This document shows, piece by piece, positions 1 through 64,000 of a stretch of 64,000 nucleotides of DNA. How positions within the stretch are numbered: the stretch's first letter is position 1; each line of letters begins with the position of its first letter. A program made the position numbers and the translations under genes. This stretch comes from Pseudonocardia petroleophila (GTDB taxonomy: Bacteria > Actinomycetota > Actinomycetes > Mycobacteriales > Pseudonocardiaceae). The stretch is from positions 3,107,501 through 3,171,500 of the forward strand of contig NZ_CP060131.1 in assembly GCF_014235185.1 (NCBI RefSeq), read 5' to 3'. The notes beneath the pieces were generated by a model. It was not told where the DNA came from. It worked only from the letters and a program-made list of their open reading frames with translations, and searched no databases.

Positions 1-806
1 TGTACGAGCTCGCGCCGGCGACGTGGCGGTTCATCCGCGAGGCCCGCTCGGGCACGGCGGTGTTCACGATGCCGTCGGGTCCGATCAAGTGCGCAGGGGC
101 GCCGCAGAAGATCGCCTACCTGGCGGCGGACTACTGGCGCGAGCAGGGCGTTCTGTCGAAGATGGACGTCCATCTCGTGCTGCCGACGCCGGGCATGTTC
201 GGGGTGAAGGAGTTCTCCGACGTCCTGGTCGGGGTCGCCCGGCGCTACGGGATCACGGTCCACCTGCAGAGCGAGGCGATCAGCGTCAACCCCGACGCGC
301 GCGAGGTCACCATCGCGGACAAGGCAGCCGGGACCGAGTCGACGCTGGGCTACGAGGTGATGCACATGGTGCCGCCGCAGAGCGCCCCGGACTGGGTGAA
401 GAAGACCGCGCTGGCCGACCCCGCGAACCCGGCCGGCTACGTCGAGATCGACAAGCACACGATGCAGCACACCCGGTTCCCCGAGGTGTTCGCCCTGGGG
501 GACGCCGGTTCGAGCCCGAACTCGAAGACCGGAGCCGCGATCCGCAAGCAGGCCCCCGTGGTCGTGCAGAACCTGGTCGACGTAATGGCCGGCAAGGCTC
601 CCAGCGCGCGCTACGAGGGGTACGCCTCGTGCCCGTTGACGACCTCACGTCACGCAATGCTCCTGGCGGAGTTCGACTACTCGATGAAGCCCACCCCGTC
701 GATCCCCTACATCAACACGATCAAGGAGCGGCGGGACATGTGGTACCTCAAGCGCTACGGCCTGCCTGCCCTGTACTGGCAGGGAATGCTGCGCGGGGTC
801 GCCTGA
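1..806 (+). CDS. sqr: Sulfide:quinone oxidoreductase, 3' part only
   Basis: Membrane-associated FAD enzyme that oxidises sulfide to persulfide or polysulfide and passes electrons to quinone. The gene enters from the left edge: the reading frame (first full codon at 3) is open with no start in the window, so the N-terminal FAD-binding half is missing. The visible part has the family signature FTMPSGPIKCAGAPQK; its cysteine codon at 90-92 is one of the redox cysteines of the family. ALGDAGSSPNSKTGAAIRKQ is the second FAD-contact segment. The C-terminal end has the family's aromatic, basic stretch that lies on the membrane. Neighbouring persulfide-processing genes support sulfide rather than another substrate. 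Family call firm; exact SQR type cannot be set from the fragment. Confidence 0.9.
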   Translation, partial: YELAPATWRFIREARSGTAVFTMPSGPIKCAGAPQKIAYLAADYWREQGVLSKMDVHLVLPTPGMFGVKEFSDVLVGVARRYGITVHLQSEAISVNPDAREVTIADKAAGTESTLGYEVMHMVPPQSAPDWVKKTALADPANPAGYVEIDKHTMQHTRFPEVFALGDAGSSPNSKTGAAIRKQAPVVVQNLVDVMAGKAPSARYEGYASCPLTTSRHAMLLAEFDYSMKPTPSIPYINTIKERRDMWYLKRYGLPALYWQGMLRGVA

Positions 807-811
807 CAGGT

Positions 812-843
812 CGCCGCCCCGGTCGTGACTGGCCGGGGCGGCG
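812..843 (+). terminator. Hairpin terminator after sqr
   Basis: Perfect 11-bp stem (CGCCGCCCCGG with its complement) with a 10-nt loop, starting 5 nt after the stop codon of the sqr gene. No U-tract follows, as is common in high-GC actinobacteria. Confidence 0.7.
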
Positions 844-1230
844 TTGCGTTCACCGGCGTCGGAATGGTCCACTGGTGCCATGACCGCCGGAGCGTCGTGG
901 AAGGCGCACACGTTCTGTGTGTGCCTGCTCGCGATGGACCAGCTGTCCATCGATGATCGGCTCTGTTGTCAGGACTCCCACACCCGCTGAGCGGGCCTAC
1001 GGCCCTGCGGTGTGGCGCGTTCGTCCTGTCGACCTTCGAGCCGAGGATCCTCCATGATCTCGACGTCCATGTCTCCCCGCAGGCCCCGGCCCGTGACCGA
1101 GCGCCCACGCTCCGGCACAGACGCCGTCGAATCGGCGCCGCGTCGGTCCGTACGGTGGCGCCGGCTGATCGCCCGGATCAGCGCGGCGGCCGCCGCCGCA
1201 CACACGGCCTCCGTGCCGTTCTGACCCGGC
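844..1230. other. 387-bp spacer between sqr and the MBL/rhodanese gene
   Basis: No recognisable gene. It holds short imperfect inverted repeats (GCACAC...GTGTGC near 925-945, CCACACC...GGTGTGG near 977-1015) and one marginal small reading frame at 1054-1224. Base composition is less extreme than in the core chromosome to the right, which fits an island. Confidence 0.5.
1054..1224 (+). CDS. Possible 56-residue basic protein, unknown
   Basis: An ATG at 1054 preceded by GAGG (spacing about 6) opens 56 codons. The product is strongly basic in the middle (RSVRWRRLIARI) and ends in an alanine-rich stretch. I recognise no family. Codon use in GC-rich DNA makes chance reading frames of this size common, so only the ribosome-binding site supports it. 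It runs convergently toward the MBL/rhodanese gene, whose stop codon is 6 nt away. Confidence 0.25.
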   Translation: MISTSMSPRRPRPVTERPRSGTDAVESAPRRSVRWRRLIARISAAAAAAHTASVPF

Positions 1231-2589
1231 TCAGCCGGTGGCCAGCCCGCTGCTCACCGCACCGGCGTACTCGTCGTCGACGAACACCACGTCATAGCCT
1301 CCGCGGTCGAGCAGGCTTGCGGCGATGCTCGCCCGGAACCCGGCCGCGCAGTGCACCCACAGCTGACCTTCGGGAACGTCGTCGAGGCGCTCCAGCAGCG
1401 AGTGCATCGGGATGTGGACCGAGCCTGGGATGTGGCCGTGGGCGCGTTCGTCGTCGCGGCGCACATCGAGGACGACGACCCCGTCGCGGCCGCGGGCTTC
1501 GGCCACGTCGGCGAAGGTCACCTGTGGGTAGCGGCGCAGCTCGTCGGACCCGGCCAGGTCGCGGGGTGAGCCCAGCGCGGACCCGTCGGGCCGGTCGATC
1601 CCGATGCGCACCAACTGGCGCTGCGCGGCGGTGACCTGGCCGGCGTCCTCGCCGATCAGGGTCAGCGGGGTGCCCCAGGGGATGAGCCAGCCGAGGTAGG
1701 TGGCGAACTGCTGGCCCAGCGCGATGCCGATGCTGCCGGCGAGGTGCTCGGCGGCGTAGGCGGTGCGGTCGCGCAGGTCCACCACCCATTCCCCCGCGGC
1801 GATCCGCTTGCGCAGTTCCTCGGGGGACACCTCCTCGACCGGGGACAGGTCCGCCGGGCCGGGGCCCTGGCGGTTGCGGGCGCCCATGTGGGCGTAGTAG
1901 CGCGGGTAGGCGGTGAGCCCGGCGACCAGACGGGCGACGAAGGCGTCCTCGTCGGTCTCAGTGAGCGCGTCGTTGTGCCGGCGCTCGTCGCCCATCGTGC
2001 CGCTCGCGGCGCCGGTGGACGATCCCGAGGAGCAGAAGCTGCCGAACCCGTGGGTGGGGTAGACCGCGTCCTCGGCGCCGCTGATCTCGGAGAGCCGCCG
2101 CGCGGAGCGGAACTGCGCGCGGGTGAGCTCCTCGGTGCGGTCGGGGTCGACCAGGTCGGTGCGCCCCACGCTGCCGTAGAGCAGAGACCCGCCGGTGAAC
2201 ACCGCGGCGGGCCCGTCGCCGTCGTCCACCACGTAGGCCAGGTGGGTATCGGTGTGCCCGGGCGTGGCCACGACCCGCACCCGCAGCCGCCCCGCCGTGA
2301 GCTCGTCACCGTCGCGCACGGCGTGCCGGGCGAACGCGACGTCGTCGGCGGCCGCCACCACGTACCGGGCACCGGTGCGCTGCGCGAGGGCGAGACCACC
2401 GGTCACGTAGTCGTTGTGGATGTGGGTCTCCACCACCATCACGCACGTCAGACCACGTGTGTCGAGAAGCTCCGCGACGCGGTCGATGTCGCGCTGCGGG
2501 TCGACCACCACGGCGCTCACGCCATCGTGGGCGATGTAGCTCCGGTCTCCCAGCTCACTGGTCTCGATCACTTCGACCTGCGGACTCAT
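1231..2589 (-). CDS. MBL-fold hydrolase with C-terminal rhodanese domains (persulfide dioxygenase-like)
   Basis: 452 residues. The N-terminal metallo-beta-lactamase fold (about 1-250) resembles ETHE1/persulfide dioxygenases, which oxidise glutathione- or other low-molecular-weight persulfide to sulfite. The C-terminal half carries rhodanese modules: a degenerate one around 265-345 and an active-looking one around 360-450 with HCAAGFRAS. The metal motif is THIHNDY (H56, H58, D60) rather than THxHxDH, a variant I know from MBL-rhodanese fusions; ATPGHTDTH supplies the next histidine. Start chosen at the ATG at 2589 because AAGGAGGG lies 6-7 nt upstream; an upstream in-frame ATG lacks a site. 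Divergent from the GntR gene, with which it shares a 93-bp promoter region. Substrate (persulfide) is inferred from context. Confidence 0.85.
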   Translation of the reverse strand: MSPQVEVIETSELGDRSYIAHDGVSAVVVDPQRDIDRVAELLDTRGLTCVMVVETHIHNDYVTGGLALAQRTGARYVVAAADDVAFARHAVRDGDELTAGRLRVRVVATPGHTDTHLAYVVDDGDGPAAVFTGGSLLYGSVGRTDLVDPDRTEELTRAQFRSARRLSEISGAEDAVYPTHGFGSFCSSGSSTGAASGTMGDERRHNDALTETDEDAFVARLVAGLTAYPRYYAHMGARNRQGPGPADLSPVEEVSPEELRKRIAAGEWVVDLRDRTAYAAEHLAGSIGIALGQQFATYLGWLIPWGTPLTLIGEDAGQVTAAQRQLVRIGIDRPDGSALGSPRDLAGSDELRRYPQVTFADVAEARGRDGVVVLDVRRDDERAHGHIPGSVHIPMHSLLERLDDVPEGQLWVHCAAGFRASIAASLLDRGGYDVVFVDDEYAGAVSSGLATG

Positions 2590-2600
2590 GCGGACCCTCC

Positions 2601-2632
2601 TTGCTCTCGCGGCCACAATGACCGTACATTAC
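2601..2632. promoter_or_regulatory. Overlapping divergent promoters, probable GntR control region
   Basis: On the + strand TTGCTC (2601-2606) and TACATT (2625-2630) are spaced 18 bp, a good housekeeping promoter for the gntR operon. On the - strand TAATGT (2632-2627) could be the -10 of the MBL/rhodanese gene and overlaps the first. A regulator binding here could control both sides. I see no clean operator palindrome. Confidence 0.45.
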
Positions 2633-2682
2633 GATGACAGTATCCGAGATGTGGGACAAGCGGACGTGACGAAGGATGGGAC

Positions 2683-3486
2683 ATGGCAGGCAAGCAGGAC
2701 AGGGGACCCCGATCCCTGGACAGGGCGTCGGGACAGCCGCTGTGGATCCAGCTGCTCGCCGACCTGCGTCGCCGGCTTGACGCCGATGAGTTCACCGCGG
2801 CGTTCCCGGGCGAGCTGACACTCGGTGCCGAGTACGAGATCAGCAGGCACACCGTCCGCGAGGCACTGCGCGTGCTGCGCGAGGAAGGACGGGTCACCGC
2901 GGCCCGCGGCCGGGCGCCCCGGCTCGCCGAACCGGCCGAGATCCAGCAGCCCCTCGGCGCGCTCTACAGCCTGTTCGCCTCGGTGGAAGCCGCAGGACTG
3001 GCCCAACGCAGCATCGTCCGCACGCTCGATGTCCGGGCCGACGGGGTCATCGCCGCTCGACTCGGGCTGGAGGAGTCCACCCCGCTGGTCTACCTCGAAC
3101 GTCTCCGGTTGGCCGGCGCCGACCCGCTCGCGGTGGATCGCGTGTGGCTCCCCGCATCGCTCGCCGCTCCCCTCCTGGATGCTGATTTCAGCCACACCGG
3201 CCTCTACCAGGAGTACCGCGAACGGTGCGAGATCACCGTCACCGGCGGCCAGGAGAGCATCCGTGCCGTCATGCCCAGTGATGCGGAGCGGCAGTTGCTC
3301 GGGATCGGCTCAGATATCGCGACCTTCTCGATCGAACGTCTCGGTTGCTCCTACGGGCAACCCGCCGAATGGCGTCACACCCTCGTACGCGGAGACCGGT
3401 TCGGCGTCACCGCGCAGTTCTCGGCCCGCAGCGGTTACCAGTTCGAGATGTCCGCTCCCCACCGATACGAAGGACACCAGCGATGA
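2683..3486 (+). CDS. GntR family regulator, HutC/UTRA type
   Basis: 267 residues. An N-terminal winged helix-turn-helix (about 15-85) includes SGQPLWIQLLADLRRRL and YEISRHTVREALRVLREEGRV, the recognition region of GntR proteins. The rest is a UTRA effector-binding domain of the HutC subfamily. AAGGAT precedes the ATG. First gene of a four-gene unit with overlapping stops and starts (rhodanese, TauE/SafE, then rhodanese-DUF2892), and divergent from the MBL/rhodanese gene, so it probably controls the sulfur cluster and itself. The effector is unknown; a sulfur metabolite such as persulfide or sulfite is inference only. Confidence 0.88.
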   Translation: MAGKQDRGPRSLDRASGQPLWIQLLADLRRRLDADEFTAAFPGELTLGAEYEISRHTVREALRVLREEGRVTAARGRAPRLAEPAEIQQPLGALYSLFASVEAAGLAQRSIVRTLDVRADGVIAARLGLEESTPLVYLERLRLAGADPLAVDRVWLPASLAAPLLDADFSHTGLYQEYRERCEITVTGGQESIRAVMPSDAERQLLGIGSDIATFSIERLGCSYGQPAEWRHTLVRGDRFGVTAQFSARSGYQFEMSAPHRYEGHQR

Positions 3487-3824
3487 ACACCTCTGACCAG
3501 ATCCACCAGGTCGATCCGACCGAGGCGCGGCAACTCGCCGCCGACGGCGCGCTCCTGTTGGACGTTCGCGAGCCCGACGAATGGGCGGCCGGACACGCAG
3601 CCGACGCCACTCACATGCCGCTGGGAGACCTCGATCCGGACAGCGTGCCGCGCGACCGGATCGTGGTGGCGGTCTGCCGCTCCGGAAACCGCTCCGGGAA
3701 AGCCGCGGTCGCGCTCGCCGAGGCCGGCATCGACGTCCGCAACATGGCGGGCGGCATGAACGCCTGGGCCGAGGCGAACCTGCCGATCACCCGCGACGAC
3801 GGACAACCGGGCACGGTCGCCTGA
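3483..3824 (+). CDS. Single-domain rhodanese
   Basis: 113 residues, one complete rhodanese domain. The active-site loop is CRSGNRS with cysteine 65; the N-terminal signature LLLDVREPDEWAAGH and the C-terminal NMAGGMNAW are typical. It moves sulfane sulfur between persulfide donors and acceptors such as thiols, cyanide or sulfite. Its ATG overlaps the gntR stop (ATGA, 4 bp), which implies translational coupling, and its own stop overlaps the next ATG by 1 bp. No signal peptide, so cytoplasmic. In this cluster it likely works with SQR and the MBL/rhodanese protein; the direction of transfer cannot be read from sequence. Confidence 0.92.
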   Translation: MNTSDQIHQVDPTEARQLAADGALLLDVREPDEWAAGHAADATHMPLGDLDPDSVPRDRIVVAVCRSGNRSGKAAVALAEAGIDVRNMAGGMNAWAEANLPITRDDGQPGTVA

Positions 3825-4672
3825 TGCTCGCCGCGGTGCTCGGGCTGGTCATCGGCGTCGTCATCGGCGGGTTGGGCGGCGGCGGGGGAGTGCTCACCGT
3901 CCCCGCACTCGTCTACGTCCTCGGCCAGACCGCGCAGGATGCCACCACCAGCAGCGTCATCATCGTCGGCATCACCGCCGTCGTCGGCGTGCTGGCCCGG
4001 GCACGTGGCGGACTCATCAAGTGGCGCACCGGCCTGGCCTTCGGCGCTGTCGGCATCCCGGCGGCGGCGGCGGGAACTCTGCTCAACCAGCGCGTCGCCG
4101 AGCCCGCGTTGCTGTTGTCGTTTGCCGCATTGACCGTCCTCGCCGCGATCGCGATGATCCTCGACTCACGTCGGGCGCCGAATACCGGCCCAGCCGATTG
4201 CAGCGAAACCGACTCGGCGGGAGCACCCGAGCGACCGGGTAGCGCCGGGACAGCTGTCGACGTCGCCGTCGAACCCGCAACCCGGACGGCATCCCCCGCC
4301 ATTGGGAACGCCGTCAAGATCATCCTGTGTGGGATCCTGATCGGCTTTCTCACCGGGTTCCTGGGCGTTGGCGGCGGGTTCTTGATGGTTCCCGCTCTGG
4401 TCATCGTCCTGCGCATGCCCATGACCTACGCCGTCGGCACCTCACTGCTGATCATCGCCATCAACTCCGCGGCGGCGTTCGCCACGCGAGCCGGCGTCGC
4501 CGAGTTCGACCCGGCCCTCCTCATCCCGTTCACCGCGGCCGCGGTGATCGGCAGCTTCGCCGGGAAGCTGGTGTCCGACCGCGTCTCGGGCACCACGCTG
4601 ACCCGAGCCTTCGCCGTCATGCTGCTGCTGGTCGGAGCCTTCGTCGCCGTCGAGAGCGTGCTCTCCCTCTGA
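3824..4672 (+). CDS. TauE/SafE family sulfite/anion exporter
   Basis: 282 residues, polytopic membrane protein with about eight hydrophobic segments in two related halves separated by a polar loop near 110-150. Each half begins with the glycine-rich family signature: GLVIGVVIGGLGGGGGVLTV at the N-terminus and IGFLTGFLGVGGGFLMVPAL in the second half. Family members export sulfite, sulfoacetate or other organosulfur anions. The ATG at 3824 overlaps the rhodanese stop by one base (TGATG). Coupling to persulfide-oxidising genes makes sulfite or thiosulfate a reasonable cargo, by inference. Confidence 0.88.
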   Translation: MLAAVLGLVIGVVIGGLGGGGGVLTVPALVYVLGQTAQDATTSSVIIVGITAVVGVLARARGGLIKWRTGLAFGAVGIPAAAAGTLLNQRVAEPALLLSFAALTVLAAIAMILDSRRAPNTGPADCSETDSAGAPERPGSAGTAVDVAVEPATRTASPAIGNAVKIILCGILIGFLTGFLGVGGGFLMVPALVIVLRMPMTYAVGTSLLIIAINSAAAFATRAGVAEFDPALLIPFTAAAVIGSFAGKLVSDRVSGTTLTRAFAVMLLLVGAFVAVESVLSL

Positions 4673-4717
4673 GCGGCCGCCGCTTCCACTTCACACACCC
4701 CGACCGATAGGAAATCT

Positions 4718-5308
4718 GTGCCTTCCACCCGCCCCCACCACGTCGATGCAGACACGGTTCGCACCTGGCTCAGCCAGCCCGAGACGGTGACCGTCATCGA
4801 CGTCCGCGGCCCCGCGGAATTCGAGACGGTGCACATCCGCGGCTCCCACAACGTGCCGCTGCACATGGTCGGCGATCACACCGAGCAACTCGCCGCCCGG
4901 CTCGACCGGCCGATCGTTCTTGTGTGCCAGTCCGGCACGCGAGCCGCCCAGGCCCATCAGCGTCTCGCCGGAGTCGGCGCCGACCACCTCCACATCCTCG
5001 ACGGTGGCATCGCGGGATACACCGCCGCCGGTGGCGAGGTCCGACGTGGCCGCGCCCGCTGGGCCCTGGAGCGCCAGGTCCGCCTCGTCGCCGGGACACT
5101 CGTACTCGCCGGCCTCACGGCCGGGCTCCGCGCACCGAAGGCGCGTCTCCTCGCCGCCGGAATCGGTGCCGGCCTCACATTCTCCGCCCTGACCGACACC
5201 TGCACGATGGGTCGGATCCTGTCCGCGCTGCCCCACAACCGCGGACCCAAGGACCGGACACTGCTCGAAGTGCTCTCGCAGTTGCCGACAGGACCAGCGG
5301 CGGCATGA
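4718..5308 (+). CDS. Rhodanese fused to DUF2892 membrane domain (YgaP-like)
   Basis: 196 residues. A cytoplasmic rhodanese domain (about 8-105, active-site CQSGTRA with cysteine 70) is followed by a DUF2892 unit of two membrane helices (about 115-165) and the conserved tail TDTCTMGRILSALPHNR. E. coli YgaP has the same layout and is a membrane sulfurtransferase. Start is GTG at 4718 with AGGA 6-7 nt upstream. It lies 45 bp after the exporter gene, probably in the same operon, and is the third rhodanese-containing protein in this cluster. Confidence 0.88.
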   Translation: MPSTRPHHVDADTVRTWLSQPETVTVIDVRGPAEFETVHIRGSHNVPLHMVGDHTEQLAARLDRPIVLVCQSGTRAAQAHQRLAGVGADHLHILDGGIAGYTAAGGEVRRGRARWALERQVRLVAGTLVLAGLTAGLRAPKARLLAAGIGAGLTFSALTDTCTMGRILSALPHNRGPKDRTLLEVLSQLPTGPAAA

Positions 5309-5807
5309 AGCAAGCGCGTCAATCACGGTCCGCGGTGGTTGGCGCACTAGCGACGGACCTGAAGACTTCGCGGTGCACGACAGGGCCTCGATCGTCGAAT
5401 CGATGATGGTCTGCCGGGCGTCGGGTCGGATCTCATGGCACAGCGGACCGAGACTCTTCTCAAGCACGCGCTCAAGGCCGCGCGGGCCGAGGACCTCTTG
5501 TTCGACGCCTCCGGCGGGGCCTGCCGGCCCTCAGAGCCCTGTGTCAACCCCCGTCGTGTGCTACTACCGGTGACTCCCAGGTGTGTGCACGGCCGGGCGG
5601 GCCTCACCAGTACCGGCGATCACCACGACGGTCAGGCCGGCGTCGAGGAGGGTGTCGACCATCTGCCCGTCGCCGCGGTCGATAGCGACACCCATGGTGT
5701 GACGCCTCGGGCAGCTCTCTCACCCGATCGTGAACGTTGCGGAGGTCGGAACCGTAGAAGGAGGTGGCGCACTAGCGCCCTGACTCATCGATACGCGAGG
5801 GAACATC
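5309..5807. other. 499-bp spacer with decayed insertion-sequence DNA
   Basis: No intact gene. It contains an IS110 transposase fragment (5617-5693) and a 12-bp sequence GGCGCACTAGCG present twice, at 5341-5352 and 5766-5777; the second copy lies in a small hairpin (GGCGC ACTA GCGCC). A + strand frame opening at 5435 shows no recognisable product. Confidence 0.6.
5617..5693 (-). mobile_element. IS110-family transposase remnant
   Basis: Translated on the - strand this reads AIDRGDGQMVDTLLDAGLTV and VVI, almost identical to residues of the intact IS110 transposase at 7187-8485 (AIERGDGQVVDTLLDAGLTV and VVI). Nothing of the rest of the gene is left, so it is a relic of an older, slightly different copy. 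Confidence 0.85.
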
Positions 5808-6716
5808 ATGCGTGCACCTCTTCGGTCCGGTCTGATCGCTCTGATCACCGGTGTCCTGCTCGCGGCCCCGGTCGCCGCCGCATCCGCCCAGGAGGACTCG
5901 GACCGCCGCGACTCCTCGCGCGATTCCTCCCGCGGCTCGTTCGACGATCGGCGTAACCGTCTCGACATCGTCGGGCTGGTCGATGGCACCAAGCTGGTCT
6001 CCTTCAGGTCGGACAGCACCCGGATCGGCGACAATCGGGACCGTCGAGGCGGTGGCAGCCTCGACGTTCGCGGGCTCTCCGGCGACACCCGCCTGGTCGG
6101 CATCGACTACCGGGTCCAGGACGGGCGGCTCTACGGCGTCGGCAACGCCGGTGGGGTGTACTCCATCGATGACCGCGGCCGGGCCCAGAAGGTCAAGCAG
6201 CTCACGGTCGCGTTGAACGGCAGTAACTTCGGGGTGGACTTCAACCCGGCCGCGAACGCGTTGCGGGTCATCAGCGACTCCGGCCAGAACCTGCGCCAGC
6301 CCTTCGCCGACCTGAACGCGGCCACCATCGCCGACGGTGGCCTCAACTACGGTGGCACCCCCGCTGCCGGGGTCGCCGGCGCGGCCTACACGAACAACGA
6401 TCTCGACCCGAACACCGCCACCGTGTTGTTCGACCTCGACACCAACCGCGACCAGCTCGCCACCCAGAACCCGCCCAACAACGGCACGCTCGTCCCCACC
6501 GGCCCCCTCGGGGTAAACGCCGGAGCCGATGCCGGACTCGACATCTACAGCACCGTCCGCAACGGCACCACCGTCGACCTGATGGCCTTCGCCACCATCC
6601 GGGTCGGCAACCAGTACAGCCTCTACCGCATCTCCCTGTCCGACGGCCGCGCCAACCGGGTCGGCGGATTCGACCGCAATGTGACCGACATCGCCATCCC
6701 GCTCAACCAGCTCTGA
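5808..6716 (+). CDS. Secreted DUF4394 domain protein
   Basis: 302 residues. The signal peptide is MRAPLRSGLIALITGVLLAA followed by an alanine-rich cleavage region near residue 27. A short charged, serine-rich linker (DRRDSSRDSSRGSFDDRR) leads into a DUF4394 domain (about 45-300), a beta-rich, propeller-like fold seen in extracellular proteins; LVGIDYRVQDGRLYGVGNAG and FGVDFNPAANALRVISD are characteristic. GAGGGAA before the ATG supports this start. Function of the family is unknown. It stands alone between a decayed insertion sequence and a terminator, and is probably island cargo. Confidence 0.85.
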   Translation: MRAPLRSGLIALITGVLLAAPVAAASAQEDSDRRDSSRDSSRGSFDDRRNRLDIVGLVDGTKLVSFRSDSTRIGDNRDRRGGGSLDVRGLSGDTRLVGIDYRVQDGRLYGVGNAGGVYSIDDRGRAQKVKQLTVALNGSNFGVDFNPAANALRVISDSGQNLRQPFADLNAATIADGGLNYGGTPAAGVAGAAYTNNDLDPNTATVLFDLDTNRDQLATQNPPNNGTLVPTGPLGVNAGADAGLDIYSTVRNGTTVDLMAFATIRVGNQYSLYRISLSDGRANRVGGFDRNVTDIAIPLNQL

Positions 6717-6731
6717 ATCCTGCGCACCCCC

Positions 6732-6768
6732 GAGGCACCCACCCGAGCACCCGACGGGCGGGTGCCTC
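6732..6768 (+). terminator. Terminator after the DUF4394 gene
   Basis: Stem of 13 bp with one mismatch (GAGGCACCCACCC against GGGCGGGTGCCTC), loop 11 nt, beginning 16 nt after the stop codon. Confidence 0.75.
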
Positions 6769-6913
6769 GTGCGGTTGAAGTGTGGGTCCGACCGGTCCCT
6801 CCGAGCCGGTAACGCCCGCAACGTCGTCCTGTCCCGCTGGCGTGAGCGTCCCGGGGTCCTGCTTCTCCGGCTTGGCCGAGTAGGAGCGTCGCTGTCCGGG
6901 CCCGTCGGGTGCG

Positions 6914-7063
6914 GGGTCTCTCCTCGCGTCGGCGCTGCGACGGTGCCCGGGAACCCGGTGACGATCCAGGCCCTCCCGGCCGCTGCGCGGTCGCCTCCGG
7001 CGAGCCTGGACCGCCACCGGAACCCCGGGCAGGGACCCGTCGCGCCGACGCGAGGAGAGACCC
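6914..7063. repeat. 150-bp imperfect palindrome with 21-bp perfect terminal inverted repeats
   Basis: The ends are perfect 21-bp inverted repeats (GGGTCTCTCCTCGCGTCGGC plus G at 6914-6934, complement at 7043-7063). Moving inward, further blocks pair in register: GCCCGGG, CCGGTG and TCCAGGC each recur as complements, so the whole element can fold into one long hairpin with a small central loop. No credible reading frame runs through it. It ends 123 bp before the stop codon of the IS110 transposase. It could be a MITE, an IS110-associated structured RNA or a defunct end of another element. No target-site duplication is evident. Confidence 0.75.
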
Positions 7064-7186
7064 AGCTGATCACCCGGCCGCAGGTGTGCCCGGTGTCGAG
7101 TTCAGAGCACCGGCCCTGGCGGGCCGGCTCCCTCCGGGGGCCGGGCGCCGCCCTGGACCCGGCCTCGCTTCAGAGAGCCGCCAGGG

Positions 7187-8485
7187 TCAGGCCGCGGTCA
7201 CCTCCGTCGGCGAGGTGGCCTGGTGCAGGACGGCTTGGAGCGCGCGGTGGCGGGCGGGGTCGTAGGGCTGGTGGTCCTGCCAGCAGCGCCAGATCACGTG
7301 CAGCCAAGCCCGCGCGACGATCCGAACCGCGTGAGGGTGGTGGTGCCCGCGGGCCCGGGCCCGGTCGTAGAGGCCGGCGGCCCAGGGGTTGGCGTGCCGG
7401 GAGTCGGCGGCGAAGTCGCAGACCGCGTCGCGCAGCTGTTTGTCGGCCGACCACCGGAACGAGGTGATCTTCATCTTCCCGGACTGCCGCGTCGACGGGG
7501 TGGTCCCGGCGAGGGAGGCGAGGGATTCGGGGGTGGGGAACCGACCGCGACAGTCCCCGATCTCGGCCAGCAACCGGGCCGCGCGCAGCGCTTTCGCGCG
7601 CGGTAGGGACAGGAAGATGTGCGCGTCGGCGTGCTCGGACAGCAGCGCGGCGATGTGGGCGTCGAGGGTGTGGATCTGGGTGACGATCACGGTCAACGCG
7701 GCGACGAACGCGCCGGTCACCTGGGCGGCCGCGGCACCGGCCGGCCCAGTCGCGCCGGGCGCGGCCGCGCGCAGGTGGGCGTGCAGCGCGGCGGGGTCCT
7801 TGCGGCCGGTATAGCCGACGGAGCGTAGCCAGGTTGCCAACCGGGACGGGGTGAGCCAGTCGGTGTCGTCCTGGCAGGTGAACCGGCCCAAGAACCGCAG
7901 GCTGGTCACGGCGTCGAGGTCGGCGAACAGCCCGACCGGGCCGGGGTGGAAGAACCGCAGATGCGCCCGGAGCTGATTAGCCAGCCCGACCCGGTGGGCG
8001 AGCAGATCCTTCCGGGCCCGCACTGCTGATCGGAGCATGAGCGTGGCCGCGGTGTCGGGGACGAGCGGGCGCAGCCGGGCACGGTCGGTGCGCAGGGTGT
8101 CGGCCAGGACGAACGCGTCGAACCGGTCGTCCTTGTTCCCGGCCGAGCCGTAGCGTCCGCGCAGGTTGTGGACCTGGTTGGGGCTGATCACCACGACGGT
8201 GAGCCCGGCGTCGAGGAGAGTGTCGACGACCTGTCCGTCGCCGCGTTCGATCGCGATCTCGCCGACGCCGGCGCGGCGCAGCCGGCGGACGAGCTCGCGC
8301 AGCCCGGCGCCGGTGGCGTCGATGAGGAACTGCTCGGTGACCGTGCCCTTGTTGTTCACGATCGCGACGGCGTGGTCGGCGGTGGCCCAGTCCAGGCCGG
8401 CGGTGACGTCACCAGGCGGGAACTCCGGCAGAACGGTCACCGATGGCGCGGTCGCGCTGGGGGAGCGGGTCGGGGTGGGCGGCAT
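7187..8485 (-). CDS. IS110 family transposase (DEDD recombinase)
   Basis: 432 residues, apparently complete. The N-terminal RuvC-like DEDD domain starts with AGLDWATADHAVAIV (first aspartate near residue 32), has AIERGDGQ and ends in KDDRFDAFVLADTL. The C-terminal Transposase_20 domain has SLASLAGTTPSTRQSGK, with the conserved serine. IS110 enzymes insert a circular intermediate using a bridge RNA encoded in the noncoding end of the element. I chose the ATG at 8485 because AAGGA lies just upstream; an in-frame ATG at 8557 is an alternative without a site. The remnant at 5617 shows that this family has entered the island more than once. Confidence 0.93.
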   Translation of the reverse strand: MPPTPTRSPSATAPSVTVLPEFPPGDVTAGLDWATADHAVAIVNNKGTVTEQFLIDATGAGLRELVRRLRRAGVGEIAIERGDGQVVDTLLDAGLTVVVISPNQVHNLRGRYGSAGNKDDRFDAFVLADTLRTDRARLRPLVPDTAATLMLRSAVRARKDLLAHRVGLANQLRAHLRFFHPGPVGLFADLDAVTSLRFLGRFTCQDDTDWLTPSRLATWLRSVGYTGRKDPAALHAHLRAAAPGATGPAGAAAAQVTGAFVAALTVIVTQIHTLDAHIAALLSEHADAHIFLSLPRAKALRAARLLAEIGDCRGRFPTPESLASLAGTTPSTRQSGKMKITSFRWSADKQLRDAVCDFAADSRHANPWAAGLYDRARARGHHHPHAVRIVARAWLHVIWRCWQDHQPYDPARHRALQAVLHQATSPTEVTAA

Positions 8486-8930
8486 GTCGTCCTTCGTGCA
8501 GCGGTTGCAGGCGCGCCCGTGGGGAAGGTGCTGGGTCGCGGCTCCCGCATCGCTCACTGTTAGGCGCTCACGGTGGCGCTCAGCCCTTGTCGACGGTCCG
8601 CGCGACCCAGGTGACCACCAGGTCCCGCGTTTCTAAGGGGGGACGTCGACTCGTCGCGTCGGCTTACCAGGGCGGTGACCGGGTGGCACCTCGGGTGCAT
8701 CGACGACGAGATCGCCGCCGACACCTACCGATAGTGGCCCAGTGGGCTTACCACGGCCTGACTCCCGGTAAAGGGCACTCCGCTGCGCTCCGTGTCGCTG
8801 CGCGACGGCCTTCGGCCGCCCTTGACCGGCAGCCTCCACGGCCGTGGTTGGTCGCCTTACGGCGGCGGGGGAAACAACTCCCCGCCGCCCCAAGGGGACG
8901 GGCCACCAGGCCCAACCAGAGGAGGCCACG
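8486..8930. other. 445-bp noncoding stretch: IS110 upstream end and structured leader
   Basis: The part next to the transposase start (about 8486-8640) is where an IS110-group element would encode its bridge RNA; it contains a repeated GGCGCTCA (8563-8570 and 8575-8582). The exact element end cannot be fixed without the target sequence. The rest (about 8640-8930) is rich in small hairpins, including CGGCCTTCGGCCG near 8802-8820 and the perfect stem at 8861-8889, and looks like a leader for the following gene. No gene seen. Confidence 0.45.
8861..8889 (+). terminator. Perfect 10-bp hairpin 41 nt before an unknown gene
   Basis: GGCGGCGGGG (8861-8870) pairs with CCCCGCCGCC (8880-8889) across a 9-nt A-rich loop. 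It may be an attenuator, an operator, or a terminator for transcription from the IS110 side. The position in the leader of the 8931 gene favours regulation. Confidence 0.45.
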
Positions 8931-9443
8931 ATGCCCGCACGTACCCGCCCGCCCGCCGAGCAGACCGCGCAGGCGCGGATGATCACTGCCTCCTCCGTCG
9001 TGACGAATCTCGTCGTCCGAGCTGCTGGACTCGTCCCTGCGCGGCTGGACCTGGCGCACGTCGGTACGCCGGAGCAGCAGCTGGGGCTCACTCTCGGCGG
9101 GGTGCTGATCTACATGCGGGCTGGGGCCACCGCCCGCGCCGCAGCGGACGGCTGGACGGGCGCGGCGGTGCTCGCGCAGTCGCTCCCGCCGGCCATCGCG
9201 GGACGGCGTCCGCTGTTGATCGGCCCGACGACCGTGGCCGCGATGGTGCGGCTGGCTGGGCTGCCGGAGGTCGGGGCGATCTTCGTGCCGTCCCGGGCCA
9301 GCGGCGCGGTCCCTGCGATGCTGCGGCTGCAGATGGGGCCCGTCACGTGGGAGATCTGCGACGCGACGGCGTATACGTCGATGCTGCGCGCGTGGCGGCA
9401 GGCCGCGCAGCTGCTCGGCGACAACCCGACCGAGGACGAGTGA
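8931..9443 (+). CDS. Unknown protein, 170 residues (island gene)
   Basis: I do not recognise a family. AGAGGAGG lies 6-7 nt before the ATG at 8931, a very strong site, so the gene is probably real. The sequence is soluble, alanine- and leucine-rich, with a central segment AAVLAQSLPPAIAGRRPLLI and a conserved-looking IFVPSRASGAVPAMLRLQMG ahead of a C-terminal helix WRQAAQLLGDNPTEDE. No signal peptide or clear membrane helix. Hairpins lie before (8861) and after (9462) it. Its place between an IS110 element and the tRNA-Gly fragment suggests island cargo or a maintenance gene. Confidence 0.65.
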   Translation: MPARTRPPAEQTAQARMITASSVVTNLVVRAAGLVPARLDLAHVGTPEQQLGLTLGGVLIYMRAGATARAAADGWTGAAVLAQSLPPAIAGRRPLLIGPTTVAAMVRLAGLPEVGAIFVPSRASGAVPAMLRLQMGPVTWEICDATAYTSMLRAWRQAAQLLGDNPTEDE

Positions 9444-9461
9444 CCGACGCTGTGGACTACC

Positions 9462-9488
9462 CGGCCCGGCTGCAGTGCAGCCGGGCCG
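9462..9488 (+). terminator. Perfect 13-bp hairpin with 1-nt loop
   Basis: CGGCCCGGCTGCA and its exact complement are separated by a single G. It follows the 8931 gene by 18 nt. Such a tight palindrome would form a cruciform or a strong terminator hairpin, and it argues against a GTG start at 9440 for the next gene. Confidence 0.7.
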
Positions 9489-9508
9489 AGGCGCGTCATC
9501 ATCGGCGC

Positions 9509-9781
9509 ATGGGTGTGTTGTGGACGGTCGGAGTGCTTCCGGCCGGGGTGGAGAACGTGCAGCCGCTGGCGAGTGGCGTGGAGGAGAGCTGGGCGGCCGC
9601 GATCGACGAGGCATCCGGCGCTCTCGTCGTGGCCGCCGCCGATCGCGGCCGCGCGGAGTACCGGGTCTCCGTGGCCGGCGCTGAGATGATGGTGATTCCC
9701 GGACTGACCGAGGACGGCGAGGTCGACCTGTCCAGCCTCCAGGACACGCTGACGTCGATTACGCGCGGCTACGGCGACTGA
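9509..9781 (+). CDS. Small unknown protein, 90 residues (island gene)
   Basis: Product begins MGVLWTVGVLPAGVENVQPL and contains SWAAAIDEASGALVVAAADR and YRVSVAGAEMMVIPGLTEDG; acidic overall, no membrane segment or signal peptide. No family recognised. Start uncertain: ATG 9509 lies after a strong hairpin, while an in-frame GTG at 9440 overlaps the previous stop (GTGA) and would read through the hairpin. The gene ends 121 bp before the tRNA-Gly fragment, so it is the last gene of the island. Confidence 0.5.
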   Translation: MGVLWTVGVLPAGVENVQPLASGVEESWAAAIDEASGALVVAAADRGRAEYRVSVAGAEMMVIPGLTEDGEVDLSSLQDTLTSITRGYGD

Positions 9782-9902
9782 TCGCTCGTGGGATCAAATG
9801 TGGTGCGAAACAGCGGAGGCGAGCGTGAACGGAGACGCCCATAGACGGGTCGCGTGCGGCTGTCGTCGCAGGTGGAGGCCCTGGTCTACAACGATCGGAT
9901 AC

Positions 9903-9946
9903 CTTCCAAACTAGCTACGCGGGTTCGATTCCCGTCGCCCGCTCCA
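9903..9946 (+). other. tRNA-Gly(TCC) 3' fragment: probable attachment site at the island's right end
   Basis: From the anticodon loop CTTCCAA through the 3' anticodon strand (ACTAG), T-arm (GCGGG TTCGATT CCCGT), acceptor strand CGCCCGC, discriminator T and CCA, this matches the 3' half of a tRNA-Gly(TCC). The 5' acceptor strand GCGGGCG, the D-arm and the 5' anticodon strand are absent; the bases before it do not pair. Integrases of actinobacterial elements commonly use exactly this segment, leaving a 3' copy at the distal end. The intact gene and integrase would then lie left of the window. Confidence 0.8.
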
Positions 9947-9962
9947 CGTCCCCGCGGCACCG

Positions 9963-10676
9963 TCAGCGCAGGAGCTCGCCCGCCCGCCGCAGCACGTCGA
10001 GCTGGGCGGGGTTGTAGAGCTCCCGCATCGCCCGCTGCGCGGTCTGCTCGACGAAGCGCGCGCCGCGCGGGGAGTCGGAGTGCGGGGCGGTCAGGCCGGG
10101 GTGGTCGGCGTGCAGCCTGCGGATGTAGGGGGCCAGGCGCTCGGCCAGGTCCCGGCGGGTCGGCTCGTCGGCGTCGGCGGGGAGGTCGTCGAGCTCGCGG
10201 GCCACGGGATCGACGGGGAGGTCCTCCAGCACGTCGGCCCAGGCCTGCATGCGCTGCGGCCCGAGCACCCGGCTCAGCACGACGACGAACGAGCGGTCGG
10301 CGTCGGTCAGCCCGGCCGTGGCGGCCGGGGCGAGCTCGGGCGGGAGGTCCAGCGGCGCCGACCGGTCCAGGATGAGCGCGAGCTCGGCCCGGGCGCGCTG
10401 GAGCCGGTCGACGGTGGCGGCGAGCTCGGCGTCGAGCGCGCGCAGGGCGTCGGCCGGGTGGCCGTCGTCGCCCATCTCGGCGATCTGGGGCAGGGAGAAC
10501 CCGAGGTCGGTGAGGCGCCTGATCCGCAGCAGCCGGACGAGGTGGGCCACGCCGTACTGCTTGTAGCCGTTGGCGCGCCGCTCGGGCTCCGCGAGCAGCC
10601 CGACCTCGTGGTAGTGCCGGACCGCCCGCACGCTCGTGCCGGCGAGCTCGGCGATCTCGCGGGTGCTCCAGGCCAC
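9963..10676 (-). CDS. MerR family transcriptional regulator
   Basis: 237 residues. The N-terminal MerR helix-turn-helix reads STREIAELAGTSVRAVRHYH and continues into YKQYGVAHLVRLLRIRRLTD; the remainder is a helical effector region (about 80-237) unlike the cysteine-rich metal sensors, so the ligand is unknown. I chose GTG 10676 because TACGTT lies exactly 6 nt upstream, the leaderless pattern seen across this window; a further GTG at 10706 is possible. It is the first gene of the resident chromosome after the attachment site and ends 17 bp from it. Convergence with the island means no read-through into it. Confidence 0.88.
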   Translation of the reverse strand: MAWSTREIAELAGTSVRAVRHYHEVGLLAEPERRANGYKQYGVAHLVRLLRIRRLTDLGFSLPQIAEMGDDGHPADALRALDAELAATVDRLQRARAELALILDRSAPLDLPPELAPAATAGLTDADRSFVVVLSRVLGPQRMQAWADVLEDLPVDPVARELDDLPADADEPTRRDLAERLAPYIRRLHADHPGLTAPHSDSPRGARFVEQTAQRAMRELYNPAQLDVLRRAGELLR

Positions 10677-10682
10677 GGGGCC

Positions 10683-10688
10683 AACGTA
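10683..10688 (-). promoter_or_regulatory. -10 hexamer TACGTT, leaderless merR
   Basis: Six bases separate the hexamer from the GTG at 10676, predicting transcription to begin at the start codon. Confidence 0.5.
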
Positions 10689-10721
10689 GGACCACGGGGA
10701 CGCCACCGGGGCCGGGGGTCG

Positions 10722-11462
10722 TCAGCGGAGCATGCGCGTGATGCCCAGCGCGGCGGTGCGGACGGCGGGGGCGAGGCGCGCGGTGTCGAGGCGGTGGGCC
10801 CAGCCGGTGATGGACACCGCCGCCACCGCGTACCCGTCGCCGTCGAGGACCGGGGCGGCGACGCAGGCGATGCCGACCGTCGACTCCTCGTGCTCCTCGG
10901 CGATGCCGCGCTCGGCGATGCGCGCGAGGTCGCGGGCCAGGTGCCCGGGCGCGACGACGGTGCGGGGCGTGCGCCGGACCAGCCCGGCGTCGACGACGGC
11001 GGCGAGCCGCCCCGGCGGGGCGAACGCGAGCAGCGCCTTCCCGACCCCGGTGCAGTACGCCGGCATCCGCCCGCCGACGCGCGACGGCACGGACGGGCCC
11101 TGCCTGCTGTCGATCTTCTGGACGTAGACGACCTCGACGCCGTCGGGCACCGCGAGGTGGACGGTCTCGTGGGTGGCCTCGAACAGGTCGGCGAGGAACG
11201 GTGCGGCGGTCTCGCGCAGCCCGCGCTGGCGCGGGGCGAGTGCGCCCAGCTCGAACAGGCGCATGCCGAGCCGGATGCCTGTGGGGGTCCGCTCGACGAC
11301 GTCCCACGCGGCGAGCTCCGCGATCAGTCGGTGCGCGGTGGGCTTGGGGATCCCGGTGCGGCGGGTGAGCTCGGCGAGGGTGACCTCGGTGTCGCCCGGG
11401 CCGAACGCGGCGAGCAGCGTCATCGTCCGGCCGATGACGGAGTTCGGCTCGCCGGGGGGCAC
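10722..11462 (-). CDS. IclR family transcriptional regulator
   Basis: 246 residues. The N-terminal winged helix (about 8-70) includes LAELTRRTGIPKPTAHRLIA; the C-terminal IclR effector domain (about 75-245) has the family segments GVGKALLAFAPPG and the late CVAAPVLDGDGYAVAAVSIT. IclR proteins usually control catabolic operons in response to small acids. Start is GTG at 11462, with GAGACT 6 nt upstream. It is divergent from the GH13 gene (40-bp gap), which makes that gene a candidate target. The stop is 46 bp from the merR start, so the two regulators may be cotranscribed. Confidence 0.9.
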   Translation of the reverse strand: MPPGEPNSVIGRTMTLLAAFGPGDTEVTLAELTRRTGIPKPTAHRLIAELAAWDVVERTPTGIRLGMRLFELGALAPRQRGLRETAAPFLADLFEATHETVHLAVPDGVEVVYVQKIDSRQGPSVPSRVGGRMPAYCTGVGKALLAFAPPGRLAAVVDAGLVRRTPRTVVAPGHLARDLARIAERGIAEEHEESTVGIACVAAPVLDGDGYAVAAVSITGWAHRLDTARLAPAVRTAALGITRMLR

Positions 11463-11502
11463 GGCCCGAGTCTCGCACCCGGCCCGGTGGGAGGCTCACC
11501 GC

Positions 11503-12747
11503 ATGCAGGACAAGTGGATCGACCACGCGATCTGGTGGCACGCGTACCCGCTCGGGTTCGTCGGCGCCGAGCGCGACGCGCTGCCCGACGGCGCCGCCCC
11601 CGTGCACCGGCTCGCCCGGTTCGAGCCGTGGCTCGACCACCTCGTCGGGCTGGGCTGCTCAGGCCTCGCGCTGGGGCCGGTGTTCGCCTCGGAGACCCAC
11701 GGCTACGACACCGTCGACCTCCTCCGCATCGACCCCCGCCTCGGCGACGACGGCGACTTCGACGCGCTCGTCGCCGCCGCCAGGGAGCGGGGCGTCCGGA
11801 TCCTGCTCGACGGCGTGTTCAACCACGTCGGGCGCGGGTTCGAGCGGTTCCGGGCGGCGCAGGACGGCGACGCCGAGGCCCGGCGCTGGTTCCGCTGGGA
11901 CGGCGACCGGCCCGCCGACTTCGAGGGCCACAGCCGGCTCGTCGAGCTCAACCACGACGAGCCCGCGGTGCAGCGGCACGTCACCGAGGTCATGACGCAC
12001 TGGCTCGGCCGCGGCGCCGACGGCTGGCGGCTCGACGCGGCCTACCGCGTGCCGCCGTCGTTCTGGCGGGCGGTGCTGCCCCCGGTGCGCGAGCGCTTCC
12101 CCGAGGCGTGGTTCGTCGGCGAGGTGATCCACGGGGACTACCCGGCGTACGTCGCGGAGTCCGGGCTCGACTCCGTCACGCAGTACGAGCTGTGGAAGGC
12201 GGTCTGGAGCGCTCTCAACGACCGCAACCTGTTCGAGCTGGCCCACGCGCTGGAGCGGCACTCGACCGCGGTGGAGTCGTTCGCGCCGCTGACGTTCCTG
12301 GGCAACCACGACGTCACGCGGCTGGCCAGCCGGCTCGACGTGCCCGAGCACATCGGGCTCGCGGTCGCCGTGCTGATGACCGTCGGGGGAGTGCCGAGCG
12401 TCTACGCGGGCGACGAGCAGGCGTTCACCGGCGTCAAGGAGGACCGCGAGTTCGGCGACGACGCCGTGCGCCCGCCGTTCCCGGACACCCCCGACGACCT
12501 GGCCCCGTTCGGCGCCCCGGTCCAGGAGGTGCACCAGCGGCTGATCGGGCTGCGCCGCCGCCACCCGTGGCTGGTGCGGGCGCGCACCACCGTCGAGCAC
12601 CTGACGAACACCACGATCGCCTTCCGGTCCTCCGGCGGGCCGGGGGAGGAGCTGGTCACGCTGCTGTCCGTCGACGACGCGCCGCAGCGCCTGCCCGGCG
12701 TGGACGAGGTGCTGGCGCCGCACTCGTGGCGGGTGCTCGGGGCCTGA
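11503..12747 (+). CDS. GH13 alpha-amylase family glycosidase
   Basis: 414 residues with the four GH13 motifs: LLDGVFNHVG (about 101-110), DGWRLDAAYRV with nucleophile D178, FVGEVIH with acid/base E207, and FLGNHDVTR with H269-D270. It hydrolyses or transfers alpha-glucosides. The protein is short for the family and has no signal peptide, so it acts inside the cell, for example on maltooligosaccharides or trehalose-related sugars; the exact substrate cannot be told. GGGAGG precedes the ATG at 11503. Divergent from the IclR regulator. The DNA is strongly GC-biased and typical of the core genome. Confidence 0.9.
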   Translation: MQDKWIDHAIWWHAYPLGFVGAERDALPDGAAPVHRLARFEPWLDHLVGLGCSGLALGPVFASETHGYDTVDLLRIDPRLGDDGDFDALVAAARERGVRILLDGVFNHVGRGFERFRAAQDGDAEARRWFRWDGDRPADFEGHSRLVELNHDEPAVQRHVTEVMTHWLGRGADGWRLDAAYRVPPSFWRAVLPPVRERFPEAWFVGEVIHGDYPAYVAESGLDSVTQYELWKAVWSALNDRNLFELAHALERHSTAVESFAPLTFLGNHDVTRLASRLDVPEHIGLAVAVLMTVGGVPSVYAGDEQAFTGVKEDREFGDDAVRPPFPDTPDDLAPFGAPVQEVHQRLIGLRRRHPWLVRARTTVEHLTNTTIAFRSSGGPGEELVTLLSVDDAPQRLPGVDEVLAPHSWRVLGA

Positions 12748-12783
12748 GGTTTGGCGGACGCACCCGGCCGGGAACGGAAGGGC

Positions 12784-12993
12784 ATGTCTGACCACGTGTA
12801 CCGAGTGACCGAGATCGTCGGAACGTCCCCCGACGGCGTCGACACGGCGATCCGCAACGGCGTCAAGCGAGCAGCCACGACCCTGCGCGGGCTGGACTGG
12901 TTCGAGGTGACCGAGGTGCGGGGCCACATCGTCGACGGCGAGGTGGAGTACTTCCAGGTCGGCCTGAAGGTGGGGTTCAAGCTCGAGGACTGA
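12784..12993 (+). CDS. Dodecin family flavin-binding protein
   Basis: 69 residues, full length for a dodecin. MSDHVYRVTEIVGTSPDGVD and the segment TLRGLDWFEVTEVRGHI include the tryptophan that sandwiches flavin in this family; GEVEYFQVGLKVGFKLE is the last strand. Dodecins assemble into hollow dodecamers that store flavin or coenzyme A. GGAAGGG lies 4 nt before the ATG at 12784. The gene follows the GH13 gene by 36 bp and may be read from its transcript. Confidence 0.95.
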   Translation: MSDHVYRVTEIVGTSPDGVDTAIRNGVKRAATTLRGLDWFEVTEVRGHIVDGEVEYFQVGLKVGFKLED

Positions 12994-13000
12994 CCCCCGG

Positions 13001-13495
13001 TCAGCTCCACTCGAGGACGAGCGAGCCGCCGACGGGCAGCGCGTGCCAGTCGGGGGCGATCCCGTCCAGCACGTCGACGACGGCGTCCAGCGCGGCCGGG
13101 TCGACGCCGGCGCCCGCCTCGTCCGTCCACGCCCGGACGCCGGGCGGGACGGGGCGGTCGGCGTGGCGGATCTCCCACGCCGACTGCGCCGCCCGCGTGA
13201 AGGCCTCCGACCGCCGCATGTCGACGCCGTCGGTGCGCCGGGCGTTCCGGCGGGCCCACTTCTTCGTGTAGGGCTCGTCGACGGGGCGGAACGTGCCCGC
13301 GTCGCCGCCCGCGACGAGCGAACCGAAGATGCCGTCGCGCAGCCGGAAGTGCCGCTCGACGACGAAGTGCACCAGGTCGTGCGGGACGTGCGCGTGGTAG
13401 CCGGGGGCGGGGTCCATCCGCACGCGGTCACCGACCGGCCGGACCGCCGTCACCGCGTAGCGGCGCTGCCCGGTGCGGGTGAAGGTGACCTGCAT
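13001..13495 (-). CDS. Unknown conserved-looking protein, 164 residues
   Basis: Starts MQVTFTRTGQRRYAVTAVRP; a central stretch HAHVPHDLVHFVVERHFRLR is histidine-rich and could bind metal. C-terminal WHALPVGGSLVLEWS. No signal peptide or membrane helix. I know similar uncharacterised actinobacterial proteins but no function. TATCGT lies 7 nt before the ATG at 13495, which supports the start and predicts a leaderless message. It ends 8 bp from the dodecin stop, convergent. Confidence 0.75.
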   Translation of the reverse strand: MQVTFTRTGQRRYAVTAVRPVGDRVRMDPAPGYHAHVPHDLVHFVVERHFRLRDGIFGSLVAGGDAGTFRPVDEPYTKKWARRNARRTDGVDMRRSEAFTRAAQSAWEIRHADRPVPPGVRAWTDEAGAGVDPAALDAVVDVLDGIAPDWHALPVGGSLVLEWS

Positions 13496-13502
13496 GCCCC
13501 CG

Positions 13503-13508
13503 ACGATA
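13503..13508 (-). promoter_or_regulatory. -10 hexamer TATCGT, leaderless unknown gene
   Basis: Seven bases before the ATG at 13495. Confidence 0.5.
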
Positions 13509-13536
13509 GGTTCCCGCGGGAGCGCCGACGACCGGT

Positions 13537-13977
13537 TTACCCCGGTCCGGTCCCCGCCGTCGTGACCGGCAGCGGCCGGCTGACCAGGACCACCTCGGTG
13601 CCCGCCGCGCCGGGGCGCACGTCGACGTCGGCCATGCACCCGCGCATCACCAGGAGACCGCGGCCGCGGTAGCCCGGGTCGCGGGGAGGTCGCCAGCGGC
13701 CCTCGTCGCGGACGACGAACCGCACGCGCTGCCGCCCGCCGTCGACGATCCGCTCGCCGGTGACCTCGACGTCGCCCGCCGCGACCCCGCCGTAGCCGTG
13801 CTCGACGGAGTTGGCGACCGCCTCGTGCACGGCCAGCACCACGTCGTCGGTCTCGTCGTCGGGCCAGCCGAGCCCGGCGAGCCAGTCGCGGATCCGCCTG
13901 CGCACGTCCCGGGCCGCGGCCGGCACCCCGACCAGGCGGACCTGCAGGGGAGTCGTGTGGAGGCGTCCGGGTCCCAT
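13537..13977 (-). CDS. RsbW-like anti-sigma/regulatory ATP-binding protein
   Basis: 146 residues, a single GHKL ATPase domain of the RsbW type (HATPase_c_2). The N-box is LAVHEAVANSVEHGYGG and the G-box region DEGRWRPPRDPGYRGRGLLV. Such proteins bind a sigma factor or phosphorylate an anti-sigma antagonist. No antagonist (STAS) or sigma-B type gene lies next to it, so its partner is elsewhere. CACACT lies 8 nt before the ATG at 13977. It is convergent or unlinked to its neighbours, with a 41-bp gap to the unknown gene downstream. Confidence 0.85.
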   Translation of the reverse strand: MGPGRLHTTPLQVRLVGVPAAARDVRRRIRDWLAGLGWPDDETDDVVLAVHEAVANSVEHGYGGVAAGDVEVTGERIVDGGRQRVRFVVRDEGRWRPPRDPGYRGRGLLVMRGCMADVDVRPGAAGTEVVLVSRPLPVTTAGTGPG

Positions 13978-14089
13978 CGACGCGGAGTGTGCCAAGGATC
14001 CCGGCACTACGCCGGACGGGGGATCGACGGATGCGCCGGTCCACACTGCGGAACCGCGACGGCTCCGGCGTAACCCCGGCGGGCCGGTG

Positions 14090-14115
14090 GGCGACGCCAG
14101 TGGTGGGGCGTCGCC
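14090..14115. repeat. Perfect 9-bp inverted repeat in a 198-bp divergent spacer
   Basis: GGCGACGCC and GGCGTCGCC separated by 8 nt, between the anti-sigma-like gene and dedA. It lies 60 bp before the dedA start and could be an operator or a 5' leader hairpin. Confidence 0.4.
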
Positions 14116-14175
14116 GACGTCTGTCACTCTGGACCCCGAACGGGTTGCGGAGCACGAACCGGAAGGGACGGCCGA

Positions 14176-14997
14176 GTGGACGTCGTGGCTGTCCTGCAGG
14201 CCGTCGTGCACAGCGCGTGGCTGCTGCCGGTGCTCGCCCTGATGATCGCCGCCGACGGCCCGCTGCCGATGCTGCCGAGCGAGACCCTGCTGATGACGGC
14301 CGCGGCCGTCGCCTTCACCGAGGGGGACGTCGCCCTGCTGGTCGGGCTGTTCCTGGCCGCGGTGCTCGGGTCCGTGGCGGGCGACCTGCTCGTCTACGGG
14401 CTGGGGCGCACGTCGAACAAGCTCATCGCGGGCTCCTCGGAGGGCAGCTGCTCGGCGTGGGTGCGGCGGCACCTGCTGAAGCGGCCGGGGGCGGTGCTCG
14501 TCGGCGCCCGGTTCGTGCCCGGCGGGCGGCTCGTGAGCACCGCGGCCGCGGGCCGGTTCGGGCTGCCGCTGCGCCGGTTCGTGCCGTGGTCGCTGGCCAG
14601 CTCGGCCGCGTGGGCCGCCTACATGCTGGTGGTCGGGCGGGTGCTGGAGCCGATCACGGGCGGCAACCCGCTGCTCTGCGTGGCCGGGGCCGGGGTGCTC
14701 GCGGTGCTCACCGCCGGGGTGTTCGCGCTGGCGCGGCGGGTCACCCGGGGGCGGGTCCTGCCTGCCGACGTGGATCGACCGGTGTCGGCAGAGGCTCCCC
14801 GTTCCGCCGACACCGGTCATGAGCCTCAACGGCTCCCGGTGCGCGGGGATTCGGCCCTTTCTCGCTCTCCGTCGAGCGGGGCATCACGATCGGTGACCGG
14901 TCGAGTGGCTGTTGCCCGATCAACGGTCTCCGTCGAGCGACGGACGGCGGCCGACAGGCGCCCCGTCCGCGCGCCGCTCCCTCACGTGGGGGAGTAG
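14176..14997 (+). CDS. DedA family membrane protein (VTT domain)
   Basis: 273 residues. Membrane segments near 15-30, 35-50, 52-75, 130-155 and 165-190 with the DedA/VTT motif GARFVPGGRLVSTAAAGRFG, which carries the functionally important arginines. DedA proteins act in lipid (undecaprenyl phosphate or phosphatidylethanolamine) translocation and envelope homeostasis. Start is GTG at 14176 with GGAAGGG 8 nt upstream. The last 80 residues or so are a polar, arginine- and serine-rich tail not usual for the family, encoded by DNA that contains a perfect hairpin (14777-14818). The stop overlaps the convergent epoxide hydrolase gene by 16 bp. Confidence 0.88.
   Translation: MDVVAVLQAVVHSAWLLPVLALMIAADGPLPMLPSETLLMTAAAVAFTEGDVALLVGLFLAAVLGSVAGDLLVYGLGRTSNKLIAGSSEGSCSAWVRRHLLKRPGAVLVGARFVPGGRLVSTAAAGRFGLPLRRFVPWSLASSAAWAAYMLVVGRVLEPITGGNPLLCVAGAGVLAVLTAGVFALARRVTRGRVLPADVDRPVSAEAPRSADTGHEPQRLPVRGDSALSRSPSSGASRSVTGRVAVARSTVSVERRTAADRRPVRAPLPHVGE
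14777..14818. repeat. 13-bp perfect inverted repeat inside the dedA tail
   Basis: GACCGGTGTCGGC and its complement are 16 nt apart. A hairpin of this quality normally sits after a stop codon, yet the reading frame stays open through it. Confidence 0.7.
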
Positions 14998-15965
14998 CGG
15001 TCCGGATCCGTGGCGAAGGCCACGAGGGCGGCGTCCACCTCCGCGGCCCGTTCCTGCTGGGTCCAGTGCCCGCACCCGGGCAGGAGCCGCGCCTCGCGCA
15101 GGTCGGTGCAGGTGCGGCGCAGGGTCGCGGTGAGCGCGTCGAGGCCGATGCCGGCGACGACGGTGTCGCGGTCGCCCGCCAGGTACAGCGCGGGCGGGGT
15201 GATCGGGGCGCCGTGCCAGGCCGCCGTCAGCGCGTGGTTGCGGTCGAGGTTGCGGTACCAGTTCAGACCGCCGGTGAAGCCGTGGCGCGCGAACTCCGCG
15301 ACGTAGACGTCGAGGTCGTCGTCGGTGAGCCAGTCCGGAAGCTCCGGGCGGTCGTCGAGGGTGTCGAGGAACCCGCCCCCCGGCGGCACGACGAGCGGTC
15401 CGGCGCCGCCGATCCCGGTGAGGATGCGGCGCAGGGAGCGGCGGGGGTCGGCGGCCAGCTCGGCGTCGGCGGGGCCCGGTTCCTGGAACCACAGCTGGTA
15501 GAACCGCTCGCCGAAGCGGCGGGCCATCAGCGGCGTCGGCGGGCCCGCGGTGCGCGGGAGGTGGGGGACCGACAGCGCGGCGACCCCGCGCACCCGGTCC
15601 GGGCGCAGCAGCGCGGTGTGCCAGGCGACGGGGGCGCCCCAGTCGTGGCCGACGACCACCGCCCGCTCCGCCCCCACCGCGTCCAGCACGCCCACGGCGT
15701 CGCCGACGAGGTGCAGGATCGAGTAGTCCTCGACCGCGGCCGGGGCGTCGCTGCGCCCGTAGCCGCGCTGGTCCGGTGCCACGACGCGGAACCCGGCGGC
15801 ACCCAGCGCGGCGAGCTGGTGGCGCCAGGAGTACCAGCACTCCGGGAACCCGTGCAGGAGCAGGACGACCGGGCCGTCGGCGGGGCCGGACTCGGCCAGG
15901 TGCAGGTCGATCCCGTTGACGGCGACGGTGCGGTGGGTGATCTCCGTGATCTCCGTGGTGTCCAC
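14982..15965 (-). CDS. Alpha/beta-hydrolase, epoxide hydrolase type
   Basis: 327 residues. The oxyanion-hole motif HGFPECWYSW (from about 38) and nucleophile motif GHDWGAPVAW (aspartate 108) define the soluble epoxide hydrolase group; the cap domain follows and the catalytic histidine lies in GCGHWTQQE near the end. An aspartate nucleophile in place of serine separates it from esterases; haloalkane dehalogenases are related, but the HGFPE motif favours epoxides. Cytoplasmic. GTG at 15965 is preceded by TAGGTT at 7 nt, the leaderless pattern, which decides the start. Divergent from the flavin-fold gene at 16053. Confidence 0.85.
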   Translation of the reverse strand: MDTTEITEITHRTVAVNGIDLHLAESGPADGPVVLLLHGFPECWYSWRHQLAALGAAGFRVVAPDQRGYGRSDAPAAVEDYSILHLVGDAVGVLDAVGAERAVVVGHDWGAPVAWHTALLRPDRVRGVAALSVPHLPRTAGPPTPLMARRFGERFYQLWFQEPGPADAELAADPRRSLRRILTGIGGAGPLVVPPGGGFLDTLDDRPELPDWLTDDDLDVYVAEFARHGFTGGLNWYRNLDRNHALTAAWHGAPITPPALYLAGDRDTVVAGIGLDALTATLRRTCTDLREARLLPGCGHWTQQERAAEVDAALVAFATDPDRYSPT

Positions 15966-15972
15966 GGCGCCG

Positions 15973-15978
15973 AACCTA
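15973..15978 (-). promoter_or_regulatory. -10 hexamer TAGGTT, leaderless epoxide hydrolase gene
   Basis: Seven bases before the GTG at 15965. Confidence 0.5.
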
Positions 15979-16052
15979 CGCCCGGGAGCCCGGTCGACCG
16001 AGCGGGTGAGCCGCCCCGATGAGTCCGGGACGTCCACGTCGTCTCCTACGGT

Positions 16053-16583
16053 ATGGACACACGGAACCTCGCGGACCGCTACGCGCTGCCGGCCCTGGAC
16101 TGGTCCTCGGTCACCGACCGTCTCGGCGCCGGCTTCGGGCAGGCACCCGGTGCGGGTGGCCCCGACCGGCACACGACCTGGCTCACCACCCTCGATCCCG
16201 ACGGAGGCCCGCACGTCACCGCGGTCGGTGCGCTGTGGGTCGACGGCTGCCTGTGGTTCGAGACCGGCGAGACCACGCGCAAGGGCCGCAACCTGGCGCG
16301 CGATCCGCGGTGCACGGCCGCGATCTCCACGCGGGAGTTCGACCTGGTGGTCGCGGGCACCGCCGAGGTGGTGACCGAACGCGACACGGTCGCCCGGTTG
16401 GCCGCGGCCTGGGCCGAGGACGGCTGGCCGTGCGAGGTCGACGAGTCCGGCACGGCCCTCACCGCGCCGTTCAGCGCACCGTCGGCCGGTGGGCCGCCGT
16501 GGGCGGTCTACCGCCTGACCGCCCGGTCGGCGCACGCCGTCGCCACGGTCGAGCCGGGGGGCGCCACGCGCTGGACGTTCTGA
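16053..16583 (+). CDS. Pyridoxamine 5'-phosphate oxidase-fold protein
   Basis: 176 residues with the split-barrel flavin-binding fold: TTWLTTLDPDGGPHVTAVGA, then LWFETGETTRKGRNLARDPR, a signature of the PPOX family that includes F420- and FMN-dependent reductases. C-terminal WAVYRLTARSAHAV closes the barrel. The true cofactor (FMN, F420 or haem) is not evident. TACGGT abuts the ATG at 16053 directly, so the start or promoter may be slightly different; no ribosome site is seen. It ends 11 bp from the convergent PucR-type regulator gene. Confidence 0.85.
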   Translation: MDTRNLADRYALPALDWSSVTDRLGAGFGQAPGAGGPDRHTTWLTTLDPDGGPHVTAVGALWVDGCLWFETGETTRKGRNLARDPRCTAAISTREFDLVVAGTAEVVTERDTVARLAAAWAEDGWPCEVDESGTALTAPFSAPSAGGPPWAVYRLTARSAHAVATVEPGGATRWTF

Positions 16584-16594
16584 CCCGGCGGGCC

Positions 16595-18352
16595 CTACGG
16601 GGTGCGCAGGCGGCGCAGGTGCAGGGCGAGCTGGATCTCCAGGGCCCTGGCCGGCCCGGACCAGTCGGCGCCGAGCAGGACGGCGACGCGCTCCAGGCGC
16701 TGGGTGACGGTGTTGACGTGCACGTGCAGCTCGCCCGCCGCCCGCCGCGGGCTGGCCCCGGCGGCGAAGTACGCCTCCAGGGTGCCGAGCAGGTCGCTGC
16801 CGCGCCGCGCGTCGTAGTCGACGACGGGTCCGAGCATGTCGTGCACGTAGTCGCCGACGTCGGCCGGCTCCCCGACGAGCCCGGCGAACCCGATCTCGCG
16901 CGCCGATCCCGCCCGCCGCCCGAGCGCCACGAGCGCCCCCGCGGTGCGCCGGGCCCGCTCGTGGACCTCGCGCAGGCCGCCCCCGGGCACCACCGGGCCC
17001 GCGGTGCCGATCGTCGGGCCGTCGCCGAGGCGGCGCGCGAGGGCCGCCGCCACGGCGGACGGGTCGGTGCCGGGCACGACGGCCACGAGGTCGTCGCCGT
17101 GCGGCCCGGCCAGCCCGCCGCCGTCGCCCGCGACCACCGCGAGACCGCGCACCGGACCGCGGCACACCGCCACCACGTGCGGGACGCCGAGCTGCAGCCC
17201 CAGCAGCCGGCCGCGCTCCACCAGCGCGGGGTCGGGCTCGCCGCCGTCGCGGGCGAGGAGCTCGGTGAGCAGGTCGGTGCGCACGCGCTGGTCGGACTCC
17301 GCCGCGCGCAACCGGAACAGCAGCACCAGCGCGGTGACCATCGCCGCGCGCTCCACGGTGCGGACCTGCCCGCGGTCGAGCTCGTCGACCCCGCCGAGCA
17401 CCAGCGTGCCCAGCCGCTGCCCGGCCGCGCTGACGGCCACCGCCCACCCGTCGCCCGCGCGCGTCAGCCGGCCGGACCCCTCGGCCGCGACGGGGCGCGG
17501 GACCGGCCCGTCGCCGTAGGTGGCGAGGCAGTGGTCGTCGACGTCGAACACGGCCACCCGGCAGGCGAGCAGCTCGCCGAGGGTGGCGGCGATGTCGTCG
17601 ACCCCGCCGCCGGACAGCACCACCTGGGAGAACCGGTCGTGCGCCGTGGCGGCCTGCTCGATCCCGGCGTGGGCGGCGGACAGGGCGGCGAGGGCGTCGG
17701 CGGTCTCGGCGACGCGGCGGGCCTGCACGAGCGACACCGCGGCCAGCGCCGCGAGCGAGCCGAGCAGCGCCACCTCGTCGCGCCGGAACACGCGGCGGGC
17801 GCGGTGCGAGGCGAACAGCACCCCGACGAAGTCGCCGTCGACGAGCAGCGGCGTCCCGCAGATCGCGACGAGACCCTCCTCGCCGACCGCGCCGTCGATC
17901 TCGGGGGTGTGGTCGTAGCGCTCGTCGGCGGGGTAGTCGGCGGTCCAGTACGGGCGCCGCGTCTGGGCGACGAGCCCGCCGAGCCCGGCCCCGAGCGGGA
18001 GCCGCAGGGTCTGGAACCGCGCCGACACCGACCCCGCCGTCGCCCGCATGAACGTGTCGCCGAGATCGGGGTCGAACAGCGTCAGGTAGGCGACGTCGGT
18101 GCCGAGCAGGCTGCGGGCCCGGCGCACGATGGCGTCGAGGACGCCGCGCGGGTCGGCGACCGAGGCGAGGTCCCTGGCGGTCTCGACGAGCGCCGAGAGC
18201 TCCGCCTCCCGGCGGCGGTGCTCGTCGATCCCGGCCCGGATCCGCAGCGCGAGCTCGCGGGCCTCGGGATGCTGCTGCGCCTGCTCGGAGATGCGGTCGG
18301 CGGACGCATCCTCGGCGAGCAGGCGCAGCAGGTCGAGCGCGGTCTGCGGCAC
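16595..18352 (-). CDS. GAF-domain regulator with C-terminal PucR helix-turn-helix
   Basis: 585 residues. An N-terminal helical region is followed by a GAF domain (about 55-200) containing GTDVAYLTLFDPDLGDTFMR and LPLGAGLGGLVAQTRRPYW, a middle region related to CdaR/PucR activators, and the PucR-type helix-turn-helix RRAAGELHVHVNTVTQRLER near the C-terminus. Such proteins activate catabolic operons in response to aromatic or nitrogenous ligands. GTG at 18352 has TAAGTT 7 nt upstream, inside the end of the MFS gene. It is codirectional with the MFS carrier and the SDR gene, which are likely its targets. Confidence 0.9.
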   Translation of the reverse strand: MPQTALDLLRLLAEDASADRISEQAQQHPEARELALRIRAGIDEHRRREAELSALVETARDLASVADPRGVLDAIVRRARSLLGTDVAYLTLFDPDLGDTFMRATAGSVSARFQTLRLPLGAGLGGLVAQTRRPYWTADYPADERYDHTPEIDGAVGEEGLVAICGTPLLVDGDFVGVLFASHRARRVFRRDEVALLGSLAALAAVSLVQARRVAETADALAALSAAHAGIEQAATAHDRFSQVVLSGGGVDDIAATLGELLACRVAVFDVDDHCLATYGDGPVPRPVAAEGSGRLTRAGDGWAVAVSAAGQRLGTLVLGGVDELDRGQVRTVERAAMVTALVLLFRLRAAESDQRVRTDLLTELLARDGGEPDPALVERGRLLGLQLGVPHVVAVCRGPVRGLAVVAGDGGGLAGPHGDDLVAVVPGTDPSAVAAALARRLGDGPTIGTAGPVVPGGGLREVHERARRTAGALVALGRRAGSAREIGFAGLVGEPADVGDYVHDMLGPVVDYDARRGSDLLGTLEAYFAAGASPRRAAGELHVHVNTVTQRLERVAVLLGADWSGPARALEIQLALHLRRLRTP

Positions 18353-18359
18353 GCGGGAG

Positions 18360-18365
18360 AACTTA
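18360..18365 (-). promoter_or_regulatory. -10 hexamer TAAGTT, leaderless pucR-type gene
   Basis: Seven bases before the GTG at 18352; overlaps the stop region of the MFS gene, so the regulator can be transcribed on its own. Confidence 0.5.
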
Positions 18366-19700
18366 GCGCGACACGGCCTTCGGCAGCGCCGGGTCGTCGG
18401 CGAGGTCGCGGTGGCGCGTCTCGGAGTAGGTGGCCACCGCGAGGATCGTCAGCACCGCCGACGCCGCGACGTACACCGCGACCGGGTACCCGCTGCCGTA
18501 CGCCGTGATCAGCGCGACCGCGATCAGCGGGGCGAGACCACCGGCGAGGATCGACGCGAGCTGGTAGCCGATCGACACGCCCGAGTAGCGCACCTTCGTG
18601 CCGAACAGCTCGGACAGGAACGCCGCCTGCGGCCCGTACATGGCGCCGTGGAAGACCAGCCCGCCGACGACGGCGAGCACGGCAGCGCCGAAGCTGCGCG
18701 TGTCGAGCAGCGCGATGAACGCGAACGCCCACACCCCGACGCCGACGGCCCCGAGCAGGTAGATCGGCTTGCGGCCGAACCGGTCGCTCAGCGCACCCCA
18801 GATCGGGATGGTCACGAAGTGCACCGCCGCACCGATCAGCACCGCGCCGAGCACGAAGCTCGTCGAGAGGTCGAGCTGCGTCGTCGCGTAGGTGCTGACG
18901 ACGATCGTGAAGATGTAGTACGAGACGTTCTCGGCGAACCGCGCGCCCATCGCCGTCAGCACCTCGCGCGGGTAGCTGCGCAGCACCTCGAGGATCGGCA
19001 TGGCGTCGGCGGCGCCGTCGGCGGCCCGCTGCTTCGCGAGCTCCTGCGCCTCGCGGAAGACCGGCGACTCCTCGACCGACAGGCGGATGTAGAGCCCGAT
19101 CAGCACGAGGACGGCGGAGAGCAGGAACGGGATGCGCCATCCCCAGGACAGGAAGTCGGCCTCGCTCTGGAACGCCGCGAGCAGCGCCAGGATGCCGTTG
19201 GCGAGCAGCTGCCCGCCCGGGGCGCCGGCCTGCGGCCAGCTCGCCCAGAACCCGCGGCGCTTCGGGTCGCCGTGCTCGGAGACGATGAGCACCGCCCCGC
19301 CCCACTCGCCGCCGAGCGCGAAGCCCTGCACGAGCCGCAGCAGCACGAGGATGATCGGCGCCGCGATGCCGATGGTGGCGTAGCCGGGCAGCAGCCCGAT
19401 GAGGAACGTCGCGACGCCCATCATCAGCAGGCTGACGACGAGCAGCGTCTTGCGGCCGATCTTGTCGCCGTAGTGGCCGAACACCAGCCCGCCGACCGGG
19501 CGGGCGATGAAGCCGACGGCGAACGTGCCGAGCGAGAGCAGCACGCCCGTCGCCGGGTCGTTGCCGGGGAAGAAGACGGTGGGGAAGACGAGCGCCGCGG
19601 CGACGCCGTAGAGGAAGAAGTCGTACCACTCGACCGTGGTGCCGGCCATGCTCGCGCCGACGACCTTGACGATGGAGCTGCGTGGCTGGGTCTCAGCCAT
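18363..19700 (-). CDS. MFS metabolite:H+ symporter (MHS family)
   Basis: 445 residues, about 12 membrane helices. The N-terminal GTTVEWYDFFLYGVAAAL and GGLVFGHYGDKIGRKTLLV are hallmarks of the MHS branch (proline/betaine, shikimate, alpha-ketoglutarate carriers); LVQGFALGGEWGGAVLIVSE is the loop after helix 4. The ATG at 19700 has AAAGG upstream. It sits 17 bp after the hydroxybutyrate dehydrogenase-like gene in the same direction, so together they probably import and oxidise a small carboxylic acid; 3-hydroxybutyrate is the simplest guess. Confidence 0.9.
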   Translation of the reverse strand: MAETQPRSSIVKVVGASMAGTTVEWYDFFLYGVAAALVFPTVFFPGNDPATGVLLSLGTFAVGFIARPVGGLVFGHYGDKIGRKTLLVVSLLMMGVATFLIGLLPGYATIGIAAPIILVLLRLVQGFALGGEWGGAVLIVSEHGDPKRRGFWASWPQAGAPGGQLLANGILALLAAFQSEADFLSWGWRIPFLLSAVLVLIGLYIRLSVEESPVFREAQELAKQRAADGAADAMPILEVLRSYPREVLTAMGARFAENVSYYIFTIVVSTYATTQLDLSTSFVLGAVLIGAAVHFVTIPIWGALSDRFGRKPIYLLGAVGVGVWAFAFIALLDTRSFGAAVLAVVGGLVFHGAMYGPQAAFLSELFGTKVRYSGVSIGYQLASILAGGLAPLIAVALITAYGSGYPVAVYVAASAVLTILAVATYSETRHRDLADDPALPKAVSR

Positions 19701-19717
19701 GGGGCAACCCTTTCTGA

Positions 19718-20455
19718 CTAGTGGGCGGTCCAGCCGCCGTCCATGAGCAGGGAGGTACCGGAGATCGAGCCGGACGCCGGGCCGTAGAGCACGGCGGCGA
19801 GCTCGGCGACCTCCGCGGGTTCGACGAGCCGCTTCACCGCCACGGGGGTGAGCATGATCCGTTCCAGGACCTCGGACTCGTCGATGCCGTGCGTGCGCGC
19901 CTGGTCGGCGATCTGCTTCTCGACCAGCGGTGTGCGCACGTAGGCGGGGTTGAGGCAGTTGCTGGTGACGCCGTGCGCCGCGCCCTCCAGCGCGATCACC
20001 TTCGACAGTCCCTCCAGCCCGTGCTTGGCGCTGACGTAGGCCGACTTGAACGGGCTCGCGCGCACCCCGTGCACGCTGGAGACGTTGACGATCCGCCCCC
20101 AGCCGCGCTCGTACATGTGCGGCAGGACCAGCCGGGAGAGCCGGAACGGCGCCTCCAGCATCACGCGCAGGATGAACCCGAACCGCTCGGGGTCGAACTC
20201 GTGCACGGGCGCGACGTGCTGGATGCCCGCGTTGTTGACGAGCACGTCCACCGCCGACGGCAGCGCGTCGACGGCGTCGAGGTCGGAGAGGTCGCACACG
20301 ACGCGCTCCACCCCGTCGAGCGCCTGGAGGCCCGCCTCGTCGCGGTCGACCGCGATGACGTGAGCCCCGTCGTCGACGAGGCGGCGCGTGATCGCCGCCC
20401 CGATCCCGGACGCCGCACCCGTGACCAGCGCCGTCCGTCCCGCCAGAATCGTCAT
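19718..20455 (-). CDS. Short-chain dehydrogenase, 3-hydroxybutyrate dehydrogenase-like
   Basis: 245 residues. Rossmann motif TGAASGIG (13-20) for NAD(H), NNAG near 80, catalytic serine in VNVSSVHG and YxxxK in SAYVSAKHGLEG. NCLNPAYVRTPLVEKQIADQ and the length match bacterial D-3-hydroxybutyrate dehydrogenases, which interconvert 3-hydroxybutyrate and acetoacetate. TAACGT lies 8 nt before the ATG, predicting a leaderless message. First gene of a unit with the MHS carrier and the PucR-type regulator. Substrate assignment rests on similarity to the family and the neighbouring carrier. Confidence 0.85.
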   Translation of the reverse strand: MTILAGRTALVTGAASGIGAAITRRLVDDGAHVIAVDRDEAGLQALDGVERVVCDLSDLDAVDALPSAVDVLVNNAGIQHVAPVHEFDPERFGFILRVMLEAPFRLSRLVLPHMYERGWGRIVNVSSVHGVRASPFKSAYVSAKHGLEGLSKVIALEGAAHGVTSNCLNPAYVRTPLVEKQIADQARTHGIDESEVLERIMLTPVAVKRLVEPAEVAELAAVLYGPASGSISGTSLLMDGGWTAH

Positions 20456-20463
20456 GGGCCGAG

Positions 20464-20469
20464 ACGTTA
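20464..20469 (-). promoter_or_regulatory. -10 hexamer TAACGT, leaderless SDR gene
   Basis: Eight bases before the ATG at 20455. Confidence 0.5.
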
Positions 20470-20601
20470 GGGGAGTGTGAGGCGCATCGCCGTGTGTCGT
20501 CGGCCCATATCCGCGTGCACTCGCATGTGCGAGGAGGCCACCAGCCGATTCCGTCTCAGGATGAGAACGTGCCGGTGATCACGGCCGGTGATACTTCCGC
20601 C

Positions 20602-20859
20602 ATGAAGAGCGATGTGTGGGAGGCCGAGGTCGGGATCGACCACGCCGCGTGGCTCGCCACGGAGAGCCGCACCGCGGGTCTGGCTCGGGAGTACCGGCCG
20701 ATCGACATCGGGGAGGGGCGGATCCGCTACAGCTACCTCGCCCTCGGGGCCGCCCGTGAGCTGGGCGAGGAGGAGGACGGCTACCTCACCGACGACGCCG
20801 AGGGTCTGCGCGTCTGGATCGGGGACGACGCCTTCGAGCTGGAGCTGACCGACGGCTGA
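20602..20859 (+). CDS. Small acidic protein, unknown, 85 residues
   Basis: Starts MKSDVWEAEVGIDHAAWLAT and ends with an acidic stretch GEEEDGYLTDDAEGLRVWIG. No membrane segment. The family is not one I can name. GATACT lies 6 nt before the ATG at 20602, matching the leaderless pattern of this window, so I prefer it to longer in-frame starts upstream. It is divergent from the SDR gene and 139 bp before the CDF gene. Confidence 0.65.
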   Translation: MKSDVWEAEVGIDHAAWLATESRTAGLAREYRPIDIGEGRIRYSYLALGAARELGEEEDGYLTDDAEGLRVWIGDDAFELELTDG

Positions 20860-20985
20860 GACTTCGCGGCCCGGGCGGTCATCGTGCGCGTGATACGTGA
20901 GATACCGAACCAATCGATGTCGAACGGAAGGCGCACGATGACCCCCACCCCGGTCGTCGGACGGCTCGCGGGGGCGCTGAGCGCG

Positions 20986-20991
20986 TAGCGT
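20986..20991 (+). promoter_or_regulatory. -10 hexamer TAGCGT, leaderless CDF gene
   Basis: Seven bases before the GTG at 20999. Confidence 0.55.
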
Positions 20992-20998
20992 TCCCGCC

Positions 20999-21997
20999 GT
21001 GCCGGAGCAGGAGAAGACCGGGGGCGGCGAGAGCACGCTCACCGTGCTCGTCGCGCTGGGGGCGAACGCACTGATCGGCGTGCTCAAGCTGGTGGCCGGC
21101 GTGCTCACCGGCTCCGCGGCGATGCTCGCGGAGGCGGCGCACTCCGTCGCCGACACCGCGACCGAGGGGCTGCTGCTCACGGCGCTGCGCCGCTCGGAGA
21201 AGCCCGCCGACCGCCGTCATCCCTTCGGCTACGGCAAGGAGCGGTTCTTCTGGGCGCTCATCGCCGCCGTCAGCATCTTCGTCTCCGGCGCGGTGTTCGC
21301 GATCTACGAGGGACTCTCGACGATGCTCGGCGAGGGCGAGGAGCAGACCCTCGTCTGGGTCGCCTACGCCGTCCTCGGCGGGTCCTTCCTGCTGGAGGGC
21401 GTCTCGTGGCTGCAGGCGGTCAGGCAGGTCCGGAACGAGTCGCGCGCCCACGACCAGGGCTTCGTGCAGTTCCTGCGCACCACCGACGACCCCACCGTCA
21501 AGACGGTGTTCTTCGAGGACAGCGCCGCCCTGGTCGGTCTGCTGCTGGCGCTGGGCGGGATCGGGCTGCACCAGATCACCGGGTCGAGCTTCTGGGACGG
21601 GCTGGCGTCGCTGCTGATCGGGGTGCTGCTCTCCGGCGTCGCCTACGTACTGGGGGCCACGAACAAGGGCCTGCTGATCGGCCGGCAGGCCGACCCCCGG
21701 CTCGTGTACGCGGTGCGCGACCACCTCGCCGCGCGGCCGGAGGTCGAGAAGGTCGTCGACCTGCTCACGATGACGCTCGGCACCGACCGCGTGCTGGTCT
21801 GCGCCCGCGTCGACTTCGACGACGCGCTGGGCGCGGCCGACCTCGAGCGCGCGTGCGTGGAGATCGACGACTCCCTGCGCGAGCGGTTCCCGCAGCTCGA
21901 CGAGATCTTCCTGGAACCGGTGCCCCGCACCGACGAGCGGCTGCGGGCGCGGGTGCTGGACCGCTACGGCGCGGGCATCGCCGCCCCGCCCACCTGA
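20999..21997 (+). CDS. Cation diffusion facilitator (CDF) metal exporter
   Basis: 332 residues. Six membrane helices in the first 220 residues; HSVADTATEGLL (helix 2) and FEDSAALVGLLLALGG (helix 5) are the two metal-site helices of CDF exporters, with HxxxD and DxxxD-type ligands partly altered (HSVAD; EDSAA). The cytoplasmic C-terminal domain follows. CDF proteins expel Zn2+, Co2+, Fe2+ or Mn2+ in exchange for protons. GTG start at 20999, leaderless. The segment RRHPFGYGKERFFWAL is a family signature. The metal cannot be named from sequence. Confidence 0.9.
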   Translation: MPEQEKTGGGESTLTVLVALGANALIGVLKLVAGVLTGSAAMLAEAAHSVADTATEGLLLTALRRSEKPADRRHPFGYGKERFFWALIAAVSIFVSGAVFAIYEGLSTMLGEGEEQTLVWVAYAVLGGSFLLEGVSWLQAVRQVRNESRAHDQGFVQFLRTTDDPTVKTVFFEDSAALVGLLLALGGIGLHQITGSSFWDGLASLLIGVLLSGVAYVLGATNKGLLIGRQADPRLVYAVRDHLAARPEVEKVVDLLTMTLGTDRVLVCARVDFDDALGAADLERACVEIDDSLRERFPQLDEIFLEPVPRTDERLRARVLDRYGAGIAAPPT

Positions 21998-22010
21998 CCC
22001 CGGCCCGTCG

Positions 22011-22076
22011 GTGATCGGCGCGTGCCGCACGGTGCGGCCCTCGGGAGGGCGCTGGGGTGCGGCCGGCACCGATCAC
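22011..22076 (+). terminator. Imperfect 20-bp inverted repeat after the CDF gene
   Basis: Arms GTGATCGG...CCGCAC (22011-22030) and GTGCGG...CGATCAC (22057-22076) with a few internal mismatches, 14 nt after the CDF stop. The right arm is part of a 30-bp sequence that recurs at 23140-23169. Confidence 0.55.
22047..22076. repeat. 30-bp repeat, left copy flanking the DUF559 pseudogene
   Basis: 28 of 30 bases match 23140-23169 in the same orientation (core GGGCGCTGGGGTGCGGCCGG then CGATCAC). The copies bracket the DUF559 gene, about 1.06 kb apart. Confidence 0.7.
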
Positions 22077-22257
22077 GGTCCGGTCGGGGTGTCGCGCGGC
22101 GGCACGGGCGGAAGGCGTCGGGATGGACGGAGCCGGTACCGCTCCCGGTCCCGTGATCGTCGTTCACCGCACGGTGCTGCCCGGGACCACGGTGTGCGGG
22201 AGGGAAGGATCGTGGGCGGGAGGGAACCGCGGGCGGTCCCGTTCCGTCCAACCCGCC

Positions 22258-23095
22258 GTGAACCTGTGCCGACCGTTCCGCGGAACCCGGGCCGTCGCCT
22301 TCGGGATCCTCACCCCGACGATGCTGCGCGGCCCGCGCTTCCGTCGCCTGTTCCGCGACGTCTACGGCTGCGCCGACGTCGAGGTCGATCTCGCGCTGCG
22401 CTCCGAGGCCGCGTACCTGCTCGTCGAGGGCACCGGGTTGCTCGGCGGGTACTCCGCGGCCGAGCTGCTGGGTGCCTCCTGCGGACCGGAGGACGCCCCC
22501 GCCGAGGTCGTCAGCCCGACGCGGATGCGGTCGCGGCCCGGCCTGCTCGTGCGGGAGGAGGCGGTCCCGCCCGGCGAGCGGTGGCGGGTGGGGGAGGTGC
22601 GGGTGACGTCGCCGCTGCACACCGCCTTCCGCCTGGCCTGCAGGCTCCCGCTCGTCGAGGCGGTGGTGGCGGTCGACGCGCTGGCGCACCGGTTCTCGCT
22701 GGACCCGTGGGACGTGGCCCGCTTCGGCCACCACCACCTCGGCGCGCCCGGGAGCGGGCGGCTCCCCGACGTCGCGCGGCTCGCCCACCCGCTCGCGGAG
22801 TCCCCGATGGAGACGCGGATCCGGCTGGCCATCGCGTTCGACGGGCTTCCGCCACCGGTCCTGCAGCACCCCGCGGGCGCCTACGACCTCGACACGCCCT
22901 ACCCCGACGTGCTGCTCGCGGGAGTACGACGGTCGGGAGCACCGCACGCCCGAGCGCGCGCGACGGGACCTCGCCCGCCAGGCGTATCTGTCGTCGGCCG
23001 GCTGGACGGTGCTCCGCTTCGGAGCCGCTGACGTGCTCCACCGGCCGCGGACGGTGGCGGCCGCGGTGCGGCGGGCCCTCGCCGCCCGCTCCTCC
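22258..23095 (+). pseudogene. DUF559-type protein disrupted by a frameshift
   Basis: The N-terminal part, from GTG 22258 (LCRPFRGTRAVAFGILTPTM), contains an AbiEi-like antitoxin region common in actinobacterial proteins that end in a DUF559 domain, a PD-(D/E)XK nuclease fold related to very short patch repair endonucleases. At 22921 one extra G breaks the frame: before it the protein reads TPYPDVLLA, and in the +1 frame it continues EYDGREHRTPERARRDLARQ and GWTVLRFGAADVLHRPRTVA, the expected DUF559 C-terminus. No natural stop follows in the restored frame, so the end at about 23095 is an estimate. Either a pseudogene or a sequence error. Confidence 0.8.
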
Positions 23096-23139
23096 ATGCC
23101 CCGACGATCGCCGCGGTCCGCACGGCAGCGCCCCGACGC

Positions 23140-23169
23140 GGGCGCTGGGGTGCGGCCGGAGCCGATCAC
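23140..23169. repeat. 30-bp repeat, right copy flanking the DUF559 pseudogene
   Basis: Second copy of the sequence at 22047-22076, two mismatches. It overlaps the terminator hairpin of gltD. Confidence 0.7.
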
Positions 23170-23202
23170 CGGCCGCACCCCCGGGGGAGGTGCGGCCGGT
23201 GA
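23166..23202 (-). terminator. Terminator of the glt operon
   Basis: Perfect 13-bp stem (TCACCGGCCGCAC and complement) with an 11-nt loop, 1 nt beyond the gltD stop codon. Confidence 0.8.
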
Positions 23203-23203
23203 C

Positions 23204-24655
23204 TCAGACGAGCGGGCGGTCGGTGGGGTCGATCGGGCGGGGCAGGACGTCGCGCCCGGTGAGGTAGGCGTCGACCCCGGCGGCCGCGGACCGACCCTCC
23301 GCGATCGCCCACACGATCAGCGACTGGCCGCGGCCCATGTCGCCGGCCGAGAACACGCCGTCGACGCTGGTCATGAAGCTGCTGTCGCGCGCGACGTTGC
23401 CGCGCTCGTCGAGCTCCACGCCCAGCTCGGAGAGCAGCTTGCCCTTCTCCGGGCCGACGAAGCCCATCGCGAGCAGCACCAGCTGGGCCGGGAGCTCCCG
23501 CTCGGTGCCGGGCACCTCGTCGAAGCCCTTCTCACCGCGCGTCACCTCGACGATGCGGATGGCCTGGAGCTTGCCGTCCGCGTCGCCGACGAACTCGGTG
23601 GTGTTGACCGAGAACAGGCGGTCGCCGCCCTCCTCGTGCGCCGAGGTGACCCGGTAGACCATCGGGTACGTCGGCCAGGGCATGCCCTCGTCGCGCTTCT
23701 CCGGCGGCGTCGGCATGATCTCCAGCTGCGTGACCGACAGCGCGCCCTGGCGGTGGCTGGTGCCGAGGCAGTCGGCGCCGGTGTCCCCGCCGCCGATGAT
23801 CACGACGTGCTTGCCCTCCGCGGTGATCTCCGGCGCGTCGATGTCGCCCTGCTGCACGTGGTTGGCCCACGGCAGGAACTCCATCGCCTGGTACACGCCC
23901 TCGACCTCGCGGCCCTTCGCGGGCAGGTCGCGCCACGCGGTGGCCCCGCCGGCGAGCACGACGGCGTCGAAGTCCGCGCGCAGCTGCTCCACCGTGACGT
24001 CCACGCCGACGTCGACCGAGGCGCGGAACAGCGTGCCCTCGGCCTTCATCTGCTCCAGGCGCCGGTCGAGCCGGGACTTCTCCATCTTGAACTCGGGGAT
24101 GCCGTAGCGCAGCAGCCCGCCGATGCGGTCGGACCGCTCGAACACCACGACGTCGTGACCGACGCGGGTGAGCTGCTGCGCGGCCGCCAGCCCGGCCGGC
24201 CCGGACCCGACGACGGCGACCTTCTTGCCCGTCTTCGTCTGCGCGGGCTGCGGCGGGACCCAGCCCTCGTCCCACGCCCGGTCGACGATCTCGATCTCGA
24301 CCTGCTTGATCGTGACCGCGTCGTCGTTGATCGCCAGCACGCAGGCCGCCTCGCACGGGGCGGGGCAGAGCGTGCCGGTGAACTCCGGGAAGTTGTTCGT
24401 GGCGTGCAGCCGCTCGGTGGCCTCACGCCAGTCCTTGCGGTAGACGAGGTCGTTCCACTCCGGGATGAGGTTGCCCAGCGGGCAGCCCTGGTGGCAGAAC
24501 GGGATGCCGCAGTTCATGCAGCGCCCGGCCTGCTTCTCCAGCTTGCCGCGCTCGAAGTCCTCGTAGACCTCGCGCCAGTCGCTCAGGCGCAGGTCGACCG
24601 GGCGGCGCGTGGGCCCCTCCCGCTTGGTGGTGAGGAATCCCTTCGGGTCACCCAT
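23204..24655 (-). CDS. gltD: Glutamate synthase small subunit
   Basis: 483 residues. The N-terminal cysteine clusters (CMNCGIPFCHQGCPLGN and the later LCPAPCEAAC) bind [4Fe-4S] centres; GSGPAGLAAAQQL is the FAD dinucleotide fold and IGGGDTGADCLGTSHRQG the NADPH fold; GVFSAGDMGRGQSLIVWAI closes the FAD site. It passes electrons from NADPH to GltB. The ATG at 24655 has GGGGGAGG upstream. It follows gltB by 44 bp, a spacer made of a partial duplication of the gltB end. Length and motifs are normal, so the enzyme should be active. Confidence 0.97.
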   Translation of the reverse strand: MGDPKGFLTTKREGPTRRPVDLRLSDWREVYEDFERGKLEKQAGRCMNCGIPFCHQGCPLGNLIPEWNDLVYRKDWREATERLHATNNFPEFTGTLCPAPCEAACVLAINDDAVTIKQVEIEIVDRAWDEGWVPPQPAQTKTGKKVAVVGSGPAGLAAAQQLTRVGHDVVVFERSDRIGGLLRYGIPEFKMEKSRLDRRLEQMKAEGTLFRASVDVGVDVTVEQLRADFDAVVLAGGATAWRDLPAKGREVEGVYQAMEFLPWANHVQQGDIDAPEITAEGKHVVIIGGGDTGADCLGTSHRQGALSVTQLEIMPTPPEKRDEGMPWPTYPMVYRVTSAHEEGGDRLFSVNTTEFVGDADGKLQAIRIVEVTRGEKGFDEVPGTERELPAQLVLLAMGFVGPEKGKLLSELGVELDERGNVARDSSFMTSVDGVFSAGDMGRGQSLIVWAIAEGRSAAAGVDAYLTGRDVLPRPIDPTDRPLV

Positions 24656-24738
24656 GTGCGGCCTCCCCCGGTGTGATGGTGGCTTCGTCGACGTTCGACC
24701 TACCCATGTGCCGCCTCCATGATGGCTTCGTCGACGTT
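24651..24738. repeat. Partial tandem duplication of the gltB 3' end
   Basis: 24651-24695 and 24703-24738 share CCCATGTGCNGCCTCC and GATGG(TGG)CTTCGTCGACGTT with small indels. One copy encodes the GltB C-terminus, the other forms the gltB-gltD spacer and the GltD start and ribosome site. Confidence 0.75.
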
Positions 24739-27700
24739 GCGGCCGTCGCGCTCGGCGGCCTCGCGGGCCTGCAGCACGCGCTTGAAGTCGCGCGGCATGA
24801 TCTTGCCGAAGCGGCCGACGCTGTCGTCCCAGTCGGTGAGCAGGGCCTTCGCGACGGCGGAGTCGGTCTCGGCGTAGTGCCGTTCCACGGTCTCGCGCAG
24901 GAACGCGCGGTCGTCGTCGTCGAGGGGGTCGATGTCGACCATCTCGGGGTTGACGCGGTGGGTCGGCAGGTCGAGCACGTAGGCGACGCCGCCGGACATG
25001 CCCGCGGCGAAGTTCCGCCCGATCCGCCCGAGCACCACGACGCGGCCGCCGGTCATGTACTCGCAGGCGTGGTCGCCCACGCCCTCGACGACGGCCAGCG
25101 CACCGGAGTTCCGGACGCAGAACCGCTCGCCGACGATGCCGCGGACGAAGATCTCGCCCGAGGTGGCCCCGTAGAGGATCACGTTGCCGGCGATGATGTT
25201 GTCCTCGGCGACGAACGGCGCCGTCGGGTCGGGCCGCAGGGTCAGGCGACCGCCGGACAGGCCCTTGCCGAAGAAGTCGTTGGTGTCGCCGACCAGCCGC
25301 AGCGTGATGCCCTTCGGCACGAACGCGCCGAAGCTCTGGCCGGCCGAGCCGGTGAGCGTGACGTCGATCGTGTCGTCGGGCAGGCCCTCGCCGCCCCACT
25401 GCTTCGTGAGGTGGTGGCCGAGCATCGTGCCGACCGTGCGGTTGACGTTGCGCACCGGCAGGTCGAGCCGGACCTTGTCGCCGGAGCGCAGCGCACCCTC
25501 GCACAGCTGGATCAGGGTGTTGTCGAGCGCCTTGTCCAGACCGTGGTCCTGCGCGGTGGTGTTGTGCCGCGGTGCGCCCGCGGGCAGCTCCGGGACCTCG
25601 AAGATCGGGGACAGGTCGATGCCCTCGGTCTTCCAGTGCCGCACGGCGTCGTCGGTGTCGAGCAGCTCCGCGTGGCCCACGGCCTCGGCCAGCGTGCGGA
25701 AGCCCAGCGCCGCCAGGTACTCGCGCACCTCCTGCGCGACGAACCGCATGAAGTTGACGACGTACTCCGGCCGCCCGTCGAAGCGCTTGCGCAGCACGGG
25801 GTTCTGGGTGGCGACGCCGACCGGACAGGTGTCCAGGTGACAGACGCGCATCATGATGCAGCCGCTGACGACGAGCGGGGCGGTGGCGAAGCCGAACTCC
25901 TCCGCGCCCAGCAGCGCCGCGATCATGACGTCGCGGCCGGTCTTGAGCTGCCCGTCGGCCTGCACGACGATGCGGTCGCGCAGGTTGTTGCGCAGCAGCG
26001 TCTGCTGGGTCTCGGCCAGGCCGAGCTCCCACGGGCCGCCCGCGTGCTTGATCGAGCTCAGCGGTGACGCGCCGGTGCCGCCGTCGTGCCCCGAGATGAG
26101 CACGACGTCGGAGTAGGCCTTCGCCACGCCCGCCGCGACCGTGCCGACGCCGACCTGGCTGACCAGCTTCACGTGGATGCGGGCCGTCGGGTTGGCGTTC
26201 TTCAGGTCGTGGATGAGCTGCTTGATGTCCTCGATGGAGTAGATGTCGTGGTGCGGCGGCGGCGAGATCAGCCCGACGCCCGGCGTGGAGTACCGGGTCT
26301 TCGCGATCCACGGGTAGACCTTGCCGCCGGGCAGCTGCCCGCCCTCGCCGGGCTTGGCGCCCTGCGCGATCTTGATCTGGATGTCGTCGGAGTTGACGAG
26401 GTACTCGCTCGTGACGCCGAAGCGCCCGGACGCCACCTGCTTGATCGCCGAGCGCCGCGAGTCGCCGTTGGCGTCGGGCGTCCAGCGGTCGGAGTCCTCG
26501 CCCCCCTCACCGGTGTTGGACTTGCCGCCGAGGCGGTTCATCGCGATGGCGAGCGTCTCGTGCATCTCCTGGCTGATCGAGCCGTAGGAGATGGCGCCGG
26601 TGGCGAAGCGGGTCACGATGGAGTCGACGGACTCGACCTCCTCGATCGGCACCGCCGGCCGCACGCCCTCCCGGAACGCGAACAGCCCGCGCAGCGTGTT
26701 GAGCCGCCCGGCCTGCTCGTCGACGGCCCGGGTGTAGTCCTTGAAGACCTCGTACTTCCCGGCCCGCGTGGAGTGCTGCAGCTTGAAGACGGTCTGCGGG
26801 TTGAACAGGTGCAGCTCGCCCTCGCGGCGCCACTGGTACTCGCCGCCGACCTCCAGCGCCCGGTGCGAGGCGCGCACCTCGTCGGACGGGAAGGCGTGCC
26901 GGTGGTGGCGCAGGACCTCCTCGGCGAGCACGTCGTAGCCGACGCCGCCCAGGCGCGACGTGGTGCCGCAGAAGCACTCGTCGACGATCTCCTTGCCCAG
27001 CCCGATGGCCTCGAAGATCTGCGCCCCGGTGTAGGAGGCGACGGTGGAGACGCCGATCTTCGACATCGTCTTGCGGACGCCCTTGCCGAGCGCCTTGACG
27101 AGGTTCTTCGCCGCGGTGGCGGGGTCGACGCCGGGGATGTCGCCGCGCTCGGCGAGGTCCTCGACGGTGGCCATCGCCAGGTACGGGTTGACCGCGGCCG
27201 CGCCGTAGCCGATGAGCAGCGCGATGTGGTGCACCTCGCGGGCGTCGCCGGACTCGACGACGAGCCCGACCCGGCTGCGGGTCTTCTCGCGCACCAGGTG
27301 GTGGTGGACCGCGCCGGTGAGCAGCAGCGACGGGATCGGGGCGTGCGTGGCGTCGACGCCACGGTTGGACAGCACGATCAGGCGTGCGCCGTCCTCGATG
27401 GCCTCGGACACCTCGCGGCAGATCTCGTTGAGCCGCCTGCGCAGCCCCTCGCCGCCCTCGGCCGCCTTGAACACGCCCTTCGCCGTGACGCACGCGAAGC
27501 CCGGCAGCTCGCCGTCGTCGTTGATGTGGACGATCTTCGCGAGGTCGTCGTTGCCCAGCACCGGGAACGGCAGCACGATCGTGCGGCAGTTGGCCGGGGT
27601 GGCGTCGAGCAGGTTCTGCTCCGGTCCGAGCTGGCTCTGCAGCGAGGTGACGAGCTCCTCGCGGATGGCGTCCAGCGGCGGGTTGGTGACCTGGGCGAAC

Positions 27701-29250
27701 AGCTGGGTGAAGTAGTCGAACAGCAGCCGCGGGCGCTCCGACATCGCCGCGATCGGCGCGTCGTTGCCCATCGAGCCGATCGGCTCCGCACCGGCCGAGG
27801 CCATCGGCTTGAGCAGGAGGTTGAGCTCCTCCTCGGTGTAGCCGAAGGACTGCTGGCGGTGGGTGAGCGCCGCGTGGCTCGGGACCTCGCGGTCGCGCGC
27901 GGGCAGGTCGGCCAGGTGGATCAGGCCGGCGTGCAGCCAGTCGGCGTAGGGGTGCTCGGCGGACAGGGCGCCCTTGATCTCGGCGTCGTCGACGAGCTTG
28001 CCCGCCGCGGTGTCGACCAGGAACATCCGGCCCGGCTCGAGCCGGCCCTTGCGCACGACGTTGGCGGGGGCGACGTCGAGGACGCCCACCTCCGACGCCA
28101 GCACGACGGTGCCGTCGTCGGTGACCCAGTAGCGCGCGGGGCGCAGGCCGTTGCGGTCGAGGACCGCCCCGATCAGCGTGCCGTCGGTGAACGCGACGAG
28201 CGCGGGACCGTCCCACGGCTCCATCAGCGTGGAGTGGAACTCGTAGAAGGCCCGGCGGGCCGGGTCCATCTCGTCGTGGTTCTCCCACGCCTCGGGGATC
28301 ATCATCAGCACCGCGTGCGGCAGGCTGCGCCCGCCCAGGTGCAGCAGCTCGAGCACCTCGTCGAACGTGGCGGAGTCGCTCGCGTCCGGGGTGACGACGG
28401 GGGACAGGCGGGACAGGTCCCCGGGGATCACCTCCGACCGGAGCAGCGCCTCGCGCGAGGCCATCCAGTTGCGGTTGCCGCGCAGGGTGTTGATCTCCCC
28501 GTTGTGCGCGACGTAGCGGTAGGGGTGCGCGAGCGGCCAGGCCGGGAACGTGTTCGTCGAGAAGCGGGAGTGCACGACGGCCAGCGCCGAGGTGACGCGC
28601 TCGTCGGACAGGTCCGGGTAGAACGCCTCGACCTGGGGCTCGGCCAGCATCCCCTTGTAGACGATCGTGCGCGGCGACAGCGACGGGAAGTAGGTGCCCG
28701 TGCCGTGCTCGGCCCGCTTGCGCAGGCAGAACGTGAGGCGCTCGAGCTCGATGCCCGACTCGTCGTTCGCGCCCGCCAGGAACAGCTGGCGGAAGGCCGG
28801 CATCGCGGCCCGGGCGGTGGGGCCGATGTCGGCGCCGTCGGGGTCGACGGGGAGCGCGCGCCACCCGAGGACGGTGAGGCCCTCCTCGGCGGCGAGGCGG
28901 TCGATCTCCGCGACGGCCGCGTCGGCCTCGGCCTCGTCGGTGGGCAGGAACGCGGTGCCGACGGCGTAGGCGCCCTCGGCGGGGAGCGGGAAGTCCACGA
29001 CCTCCCGGAAGAAGGCGTCCGGCAGCTGGATGAGGATGCCCGCGCCGTCGCCGGTGTTGGCCTCGGCGCCGCGCGCGCCCCGGTGCTCCAGGCGCAGCAG
29101 GGCCGTGAGGGCCTTGCGCACGATGGAGTGGTCGCGGCGGCCGGCCAGGTCGGCGACCATGGCGACGCCGCAGGCGTCGTGCTCGAAATCCGGGGCGTAG
29201 AGCCCCTCCGAGGTGACCGCTGTGCCGGTTCGCTTCGTGATGGCAGCCAA
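24700..29250 (-). CDS. gltB: Glutamate synthase large subunit
   Basis: 1516 residues, the family norm. A short propeptide ends before catalytic Cys27 ([14 protein letters not shown]), which becomes the N-terminal nucleophile of the glutaminase domain (to about 430). The central and FMN-binding TIM-barrel domains follow ([40 protein letters not shown]), then a 3Fe-4S cysteine cluster at [15 protein letters not shown], and the C-terminal beta-helix domain. It makes glutamate from glutamine and 2-oxoglutarate. I chose TTG at 29250, 5 nt after GGAGG, because no ATG or GTG fits; an upstream ATG at 29430 would add an implausible extension. Confidence 0.96.
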
Positions 29251-29674
29251 CAGTGCCTCCTGTCGTCTCGGTGCACCCCGACACTGACACCCAGGATCTG
29301 TGGGCGATCGGGACGACGTGATGGTGGGGGTTGACGATATCCGACGCGCCCGTCGGGACGCGGGTTGCTGGTCCGAACGGGTGCATCTGGGTGCACCGAA
29401 CCCGGTGGTGGTGGTGACCGGTTCCGGCACGACGACCGGTCACCTGGTGGGGAGTCGGCCGGGACGTCTCGTGGCGCGCAGGCACGCGGCGATGGGTGCA
29501 CTTGCGCGCCGAACAGCGTCGCACGCGATGGCTCGCGTCCGCCAGTGCTGCGGACGTGAGCACGGTGACCAGGGCGGGAGCCGACGTCGGGGGGTCCGGG
29601 CAGGTAGCGTGTACGCCGCCCGCGGAACGGCCGTCCGGGTGTGTCGCGACGCCCGTCCGGGGGACACTGGTCCG
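29251..29674. other. 424-bp divergent control region of gltBD and a FhuF-like gene
   Basis: No gene. It holds a perfect inverted repeat (29414-29443), another with arms GGTGCA/TGCACC (29380-29397), and two more GGTGCAC-type motifs near 29270 and 29494. These would suit nitrogen or redox regulators, but I cannot name one. Confidence 0.5.
29414..29443. promoter_or_regulatory. Perfect 9-bp inverted repeat, candidate operator
   Basis: GTGACCGGT (29414-29422) and ACCGGTCAC (29435-29443), spaced 12 nt, about 165 bp upstream of the gltB start. Confidence 0.4.
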
Positions 29675-30385
29675 GTGGAGACCGACGTGCGGGACGTGCT
29701 CGCCGACGTGGGCCGGCTCAGCCCGTTCTTCCTCGTCCGGACCGGCCCGGACGCCGGGGGACCCGGCCGGCGCCCCCTGCGCGACCTCTACACCGACCCG
29801 GAGCCGCTGCGGGCCCGCATCGCCCACGTCCGGACGGTGCTGCACAGCGACGACCGGGTGGCGGCGTCGATCGCGTTCCAGGGCATCGCCGCACTGGTCC
29901 TGTCGCCGCCGCTGGCCGCGGTGGCGGTGCACGGCGTGCTGCCCCACCTCGGTCCCGACGTGCTGCACTGGCGCCCCGTCGAGGGCGGCCCGTGGGAGCT
30001 GTGGTGCCCCGACCCGACCGGCACCGCCGTCGCGGACGGGGCCGCCGCGCTGGCCGGGGCCCTGTTCGAGGACCACCTGCGGCCGCTGGTCGCCGCGGTC
30101 CGGGCCCAGGTGGCGGTCTCCGAGCGCGTGCTGTGGGGGAGCGTGGCGTCGTCGGTGGCGAGCGGGAAGCGGCTGATCGGCGCGCAGCGGCCGCAGGCGG
30201 CGGACGCGGCGGCCCGGGTCGCGGAGCGGCTGCTCGACACCGGCCCGCTCGCCGGCACCGGTGAGCGGCGCGCCCCGACCGGGCCCGACCACGGGTGGAC
30301 CTTCCGCCGCCGGTCCTGCTGCCTGTACTACCGCGTGCGCGACGGGGGGCTGTGCGGCGACTGCGTGCTGAACCGGGACGGCTAG
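29675..30385 (+). CDS. (2Fe-2S)-binding protein, FhuF C-terminal type
   Basis: 236 residues. The C-terminal motif RRSCCLYYRVRDGGLCGDCV has the CC-x10-C-x2-C pattern that binds [2Fe-2S] in FhuF ferric-siderophore reductases; the N-terminal 200 residues match the related actinobacterial group. Probably cytoplasmic iron reduction from siderophores, or a related electron-transfer role. GTG at 29675 is preceded by GACACT at 6 nt, which supports this start. Its stop overlaps the convergent Asp23-like gene by 4 bp. No siderophore genes lie beside it. Confidence 0.8.
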   Translation: METDVRDVLADVGRLSPFFLVRTGPDAGGPGRRPLRDLYTDPEPLRARIAHVRTVLHSDDRVAASIAFQGIAALVLSPPLAAVAVHGVLPHLGPDVLHWRPVEGGPWELWCPDPTGTAVADGAAALAGALFEDHLRPLVAAVRAQVAVSERVLWGSVASSVASGKRLIGAQRPQAADAAARVAERLLDTGPLAGTGERRAPTGPDHGWTFRRRSCCLYYRVRDGGLCGDCVLNRDG

Positions 30386-30747
30386 TCGAGCAGCACCTCG
30401 GCCACGACGACGCTGACGACGGCGTCGAGCCCGGTGTAGGCGGCCACCTCGGCGGCCACCTCGCGCTGCACGGACTGGGCCACGTCGCGGCAGTTGTGGC
30501 CCAGCCGGGTGGCGAGGGTGATCGTGACCTCGACGGAGCCGCCGTGCACCTGGGCGTGCACGCCGTCGGCGGGCAGCGCGCCGGTGTCGCGGTCGGGGTG
30601 CAGGACGGAGTCGGCGAGGCCGAGCAGGGCCTGTGTGAGGTCGGCGCGCAGGGCGACGACCCCGGGGACGCGGCGGGCGCGGTGCGCCGCCACCCGGGCC
30701 ACGACGGCGTCGCCGACGTGCACGCGGACCTCCGGTGCCCCGCTCAC
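30382..30747 (-). CDS. Asp23/Gls24 family envelope-stress protein
   Basis: 121 residues, one Asp23 domain: VARVAAHRARRVPGVVALRA is the family entry, VEVTITLATRLGHNCRDVAQ the conserved strand-helix, and GLDAVVSVVVAEVLLD the end. Asp23 proteins associate with the envelope and respond to alkaline or cell-wall stress. The GTG start overlaps the stop of the longer Asp23-like gene upstream (GTGA), so both are coupled, and that gene overlaps the ECF sigma gene. Role in a sigma circuit is inferred from the operon. Confidence 0.8.
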   Translation of the reverse strand: MSGAPEVRVHVGDAVVARVAAHRARRVPGVVALRADLTQALLGLADSVLHPDRDTGALPADGVHAQVHGGSVEVTITLATRLGHNCRDVAQSVQREVAAEVAAYTGLDAVVSVVVAEVLLD

Positions 30748-31328
30748 CACTCGCCCCCGAACACGTCCACGACCTCGATGTCGACCCGGCGCACCGGCAC
30801 GCCGAGCGCCTGCTCGCCCGACGCCGCGACCATCTGCCGCACGCGGGCCGTCACCGAAGCGAGGTCGACGCCGAACCGGGCGGTGACGGTGATCCGCACG
30901 TCCGCGGCGTGCCCGGGCTCGCCGGAGAACGTGTCGGTGACCTGCTCGATCCGGCAGCTGCGCGCCCGCACCCCGGCCATACCGTCGACGGTGTGCCGCA
31001 GCACCGACGCCGCGGCGGCGCGGGAGAGCCGGGCCGGGCCGTGCGGGGACGGCAGCGTGAGGACGTCGTGCGGGCGCAGCTCGGTGCGGACGGCGACCAT
31101 CACCCGGTCCAGCACCGACGGCGGCGGCTCCGGCCGGTCCTGCGCCATCCGCTGCACCAGTGCGCCGAGGCCGCGGGCGTCGGCGGCGGCCGCGGTGCAG
31201 TGCGGGCAGTCGCGCTCGTGCGCGTCGGCGGGCTCGCCCGCGACGGCACGCTCCCACACCGCGGCGGCGTCGCGCCCGCAGGCGAGGCGGCCGTCGGGGT
31301 CGGGTCCGGGGGACGGGTTCAGCGCCAC
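30744..31328 (-). CDS. Asp23-family protein with anti-sigma-like zinc motif
   Basis: 194 residues in two parts. The N-terminal part (1-60) has HERDCPHC (H37, C41, C44), the H-x3-C-x2-C motif of zinc-binding anti-sigma (ZAS) factors. A linker leads to an Asp23-like domain (about 105-194: VLRHTVDGMAGVRARSCRIE, then ADVRITVTARFGVDLASVTA). GTG at 31328 lies inside the 3' end of the ECF sigma gene, the usual position of an anti-sigma gene, and its stop overlaps the next Asp23 gene. There is no membrane helix, so a soluble anti-sigma or adaptor is likely. The combination is unusual. Confidence 0.75.
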   Translation of the reverse strand: MALNPSPGPDPDGRLACGRDAAAVWERAVAGEPADAHERDCPHCTAAAADARGLGALVQRMAQDRPEPPPSVLDRVMVAVRTELRPHDVLTLPSPHGPARLSRAAAASVLRHTVDGMAGVRARSCRIEQVTDTFSGEPGHAADVRITVTARFGVDLASVTARVRQMVAASGEQALGVPVRRVDIEVVDVFGGEW

Positions 31329-31915
31329 GACCGCATCGCCTCCGCCAGCTTCGTGCGGGCCCGGTGGATGCGCCCGCGCACGGCGTCCTCGGTGGCCCCG
31401 GTGATCGCGGCGATCTCCGCGTAGCCCTGGCCCTCCATCTCGCGCAGCACCCAGGCGACGCGCAGGTCGTCGGGCAGCGTGGCGATCGCGCGGTGCAGCG
31501 CGGCCATCCCCGCGTCGCGCTCGGCCGCGCGCTCGGGGGAGTCGTGCGCGGGGGCCGGGGCCTCGATCTCCTCGACCGGCAGCGGGCGGCGCTTGCGCAG
31601 CATGCCCAGGCACCGGTTGGTGACGACGCGGTACATCCACGTCGAGAACGCGGACTCGCCGCGGAAGCGCCCGATCCGCCGCCACGCGTCGAGCAGGGCC
31701 TCCTGCAGCGCGTCCTCGGCCTCGGCCGGGTCGCCCATCACGCGGACGGCCAGTCGGTAGAGCGCGTCCTGGTGGCGCCGGGCGAGCATCTCGAAGGCCC
31801 GCGCGTCGCCCTCCTGGGCGCGCACCACGAGCGTCTGCTCGTCGAGCTCGTCGGGCACCGGGACGTCCTCCCGCACCTCGGGGACGACGACCGCGAGGCC
31901 GACCGGGGTGGTCAC
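31319..31915 (-). CDS. ECF RNA polymerase sigma factor
   Basis: About 198 residues. Region 2 includes GDARAFEMLARRHQDALYRL and WMYRVVTNRCLGMLRKRR (2.4, -10 recognition); region 4 has LPDDLRVAWVLREMEGQGYA then EIAAITGATEDAVRGRIHRA, the -35 helix-turn-helix. It directs transcription of stress genes once freed from its anti-sigma partner, which here is probably the overlapping downstream gene. The start is uncertain: GTG 31915 gives a normal length and has GGAG 10 nt upstream; longer starts near 31994 or 32032 would read through the tandem repeat. Confidence 0.88.
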   Translation of the reverse strand: MTTPVGLAVVVPEVREDVPVPDELDEQTLVVRAQEGDARAFEMLARRHQDALYRLAVRVMGDPAEAEDALQEALLDAWRRIGRFRGESAFSTWMYRVVTNRCLGMLRKRRPLPVEEIEAPAPAHDSPERAAERDAGMAALHRAIATLPDDLRVAWVLREMEGQGYAEIAAITGATEDAVRGRIHRARTKLAEAMRSWR

Positions 31916-31928
31916 CTGAACCGCGCTC

Positions 31929-32019
31929 CGATCCGTGGCCGTGCGATCCGTGGCTGTGAGATCCGTGGCTGTGCTGATCCGTGCGTGTGACATTCGTGCC
32001 TGCGCGATCGGTGGCCGTG
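31929..32019. repeat. Six tandem 15-16 bp units before the ECF sigma gene
   Basis: Units near CGATCCGTGGCYGTG: 31929-31943, 31944-31958 and 31959-31973 differ by one or two bases; three weaker copies follow to 32019. They lie just upstream of the preferred sigma start and would encode a repeated TATDR-type pentapeptide if an upstream start were used. Confidence 0.8.
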
Positions 32020-32132
32020 TGACGCGCCTCACCGTGAGGACGGCGGCCGGCGCGACGTCTCACCACCAGTGGGACACGGTAGCCGTCCGGAGAGCCGGCC
32101 GCGCGCGACGTCCCCCGACAGGAGGGAGCACC

Positions 32133-32336
32133 ATGAGCTTCGTCGACAAGGCCAAGCACAAGGCCGAAGAGGTCATCGGTGAGGTCAAGGAGAAGGTCGG
32201 CGAGCTGACCGGCAACGAGAAGCTCCAGGCCGAGGGCCAGAAGGACCAGCTCAGCGGCAACGTGAAGCAGACCGGCGACTCCGTCAAGGACGCCGCGTCG
32301 AACCTGGGCGACAAGCTCAAGGGCGACCGGAGCTGA
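32133..32336 (+). CDS. CsbD family stress protein
   Basis: 67 residues, the whole protein a CsbD domain: MSFVDKAKHKAEEVIGEVKE, KVGELTGNEKLQAEGQKDQL. Small, highly charged and heat-stable; general-stress regulons include such genes in many bacteria, though their function is unknown. GGAGGG lies 7 nt before the ATG. It is divergent from the ECF sigma gene (217 bp), so it is a natural target, and a strong terminator follows the stop. Confidence 0.93.
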   Translation: MSFVDKAKHKAEEVIGEVKEKVGELTGNEKLQAEGQKDQLSGNVKQTGDSVKDAASNLGDKLKGDRS

Positions 32337-32355
32337 GCCGCCGCGACGGCCCGAC

Positions 32356-32388
32356 GAGCGGCCCGCCACTGCACGTGGCGGGCCGCTC
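32356..32388 (+). terminator. Strong terminator after csbD
   Basis: Perfect 14-bp stem (GAGCGGCCCGCCAC and complement) with a 5-nt loop, 19 nt after the stop. Confidence 0.85.
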
Positions 32389-32419
32389 CGCCGTGTACCC
32401 GGACGGGTCCGGTCCGGGC

Positions 32420-32425
32420 TACCGT
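32420..32425 (+). promoter_or_regulatory. -10 hexamer TACCGT, leaderless small gene
   Basis: Six bases before the GTG at 32432. Confidence 0.55.
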
Positions 32426-32431
32426 GACGCC

Positions 32432-32755
32432 GTGCCCCCGCCGCCCGACGCCGTCGCCGCCACGGCCCGCGCCGTCGCCGACGCCGTGGCCGCCCACCCC
32501 GCCGTCGCCCGGCTCGACGGCGGCCCGTGGGGCACCGTCACCTCGCACCTGCCCGGGCGCGGCCGCGTCGACGGCGTCCGGCTCGGCGTCGGCGACGAGC
32601 CCGTCGAGGTCGCGGTCGTCGCCCGCCTGGGTCTCCCGCTGCCGCAGCTGGCCGACGAGCTGGCCGCCGCCGTGCGCGGGGTGCTGGGCCCGGTGCCCGT
32701 CGACGTCACGTTCTCCGACGTCGTGCCCGCGCTCGCCGCCGCCCCCGCGCTGTAG
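32432..32755 (+). CDS. Small Asp23-like protein, 107 residues
   Basis: Short for the family but with the expected pattern: GTVTSHLPGRGRVDGVRLGV, then VEVAVVARLGLPLPQLADEL and VPVDVTFSDVV, the strand-helix order of Asp23/Gls24 domains. No signal peptide. The GTG at 32432 is leaderless by the TACCGT box. It lies between csbD and tig on the same strand and is the third Asp23-like gene in 2.4 kb. Assignment is moderate because the sequence is alanine-, valine- and proline-rich and diverged. Confidence 0.6.
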   Translation: MPPPPDAVAATARAVADAVAAHPAVARLDGGPWGTVTSHLPGRGRVDGVRLGVGDEPVEVAVVARLGLPLPQLADELAAAVRGVLGPVPVDVTFSDVVPALAAAPAL

Positions 32756-32787
32756 CGGCCGGGCGAAGGTCCGGACACCGCCTCACC

Positions 32788-32793
32788 TAGACT
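32788..32793 (+). promoter_or_regulatory. -10 hexamer TAGACT, possible tig promoter
   Basis: About 92 nt upstream of the tig start, leaving an 80-90 nt leader that contains a small hairpin (GCCGT CGGC ACGGC) and a five-codon reading frame. No clear -35. Confidence 0.35.
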
Positions 32794-32871
32794 CGCTCGG
32801 AATGCCGTCGGCACGGCGTCGTACGTGCCGCAATCGCGTCTGTGTTCCGCAGAATGAGGAGTATCCCCACC

Positions 32872-32889
32872 GTGAAGAGCCGATCGTGA
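32872..32889 (+). other. Five-codon minicistron overlapping the tig start
   Basis: GTG AAG AGC CGA TCG TGA runs into the tig GTG (GTGA overlap). GTGAAGAGC occurs twice, 14 bp apart, once in each frame, which suggests a short tandem duplication of the start region. It may couple tig translation to an upstream ribosome site (GAGGAG). Confidence 0.4.
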
Positions 32890-34379
32890 AGAGCACCGTT
32901 GAGCGCCTGAGCCCGACGCGGGTCCGGATCGCCGTCGAGGTGCCCTTCGACGAGCTCAAGCCGGACTTCGACCGCGCGTACAAGAAGATCGCGCAGCAGG
33001 TCTCCGTGCCCGGGTTCCGCAAGGGCAAGGTCCCCGCGCGGATCATCGAGGCCCGCCTCGGCCGCGGTGTCGTCCTCGACGAGGTCGTCAACGCCGCTGT
33101 CCCGACCAAGTACTCCGAGGCCGTCTCCGCCGCCGAGGAGAAGGTCACGCCCATCGGGCGCCCGGACATCGAGGTCACCGAGATCGCCGACGGCGAGCAC
33201 CTCTCGTTCACCGCCGAGGTCGACGTCCGCCCCGAGCTGACGCTGCCCGACCTCGACGGCCTGACGGTCACCGTCGACGACGTCGAGGTCACCGACGCCG
33301 ACGTCGACGAGCAGCTGGAGAACCTGCGCGCGCGCTTCGGCACGCTCGCCGGCGTCGACCGGGCCGCGGCCACCGACGACTTCGTGCTCATCGACCTCTC
33401 CGCCACCGTCGACGGCGTCGCCGTCGAGGAGGCCACCACCAGCGGGTTCTCCTACCAGGTGGGTCAGGGCGGCCTGATCGACGGCCTCGACGAGGCCGTG
33501 CGCGGCATGTCGGCCGACGACGAGAAGACCTTCAGCACGAAGCTCGTGGCCGGCGAGTACGCCGACAAGGACGCCGAGGTCACCGTCAAGGTCACCGCGG
33601 TCAAGGAGCGCACGCTCCCCGACGCCGACGACGAGTTCGCGCAGCTGGCCAGCGAGTTCGACACGCTCGACGAGCTCACCGCCGACCTGCGCGAGCGCAT
33701 GGCCCGCGTCAAGCGCATGGAGCAGGTCTCGCAGGCCCGCGACAAGGTGCTCGACGCGCTCGTCGACGGCACCGAGGTGCCGCTGCCGGAGAGCATCGTC
33801 GCCGCCGAGGTCGAGTCCACCACGCACGACGCGATCCACGGCTTCGACCACGACGAGGACAAGTTCGCCGCGCAGCTCGAGAGCGACGGCAGCAGCCGCG
33901 AGCAGTTCGACGCCGAGACGCGCGAGGAGGCCGAGAAGTCGGTCCGCACCCGCCTCGTGCTCGACGCCCTCGCCGACGCCGAGCAGGTGAGCGTCAACGA
34001 CCAGGAGCTCACCGAGCGCATCGTCTACCAGGCCCAGCAGTACCGGATGCCGCCCGAGGAGTTCGTGCGCCGCATCCAGGAGGCCGGGCAGCTCGGCGCG
34101 ATCTACGCCGACGTGCGCCGCACCAAGGCCCTCATCACCGCGGTCCGCGCGGCCACCGTCACCGACGCCTCGGGCGCCACGATCGACCTCTCCGACCTGC
34201 TCGGCGACGAGGACGACGGCATCGAGGTCACCGAGGTGCCCGGCGAGGTCGTCGAGACCGAGGACGCGGCTGCGGACACGGAGACGGACGCGGCCACGGA
34301 CACGGACGCGGACACGGACGCGGCCACGGACGAGGCCGCCGCCGAGCCCACCGACGAGAAGACGCCCAGCGGCTCCTGA
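32886..34379 (+). CDS. tig: Trigger factor, ribosome-associated chaperone
   Basis: 497 residues. The N-terminal ribosome-binding domain includes the signature GFRKGKVP (residues about 47-54); the middle FKBP-type peptidyl-prolyl isomerase domain (about 155-240) and the C-terminal chaperone domain follow. It binds nascent chains at the exit tunnel. The C-terminus carries an acidic tail rich in DT and EDA repeats (about residues 450-497), common in actinobacteria. Start chosen at GTG 32886 to give the conserved VKSTVERLSPTRVRI; see the minicistron. It heads the block tig-clpP1-clpP2-clpX, folding next to degradation. Confidence 0.97.
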   Translation: MKSTVERLSPTRVRIAVEVPFDELKPDFDRAYKKIAQQVSVPGFRKGKVPARIIEARLGRGVVLDEVVNAAVPTKYSEAVSAAEEKVTPIGRPDIEVTEIADGEHLSFTAEVDVRPELTLPDLDGLTVTVDDVEVTDADVDEQLENLRARFGTLAGVDRAAATDDFVLIDLSATVDGVAVEEATTSGFSYQVGQGGLIDGLDEAVRGMSADDEKTFSTKLVAGEYADKDAEVTVKVTAVKERTLPDADDEFAQLASEFDTLDELTADLRERMARVKRMEQVSQARDKVLDALVDGTEVPLPESIVAAEVESTTHDAIHGFDHDEDKFAAQLESDGSSREQFDAETREEAEKSVRTRLVLDALADAEQVSVNDQELTERIVYQAQQYRMPPEEFVRRIQEAGQLGAIYADVRRTKALITAVRAATVTDASGATIDLSDLLGDEDDGIEVTEVPGEVVETEDAAADTETDAATDTDADTDAATDEAAAEPTDEKTPSGS

Positions 34380-34386
34380 GCCGGGC

Positions 34387-34404
34387 AACACGCCCAGAGC
34401 GAAC
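34387..34404. promoter_or_regulatory. Candidate ClgR box upstream of clpP1
   Basis: AACACGCCCAGAGCGAAC fits the corynebacterial ClgR consensus as I remember it (WNNWCGCYNANRGCGWWS), with the core CGC-N5-GCG. It is 90 bp before the clpP1 start, and ClgR activates clpP1P2 in several actinobacteria. A TAGGGT at 34443-34448 could be the -10. Confidence 0.6.
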
Positions 34405-34493
34405 AACCGGTCCGAACGCGGCGGGCACGACGCCCGTCCGCGTAGGGTCGGCCAGGACGAACACGCGAGCTGATCAGCAGAAGGCAGGGTGAA

Positions 34494-35180
34494 GTGAGGA
34501 CCCACGAAACCGGTTCGCGTACCGCGGACCGTCTCCTCGGAGCCGACATGCGACGCGGCGGAGCGCCGGCGTCGCTGACGCTGTCGGACTCGGTGTACGA
34601 GCGGTTGCTGCAGCAGCGGATCATCGTGCTCGGCCAGCAGGTCGACGACGACATCGCCAACCGCATCGCCGCGCAGATGCTGCTGCTGTCGGCGGAGGAC
34701 CCCACCGCCGACATCCAGCTCTACATCAACTCCCCGGGCGGCTCGGTGTCGGCCGGCATGGCCATCTTCGACACCATGGAGTTCGTGCCCTGCGACGTCG
34801 CGACGTTCGCGATGGGGCTGGCGGCGTCGATGGGGCAGTTCCTGCTCTCGGCCGGGGCGCGGGGCAAGCGCTACGCCCTGCCGCACGCGCGGATCATGAT
34901 GCACCAGCCGTCGTCCGGCGTCGGTGGTCAGGAGTCCGACATCGTGATCCAGGCCGAGCAGTCCCGGCTGCTCAAGCGCGAGCTGGCCGAGCTGATCGCC
35001 GAGCACACCGGCCAGACGGTCGAGAAGGTCACGGCCGACTCGGAGCGCGACCGCTGGTTCCGCGCCCCCGAGGCCAAGGAGTACGGCTTCGTCGACCACG
35101 TCATCACGCGCGCCGGGCAGCTGCCCGACGGCAACGAGAGCATCGGCAACGAGTCCAACGGGAACGGGAGCGCGAAGTGA
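34494..35180 (+). CDS. clpP1: ATP-dependent Clp protease proteolytic subunit 1
   Basis: 228 residues. Catalytic serine 112 ([11 protein letters not shown]), histidine 137 (IMMHQPS) and the aspartate after the EYGFVDHV region form the Clp serine-protease triad. In actinobacteria ClpP1 and ClpP2 form a mixed tetradecamer that is essential. GTG at 34494 has AAGG nearby. The stop overlaps clpP2 by 4 bp. The C-terminal tail is asparagine- and glycine-rich ([15 protein letters not shown]). Confidence 0.97.
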
Positions 35181-35806
35181 GCCAGTTCCACTCGCCGCAG
35201 TCGCGGTACGTGCTGCCGTCCTTCGTGGAGCGCACGAGCTACGGGGTCAAGGAGTCGAACCCGTACAACAAGCTGTTCGAGGAGCGCATCATCTTCCTCG
35301 GCGTGCAGATCGACGACGCGTCGGCCAACGACGTCATGGCGCAGCTGCTGTGCCTGGAGTCGGCCGACCCCGACCGCGAGATCAGCATGTACATCAACTC
35401 GCCCGGCGGGTCGTTCACGTCGCTGATGGCCATCTACGACACCATGCAGTTCATCCGCCCCGACATCCAGACGGTCTGCCTCGGGCAGGCCGCGTCGGCC
35501 GCGGCCGTGCTGCTGGCCGCCGGCACCCCGGGGCGTCGCCTCGCGGTGCAGAACGCCCGGGTCCTGATCCACCAGCCCGCCACGGAGGGCACCTACGGCC
35601 AGGTCTCGGACCTCGAGATCCAGGCCGCGGAGATCTCCCGGGTGCGCAAGCTGATGGAGGCCACGCTCGCCAAGCACACCGGCAAGAGCGAGGAGCAGGT
35701 CCGCCTCGACGTCGAGCGGGACAAGATCCTCACGGCCGTCGAGGCCAAGGAGTACGGGATCGTCGACGAGATCATCCAGAGCCGGAAGCTCTCCGCCGTC
35801 TCCTAG
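35177..35806 (+). CDS. clpP2: ATP-dependent Clp protease proteolytic subunit 2
   Basis: 209 residues. Serine 107 ([13 protein letters not shown]) and histidine 132 (VLIHQPA) of the triad are present. The [15 protein letters not shown] entry is typical of ClpP2, which pairs with ClpP1 and carries the ring that docks ClpX or ClpC. GTG start overlaps the clpP1 stop (GTGA), so the two are made in equal amounts. A strong terminator follows, separating clpX. Confidence 0.97.
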
Positions 35807-35829
35807 TGCGGATCGGCTGCACCACCTGC

Positions 35830-35861
35830 GTCGGTACCGGGTTCCTACGCCCGGTACCGAC
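35830..35861 (+). terminator. Terminator after clpP2
   Basis: Perfect 12-bp stem (GTCGGTACCGGG and complement), 8-nt loop, 23 nt after the stop; clpX would then need its own promoter in the 120-bp spacer. Confidence 0.8.
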
Positions 35862-35983
35862 CGTCCGCCGACACGTCGCCGAATCGGAGCACCGTGATGC
35901 TCCCCCGGGGACGGGTCGGGCGGGTACCGTCACGAGGGCGTGTCCGACCCAGGGCGCGCCAGATGGGACTGGGGTCTGCACTC

Positions 35984-37267
35984 ATGGCACGCATCGGTGA
36001 TGGCGGTGACCTGCTCAAGTGCTCGTTCTGCGGCAAGAGCCAGAAGCAGGTCAAGAAACTGATCGCCGGACCTGGCGTCTACATCTGCGACGAGTGCATC
36101 GATCTCTGCAACGAGATCATCGAGGAAGAGCTGGCCGAGGCCGGTGAGGTGAAGCTCGACGAGCTCCCGAAGCCCGCCGAGATCCACGACTTCCTCGACC
36201 AGTACGTGGTGGGCCAGAGCCGCACGAAGCGCACGCTCTCCGTGGCGGTCTACAACCACTACAAGCGGATCCAGGCGGGCGACAAGGGCCGCGGGCCCGA
36301 CGGCGACGGCGTGGAGCTGTCGAAGTCCAACATCCTCATGCTCGGCCCCACGGGCTGCGGCAAGACCTACCTGGCGCAGACGCTCGCGAAGCTGCTGAAC
36401 GTCCCGTTCGCCATCGCCGACGCCACCGCCCTCACCGAGGCCGGGTACGTCGGCGAGGACGTCGAGAACATCCTCCTGAAGCTCATCCAGGCGGCCGACT
36501 ACGACGTCAAGCGGGCCGAGACCGGCATCATCTACATCGACGAGGTCGACAAAATCGCCCGCAAGAGCGAGAACCCGTCGATCACGCGCGACGTGTCCGG
36601 CGAGGGTGTGCAGCAGGCGCTGCTGAAGATCCTCGAGGGCACCACCGCGAGCGTCCCGCCGCAGGGCGGCCGTAAGCACCCGCACCAGGAGTTCATCCAG
36701 ATCGACACGACGAACGTGCTGTTCATCGTGGCCGGGGCCTTCGCGGGCCTGGAGAAGATCATCGGTGATCGGGTCGGGCGCCGCGGTCTGGGCTTCGGGG
36801 CGGAGATCCGCTCGAAGAACGACCTGGAGTCCGCCGAGAGCTTCGGCGACACCATGCCCGAGGACCTCATCAAGTTCGGCCTCATCCCCGAGTTCATCGG
36901 CCGCCTCCCCGTCGTCGCCTCGGTGACGTCGCTCGACAAGGAGGCCCTGGTCAAGATCCTGACCGAGCCGCGCAACGCGCTGGTGAAGCAGTACTACAAG
37001 CTGTTCGAGATGGACGGCGTGGAGCTCGAGTTCACCGACGACGCGCTGGAGGCGGTGGCCGACCAGGCCATCCTGCGCGGCACCGGGGCCCGCGGGCTGC
37101 GCGCGATCATGGAGGAGGTCCTCCTCCCCGTCATGTACGACATCCCGAGCCGCGACGACGTCGCCAAGGTCGTCGTCACCGAGCAGACGGTGCGCAGCAA
37201 CGTCAACCCGACGATCGTGCCGCGCACCCCGGCCCGCCGCGAGCCGCGCCGCGACCGCTCCGCGTAA
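35984..37267 (+). CDS. clpX: ATP-dependent Clp protease ATP-binding subunit ClpX
   Basis: 427 residues. The N-terminal zinc-binding domain has [20 protein letters not shown] and CDECIDLC (two C-x2-C pairs). The AAA+ domain has Walker A GPTGCGKT, pore loop GYVGEDVEN, Walker [11 protein letters not shown], and the IGF-like loop near [16 protein letters not shown] that docks ClpP. It unfolds tagged substrates and feeds them to ClpP1P2. ATG at 35984 chosen to begin at [17 protein letters not shown]; upstream in-frame starts would add nonconserved sequence. Confidence 0.97.
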
Positions 37268-37289
37268 CCGCCCGACCGCACCGCGCGAC

Positions 37290-37319
37290 ACGCCGGCCCC
37301 GATCCGTCGGGGCCGGCGT
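37290..37319 (+). terminator. Terminator after clpX
   Basis: Perfect 13-bp stem (ACGCCGGCCCCGA and complement) around TCCG, 22 nt past the stop. Confidence 0.85.
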
Positions 37320-37396
37320 CCTGCGGTTGCGGGGGCGGGTACCCCGACTTACGTTCACCCCCGGTTCAGCGGTGACGCACGACTAAGGGGTAGACG

Positions 37397-38794
37397 ATGG
37401 CAGCAGGGTTCCTGCAACGCGAACGGATCGTCGCCCCACCGGGGTGGAGTCGCTGGCTGATCCCGCCGGCGGCACTCTCGATCCACCTGGCGATCGGCCA
37501 GGCGTACGCGTGGAGCGTGTTCAAGACGCCGCTGGCCGACACCATCCTGGCCGGCAACCCGAGCGCGGGCGTGCTCAGCGCGCTGCCGTTCACCCTCGGC
37601 ATCATCATGCTGGGGCTCTCGGCCGCGCTGTTCGGCACGAAGGTCGACGCCAACGGGCCGCGCTGGGCGATGGTCGTGGCGACCTCGTGCTTCGTCGCCG
37701 GGTTCCTCATCTCCGCGCTCGGGATGTTCCTGGGCCAGTTCTGGCTCGTCGTCGTCGGGTACGGGTTCGTCGGCGGCATCGGCCTGGGCGTCGGGTACAT
37801 CTCGCCGGTGTCCACGCTGATCAAGTGGTTCCCGGACCGGCCCGGCCTGTCCACCGGCATCGCGATCATGGGCTTCGGCGGTGGCGCGCTCATCGCGACC
37901 CCGCTGACGACGTCGCTGCTCGGGGCGTTCGGCGGCTCCGGCGAGGGTGCGCAGGCCGGTGGCGTCGGGCAGACGTTCCTCGTCATGGGCCTGATCTACG
38001 CGGTGTTCATGTCGGTGGGCTGGATCCTGATCCGGGTCCCCGCACCGGACTGGAAGCCGGAGGGCTGGGAGCCCTCGCAGCAGAAGACCGGCTCGCTGAT
38101 CAGCACCGCGAACGTGTCGGCGGCCAACGCGATCAAGACGCCGCAGTTCTGGCTGCTCTGGGTCGTGCTGTGCTTCAACGTCACCGCCGGCATCGGCATC
38201 CTGGAGCGCGCGTCACCGATCTTCCAGGACTTCTTCCGCGACTCCAGCCCCGCCGAGACCATCGCCGCGTCGGCGGCCGGGTTCGTCGCGATCCTGTCGC
38301 TGGCCAACGCGCTCGGCCGGATCCTGTGGTCGTCGCTGTCGGACGTGCTGGGCCGTAAGAACATGTACCGGATCTACCTGGGCGTCGGCGCGCTGCTCTA
38401 CCTGCTGATCACGCTGACGACGAACTCGAACCGGGTCGTCTTCCTGATCAGCGCCCTGTTCATCCTGTCGTTCTACGGCGCCGGCTTCGCGACCGTGCCC
38501 GCCTACCTGCGCGACCTGTTCGGCACCTACCAGGTCGGCGCGATCCACGGCCGGCTGCTCACCGCGTGGTCCACGGCCGGCGTGCTCGGCCCGGTGATCG
38601 TCAACGCGATCGCCGATGCGCAGATCGCCGCGGGCGTCGAGGGCCCGGGGCGCTACACGCTCGCGTTCTCGATCATGATCGGGCTGCTGGTGATCGCGTT
38701 CGTCTGCAACGAGCTGATTAAGCCGGTCGACCCGAAGCACCACGAACCCGCGGCCGAGGACAGGGCCACCACCACGGCAGGAGCACAGGCATGA
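37397..38794 (+). CDS. MFS transporter, oxalate/formate antiporter (OFA) family
   Basis: 465 residues, about 12 membrane helices. The entry RWLIPPAALSIHLAIGQAYA and YAWSVFKTPL are OFA signatures; GYGFVGGIGLGVGYISPVST and KWFPDRPGLSTGIAIMGFGG mark the first half. OFA carriers exchange or import small carboxylates such as oxalate, formate or lactate. Its stop overlaps a 46-codon membrane protein (ATGA), a companion often found with this family. A region of 77 bp after the clpX terminator holds the promoter. Substrate unknown. Confidence 0.88.
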   Translation: MAAGFLQRERIVAPPGWSRWLIPPAALSIHLAIGQAYAWSVFKTPLADTILAGNPSAGVLSALPFTLGIIMLGLSAALFGTKVDANGPRWAMVVATSCFVAGFLISALGMFLGQFWLVVVGYGFVGGIGLGVGYISPVSTLIKWFPDRPGLSTGIAIMGFGGGALIATPLTTSLLGAFGGSGEGAQAGGVGQTFLVMGLIYAVFMSVGWILIRVPAPDWKPEGWEPSQQKTGSLISTANVSAANAIKTPQFWLLWVVLCFNVTAGIGILERASPIFQDFFRDSSPAETIAASAAGFVAILSLANALGRILWSSLSDVLGRKNMYRIYLGVGALLYLLITLTTNSNRVVFLISALFILSFYGAGFATVPAYLRDLFGTYQVGAIHGRLLTAWSTAGVLGPVIVNAIADAQIAAGVEGPGRYTLAFSIMIGLLVIAFVCNELIKPVDPKHHEPAAEDRATTTAGAQA

Positions 38795-38931
38795 CCACCC
38801 TCGGCTCGGCGGGCAGTCGCACCCCGCTGTTCTACGTCCTGATCGTCCTGGCCTGGCTGTGGGTGGCGGTGCCGTTCGCTTACGGCCTGTTCCAGCTGCT
38901 CGTCAAGATCCCGGCGCTGTTCGCCGGGTGA
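38791..38931 (+). CDS. Small membrane protein, MFS companion subunit
   Basis: 46 residues: MTTLGSAGSRTPLFYVLIVL with one membrane helix (about 13-35) and a short tail LVKIPALFAG. The ATG overlaps the MFS stop by 4 bp, so the two are translated together. Small single-helix partners of OFA-type MFS carriers occur in actinobacteria and are annotated as MFS small subunits; a stabilising or regulatory role is inferred. It is too short for most gene-length cutoffs. Confidence 0.8.
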   Translation: MTTLGSAGSRTPLFYVLIVLAWLWVAVPFAYGLFQLLVKIPALFAG

Positions 38932-38933
38932 GC

Positions 38934-38939
38934 TACGGT
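38934..38939 (+). promoter_or_regulatory. -10 hexamer TACGGT, leaderless DUF6457 gene
   Basis: Seven bases before the GTG at 38947. Confidence 0.55.
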
Positions 38940-38946
38940 CGGCACC

Positions 38947-39219
38947 GTGAGTGGAAGCCCTGATGCGAACGCCCTGTCCGAGTGGGTCACCGCGGTGTCC
39001 CGGGAGCTGGGCCTGGAGGGCGCGGTCGACTCCGTCGGGATCGTCGACCTCGTCCTGGACCTGACGGCCGACGTCGCCCACGGCGTCAGCCGTCCGGGGG
39101 CCCCGGTCACCGCGTTCCTGATCGGGGTGGCCGCGGGCCGGGCCGAGGACCCGGCGGTCGCCGCCCGCGACCACGCCGCGCGGATCTCCGAGCTGGCCGC
39201 GGGGTGGGGGAAGTCCTGA
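38947..39219 (+). CDS. DUF6457 domain protein
   Basis: 90 residues, helical: DANALSEWVTAVSRELGLEG, VDLVLDLTADVAHGVSRPGA and ARISELAAGWGKS fit DUF6457, which also occurs fused to MobA-type molybdopterin nucleotidyltransferases in actinobacteria. Here it stands alone, with no molybdenum gene beside it in the window. GTG start is leaderless. OFA carriers sometimes accompany formate dehydrogenase genes, which use molybdopterin, so a link to formate metabolism is possible but only suggested. Confidence 0.78.
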   Translation: MSGSPDANALSEWVTAVSRELGLEGAVDSVGIVDLVLDLTADVAHGVSRPGAPVTAFLIGVAAGRAEDPAVAARDHAARISELAAGWGKS

Positions 39220-39222
39220 CGG

Positions 39223-39645
39223 TCAGGCCGTCATGTCCAGCTGGGCGATGACCTTCGTCGGGACCAGCCGCACGAGCAGCTCACCGGGCACGCCGTTGCG
39301 CCGGCCGAACTCCTCCGCGCGGTCGGCGCCCATGTAGCGCCCGCCGATCTCGGTGGCGCTGCGCAGCAGCTCGGCCGGGTGATCCGACGTGTGCGCGACG
39401 CCCTGGACCTGGACGAACCCGAACGGCGGCACCTCGGAGTCGACGCAGATCACCAGGCGGGGGTCGCGGGCGATCGCCCGCCCCTTCGCCGTCGCGGCGC
39501 CGGTGTTGAACAGCAGGTCGTCGCCCTCGACGACGAACCAGATCGGCGCCACCAGCGGGCGGCCGTCGGCGGCGACGAAGCCGAGCTTGCCGGTGCGGGT
39601 GCCGTCCGAGAGGAACGCGCGGATCTCGGGGGTCAGTTCGCTCAT
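39223..39645 (-). CDS. PPOX class F420-dependent oxidoreductase-like protein
   Basis: 140 residues, split-barrel fold: GKLGFVAADGRPLVAPIWFV then LLFNTGAATAKGRAIARDPR and VQGVAHTSDHPAEL. The pattern matches the F420-binding group of the pyridoxamine-oxidase-like family (Rv1155-type). Substrate unknown. TAGGCT lies 6 nt before the ATG at 39645, so the message is probably leaderless. Ends 3 bp from the convergent DUF6457 gene. Confidence 0.87.
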   Translation of the reverse strand: MSELTPEIRAFLSDGTRTGKLGFVAADGRPLVAPIWFVVEGDDLLFNTGAATAKGRAIARDPRLVICVDSEVPPFGFVQVQGVAHTSDHPAELLRSATEIGGRYMGADRAEEFGRRNGVPGELLVRLVPTKVIAQLDMTA

Positions 39646-39651
39646 GCCGCG

Positions 39652-39657
39652 AGCCTA
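39652..39657 (-). promoter_or_regulatory. -10 hexamer TAGGCT, leaderless F420-type gene
   Basis: Six bases before the ATG at 39645. Confidence 0.55.
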
Positions 39658-39843
39658 GGGTCGGCCGCGCGGGGTGCGGTGTGCCCGGTGCCCGCCGCGC
39701 CGGAACGGTCGTCACGCAGCACGGACCGCCCGGTCACGAGCCGTGGCGACGAGTCGGCGGCGCGGCACCGGTCCCGGACGCGGGCGCGCAGCCCCGACGG
39801 TCGTTAGGCTTGCTCCCGAGAGCTGTGGCGGAGGGAGACGGGC

Positions 39844-40581
39844 ATGCGCACGGTCAGCGGGATCGCCCGTCGGATCCAGGTGCTGGGGCGCTCGTTCCGG
39901 CCCGCGGTGGTGCCCGTCGCGGCGGTGCGGCCGCTCGCGGCCGGGCGCACCCCGCTGCTGTCGGACCGCATCGGCGACCAGCGGCGCGCGGGCGTGGTGC
40001 TCGACCAGATGGACGGCACCACCTGCGGCAGCGCGGTGCTCGTCGCGCTCGCGGCGTGGGCCGACCCGGAGGAGATGCGCCGCCTCGACGGGCCGTCGGG
40101 CGCGCCGGGGGGCCTGGCCGCGGTGGGGGAGCGCGGCACCGCCACCGCCCCCGCGGTGAGCCCGGGGTTCTCCGCGCGCTACGACGCCCGGCAGAAGCAG
40201 GTGCACCGCGAGTCGGCCGGGCTCTGGCCGCGGGCGTTCGGCACCCCGCCCTGGGGGATCGTGCGCTGGCTGCGGCGCAACGTGCCCGCCGCCGGCCCGT
40301 ACCGCGTGCGGCTCGTCGACGACCGGGACGCGCGGGACGTCGCCGGCGTCGTCGACGCGGTCGGGGTGGCGCTGCGGGCCGGGCGCCCGGTCCCGCTGCT
40401 CGTGGGCGCGGCGATCCCGCGGCACTACGTCATGGCGATCGGCCTGCACGAGGGCGGCTGGAAGGTCTACGAGCCCACCAGCGGCCAGGTCCGGGCGCTG
40501 GACCCGGCCCGGATCGGCGCCCGCACGCTGGGCCGGACCCTGGGCTTCGACCGCCTGCACGCCGCCTTCCTGCCCTCCTGA
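39844..40581 (+). CDS. Unknown protein, possible papain-like cysteine peptidase fold
   Basis: 245 residues, no recognised family. It has Gln55 and Cys61 in DQMDGTTCGSAVLV, and H194 in PRHYVMAIGLHEGGWKVYEP with E210; Gln-x5-Cys, then His, then an acidic residue is the arrangement of papain-fold and C39-like peptidases. The Q-x5-C spacing and small residue after Cys support a real active site. No signal peptide. GGAGGGAGAC precedes the ATG by a few bases. It lies 36 bp upstream of valS. The assignment is by motif only, so it remains a hypothesis. Confidence 0.65.
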   Translation: MRTVSGIARRIQVLGRSFRPAVVPVAAVRPLAAGRTPLLSDRIGDQRRAGVVLDQMDGTTCGSAVLVALAAWADPEEMRRLDGPSGAPGGLAAVGERGTATAPAVSPGFSARYDARQKQVHRESAGLWPRAFGTPPWGIVRWLRRNVPAAGPYRVRLVDDRDARDVAGVVDAVGVALRAGRPVPLLVGAAIPRHYVMAIGLHEGGWKVYEPTSGQVRALDPARIGARTLGRTLGFDRLHAAFLPS

Positions 40582-40604
40582 ACAAGCCGGTCGACGGCGG
40601 CTCG

Positions 40605-40610
40605 TAGACT
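40605..40610 (+). promoter_or_regulatory. -10 hexamer TAGACT, leaderless valS
   Basis: Seven bases before the GTG at 40618. Confidence 0.6.
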
Positions 40611-40617
40611 TGGTGGG

Positions 40618-43233
40618 GTGACCGACACCCTCCCTCCGCGCACGGCCGACCTCCCCGCCCAGTGGAACCCGGGCGAGGTAGAGGGCGGCATGTACCAGGG
40701 CTGGGTCGACGCCGGGTACTTCACCGCCGACGCGGCGAGCGACAAGCCGCCGTTCTGCATCGTCATCCCGCCGCCCAACGTCACCGGCAGCCTGCACATC
40801 GGGCACGCGTTCGAGCACACGCTGATCGACATCCTGGTCCGGCGCCGCCGCATGCAGGGCTACGAGACGCTCTGGCTGCCCGGCATGGACCACGCCTCGA
40901 TCGCCGTGCACGCGCTGGTGGAGAAGGCGCTCGCCGCCGAGGGCACCAGCCGCCGCGAGCTGGGCCGGGAGGCGTTCATCGAGCGCACCTGGGAGTGGAA
41001 GGCCGAGCACGGCGGCGCGATCCTGTCGCAGATGCGGCGGCTCGGCGACAGCGTCGACTGGAGCCGTGAGCGCTTCACGATGGACGAGCGCTCCAACCGC
41101 GCCGTCCTCACCATCTTCAAGCGCCTGTTCGACGAGGGCCTGATCTACCGCGCGGAGCGGCTGGTCAACTGGTCCCCGGAGATGCGCAGCGTGCTCTCCG
41201 ACGTGGAGGTCGAGCACCGCGAGGTCGAGGGCGAGCTCGTCTCCATGCGCTACGGCGACGGCGACGCCGCGATCGTCGTCGCCACCACCCGCGTCGAGAC
41301 GATGCTGGGCGACACGGCCGTCGCCGTGCACCCCGACGACGAGCGCTACGCCCACCTCGTCGGCACCGAGATCGAGCTGCCGCTGGTCGGGCGCATGATC
41401 AAGATCGTCGCCGACGAGCACGTCGACCCGGAGTTCGGGACGGGTGCGGTCAAGGTGACCCCGGCCCACGACCCCAACGACTTCGAGATCGGCCGCCGCC
41501 ACGGCCTGCCGATGCCGACGATCATGGACGAGTCCGGGCGGATCACCGGCACGGGCACCGAGTTCGACGGCATGGACCGGTTCACCGCGCGGGTCAAGGT
41601 CCGCGAGGCGCTGGCCGCGCAGGGCCGGATCGTCGCCGAGAAGCGGCCCTACCTGCACAGCGTCGGGCACTCCAGCCGCGGCACCAAGGAGCCGATCGAG
41701 CCGCGCCTGTCGCTGCAGTGGTGGGTGAAGGTCGGGCCGCTCGCGCAGGTCGCGGGCGACGCCGTGCGCGACGGCTCCGTCGCGGTCCACCCGAAGGAGA
41801 TGGAGGCCCGCTGGTTCGGCTGGGTCGACAACATGCACGACTGGTGCATCTCCCGGCAGCTGTGGTGGGGCCACCGCATCCCGGTCTGGTACGGCCCCGA
41901 CGGAGAGGTCGTCTGCGTCGGCCCCGACGAGCAGCCGCCCGCGGGCTACACCCAGGACGAGGACGTCCTCGACACCTGGTTCTCCTCGGGCCTGTGGCCG
42001 TTCTCCACGCTGGGCTGGCCGGACGCGACGCCGGACCTGGAGAAGTTCTACCCGACGTCCGTGCTGGTCACGGGCTACGACATCCTCTTCTTCTGGGTCG
42101 CCCGGATGATGATGATGGGCCACTACGCGATGGGCGAGCGGCCGTTCGACACCATCGCCCTGCACGGCATGGTCCGCGACGCGCACGGCAAGAAGATGTC
42201 GAAGTCGGCAGGCAACACCGTCGACCCGGTGGCGTGGATGGACGCCTACGGCACCGACGCCGTGCGGTTCGCCCTGGCCCGCGGGGCCAACCCGGGCACC
42301 GACATGCCGATCGGTGACGAGGCCGTCCTCGCCGCCCGCAGCTTCGGCACGAAGCTGTGGAACGCCACGCGCCTGGCGATCGGCAACCACGCCTCGCCCG
42401 CGCTGCCGCTGCCCGCGGAGCCCACCGACGCCGACGCCTGGATCCTCGGGCGGCTGGCGCAGGTCCGCGAGCAGGTCGACGCGCTGCTGGAGGACTTCCA
42501 GTTCGCCAAGGCCACCGAGGCGCTCTACCACTTCACGTGGGACGAGTTCTGCGCGTGGTACCTGGAGCTGGCCAAGCCGCAGCTGGCCGACGAGGCCACC
42601 GCCGACGGCACCCGCGCCGTCCTCGGCCACGTCCTCGACGCCCTGCTGCGCCTGCTGCACCCGGTGATCCCGTTCATCACCGAGGCGCTGTGGCAGGCCC
42701 TGACCGGGGGCGAGTCGGTCGTCGTCGCCGACTGGCCCGTCGACGCGGGCCGCCCGGTCGACGCCGGCGCCGCCGCCCGGATCGCGGCGCTGCAGAGGCT
42801 GGCCACCGAGGTGCGCCGGTTCCGCACCGAGCAGCGGGTGCCCGACGCGCGCCGCGTCGCCGCCCGCCTGGTCGGGCTGGACGAGGCCGGGCTCGGGGCG
42901 CACCGCGCGGCGCTGGCGTCGCTGGTCCGCCTCGACGCCCCGGGCGAGGACTTCACGGCCACCGCCACGCTGGAGGTCGCGCTCGGCGGCGGCACCGTCC
43001 ACGTCGAGCTCGACACCTCCGGCGCCATCGACGTCGCCGCCGAGCGGGCCCGCCTGGGCCGCGACCTCGCCGCAGCCCAGAAGGAGCTCGACGCCGCCGA
43101 CAAGAAGCTCGGCAACCCGAAGTTCGTCGGGGGCGCGCCGGAGAAGGTGGTCGAGGGGATCCGCGCCCGGCGGGCCACGGCCGTCGCCGACATCGAGCGG
43201 GTCACCGCGCGCCTGGCCGCGCTCCCCTCATGA
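40618..43233 (+). CDS. valS: Valyl-tRNA synthetase
   Basis: 871 residues, class Ia. [16 protein letters not shown] carries the HIGH motif (residues 60-63), and KMSKS is at 526-530 ([14 protein letters not shown]). Between them lies the editing domain (about 200-330) that clears mischarged threonine. The C-terminal coiled coil (about 800-871) binds the tRNA. It charges tRNA-Val and is essential. GTG at 40618 is leaderless (TAGACT 7 nt upstream). Its stop overlaps folC by 4 bp (ATGA). Confidence 0.97.
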
Positions 43234-44690
43234 CGGGTCCCGAGGGCGACGGCGCGATCCCCGAGCCCGAGGACGCGGTGATCTCGCACGTCCTCGACGC
43301 CATCCGCGGCGGCGACACCCCGGACGTCATCCCGGCCACGTCGAGCGTGGCGAGCTTCGCCGAGTTCCTCGCGGTCGAGGCCGAGCTCGACCGGCGCTGG
43401 CCCGAGACGGTCATGGAGCCGTCGACGGAGCGGATCGCGGCACTGGTCGACGTGCTCGGTGAACCGCACCGCGGCTACCCGATCGTGCACCTGACCGGCA
43501 CCAACGGGAAGACGTCGACGGCCCGGATGGTCGACGCCCTGCTCACCGAGATCGGCCTGCGCACCGGCCGCTACACCAGCCCGCACCTGCAGCGGGCCAC
43601 CGAGCGCATCAACATCGACAACCGGCCGGTCACGCCGGAGCGCTACGTGGGCGTCTACCGCGACGTCGAGCCGTTCCTGGAGATCGTCGACGCGAAGCAC
43701 GGGACGCTGAGCAAGTTCGAGGTCCTCACCGCGATGGGGTTCGCCGCCTTCGCCGACGCGCCCGTCGAGGCCGGGATCGTCGAGGTCGGGCTGGGCGGGC
43801 GCTGGGACGCCACCAACGTCGCCGACGCCACCGTCGCCGTCATCACGCCGATCGGGCTCGACCACGCCGAGTTCCTCGGCACCGACGTCCTCGGCATCGC
43901 CCGGGAGAAGGCCGGCATCATCAAGCCGGGCTCGGTCGCCGTCCTCGCCACCCAGGACAAGGACGTGGCGGCGGTGCTGCTGGAGCGCTGCGTCGAGGTC
44001 GACGCGCAGGTGGCCCGCGAGGGCGCCGAGTTCGGGGTGGCCGAGCGGGAGATCGCGGTCGGCGGGCAGCGGCTCGCGCTGCGCGGCCTGTCCGGCATGT
44101 ACGACGACATCTTCCTGCCCCTGCACGGCGAGCACCAGGCGTCCAACGCCGCCATCGCCCTCGCCGCGGCCGAGGCGCTGATCGGCGCCGGGCCCAAGCA
44201 GCCGCTGGATGCCGACGCCGTGCGCGCCGCGTTCGCCGGGGTGTCCTCGCCCGGACGGCTGGAGCGGGTCGCGGCCGGGCAGGGCGTGCCGACGGTGCTC
44301 GTCGACGCCGCCCACAACCCGCACGGCGCCCGGGCGCTGGCCGCCGCGCTGATGAGCGAGTTCCGGTTCACCCGGCTCGTCGGCGTCGTCGGGGCGATGC
44401 GCGACAAGGACGTCCGCGGCATCCTCGCCGAGCTCGAGCCGGTGCTGCACGAGGTCGTCGTCACGGCCAACTCCTCGCCGCGCGCGATGGACGCCGACGA
44501 GCTGGGAGCGCTGGCCACCGAGGTGTTCGGACCCGAGCGCGTCAGCGTCGAGCCGGTGCTGCGGGCGGCGATCGAGCAGGCGGGGGAGCTGGCCGAGGAG
44601 GCGGGCGAGTCCGGGGTCGGCGTGATCGTCACCGGCTCCGTCGTCACGGCGGGCGAGGCGCGCACGATCTTCGGCCGGGAGCCGTCGTGA
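43230..44690 (+). CDS. folC: Folylpolyglutamate/dihydrofolate synthase
   Basis: 486 residues. The P-loop [14 protein letters not shown] and the second nucleotide-site region HKDH-like [20 protein letters not shown] fit Fol[18 protein letters not shown] is the C-terminal domain motif. It adds glutamate to dihydropteroate and to folates. A 45-residue N-terminal extension precedes the usual start of the family. The gene overlaps valS by 4 bp and DUF4233 by 4 bp, so the three form a tightly coupled operon conserved in actinobacteria. Confidence 0.96.
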
Positions 44691-45064
44691 CCGCCCCGGA
44701 TCCGATGAAGGGGATCCGGGGGGTGTTCGCGGCCACCCTGGTCCTCGAGTCGATCGTGGTGCTGCTCGCGCTGCTGGTGCTGCCCAAGTTCGGCGACGGC
44801 GCCACCCCGCTCGGCGTCGGGCTGATCGCCGCGGTGGCCGTCGGGATGATCGTCGCGTCCGGGCTCCAGCGACGGCCGTGGGGGCTCGCGGTCGCCCTCG
44901 CGCTGCAGGTCGCGGTGCTGCTGTGCGGGTTCCTCGTGCCCGCTCTGGCGATCATGGGGATCGTGTTCGTGCTGGTGTGGGCCGGGCTGCTGTTCCTGCG
45001 CCGCGACGTCGCGCTGCGGATGGAGCGCGGCGAGCTGCCCAGCCAGCAGGTTCCCGAGTCGTAA
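44687..45064 (+). CDS. DUF4233 membrane protein
   Basis: 125 residues, four hydrophobic segments (about 10-28, 37-57, 62-82, 85-105). The family DUF4233 almost always follows folC in actinobacteria, and this gene overlaps folC (GTGA). No motif points to a function; conserved residues are few and the C-terminal tail is charged. Linked to folate or envelope biology only by position. Confidence 0.88.
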   Translation: MTAPDPMKGIRGVFAATLVLESIVVLLALLVLPKFGDGATPLGVGLIAAVAVGMIVASGLQRRPWGLAVALALQVAVLLCGFLVPALAIMGIVFVLVWAGLLFLRRDVALRMERGELPSQQVPES

Positions 45065-45099
45065 GGGACGGACGGCTCGGTTCCGGGCATCATCGTCGC

Positions 45100-45654
45100 G
45101 TGACCCTCCTCCGTCGTCCCGCCGTCCTGATCGGACTCGGCGTCGCCGCCGTGCTCGCCGTCGTCGCGCTGTCGGTGTTCCAGCCGTGGAAGCTGTTCGT
45201 CGACCGGACGGTGGACGAGGCGCTGCCGACGGCGGCCGCCCCCGTCTCCGTCGCGGTGCCGGCCGAGCCGGTCGCGGCCGGGCCGGTCGCGGCCGGGCCC
45301 GTCGAGCTCGCCCGCGGGGAGCTGATCAGCCACGAGCACGCGAGCTCCGGTTCGGTGGTGGTCCTGGAGCTGCCCGACGGCTCGCGCGTCCTGCGGCTGG
45401 AGGACCTCGACACCAGCGACGGCCCGCTGCTGAAGGTCTGGCTCACCGACGCCCCCGTGATCGAGGGCCGCGCCGGCTGGCACGTCTTCGACGACGGCGA
45501 GCACGTCGACCTCGGCGAGCTGAAGGGCAACATCGGCAGCTCCAACTACCCGATCCCGGCCGGCGTCGACCTCGCGCAGCTGACCAGCGTCAGCATCTGG
45601 TGCGACCGGTTCGACGTCTCCTTCGCCGCGGCGGCCCTGGCCCCGGTGGCCTGA
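45100..45654 (+). CDS. Membrane-anchored DM13 domain protein
   Basis: 184 residues. N-terminal membrane anchor RRPAVLIGLGVAAVLAVVAL (from about 5), a proline/alanine linker with repeats PVAAGPVAAGP, then a DM13 domain (about 85-180) marked by HEHASSGSVVVLELPDGSRV, LKVWLTDAP and DVSFAAAALA. DM13 domains occur in extracellular redox or electron-transfer proteins. The domain faces outside the membrane. CATCAT lies 6 nt before GTG 45100. A cysteine (IWCDRF) is present near the end. Confidence 0.87.
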   Translation: MTLLRRPAVLIGLGVAAVLAVVALSVFQPWKLFVDRTVDEALPTAAAPVSVAVPAEPVAAGPVAAGPVELARGELISHEHASSGSVVVLELPDGSRVLRLEDLDTSDGPLLKVWLTDAPVIEGRAGWHVFDDGEHVDLGELKGNIGSSNYPIPAGVDLAQLTSVSIWCDRFDVSFAAAALAPVA

Positions 45655-45665
45655 CCGGTCGCCGA

Positions 45666-45671
45666 TACCCT
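45666..45671 (+). promoter_or_regulatory. -10 hexamer TACCCT, leaderless ndk
   Basis: Seven bases before the GTG at 45679. Confidence 0.6.
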
Positions 45672-45678
45672 CGACCGC

Positions 45679-46089
45679 GTGACTGAACGCACCCTGGTCC
45701 TCGTCAAGCCCGACGGCGTCTCGCGCAAGCTCATCGGGGAGGTCCTCGCCCGCATCGAGCGCAAGGGCCTCGACATCGTCGCCCTCGAGCTGCGCACCGT
45801 CGACCGCGAGACGGCCGCCCAGCACTACGCCGAGCACGACGGCAAGCCCTTCTTCGAGTCCCTCCTGGAGTTCATCACCTCCGGCCCGGTGCTCTCCGCC
45901 GTGGTCGAGGGCCCGCGCGCGATCGCGGCGTGGCGCCAGCTCGCGGGCGGCACCGACCCCGTCGAGAAGGCCACCCCCGGCACGATCCGCGGCGACTTCG
46001 GACTGGAGACGCAGTTCAACCTCGTGCACGGCTCCGACTCGCCGGAGAGCTCGGCCCGCGAGATCAAGCTGTGGTTCCCGAACCTCTGA
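45679..46089 (+). CDS. ndk: Nucleoside diphosphate kinase
   Basis: 136 residues, full length. [20 protein letters not shown] is the N-terminal signature and H117 in NLVHGSDS is the phosphohistidine. It equalises NTP and dNTP pools. Every active-site motif is present. Start GTG 45679 is leaderless. A GNAT gene begins inside its 3' end. Confidence 0.98.
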
Positions 46090-46586
46090 TCGAGGTCGTC
46101 CCCCAGGCGCCGCCGGTGGCCGCGCTGCACCGCCTCTGGCTGGCGGTCAGCCGCGCCGGCGGCGCCGTCGCGTTCGTGCCCGACTCGCCGGAGCAGGAGA
46201 TCCGCGCGGCCGCGCAGCACGCCGTCGACGAGGTCGCCGCCGGTCGCCTGCACCTGCTCGCGATCCGCGAGGGCGACGAGCTGACGGGCACGGTGTTCCT
46301 ACGGCCCGGACCGGGTCCGCGGGTCGCGCACCGGGCGGAGGTGGTGCGGCTCATGGTCGACCCGTCCCGGCAGGGCCGCGGCCGGGGCACCGCGCTGCTG
46401 ACGGCGGCCGTCGCCCACGCCCGCGCGCTCGGCCTGGAGCAGCTGCTGCTCTCCGCCCGCGGCGGGACACCCCTGCCCGCGTTCTACGCCGCGCGCGGCT
46501 GGACCGCGGCCGGTGTCTGGCGGGACGCCCTGCACCTGGGCCCGGACGACCGGCGCGACGAGCACTGGTTCCAGCTGCGCCTGTGA
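46071..46586 (+). CDS. GNAT family acetyltransferase
   Basis: 171 residues. The acetyl-CoA loop [20 protein letters not shown] is clear, with the following strand and [10 protein letters not shown] motif. The gene reads from GTG 46071, overlapping ndk by 19 bp, or from CTG 46086; no ribosome site decides. Substrate unknown (small molecule or protein N-terminus). Located between ndk and the ABC exporter. Confidence 0.83.
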
Positions 46587-46640
46587 GCACCGGCCCGGGA
46601 CGGCGCCGGAACGTCCACGCGCTCTGTCGGGGGTGCGGGT

Positions 46641-46646
46641 TACCGT
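46641..46646 (+). promoter_or_regulatory. -10 hexamer TACCGT, leaderless ABC ATPase gene
   Basis: Seven bases before the ATG at 46654. Confidence 0.55.
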
Positions 46647-46653
46647 GCCTCCC

Positions 46654-47576
<923 letters not shown>

Positions 47577-47577
<1 letters not shown>

Positions 47578-48395
47578 TGGCCGCGATCCCCACCGCCACC
47601 CGCTCCGCGGGCCGCGCGCCGACGCCGGTCGGGGGCGTGCTGCTCGTCGTCGAGCACTTCTGGACCTGGTACCGGCGCAACTGGCGGGCCACCGCGGTCT
47701 CCTCCATCCTGCAGCCGCTGCTGTTCCTGCTGGCGTTCGGCGTGGGCTTCGGGTCGCTGGTGGGCGACTCCGGGGCCACGGGCGGCGCGCCCTACCTCGT
47801 GTGGCTGGCCCCCGCGCTGCTGGCGGTGTCGGCGGTGCAGAGCGCGGCGTTCGAGTCGACCTACCCGGTGCTGTCCGGGTTCAAGTGGCAGCGGGTCTAC
47901 CACGCGATGGCGGCCGGGCCGATCACGCCGGGCCAGGTCGCGCTCGGCCAGCTGGGCTGGACCACCGCGAAGATCACCGGGTCCGGGGCCGTCTACATCG
48001 GGGTGATCGCGGTGTTCGGCGGCGTCGCGCGGCCCACCATCGTGCTGTCGCTGCTGGCCGCGGCGCTCACCGGGGCCGCCGTCGCGGCGCTGGTCACGGC
48101 GTTCGCGGCCACCGTCGAGAGCGAGGGGGCGGCGTTCAACTCGCTGTTCCGGTTCGTCGTCGTCCCGATGACGCTGTTCTCGGGCACGTTCTTCCCCGTC
48201 GACCGGCTGCCCGAGTGGATCCGGCCGGTCGCGTGGATCTCACCGCTGTGGCACGGCACCGAGCTGGCCCGTGACGCCGCGCTCGGGATCTGGCGCCCGC
48301 TCGCCGTGCTCGGCCACGTCGCGGTGCTGGCGGCGCTGCTCGCCGTGGGCACCGCGCTGTCGGTGCGGTTCTTCCGCCGGAGGCTGGCGCTGTGA
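47577..48395 (+). CDS. ABC-2 exporter permease (NodJ-like), first
   Basis: 272 residues, six membrane helices. Family features are GGAPYLVWLAPALLAVSAVQ, SGFKWQRVYHAMAAGPITPG and FRFVVVPMTLFSGTFFPVDR near the end, the ABC2 permease motif. ATG 47577 overlaps the ATPase stop; the stop overlaps the second permease gene. It forms the channel with the second permease. Substrate unknown. Confidence 0.9.
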
Positions 48396-49198
48396 CGATC
48401 TTCGCGGGGATCGGCTTCCTTCCGCGCGGCGGCTACGCGGGCCGGTCCCGGATGCTGCTGGAGCGCTCCGCGCTGATCTCGCGCCGGGGCTGGCTGGTGT
48501 TCGTCTCCGGGTTCTTCGAGCCGGTGTTCTACCTCGTCGCGATGGGCCAGGGCCTCGGCTCGCTGGTGGGCGCCCTGCCCGGGCCCGACGGCGCGCCGAT
48601 CAGCTACGCCGCGTTCATCGCGCCGGGGCTGCTGGCGGCGTCGGCGATGAACGGGGCGGTGTTCGACTCCACGTTCAACGTCTTCTTCAAGCTCAAGTAC
48701 GCGAAGCTCTACGACGCGATGCTCGCCACGCCGCTCGGCCCGGTCGACATCGCGCTCGGCGAGATCGGCTGGGCGCTGATCCGGGGCGGGCTCTACGCGC
48801 TGGGCTTCCTGTCGGTGATGGCCGGGTTCGGGCTGCTCACCTCGCCGTGGGCGCTGCTGGCCCTGCCCGCGGCGCTGGTCGTCGCGTTCGCGTTCGCCGC
48901 GGTGGGGATGGCGGCCACGTCGTTCATGCGGTCCTGGCAGGACTTCGACCTGGTCACCCTCGCGATCCTGCCGATGTTCCTGTTCTCCACCACGTTCTTC
49001 CCGCTCTCGGTGTACCCGCCGGTGCTGCAGACGGTGGTGCAGTGCCTGCCGCTCTACCACGCCGTCGAGCTGATGCGCGGCCTCACGACCGGGGCGGTGC
49101 ACGTGGGGATGCTCGGCAACCTGGCCTACTTCGCGGTGATGATCGTGCTGGGGGTGGCGGTGGCGTCGCGGCGGTTGGACGCGCTGTTGTTGCGCTGA
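48392..49198 (+). CDS. ABC-2 exporter permease (NodJ-like), second
   Basis: 268 residues, six helices; PGLLAASAMNGAVFDSTFNV, LATPLGPVDIALGEI and LAILPMFLFSTTFFPLSVYP match the family. The GTG start overlaps the first permease stop by 4 bp. The two paralogous permeases with one ATPase form a complete exporter. Operon ends here. Confidence 0.9.
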   Translation: MTIFAGIGFLPRGGYAGRSRMLLERSALISRRGWLVFVSGFFEPVFYLVAMGQGLGSLVGALPGPDGAPISYAAFIAPGLLAASAMNGAVFDSTFNVFFKLKYAKLYDAMLATPLGPVDIALGEIGWALIRGGLYALGFLSVMAGFGLLTSPWALLALPAALVVAFAFAAVGMAATSFMRSWQDFDLVTLAILPMFLFSTTFFPLSVYPPVLQTVVQCLPLYHAVELMRGLTTGAVHVGMLGNLAYFAVMIVLGVAVASRRLDALLLR

Positions 49199-49266
49199 TG
49201 TCGCGGGGTTGCAACCGTCGGGCGACTCGGGTGGCCCGGGCCCGCCGAGGGGCCGATGATGTGGCC

Positions 49267-50058
49267 ATGACCGTCACGTCCCGGCGCTCCGCCACCGCCG
49301 ACCTCGTCCGTGGATCCGTCGTCGCGGTGCTCGCGGTCGTGCAGATCGTCGTGTCCGGGCTCGGGGGCTCCGGCGCCGTGGGGGAGTCGGTCGGCGTCGT
49401 GGCGCGCGACTACGCCACGCCGCTGCTCGCGGCCGGCTGGGCGTTCGTGATCTGGGGGCCGATCTACGTCGGGTTCCTGGCCTACGCGGTCTACCAGCTC
49501 CTGCCCTCGCAGCGCGGCCGCGAGGTGCACCGGCGCACCGGGTGGTGGCTCGTCGCGTCCGCCGTGCTGAACCCGGCCTGGATCCTCGCGTTCGGGGCGC
49601 GGCTGATCCCCGTCGCGGAGCTGATGATCGTGGGCCTGCTGATCTGCCTGGCCACCGTGTTCGGGCGGCTGAGCCGCGAGCCCGCGTCCGGGGTGCTGGA
49701 GCGGATCGTGTTCCGCGGGCCCGTCGCCCTCTACACCGGCTGGGTGTCACTGGCCACCGTGCTCGGCACCGCCGCCACCGGCGTGTGGGCGGGCCTGCCC
49801 GGCACCGGGGCGCTCCCGGCCATCGCCGCGGTCGTCGTGCTGCTGGCCGCGGCCGGGATCCTGATGTGGGTGGTCCTGTCGGGCACCGCGGTCGTCGGGT
49901 ACGCCGCGGCCGCCGTGTGGGCCCTGGTCGGGATCGTGCTCGGCGACGCGCCCGTCGCCGTCGCGGGGGCCGGGGTGCTCGCGATCGTCGCGGTCGTCGG
50001 GGCCACCGCGCGCCGCATCACCACCGCGGGCAACCCGGTGCGGGCCGCCTTCGGCTGA
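49267..50058 (+). CDS. TspO/MBR-like tryptophan-rich membrane protein
   Basis: 263 residues, about seven or eight hydrophobic segments, longer than the five-helix TspO. FVIWGPIYVGFLAYAVYQLL, WWLVASAVLNPAWILAF and ALYTGWVSLATV resemble TspO/MBR-related sequences. TspO proteins bind porphyrins and regulate stress. The relation is partial, so this is a distant relative. ATG 49267 has GATGAT at 6 nt, supporting it. It runs 68 bp after the ABC exporter. Confidence 0.65.
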   Translation: MTVTSRRSATADLVRGSVVAVLAVVQIVVSGLGGSGAVGESVGVVARDYATPLLAAGWAFVIWGPIYVGFLAYAVYQLLPSQRGREVHRRTGWWLVASAVLNPAWILAFGARLIPVAELMIVGLLICLATVFGRLSREPASGVLERIVFRGPVALYTGWVSLATVLGTAATGVWAGLPGTGALPAIAAVVVLLAAAGILMWVVLSGTAVVGYAAAAVWALVGIVLGDAPVAVAGAGVLAIVAVVGATARRITTAGNPVRAAFG

Positions 50059-50066
50059 GCCCGGCC

Positions 50067-50120
50067 GGGGCGGGTCGATCCGTCGGGGCAGGTCGATCCG
50101 TCAGGGCAGGTCGATCCGCA
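50067..50120. repeat. Three 18-bp tandem units across the end of the propeller gene
   Basis: GGGGCRGGTCGATCCGTC at 50067-50084, 50085-50102 and a variant at 50103-50120. On the - strand each unit repeats the last six codons of the gene (RIDLP and stop), so the terminus was copied downstream. Confidence 0.8.
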
Positions 50121-52209
50121 GCAGCACCCCGTCGACCGACTCGACGAGCCCGCCCTCGACGGTGAACGGCGCGTCGAGCCGGGGGTCCTGCGCCACCACG
50201 GTGACGGCCCCGGCGTCGTCGACCCGCAGCACCACCCCGTCGGCGACGACGACCGCGCGGCCGTCCGCGCCCAGCCCGACCACGGCCCGGTCCAGGGCCA
50301 GCCGCTCCGGGGCCACGCCCTTCGCGAGCTGCACCGGGACCGGGGAGCCCGGGCCGGCCGCGGGGTCGATCACGGGGCCGAGCACCCGGTCCCTCTCGAG
50401 GGCCAGCAGCCGCCCGCCCGCGAGGACCCAGCCGCGGCCGTCGGCGCGCACGACCCCGGCCGCCACGTCCCCGTCCAGCACCCGGACCGGGGCGCCGCCG
50501 TCGATCCGGTACGCCCCGGCCGCGGTGGCCAGCAGCGGCGGGCGCCCGCCCAGGTCGGGGACCAGCGCGGCGCCCTCGCGCGGGGCGGGGTGCCGCACCG
50601 GCGCGGACCGCACCTGCTCCCCGCCGGGGAGCGCGTGCACCAGCGTCAGCAGCTCGCCGTCCGGGCCCGCGACCTCCAGCCACCACGCGCCGCCCCCGCC
50701 GTCGGGCCAGACCTGCCCGAGGTGGCCGTCGCGGCGCGGCCCGAGGGTGACCGGCCCGCCCGGGCCGACCACCGCGAGGTCGCCGTCGATCCGCCCGCTC
50801 GCCCACCGCCCGTCGACGCCGAGGGGCACGCCGAGCGCGTCGCCGCCGGTGTTGGCGACCGGCACGAGCCCGACGGGCGGGCCCGCCGCGGGCGGGTCGG
50901 CGACGCAGCCGGCGGGGACGGGCGGGAGGTCGGCGAGCGCGGTGGCGGCGTCCGGGAGCCGCCACAGCGCGTCCGCCGTGCCGAGCACGATCGCGCCGTC
51001 CGGCAGCGCGACCAGGGCGTACGGGGTCCCCGGGAGCGGCGACGGCACCGCCCGCACGCCCCCGGCGGGATCGACGCGCGCGAGCCGCCCGTCGACGGCG
51101 AGCCAGATCCCGCCGTCGGCGTCGACCGCGGTCGGGCCGGGGGAGGTCAGCGCGCTCGTCCGGGCGCCCGCGTTGAGCCCGCACGTCGGGTCCGCCGCGC
51201 CGGCCAGCACCTGGGCGGCGATCCCGGTCGAGGTGGGCGCGAGGCGTTCGAGACGGGGTCCGGCGGCGAACCGCAGCGCCGCCCCGCCTGCCGTCGGGAG
51301 CACGTCGGGCAGGTCGACGCCGTCGGCGCCGTCGGGGTCGCGGATCGTGACGACCGGCAGGTAGACCGCGGGGACCTGGTGCGCCCCGCCGTACGCCCCG
51401 AGGTCGAGGCGGCGCACGGTGCCCCGGGGGTCGGCGCGGGCGTGCAGCCACACCGACCCGTCGGCGCCCACCCGGCTGACCGGTCCGACGTCGTCGACCC
51501 GCACCCGGGTCGGGTCCCCGGGCGCCGTCCCGGTGACGAGCAGGGCGTCGCCGCCGACCAGGCGCGCGACCCGCCCGCCCGCGACGCCCAGCACCACGTC
51601 ACCGTCGGTCCGGGCGACGACCCGCGCGCGCCCGGACGCGTCGGGGGCGACCAGGCCGTCGGCGCCGAACACGACGGGCACCCCGTCGAGCTCCCCGAGC
51701 CCGGACCCCGCGACGGTCACCGACGCGGGCAGCGTCGGCTCGCCCGAGCGCAGCGGCCGGTCGGGGTCGAGCACCGCGATGCGCACGAACGGCCCGTCGA
51801 CGACGCGGGGCGGGACCCGCGGCACGCCCGGGAGCACCGCCGTGCCGACGGCCGCGACGAGCGCGCACGCGAGCATTGCGCGGCCCGGCGGGCGGGCGAC
51901 GAGGGCGAGCACGGCCAGGCCGGCCATCCCGGCGACGACCGGTCCCGGCACCGCGGCGACGCCCCAGGCGGCCACGGCCACCGCGACGGCGCTGACCGTC
52001 GCCGCCCCGGACGCGGCGAGGAGCACCCGCCCCGCCGCGGGCCGCGACACGGCGGCGGCCGCGACGACGGCGAGCGCCACGACCGCGACCGTCACCGACG
52101 GGCCGAGCACCTCCCAGCCCGCCCACGGCCCGCGCCACCAGGGCAGCGCGAGCGCGGCCGCGCCGACCAGGGCGAACGCCGCGGCGACGAGGAGCGCGCG
52201 ACCGCTCAT
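50101..52209 (-). CDS. Membrane-anchored beta-propeller-like protein, unknown
   Basis: 702 residues. Four membrane helices in the first 130 residues; the rest is a long repeat region with recurring short strands such as GADGSVWLHARAD, DADGGIWLAVDGRLARVDPA and LPDGAIVLGTADALWRLPDA, typical of NHL- or SMP-like propeller blades. The domain probably lies outside the membrane. I know no named homologue. RBS GAGGGGGT before the ATG. Its 3' end carries the 18-bp tandem repeat. Confidence 0.72.
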   Translation of the reverse strand: MSGRALLVAAAFALVGAAALALPWWRGPWAGWEVLGPSVTVAVVALAVVAAAAVSRPAAGRVLLAASGAATVSAVAVAVAAWGVAAVPGPVVAGMAGLAVLALVARPPGRAMLACALVAAVGTAVLPGVPRVPPRVVDGPFVRIAVLDPDRPLRSGEPTLPASVTVAGSGLGELDGVPVVFGADGLVAPDASGRARVVARTDGDVVLGVAGGRVARLVGGDALLVTGTAPGDPTRVRVDDVGPVSRVGADGSVWLHARADPRGTVRRLDLGAYGGAHQVPAVYLPVVTIRDPDGADGVDLPDVLPTAGGAALRFAAGPRLERLAPTSTGIAAQVLAGAADPTCGLNAGARTSALTSPGPTAVDADGGIWLAVDGRLARVDPAGGVRAVPSPLPGTPYALVALPDGAIVLGTADALWRLPDAATALADLPPVPAGCVADPPAAGPPVGLVPVANTGGDALGVPLGVDGRWASGRIDGDLAVVGPGGPVTLGPRRDGHLGQVWPDGGGGAWWLEVAGPDGELLTLVHALPGGEQVRSAPVRHPAPREGAALVPDLGGRPPLLATAAGAYRIDGGAPVRVLDGDVAAGVVRADGRGWVLAGGRLLALERDRVLGPVIDPAAGPGSPVPVQLAKGVAPERLALDRAVVGLGADGRAVVVADGVVLRVDDAGAVTVVAQDPRLDAPFTVEGGLVESVDGVLLRIDLP

Positions 52210-52310
52210 CGGGCACCCCCTCGGACCGGACCGGCGACCGCACCGGCCGTCCTACCGGAGTCCGATCACGAGCGGGTAACGTCCCGGGCCTATCCACCCC
52301 AGGAGGGCTG

Positions 52311-53186
52311 ATGATCACCGGAAGCCTGGTCGCACTGGTCACCCCGATGCGGGAGGACGGCGCGGTCGACCACGAGGCGCTCGCGAAGGTCGTCGACCGT
52401 GCGATCGAGGGCGGCACGGCCGCCATCGTGTCGGTCGGGACGACGGGCGAGTCGGCGACGCTCGACGTCGCCGAGCACACCGACGTCATCCGCCGCACGA
52501 TCGACGTCGCGGCGGGACGCGTGCCGGTGATCGCCGGCACGGGCGCGAACTCCACCGCGGAGGCGATCCACCTCACGAGCGCGGCGAAGCGGGCCGGTGC
52601 CGACGGGGCGCTGCTCGTCACGCCGTACTACAACAAGCCGCCGCAGGAGGGCCTGTACCGGCACTTCCGGGCGATCGCCGAGGCCGTGGACATCCCGCAG
52701 TACCTCTACAACGTGCCCGGCCGCACCGCCGTCGACATGCTGCCGTCCACGGTGGAGCGGCTCGCGTCGGTGCACAACATCGTGGGGCTCAAGGAGGCGC
52801 TCGGCGACCTCGACCGCGTGCGCGATCTCGTCGCCCTCGAGCTGCCCGACTTCGCCCTCTACTCCGGCGACGACGGCACGGCCCGCGCCAGCATCCTCGC
52901 CGGCTTCCACGGCGACATCTCGGTGACGGCCAACGTGGCCCCGGAGATGATGGCGCGGATGTGCGCGGCCGCGCTCGCCGGCGACGCGGAGCTCGCCGCC
53001 CTGATCGACGGCGACCTCGCCGGGCTGCACCGGGCCCTGTTCGCCGAGCCCAACCCGATCCCGGTGAAGTGGGCGCTGGCCGAGCTGGGCCTCATCCCGC
53101 CGGGCATCCGGCTGCCGCTGGTGCCGCTCGACGAGGTGCACCACGACGACGTCCGCGCGGCGCTGCGGTCCGCGGGGCTGCTGTAG
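52311..53186 (+). CDS. dapA: 4-hydroxy-tetrahydrodipicolinate synthase
   Basis: 291 residues, TIM barrel. The Schiff-base lysine is K161 (VGLKEALGD), with Y133 and the T44-T45 pair of the proton relay (SVGTTGESAT). R138 in NVPGRTA binds the substrate carboxylate. It condenses pyruvate and aspartate semialdehyde in lysine and diaminopimelate synthesis. AGGAGGG precedes the ATG by 4 nt. Its neighbours are not other lysine genes. Confidence 0.95.
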   Translation: MITGSLVALVTPMREDGAVDHEALAKVVDRAIEGGTAAIVSVGTTGESATLDVAEHTDVIRRTIDVAAGRVPVIAGTGANSTAEAIHLTSAAKRAGADGALLVTPYYNKPPQEGLYRHFRAIAEAVDIPQYLYNVPGRTAVDMLPSTVERLASVHNIVGLKEALGDLDRVRDLVALELPDFALYSGDDGTARASILAGFHGDISVTANVAPEMMARMCAAALAGDAELAALIDGDLAGLHRALFAEPNPIPVKWALAELGLIPPGIRLPLVPLDEVHHDDVRAALRSAGLL

Positions 53187-53226
53187 CCGGCCCGACCCGG
53201 CCGCCGCGCCGTGCGATCATGGCGCG

Positions 53227-53895
53227 GTGAGTCGGCAGCCGGATCCCGTCGAGGAGTGGTCGCGCGCGCAGCGGCGCGTGATCGAGCTGGTGTCCCCGCT
53301 GGACGCGGAGCAGGCGCGGGTGCGCGTGCCGTCGTGTCCGGACTGGACGGTGCGCGACCTGTTCTCGCACATGGTCGGTCTCGGGTCCGACGTCGTCGCG
53401 GGCGACGAGCCGGACGACCACAACGAGGCCTGGACCACCCGCCAGGTGGAGCGGCGGCGCGACCACGACATCGCCGAGCTCGTCGCCGAGTGGGAGGCGA
53501 CGGCCGCGCCGCTGGTGGCGTGGATGGGCGAGAACGGCCCCCGGCCGCTCGGCGACGTGATCATCCACGAGCAGGACCTGCGGGGCGCCCTGGAGGTGCC
53601 GGGCGGGCAGGACAGCGCCGGCGTCGCGATCATCCGCGACCGGTTCGCCGACCGCTTCGCCGCCGCACTGCCCGACGGCGCCTCGCTGGCCCTGTCCGGT
53701 GAGCGGTGGACGTGGGGCGACCCCGCCTCCGCCGACACGGTGCTGCGGGCCTCCGACTTCGACCTCGCCCGCGCCCTGGTCACCCGCCGCTCCGCCGCGC
53801 AGCTGCGTGCGTGGACGGTCCGGGGTGACGTCGAGCCCTACCTCGACGCGTTCGCGCTGCTCGGACCCCTGCCCGCGGCCGACCTGGTGGTGTGA
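53227..53895 (+). CDS. DinB-fold mycothiol maleylpyruvate isomerase-type protein
   Basis: 222 residues, of the TIGR03086-related family. PSCPDWTVRDLFSHMVGLGS is the N-terminal metal-site helix and DVIIHEQDLRGAL supplies the second histidine region, as in mycothiol-dependent enzymes of actinobacteria. GTG 53227 has GATCAT at 6 nt upstream. Its reaction is unknown. It sits 40 bp after dapA. Confidence 0.82.
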   Translation: MSRQPDPVEEWSRAQRRVIELVSPLDAEQARVRVPSCPDWTVRDLFSHMVGLGSDVVAGDEPDDHNEAWTTRQVERRRDHDIAELVAEWEATAAPLVAWMGENGPRPLGDVIIHEQDLRGALEVPGGQDSAGVAIIRDRFADRFAAALPDGASLALSGERWTWGDPASADTVLRASDFDLARALVTRRSAAQLRAWTVRGDVEPYLDAFALLGPLPAADLVV

Positions 53896-54295
53896 GCGGC
53901 GGGGCGTCCCGCCCTCGACGCTGCCGGTCGGCCCGCGGCGTCGAGGGGTGACACCGGTCGGCGCGACAGCGCGGCCCGCCCGCGCGTCCACCGGGCCCGA
54001 GGTCGTCGATGATCCCGGTGCGGTCCGACCGGCACCCTCGGCCGCCCTCCGGACGGCCCGGCACCGTCCCGGCCGTCCGGCTGCCTCGACACGGCATCGC
54101 CCACGCGGGCCCGAGCGCTGGTCGGCCACGACGGGTCCGGGACGGGCGCGGGTGCACAGGGTCGAGCGCGGCACCCCCGACCGGGGTGTGCGGACCCGGT
54201 CCGACGGCCACGCCCGGACCACCCCGGTCGGCGGCTGCGCCCCGTCGGGCCCGGTGTCGGCCGGGACGGGCACCGCGTCGGGGACCGGACTCGAA

Positions 54296-54311
54296 TCGAA
54301 CAGATGTTCGC
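54296..54311 (+). promoter_or_regulatory. LexA (SOS) box
   Basis: TCGAACAGATGTTCGC fits the actinobacterial SOS consensus TCGAAC-N4-GTTCGA at 11 of 12 specified positions. It ends 19 bp before the -10 hexamer, where bound LexA would block RNA polymerase. Confidence 0.8.
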
Positions 54312-54330
54312 ATCGAGGCACAATTCTTGG

Positions 54331-54336
54331 TAGAAT
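54331..54336 (+). promoter_or_regulatory. -10 hexamer TAGAAT, leaderless DUF222/HNH gene
   Basis: Six bases before the ATG at 54343, just behind the SOS box. Confidence 0.65.
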
Positions 54337-54342
54337 CGCAGC

Positions 54343-55562
54343 ATGCCCACGAAGCGTTCCGCAGTGCCTTCCGAGGCGCTGCTCATCGAGCGGATCGCGT
54401 GGCTGGAGGAACGGAAGGCGGCCATCGCCGCCGAGCAGTCCGATGCCGTTCTGGCATTCGCGACAGCACACGCCGAATCGCAGACCGCGGCCGGTGAGGT
54501 CGACCCGGAGGCGCTCGAACGCAGCATTGCCGCCCAGATCGGGTTGGCCTGTCGGGTGTCGCCCACCGAGGGCCGGCGGCGGGTCCGGATCGCGCGGGAC
54601 CTGCACGCCGGGCACGCCCGGGTCCGGGAGCTGTTCGCCGCGGGTCGGCTGAGCGAGTACCAGACCGCGACCATCGTGGCCGCCACCACGCACCTCTCAC
54701 CCGCCGAACGGGCGGAGGTCGACCGAGAGCTGGCCGAGCGGCGGGTCGAGACCCTCGGCGTGCGCCGGATCCACGACCTCACCCGGTCCCTCGCCGCCCA
54801 GGTCGCCCCGGAGAAGTTCACCACCCGCTGCCGGGCCGCCCGCACCGGCCGCCGCGTGTCGGTCCGGCCCGCCGCGGACGGCATGGCCGATCTGACCGCC
54901 CACCTGCCCGTCGAGGAGGCCGTGGCCTGTTACGCCGCCCTCGCCGCCGCGGTGAACGACGCCGCCGTTCGGCCCGAACCGGTCACCCGGGGGCGCGGTC
55001 AGATCCTGGCCGACACCCTCGTCGAACGCCTCACCGGACAGGCCACCGCCCGGGACGTGAACATCGAGATCCAGGTGCTGGTCCCGGTCGAGGCTCTGAT
55101 CGATCCGGACAGCCCGCTGCCCGCGCAGATCGCCGGCCACGGCCCCGTCCCGGTCGAGCTCCTCACCACCGGCGGTGGCCGGAGGACCTGGCGACGGCTG
55201 ATCACCCGCGACGGAGTGGTGATCGGCGGGGACTCCCGCAGTCGGCTGTTCACCGGGCGGTTGGCCGCGTTGATCCGGGCCCGGGACGGCCATCGCTGCC
55301 GCGAACCGTACTGCGGCTCCCCGATCGCCACATCGACCACATCCACCGCTGGAAGGACGGCGGCCGTACCGAGTTCACCAATGGTCGCGGTCTGTGCGCA
55401 TTCCACAACCTGGTACGAGAAACGCGGGGATGGAAAGCGGAGGTCACGGAAAGGGGAATCGTCACGACGACCCCAGCCGGGAGTTCGTACATCTCCGATA
55501 TCGGAACCCGGGCGAGAGTTCCGGCCCGCGAAGTTCGAGCAGCGGCGCTCGTCGGTGTGTAG
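54343..55562 (+). pseudogene. DUF222/HNH endonuclease gene (REP13E12-like) with a frameshift
   Basis: The N-terminal DUF222 domain (about 15-300: RRVRIARDLHAGHARVRELF, VEEAVACYAALAAAVNDAAV) is followed by LIRARDGHRCREPYCGSPI, the start of an HNH nuclease motif. Near 55325 one base (a C) is missing, so the frame departs; in the -1 frame the motif continues exactly as expected, HIDHIHRWKDGGRTEFTNGR then GLCAFHNLV, to a stop at 55560-55562. The gene is therefore a split pseudogene or an error. REP13E12 genes of Mycobacterium tuberculosis have the same domain pair and SOS control. The DNA near its 3' end is AT-richer than its neighbours. Confidence 0.88.
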
Positions 55563-55891
55563 GTGTCCGCCGCGACCCAGATCGAGACCGATCCTGCGCT
55601 CGAAGGAAGTGCTGCGGGCGGATCGGGGTGCACGCGCAGAACGTCGGCCGGCCCCGCGGCCGAGATCGGAAACGAGCGCCCGGTTCCCGCGGCTGCCGGC
55701 CGCAGGTCCGCGGCAGAGCCGTGCGGTCCGACCGGATCACACCGAGCGAGCGGGCCGACCGGACCTCCGTCACCGCCGGTCCGGCTGGCGCCGCGCCGAC
55801 CTCGGCGTCGTCCCGTGGGAGGCGGCGGTCAGGCCGCGTCCGTGTCCGACGCAGCCGCCGCCCCGGGCGCGATGACCGCGCCGCGCCCGGC
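55563..55891. other. 329-bp convergent spacer
   Basis: No gene or clear terminator seen. If the frameshift at 55325 is not corrected, the DUF222 frame runs on through here to 55875. Confidence 0.5.
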
Positions 55892-56770
55892 CTACGACGT
55901 CGTCCGGTCCTGAGCGCGCGCCGCCGTCCGCTCGATGCCGTCCAGCACCGTCGGCCAGACCCAGCGGGCCAGGTCGTGGCCCATCCGCGGCACCTCCAGC
56001 AGCTCCGCACCGGGGATCGCGGCGGCGGTCGCGCGCCCGCCGGAGGGCACGATGACCCGGTCGCGCTCGCCGTGCAGCACGAGCGCGGGCATCGTGAGGC
56101 GGGCCAGGTCGGCGGTGCGGTCGCGCTCGCCGACGCACGCGGCGAGCTGGCGGCTGCTGCCGTCCCCGGTCTCCCGGGACATCGAGCGGCGCATCGTCAC
56201 GCGCACGTCCTCGTCGTCCTGCGCGCTGCGGTCGGCGGACCCGATCCGGCGGAACGCCGCCACCATCCCCTCGACCGGGTCGGCCGACGGCGGGCGCAGG
56301 AAGTCGGGGATGCGGGTCCAGTGGACCTTGCCGGTGCGGCCGTCGCCGGGCCGTCCCATGATCGAGACGAGCGAGCGGGTGAGGTGCGGGTGCCGGATCG
56401 CCACCTCCTGCGCCACCATCGAGCCCAGCGACGCCCCGACGACGTGCGCGCCCCGCGGGTCGACGTGCGCGATCAGGCCCGCGGCGTCGTCGGCCATGTC
56501 GCCGAGCGTGTAGACGGGGCTCGCGCGGCGGCGCAGGAACTCCCACGCGGTGATGCCGGGCCCGCGGACGTGGGTGGACCGGCCGACGTCGCGGTTGTCG
56601 AAGCGCACGACGTGGAAGCCGCGGGCGACGAGATCGGCGCAGAAGTCGTCGCGCCACCAGTCCATCGACAGGTTCAGGCCCATGATCAGCAGGACGGTGG
56701 GGTGCTCCGGGTCGCCCAGGGACTCGTAGCAGAGCTCGACGTCCCCGACCCGCACGAATCGCTCGTTCAT
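55892..56770 (-). CDS. Alpha/beta-fold hydrolase
   Basis: 292 residues. The nucleophile elbow is GASLGSM (serine) in HVVGASLGSMVAQEVAIRHP; the aspartate lies in LHGERDRVIVPSGG and the histidine in RMGHDLARW near the end. The N-terminal VLLIMGLNLSMDWWRDDF fits the esterase/lipase group related to aclacinomycin methylesterases. No signal peptide. GAACGT lies 7 nt before the ATG at 56770. Substrate unknown. Confidence 0.88.
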   Translation of the reverse strand: MNERFVRVGDVELCYESLGDPEHPTVLLIMGLNLSMDWWRDDFCADLVARGFHVVRFDNRDVGRSTHVRGPGITAWEFLRRRASPVYTLGDMADDAAGLIAHVDPRGAHVVGASLGSMVAQEVAIRHPHLTRSLVSIMGRPGDGRTGKVHWTRIPDFLRPPSADPVEGMVAAFRRIGSADRSAQDDEDVRVTMRRSMSRETGDGSSRQLAACVGERDRTADLARLTMPALVLHGERDRVIVPSGGRATAAAIPGAELLEVPRMGHDLARWVWPTVLDGIERTAARAQDRTTS

Positions 56771-56803
56771 CGCGCGGACGTTCGACGCCGGGCGCGCGCC
56801 GGT

Positions 56804-58342
56804 TCAGCTCCGCAGGAGGGCCGGGTTGTCGAACCGCCCCGCCCGCGCCCGCTGCTCGCGGACGGCGTCCCGGTCACCGAGCCGAGCCCGGTGCCGCGCG
56901 GCGCGGACGGCGAACTCGCCCAGCCCGACCCGGTCGGCGCGCTCGGCCAGCACCCGGCACTCCGCGACGGCCGCGGGCTCGTCGAACGACGCGGTGACCG
57001 CGCACAGGGTGTCGCGGACGTGCAGCTCGATCCAGCAGCACACGTCGGCGTCGGCGACGAGGGTGTCGCAGGTGGAGCGCAGGGCGGCGGCGGCGCCCGC
57101 GGGGTCGCCGAGCCGGGCCCGCGCCGACGCGAGGCCGCGGCCGGTGAGCGCGACCCAGCAGGCGTCGCCGAGGACCTCGGCCAGGGTGCGCGCGTCGGCG
57201 AACACCGTCTCGGCCTCGGCGGTGCGGCCCGCCCGGAGCAGGAGCTCGCCGTGCAGGAACTCCACCCACGGGCGCATCGCGGTCCAGTCCAGCTCGGCCA
57301 CCATGGTCCGGGCCCGCGCGACGTCGGCCTCGGCCTGCTCGTCCTCGTCGCGCTGCAGCCGGGCCCGGCCGCGCATGGCCAGGGCCGCCGCGGTGGCGCG
57401 GGGCCGGTCGCCGGTCTCGGTGAGCGCGACCGCCCGGTCCAGCTCGCGCACCGCCCCGCCCGAGGCGAGCGTGTCGACGAGCGCGAACCCGCGCCCGTAG
57501 GCCACCCCCGCCTCCTGCTCGGGCCGCCCGGCCGCGGCGGCCTCGGCCCGGGTGAGCTGAGCCAGCGCGCCCTGTTGGTCGCCGGTGGCGGTCGCGACGA
57601 ACCCCAGCTCCCGGCGGGCGAGCGCGGCGACGTCGGCCAGTCCCTCCCGGGTGGCGATGCGGTCGGCCTCGCGCAGCGCCGCGGCCGCCCCGCGGTCGGT
57701 GCTGGCGACGGCGTGCACGTACCCGCGGCCGTAGTGGGCGAGCGCCTCGGCGAGCACGGCGTCGTCGCCGAGCGCCCGGGCGCGGCGCACCGCCCCGGCG
57801 AGGATCGCGGTGCCGTCGCGCGGCGCGCCCGCGTCCATCACCTGCTCACCCACCCGGACCAGGTCGCGGACCGCACCCCGGCCTGCCGGGGAGAAGGTCC
57901 GTGCGCGGTGCGCCCGCTGCAGCCGCGTCCCGGCGGCGGCGAGGTCGAGCCGGCGCCCGTGCAGCCACGCCGCGAACTCCGGCACGTCGGGCTCCGCGCC
58001 CTCGAGCAGCGGCAGGGTGGCCTCGGCGACCGGCCAGCCGACGGGGGCCCGCCCGGCGAGCACGTCGAGCACGTCGACGCGCACCCCGTCGGCGACGGTG
58101 CAGGTCAGGGGGTCGCCGCCGAGGCGGACCGCGTCGCCGAGCGCGCGCCGGGCCTGGCTGAGCGTCCAGCGCAGCGCCGCCTGCGGGTCGGCGGCGTCGG
58201 GGAACAGGAGGTCGATCACGCGGCTGCGGGGGACCGGGCCGGTGGAGCACAGCAGCAGCGCGAGCAGCGCCCACGGCTTGCGCCCGCGCGGCGGCGCCGC
58301 CCCGTCGAGGCGGGGCGGCCCCAGCAGCCGCACGACCGTCAC
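56804..58342 (-). CDS. SARP-like regulator with BTAD and TPR domains
   Basis: 512 residues. The N-terminal OmpR-like winged helix (about 1-85: GRKPWALLALLLCSTGPVPR and VIDLLFPDAADPQAALRWTL) leads to a BTAD-type helical domain and then TPR-like repeats (about 200-500, alanine-rich helices such as RARTMVAELDWTAMRPWVEF). SARPs activate secondary metabolite clusters; none lies in the window. GTG 58342 has GGGAGG upstream, and GAGGAT 6 nt upstream also fits the leaderless pattern. Codirectional with the methyltransferase, 32 bp away. Confidence 0.83.
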   Translation of the reverse strand: MTVVRLLGPPRLDGAAPPRGRKPWALLALLLCSTGPVPRSRVIDLLFPDAADPQAALRWTLSQARRALGDAVRLGGDPLTCTVADGVRVDVLDVLAGRAPVGWPVAEATLPLLEGAEPDVPEFAAWLHGRRLDLAAAGTRLQRAHRARTFSPAGRGAVRDLVRVGEQVMDAGAPRDGTAILAGAVRRARALGDDAVLAEALAHYGRGYVHAVASTDRGAAAALREADRIATREGLADVAALARRELGFVATATGDQQGALAQLTRAEAAAAGRPEQEAGVAYGRGFALVDTLASGGAVRELDRAVALTETGDRPRATAAALAMRGRARLQRDEDEQAEADVARARTMVAELDWTAMRPWVEFLHGELLLRAGRTAEAETVFADARTLAEVLGDACWVALTGRGLASARARLGDPAGAAAALRSTCDTLVADADVCCWIELHVRDTLCAVTASFDEPAAVAECRVLAERADRVGLGEFAVRAARHRARLGDRDAVREQRARAGRFDNPALLRS

Positions 58343-58374
58343 GCGCCCATCCTCCCGCCCGTCGGGGCCCGCCG

Positions 58375-59184
58375 TCAGGTCCGAACGGAGGTGACCAGCA
58401 GGTACTCCGCGTCCCACACCCCGCCGGTGCGCGTCTGCTCGAGCATCCGCAGGAACGCGGCGTCGAGCTCGGCCGCGCGGTCGGCGTCCAGGCCGCGGTA
58501 GACGGCGATCGTGGGTCCGTAGTGCGTCTTCCACCACTCGCGGAAGGCCACCGCCGAGTCGGCGACGGCGAACGTCGTGGTGCGCCGCTCCGCCCGCAGC
58601 TCGCGCACGCCGTCACCGAGCAGCGTCCGGACGTGCTCCTCGCTGCCCCACAGCGGCGCGGGCGACGCACCGGGGGGAGGAGCGGGGGCGAACGGCTTCA
58701 TCGTCGCGAACAGGCGCCCGACGAAGCCCTCCGGCGTCCAGCTGAGCAGCCCGATCGTGCCGCCGGGCCGGCAGACGCGCAGCAGCTCGCCCGCCGCGCG
58801 CTCGTGGAACGGCGCGAACATGACGCCGACGCAGGACAGCACGGTGTCGAACTCGCCGGTCTCGAACGGCAGCGCATGGGCGTCGGCCTCGACCCACTGC
58901 AGGTGCGCGCCGCGGGCGGCGGCGATCTCCGCGCCCGCGTCGAGCAGCTCCGGGGTCAGGTCGGAGGCGACGACGTCGGCCCCGGTCAGCGCCGCGGGGA
59001 TGGCGGCGTTGCCGGTGCCCGCGCCGACGTCGAGGACGCGCTGCCCCGCGGTGACGCCCGCCGCCTCCACGAGCGTCGCCCCGAGGTCGGGGATGAGGTC
59101 GGCGGCGACCGCCGGGTAGTCGCCCGACGCCCAGAGGGCGCGGTGCCGGGAGCCGAGGGTGGACAGGTCCGTCGATGTGGTCAT
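58375..59184 (-). CDS. Class I SAM-dependent methyltransferase
   Basis: 269 residues. Motif I VLDVGAGTGNAAIPAAL (about 50-66), acidic residue in ASDLTPELLDAGAEIA, and VEADAHALPFETGEFDTVLS mark the UbiE/COQ5 group. CRPGGTIGLLSW is motif III. Methyl acceptor unknown; small-molecule methylation is likely. CACGGT lies 6 nt before the ATG. Divergent from the radical SAM gene. Confidence 0.9.
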   Translation of the reverse strand: MTTSTDLSTLGSRHRALWASGDYPAVAADLIPDLGATLVEAAGVTAGQRVLDVGAGTGNAAIPAALTGADVVASDLTPELLDAGAEIAAARGAHLQWVEADAHALPFETGEFDTVLSCVGVMFAPFHERAAGELLRVCRPGGTIGLLSWTPEGFVGRLFATMKPFAPAPPPGASPAPLWGSEEHVRTLLGDGVRELRAERRTTTFAVADSAVAFREWWKTHYGPTIAVYRGLDADRAAELDAAFLRMLEQTRTGGVWDAEYLLVTSVRT

Positions 59185-59239
59185 GCGCCCACCGTGCGGG
59201 GCGGGCGTGTGCGGGAGCGTGTGCGCCGGGAGCGGGGGC

Positions 59240-59245
59240 TACCCT
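59240..59245 (+). promoter_or_regulatory. -10 hexamer TACCCT, leaderless radical SAM gene
   Basis: Eight bases before the GTG at 59254. Confidence 0.6.
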
Positions 59246-59253
59246 GGGGCAGC

Positions 59254-61197
59254 GTGACTGCCGCGTCCGTGTTCCCTGACCTCGAAGCGCTGCTCCCGCG
59301 CGTCTCCAAGCCCGTCCAGTACGTGGGCGGTGAGCTGAACGCGCAGCTCAAGGACTGGGACGCGGCCGACGTCCGGTGGGCGCTGATGTATCCCGACGCG
59401 TACGAGGTGGGGCTGCCCAACCAGGGCGTCCAGATCCTCTACGAGGTCCTCAACGAGCGCGTCGACGCCCTCGCCGAGCGCTGCTACTCCGTGTGGCCCG
59501 ACCTCGAGGCCCTCATGCGGGAGCACGGCGTGCCCGCGTTCACCGTCGACGGGCACCGCCCGCTCGGGGCGTTCGACCTGCTCGGCATCAGCTTCTCCAC
59601 CGAGCTCGGCTACACGAACCTGCTCACCTCGCTCGACCTCGCCGGGATCCCGCTGCACGCCGCCGACCGCGACGAGACCCACCCGGTCGTCGTCGCGGGC
59701 GGGCACGCCGCGTTCAACCCCGAGCCGATCTCGCGGTTCGTCGACGTGGCGGCGATCGGCGACGGCGAGGAGGTCGTCGGCGACATCACCGACGTCGTCC
59801 GCGACTGGAAGGCCGAGGGCCGCCCGGGCGGGCGCCGCGAGCTGCTGCTGCGCCTGGCCGCCACCGACGGCTGCTACGTCCCGAGCCTCTACGACGTCGC
59901 CTACGGCGAGGACGGCGCGATCGCGTCGGTCACGCCCGTCGACGAGCGGGTGCCGCGGACGGTCACCAAGCGCACCACCACCGAGCTCGACGAGTGGCCC
60001 TACCCGAAGGCGCCGCTGGTGCCGCTGGCCGAGACCGTGCACGAGCGGGCGTCGGTCGAGATCTTCCGCGGCTGCACCCGCGGCTGCCGCTTCTGCCAGG
60101 CCGGGATGATCACCCGCCCGGTGCGGGAGCGGTCGCTGGAGGGCATCGGCAAGATGGTCGACGCCTCGGTGCGCGCGTCCGGGTTCGACGAGGTGGGCCT
60201 GCTGTCGCTGTCCTCCGCCGACCACTCCGAGATCGCCGAAATCACCAAGGGCCTGGCCGACCGCTACGAGGGCACCAACACCTCGCTCTCGCTCCCCTCG
60301 ACGCGGGTCGACGCGTTCAACATCGACCTCGCCAACGAGATCTCCCGCAACGGCCGCCGCTCCGGGCTGACGTTCGCCCCCGAGGGCGGCTCCGAGCGCA
60401 TCCGCCGCGTGATCAACAAGATGGTGTCGGAGGAGGACCTGATCCGCACCGTCTCCGAGGCGTTCGCGCAGGGCTGGCGCCAGGTGAAGCTGTACTTCAT
60501 GTGCGGGCTGCCCACCGAGGAGGACGAGGACGTCCTGGAGATCGCGGGCATGGCGCACCGCGTGATCAAGGCCGGGCGCATCGCGTCGGGTCGCAACGAC
60601 GTCCGCTGCACGATCTCCATCGGCGGGTTCGTGCCCAAGCCGCACACCCCGTTCCAGTGGGCCGCGCAGGCCCATCCCGACGTCGTCGACGACCGGCTGC
60701 GCAAGCTCCGGGCCGCCGTCAACAGCGACCGCAAGCTCGGCCGCAACATCGGCATGCGCTACCACGACGGGCAGCCGTCGCTGGTGGAGGGCCTGCTGGC
60801 CCGCGGCGACCGGCGCGTCGGCGCCGTCATCGAGCGGGTGTGGCGCGCGGGCGGCCGGTTCGACGGCTGGAGCGAGCACTTCTCCTACGAGCGCTGGATG
60901 ACCGCGGCCGCGGCCGAGCTGGAGCCCCTCGGCGTCTCCGTCGACTGGTACACCACCCGCGAGCGCGGGCAGGCCGAGGTCCTGCCGTGGGACCACCTGG
61001 ACTCCGGCCTGGAGCGCGACTGGCTCTGGGACGACTGGCAGGACGCGCTGTCCGGCCGCGAGCAGGACGACTGCCGGTGGACGCCGTGCTTCGACTGCGG
61101 CGTGTGCCCCTCGACCGGCACCGACATCGAGGTCGGGCCGAGCGGCACCACCCTGCTCCCGCTGACCGTGGTCAATCCCCTCACCCAGAGTGGCTGA
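59254..61197 (+). CDS. TIGR03960 family radical SAM protein
   Basis: 647 residues. A B12-binding-like N-terminal region (about 20-200) is followed by a radical SAM domain with CTRGCRFCQAGM (C-x3-C-x2-C) binding the [4Fe-4S] cluster, then SLSSADHSEIAEITKGLADR and PSTRVDAFNIDLANEISRNG. The C-terminal CRWTPCFDCGVCPSTGTDIE holds further cysteines. The family is of unknown reaction and is usually next to the TIGR03936 partner and rne, as here. GTG at 59254 is leaderless; the stop overlaps a GNAT gene by 8 bp. Confidence 0.93.
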   Translation: MTAASVFPDLEALLPRVSKPVQYVGGELNAQLKDWDAADVRWALMYPDAYEVGLPNQGVQILYEVLNERVDALAERCYSVWPDLEALMREHGVPAFTVDGHRPLGAFDLLGISFSTELGYTNLLTSLDLAGIPLHAADRDETHPVVVAGGHAAFNPEPISRFVDVAAIGDGEEVVGDITDVVRDWKAEGRPGGRRELLLRLAATDGCYVPSLYDVAYGEDGAIASVTPVDERVPRTVTKRTTTELDEWPYPKAPLVPLAETVHERASVEIFRGCTRGCRFCQAGMITRPVRERSLEGIGKMVDASVRASGFDEVGLLSLSSADHSEIAEITKGLADRYEGTNTSLSLPSTRVDAFNIDLANEISRNGRRSGLTFAPEGGSERIRRVINKMVSEEDLIRTVSEAFAQGWRQVKLYFMCGLPTEEDEDVLEIAGMAHRVIKAGRIASGRNDVRCTISIGGFVPKPHTPFQWAAQAHPDVVDDRLRKLRAAVNSDRKLGRNIGMRYHDGQPSLVEGLLARGDRRVGAVIERVWRAGGRFDGWSEHFSYERWMTAAAAELEPLGVSVDWYTTRERGQAEVLPWDHLDSGLERDWLWDDWQDALSGREQDDCRWTPCFDCGVCPSTGTDIEVGPSGTTLLPLTVVNPLTQSG

Positions 61198-61684
61198 CGG
61201 CCCCGACTTCACCGTCCGCGTCGCCGACGAGCGCGACGTCGACGCGCTCGCCCGGCTGCGCCGCGCGTGGCTGGAGGAGCGGGCCGGGCGCCCCGTCGAC
61301 GACCCGGCGTTCGAGGCGTCGTTCGCGCAGTGGTGGCGCACGGAGCTGCCGCGGCGCACGTTCTGGATCGCCGAGACCGGCACCGAGCGGGCCGGGTACA
61401 CCGCGGTGGGCTCGCTCAACGTCGTCGAGATCGCGCACATGCCGCGGCCCGGGGCGCGCGGGGGAGCGATCGGGCACGTCGGCAACGCGTTCGTGATCGC
61501 CGCGTGGGCCGACCGCGGGGTGCCGCGCGCCCTGCTCGGTCACGCCGTCGCGCACGCCCGGCAGCGCCGCTACCGGCGGCTCGTGCTGGCCCCGACGCCG
61601 GGCAGCGCGCCGTTCTACCGGCGGGCCGGGTTCGCGCCCGCCGGGGAGTCGCTCCTGGTCCTGGACCCGGCCGTCCCGGCCTGA
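61190..61684 (+). CDS. GNAT family acetyltransferase
   Basis: 164 residues. Acetyl-CoA loop region HVGNAFVIAAWADRGVPRAL and the final strand motif GSAPFYRRAGF. GTG 61190 overlaps the radical SAM stop by 8 bp, so it is likely cotranslated. Its target is unknown; its insertion between the TIGR03960 and TIGR03936 genes is not the usual order and may be lineage-specific. Confidence 0.82.
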   Translation: MADGPDFTVRVADERDVDALARLRRAWLEERAGRPVDDPAFEASFAQWWRTELPRRTFWIAETGTERAGYTAVGSLNVVEIAHMPRPGARGGAIGHVGNAFVIAAWADRGVPRALLGHAVAHARQRRYRRLVLAPTPGSAPFYRRAGFAPAGESLLVLDPAVPA

Positions 61685-61724
61685 CGGCCCGCCTCCTGCC
61701 CGGCCGGTCCGTCGGCGGCTGACC

Positions 61725-61730
61725 TATCCT
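61725..61730 (+). promoter_or_regulatory. -10 hexamer TATCCT, leaderless TIGR03936 gene
   Basis: Six bases before the ATG at 61737. Confidence 0.6.
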
Positions 61731-61736
61731 CGGCCA

Positions 61737-62513
61737 ATGGCCCGAGTGAAGGCGGGGGAGGCGGCGAACCCGGCCCCTCCCACGGTGCAGCGGATCCGCG
61801 TCCGGTTCGCCAAGCGCGGGCGGCTGCGGTTCCTCTCGCACCGCGACGTCGCGCGCAGCGTCGAGCGGGCCGTCCGCCGTGCCGGGGTCCCCGTCGCGCA
61901 CTCGCACGGCTTCAGCCCGCACCCTCGCCTGTCCTGGGTCGGTGCGGCCCCCACCGGCACGGCCAGCGAGGCCGAGTACTTCGAGGTCGGCCTGACCTCG
62001 CCCGTGGAACCGTCGGCGCTGGTCAGCGCGCTGGACGCAGCCCTGCCCGACGGCATCGACATCCTCGACGCGGTCGTCGCCGAGGCCCCGTCGCTGGCCG
62101 ACCGGATCGACGCCAGCCGCTGGGTCGTCGAGCTGCCCGGGGTGTCCGTCGCCGACCTGAGCGCCGCGGTCGAGGCGCTGCTGGCCCTCGACACCCTGGT
62201 CGTCGACCGCGTGATGCCCTCGGGGCGCCGCCAGATCGACGTCCGGGCCGCGGTGGCCTCGGCCTCCGCGACCGCGCCGGACTCCCGCGCGAGTCACACG
62301 TCCGCGGGGGGAGACTGTGCGATACTGACGGCGGTCGTACGGCAGACGACACCCGCTGTTCGACCCGATGACGTGTTGGGTGCACTCGACGTTGTCGCAG
62401 GCCTCAGGCCTCCGGTGCCCGCCAAGGCCACCAGGACGGCTCAGGGACTGCTCGACGACCGGGGTGAGCTCGCCGATCCGCTCGGACCGCCCCGGGTCAC
62501 CACCCAGGTCTGA
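61737..62513 (+). CDS. TIGR03936 family radical SAM-associated protein
   Basis: 258 residues (DUF2344). RIRVRFAKRGRLRFLSHRDV, AVRRAGVPVAHSHGFSPHPR and GTASEAEYFEVGLT are characteristic. In some bacteria this domain is fused to the C-terminus of the TIGR03960 radical SAM protein; here it is separate with a GNAT gene between. Its biochemical role is unknown. The ATG is leaderless. It ends 126 bp before rne. Confidence 0.92.
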   Translation: MARVKAGEAANPAPPTVQRIRVRFAKRGRLRFLSHRDVARSVERAVRRAGVPVAHSHGFSPHPRLSWVGAAPTGTASEAEYFEVGLTSPVEPSALVSALDAALPDGIDILDAVVAEAPSLADRIDASRWVVELPGVSVADLSAAVEALLALDTLVVDRVMPSGRRQIDVRAAVASASATAPDSRASHTSAGGDCAILTAVVRQTTPAVRPDDVLGALDVVAGLRPPVPAKATRTAQGLLDDRGELADPLGPPRVTTQV

Positions 62514-62639
62514 GCGGTACGGACGCCCACGTCGTCGAGCAGACCAGGATTGCTGCCCGCGCACCGCGCGGGGAGAGACGTACGCGGCCCCTGAGCGGCC
62601 GCCTCCCTCACCGGAGGCGCCCGGGGGCGAAGGAGCTCG

Positions 62640-64000
62640 ATGTCTGACATCGCCACACCCGAACTGCCCGACAAGATGCGGGTGCACGCGCTCGCCCGGC
62701 TGCTGGGGCGCACCAGCAGGGAGGTGCTGGCCGCGCTCGCCGATCTCGACATCGCCGCCCGCAGCCCCCAGTCCAGCATCGACCGCAAGGCCGCGGAGCT
62801 GGTGGTGTCGGCGCTGCAGGGCGACGCCCACCCGGCCGCGGACGCCGCCGCCCCGGTCACCCCGGCGCCGGTCGAGGCCGCCCCCGTCGAGGCCCCCGTC
62901 GAGGCCGTGCCGGTGGAGGTCGCCGCGCCCCGCACCCGGCGCCGCCGGGCGACCCGCGCCGCCGCCCCGGCCGGTGCCACCCCGGCCGAGGCCGCTCCCG
63001 AGACGGCCGCTCCCGAGGCCGCCACCCCCCCAGGCCGCCACCCCCGAGGCCGCCACCCCCGAGGCCGCCACCCCCGAGACGGCCCCCGCCGGCACCCCGG
63101 CCGAGCCGGCCGCCGACCTGGCCGCCGCCGTGGCCGCCGCCGACCTCTCCGCCCCCGAGCTCCCCCTCTCCTTCGGGTCCGAGCCGGCCGCCCGGAGCGC
63201 CGCCGACGCCCCGCTGGCCCCCCTGTTCGCGCCGCCCGCGCCGCTGTTCCAGGCCCCCGCCCGGCCCACCCGTGGCCGTCGTCGCGCCGCCGAGGAGCCC
63301 GCGGAGCCCGCCGTCGAGGAGACGGCCGGGTCGGCCCCGGAGCAGGAGGCCCCCGCCGCGGCCGTCCCCGCCTCGCCCGGTGCACCCGCCGAGCCCGAGA
63401 CCGCCGCTGCGGCGTCGACGGAGGCCCCGACCGGCGGGCCCGACGCCGACGGCTCCGACGACTCCGACGACGACGGGTCGCGCCGCCGCCGCCGCCGTGG
63501 CCGCCGCGGCCGCGGTCGCGGCCGGGGCGCCGACGACGAGTCCGACGACGAGACCACCGACTCCGACTCCTCCGACGCCGCGGCGACCGCCGACGGCCCG
63601 GACGAGTCCGACGCGTCCGGCGACGACGCCGCGCAGGACGGCGACGCCGCGGACTCCGGTCCCGACGAGGACTCCGGCGACGAGGAGGGCTCCGGCTCGC
63701 GCCGCCGCCGTCGGCGCCGCCGCCGCGGGTCGGGCGACGACGCGGGCGACGAGACCGACCCGCCCGGCACCGTCACCCGCATCCGCGCGCCGCGCGAGCG
63801 CTCCGAGCGGTCCTCCGACGACTCCGACGGCGACGGCGTGCAGGGCGTCCGCGGGTCCACCCGCCTGGAGGCCAAGCGCCAGCGCCGCCGCGACGGCCGC
63901 GACGCCGGTCGCCGCCGCGTCCCGATCCTGTCCGAGGCCGAGTTCCTGGCCCGCCGCGAGGCCGTCGACCGCGTGATGGTGGCCCGGGAGCGCGGCGACC
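62640..64000 (+). CDS. rne: Ribonuclease E/G, 5' part, with a frameshift in the N-terminal extension
   Basis: The ATG at 62640 has AAGGAG 5 nt upstream. The N-terminus, MSDIATPELPDKMRVHALAR, continues through LLGRTSREVLAALADLD, followed by a long disordered, proline- and alanine-rich region. At 63025-63031 a run of seven C within tandem 15-bp repeats shifts the frame by +1: before it the frame reads EAATP, and in the next frame it reads QAATPEAATPEAATP and goes on to acidic and RG-rich tracts ([16 protein letters not shown]) and VPILSEAEFLARREAVDRVM, the start of the catalytic region. The rest lies beyond the window. Actinobacterial rne is normally essential, so an error or a variable tract is likely. 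Confidence 0.9.
   Translation, partial: MSDIATPELPDKMRVHALARLLGRTSREVLAALADLDIAARSPQSSIDRKAAELVVSALQGDAHPAADAAAPVTPAPVEAAPVEAPVEAVPVEVAAPRTRRRRATRAAAPAGATPAEAAPETAAPEAATPPGRHPRGRHPRGRHPRDGPRRHPGRAGRRPGRRRGRRRPLRPRAPPLLRVRAGRPERRRRPAGPPVRAARAAVPGPRPAHPWPSSRRRGARGARRRGDGRVGPGAGGPRRGRPRLARCTRRARDRRCGVDGGPDRRARRRRLRRLRRRRVAPPPPPWPPRPRSRPGRRRRVRRRDHRLRLLRRRGDRRRPGRVRRVRRRRRAGRRRRGLRSRRGLRRRGGLRLAPPPSAPPPRVGRRRGRRDRPARHRHPHPRAARALRAVLRRLRRRRRAGRPRVHPPGGQAPAPPRRPRRRSPPRPDPVRGRVPGPPRGRRPRDGGPGARR
63015..63075 (+). repeat. Four 15-bp tandem repeats with an extra base in rne
   Basis: GAGGCCGCCACCCCC at 63015-63029, a C at 63030, a G-to-C variant at 63031-63045, and exact copies at 63046-63060 and 63061-63075. 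The extra C is the frameshift. Confidence 0.85.

Follow-up and report, generated by a model that had tools for sequence, protein, structure and literature searches.

A probable 32.6-kb integrative mobilizable-type element at a tRNA-Gly(TCC) gene of Pseudonocardia petroleophila, and related MobF elements in the same genome

The 64,000-nucleotide stretch of the Pseudonocardia petroleophila genome analysed here (the window; C1:3107501-3171500 of a single contig of 6,490,139 bp) includes at positions 9903–9950 what is very probably the attR of an integrative mobilizable-type element that spans 32.6 kb (C1:3084769-3117446) and occupies the 3' end of a tRNA-Gly(TCC) gene. Reading a 44-bp scar by eye has led to a delimited mobile-type island, and the island to a family of seven elements within one genome, all of which sit in a tRNA gene or follow one in tandem. 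The island is a possible route for sulfide-oxidation genes among actinomycetes, and the family raises the question of how elements that have a relaxase and a coupling protein and lack VirB4 would pass between cells.

Results

A duplicated tRNA 3' half at the right end of the island

Window positions 9903–9946 correspond to the part of tRNA-Gly(TCC) that runs from the anticodon loop to the CCA, its 3' half, and no complete tRNA is called anywhere in the window by either ARAGORN or Rfam at the gathering threshold (0 in each case), so that the letters bear out the reading in an earlier note on this DNA of a 3' half standing without its gene. The 44-mer occurs twice in the whole genome when up to three mismatches are allowed, and both occurrences are exact; the second, at C1:3084769-3084812, lies 32.6 kb to the left of the scar in an intact tRNA-Gly(TCC) gene (Rfam tRNA, 71.6 bits; also called by ARAGORN), of which it makes up the 3' part. 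Identity between the copies continues for 48 bp (window 9903–9950, forward strand), and the attR core is therefore the duplicated half plus 4 bp. The reversed 44-mer, used as a control, has no occurrence in this genome or in any of the 62 Pseudonocardia genomes searched, and chance is thus no explanation for the copies.

The earlier note had taken the segment to be the footprint of an integrase at the right end of a genomic island, and had predicted an intact tRNA-Gly(TCC) and probably an integrase to the left. Both are present: the only other genomic copy of the same 44 bp sits in the intact gene, and an integrase gene adjoins that gene, about 165 bp after it. The leftward search that it proposed also recovers a MobF relaxase together with a coupling protein, both inside the island. 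The note had named two outcomes that would count against it, the lack of a tRNA copy within about 100 kb and synteny of positions 1–9900 as core sequence in relatives, and neither was encountered.

That the 44-bp piece comes from decay or duplication of a tRNA gene, with no link to integration, seems extremely improbable. Partial tRNA copies can come from other recombination events, and two relatives (G001 and G024) have short-spaced second copies, but partial copies starting at the same base or no more than 3 bases off are present in at least 19 other genomes, and the integrase beside the tRNA, the arm repeats described below and six parallel cases in the same genome all fit integration. The evidence at hand leaves this alternative little room.

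Organization of the island

From the left, the order of genes across the 32.6 kb between the two tRNA 3' copies is an integrase; a low-GC block; GntR and NUDIX genes; a gene with a TPR match below the cut-off; an excisionase-like helix-turn-helix (HTH) gene; WhiB; a VirD4-type coupling protein; a MobF relaxase; and LysR, SLAC1-family and UDG genes. The right part, within the window, consists of a sulfide cluster, a DUF4394 gene, IS110, and genes g36 and g37, followed by the scar.

The integrase (C1:3084976-3086691) is a tyrosine recombinase, its integrase domain scoring 61 bits (cut-off 27.1); it has a GntR-type domain at the C terminus and matches phage integrase families; its start codon is uncertain, giving a length of 571 to 623 residues. 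Its relatives in five genomes (G056, G027, G051, G023 and G048) align to at least residue 568 of 571, and the alignment therefore covers the GntR-type fusion. The low-GC block next to it (C1:3086825-3089907) has a GC content of 56–58%, compared with 67–77% in the other 1-kb bins, and contains a DUF262/GmrSD-N gene (PADLOC NsnA, 2.9e-57; PD-T4-2_A, 1.4e-50), a gene whose resemblance to HEPN is only weak (E 0.05) and a type II methyltransferase gene; it is possibly an anti-phage module. Among the seven proteins scanned against PHROGs, the HTH protein (C1:3092511-3092723) matches excisionase/RDF families and, weakly, a terminase small subunit (E 0.0002). The coupling protein (C1:3094325-3096262) has coupling-protein domains, and the relaxase (C1:3098727-3103112; 1461 residues) matches NF041492 at 149.9 bits (cut-off 100) and PF08751 at 1.4e-45. 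The motif residues of both integrase and relaxase appear intact when judged by eye. The backbone genes g13, g15, g16, g18, g19 and g22 have no significant match in the Pfam scan of 32 island ORFs. There are two pockets of cargo: the DUF262/methyltransferase block follows the integrase, and the sulfide-oxidation cassette lies to the right of the relaxase, ahead of the right end.

The cassette includes a gene like that of sulfide:quinone oxidoreductase (SQR), whose 3' part occupies window positions 1–806 (forward strand; the full gene, C1:3107107-3108306, encodes 399 residues and starts 394 bases left of the window). It is followed by a persulfide-dioxygenase-like gene for a metallo-beta-lactamase (MBL) and rhodanese protein (1231–2589, reverse strand; PF00753 and two stretches of PF00581), a GntR/UTRA regulator (2683–3486, forward; PF07702, PF00392), a single-domain rhodanese (3483–3824, forward; PF00581), a member of the TauE/SafE sulfite exporter family (3824–4672, forward; PF01925, 3.4e-46) and a rhodanese with a YgaP-like membrane domain (4718–5308, forward; PF00581, PF11127). 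Beyond an ORF (5564–5695, reverse) in which 71 bp at 5618–5688 are an IS110 remnant 89% identical to the intact copy lie the DUF4394 gene (5808–6716, forward; PF14339, 6e-62), the intact IS110-family transposase gene (7187–8440, reverse; PF01548, PF02371) and the two backbone genes g36 (8931–9443, forward) and g37 (9548–9781, forward). Neither g36 nor g37 has a significant Pfam domain, and each has counterparts in the same four of the six other MobF elements of the genome, 76–80% identical for g36 and 54–58% identical and beside it for g37. The first host gene to the right of the scar, outside the island, encodes a MerR-family protein (9963–10706, reverse; PF13411).

We considered whether the region is a prophage remnant, for which the matches of the integrase to phage integrase families could speak, and regard this as highly improbable. 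No capsid or tail family is found by Pfam among the 32 island ORFs, a sub-cut-off T4_Y13H match of 13 bits on g36 aside, and genes for a relaxase and a coupling protein are present; the prophage reading was therefore dropped in favour of an integrative mobilizable-type element.

Arm repeats and integrase targets

A 21-bp direct repeat is present at both ends of the island, with the left copy (C1:3084862-3084882) starting 50 bp after the tRNA and the right copy (window 9789–9809, forward strand) ending 93 bases before the scar. It is probably an arm-type site of the integrase, and is present without mismatch and at the same two spacings in G056. With up to four mismatches allowed, the motif has 13 matches in 788 kb (overlapping loci count some places twice), and all 13 lie by a tRNA or att end, a scar, a relic or an integrase start. 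It is found in five of the 12 best integrase loci, including three of the seven at tRNA-Gly (again at up to four mismatches), and is absent from the fetched stretches of the six other elements of this genome that were included in the search; the motif is not general among these integrase loci.

Comparison of the best integrase match in each of 12 genomes places the seven top ones, this island's included, 166–170 bp after a tRNA-Gly(TCC) gene without exception. For the five further genomes, four of the best matches are 165–168 bp after tRNA-Thr(TGT), and the fifth is on a contig on which no tRNA is called; integrase relatedness thus tracks the target tRNA in these 11. Two more G023 integrases (68% and 66%), outside the 12 compared, are on contigs without a tRNA-Gly copy. 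When integrase matches were compared with 37 tRNA-Gly copies, 11 of the first 39 were located 155–170 bp from one, and 18 of 50 after the addition of 11 others, several of which were picked as near tRNA-Gly.

In the most likely course of integration, the integrase whose gene stands beside the intact tRNA attached to the 21-bp arm repeats and recombined the attP core of a circular element with the tRNA gene at its identical 3' end. A new 3' half would have come with the element, which kept the tRNA whole on the left, and the half that the host had originally would have been displaced to the right end, where it forms the scar. With an excisionase-like HTH protein encoded in the island, the reaction is presumably reversible.

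The integration site in related genomes

Four candidate sites (G001, G019, G049 and G024) were aligned to the joined flanks of the island, and two of these relatives have the syntenic tRNA-Gly site without the island. In G019 the left flank is kept up to the tRNA (85% DNA identity) and there is no island; two other genes are in the MerR position, and the right flank matches from the IclR gene onward in pieces of 76–89% DNA identity (89% at the IclR gene). G001 is 89% identical in the left flank and 84–92% in the right (92% at the IclR gene); its tRNA and a degenerate scar are only 1.2 kb apart, and this scar carries a copy of the 21-bp repeat with two mismatches and is directly followed by a MerR homologue. 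The earlier note had looked to relatives for a clean junction: the flanks are syntenic without the island in these two, and no contiguous base-perfect empty site was found in a relative. The MerR gene, which is replaced in G019, is variable, and the note's description of the right side as ordinary core holds from the IclR gene onward.

The two other sites are less complete. G049 keeps the left flank and the tRNA, and its right flank was not found. In G024 the tRNA is accompanied by a second copy at a distance of 1.2 kb and by a piece of the MerR gene in the opposite orientation, and this locus is probably a relic of the same kind of element. The 21-bp repeat is present there without mismatch at positions 7566–7586 of L055 (G024:C3:1390000-1402000).

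More widely, the 44-mer is present in 59 of the 62 genomes at up to three mismatches, and in two or more copies in 19 of them, this genome included; these 19 together with G028 make up at least 20 genomes with a partial copy starting at the same base or no more than 3 off. G056 has four tRNA-Gly 3' copies in a row (G056:C1:5018334-5118926), three of them with an integrase 155–167 bp away, and this is, to judge from the sequence, a tandem array at the same tRNA.

A family of MobF elements

The relaxase has eight matches in its own genome, of which at least seven are near full length and seven are recovered at E 1e-50; in one element (A) there is a stop codon within the aligned stretch. Each of the seven near-full-length relaxases has a tRNA on one side and, on the other, a duplicated tRNA 3' end of 36–59 bp. 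Besides the tRNA-Gly(TCC) island, the elements span C1:1706680 to 1663621, 1452069 to 1397529, 935858 to 965878, 965878 to 995638, 2019648 to 2043873 and 84936 to 124399, and the duplications are of tRNA-Ala(TGC) (47 bp), tRNA-Arg(ACG) (51 bp), tRNA-Thr(TGT) (59 bp), tRNA-Lys(CTT) (36 bp) and tRNA-Arg(CCT) (44 bp), the last with a second element in tandem behind it, also with 44 bp. Queries with the coupling protein and with the relaxase find a match in every one of the seven elements, and g36/g37 are matched in five of the seven, the tRNA-Gly island included. The integrase query has no match in one of the seven (element E), where a Pfam integrase match is present.

Relaxase matches are found in 48 of the 62 Pseudonocardia genomes, and at E 1e-50 in 22 of 60 sampled genomes of Pseudonocardiaceae; of 57 genomes sampled from the family's other genera, 12 have relatives of at least 50% identity, in one case as short pieces only. 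A scan of named genomes gave one contig with a match, of a Pseudonocardia sp. MAG (97% identity). The 458 plasmid records with a match all stay below 60% identity (38.5% for the first match listed), so this is not a common plasmid relaxase.

Discussion

Relation to known elements

The island is of a known general kind. As in other islands that target tRNA genes, there is an intact tRNA at one end, a duplicated 3' end at the other, an integrase beside the tRNA, and absence from the syntenic site in relatives (no island in G019 and only 1.2 kb in G001). It shares with the integrative mobilizable elements (IMEs) reviewed by Guedon in 2017 a tyrosine integrase at one end, direct repeats within the range of 8–60 bp, insertion into the 3' end of a tRNA gene, which stays intact, a relaxase of its own and no VirB4 that could be found (PMC5704250). 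Canonical IMEs have relaxases of the MobP, MobQ, MobV and MobC types, with MobF in none according to the available text of that review, and no coupling protein; this island differs in having a MobF relaxase and its own VirD4-type coupling protein, which is mentioned there together with MobC (PMC5704250). The only actinobacterial IME given in that text is ATE-1, which has a MobV relaxase and is located in guaA (PMC5704250). With a relaxase, a coupling protein and no VirB4-like match, we classify the island as IME-type, though with a MobF relaxase. Seven elements of this genome combine a MobF relaxase with a coupling protein of their own and have no VirB4-like match, a variant not listed in the available text of the 2017 review (PMC5704250).

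The integrative conjugative elements (ICEs) of Actinobacteria that use a type IV secretion system (T4SS), as described by Ghinet in 2011, likewise have an integrase, a VirD4-type coupling protein and a MobF relaxase, but differ from the island in having VirB4 (PMC3218068). The VirB4-like ATPase that defines them has no AAA_10 match in the element, and the T4SS-type ICE reading was rejected. The title of a supplementary table of that survey names 'mobilizable integrating elements' in Frankia, and a similar case may stand there (PMC3218068). Biosynthetic clusters at tRNA genes in Pseudonocardia have been suggested to ride on IMEs or ICEs, and are alike in genus, tRNA insertion and accessory cargo, whereas the cargo of the island is for sulfide metabolism (PMC9903846). 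We found no open-access description of a genomic island with SQR and persulfide dioxygenase (subscription journals and element databases lay outside the search), and no relevant open-access paper on Pseudonocardia with either 'sulfide quinone' or integrative relaxase elements. The actinomycete elements of the pSAM2 type (AICEs) also integrate into tRNA genes by a tyrosine integrase, but the island has no match to the FtsK/SpoIIIE-type Tra that, with a replication initiator, defines them, among the 32 island ORFs scanned with Pfam, and its only match of a replication-initiator type is weak (RP-C, 29 bits), on a GntR protein that scores 131 bits as GntR; the AICE reading was rejected. The island GntR and NUDIX genes resemble genes of pSAM2.

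Transfer

The MobF relaxase and VirD4-type coupling protein would nick the circular element and feed it into a mating pore, which we infer to be supplied from elsewhere. The VirB4-like domain AAA_10 has no match in any of the seven elements, other pore proteins being too variable for such a check; at E 1e-5 the genome has a single match, at C1:1866726-1867712, outside all seven. AAA_10 matches are present in 59 of the 62 Pseudonocardia genomes, and 48 of these have only one. The VirB4-like gene of this genome is in a cluster (C1:1862657-1869815) with an NLPC_P60 gene and unassigned genes, and the genes adjoining the cluster are, as we take them by eye, dnaK, grpE and dnaJ. A VirB4-like protein of Streptomyces coelicolor is part of the cmdABCDEF cluster, which affects sporulation; transfer of an SLP2-derived plasmid is unchanged when the cluster is deleted (PMC2782261). 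This speaks against a general role in transfer, and the chromosomal cluster as a source of the pore is therefore speculative.

It could instead be that the island is a complete self-transmissible actinobacterial ICE with pore genes that are not recognised, in need of no helper. Both the relaxase and the coupling protein are present, the six backbone genes lacking a significant Pfam match leave room for such pore genes, and the 2011 survey sought T4SS-type ICEs by the combination of integrase, VirD4, VirB4 and MobF (PMC3218068). This appears unlikely, as the one AAA_10 match of the genome lies outside every element, no FtsK/SpoIIIE translocase is found by Pfam in the 32 island ORFs, and the RP-C match on the GntR protein is the sole one of a replication type. 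Returning to a mobilizable-type element, we offer a broader proposal that is tentative and probably will not hold in full, that the Pseudonocardiaceae hold an undescribed multi-copy class of tRNA-seeking mobilizable elements, with a MobF relaxase unlike those of known plasmids and their own coupling protein, which lack a pore of their own and would use a host-encoded apparatus, possibly the chromosomal VirB4-like cluster, and for which sulfide oxidation would be a recurrent cargo.

The sulfur cassette

At the level of domains the cassette, with its SQR-like flavoprotein, MBL-fold and rhodanese proteins, corresponds to an SQR/persulfide dioxygenase cluster, and sulfide oxidation is its predicted function. 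The SQR-like protein without its first 33 residues scores 193.6 bits against the best NCBIfam model, for which the cut-off is 525. That model is of a selenoprotein subtype, and a selenoprotein SQR was considered and rejected: upstream, the frame stays open as far as a normal ATG start, and selenocysteine is therefore not required in that stretch.

Near-full-length SQR matches of at least 61% identity (with a query that carried 37 extra upstream residues) are present in 13 of the 62 genomes, this one included, with fragments in three more. We checked the loci in 13 other genomes, leaving out G050 and G033, which have SQR fragments. In G037 the same sulfur genes belong to a 75-kb element at tRNA-Thr(CGT) that shares the backbone and is flanked by a duplication of 45 bp, and SQR there is in two pieces; in G028 the cassette is on a 110-kb plasmid-like contig. 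Partial signs of mobility are seen in four of the 13: a broken integrase beside tRNA-Ala(TGC) in G032, a piece of an integrase on the contig in G009, and pieces of g36/g37 at 4 kb from SQR in G001 and 23 kb in G052. No mobile gene is near SQR in seven of the 13 (G024, G021, G003, G007, G039, G054 and G055, the last two on short contigs). SQR relatives are also on 147 plasmid records at E 1e-40, of which 25 are at 60–80% identity. Since its contexts include plasmids, elements and loci free of mobile genes, the cassette travels, and not only with the MobF element family.

The cassette may have entered after integration, for example with IS110, an alternative that we consider less likely than not. 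The right pocket contains an IS110 copy and a remnant, element A has IS110 at the same end, and the cassette is on the plasmid-like contig of G028 and elsewhere away from visible mobile genes. Set against this, the island has no further piece of IS110 and hence none to the left of the cassette, and in G037 the corresponding pocket of another element contains the cassette, with no IS110 match there.

In G039 a sulfur cluster is directly beside tRNA-Gly(TCC) (L061; G039:C2:4283188-4295940) and includes genes that we take, by eye, to be thioredoxin-like and CcdA-like. We do not count it as an element, as it has no integrase, no second tRNA copy and no shared right flank. To the left of IS110 in the island there is an imperfect palindrome of 156 bp (window 6911–7066), the outer 25-bp arms of which are 96% complementary, and this is probably the palindrome meant in the earlier note.
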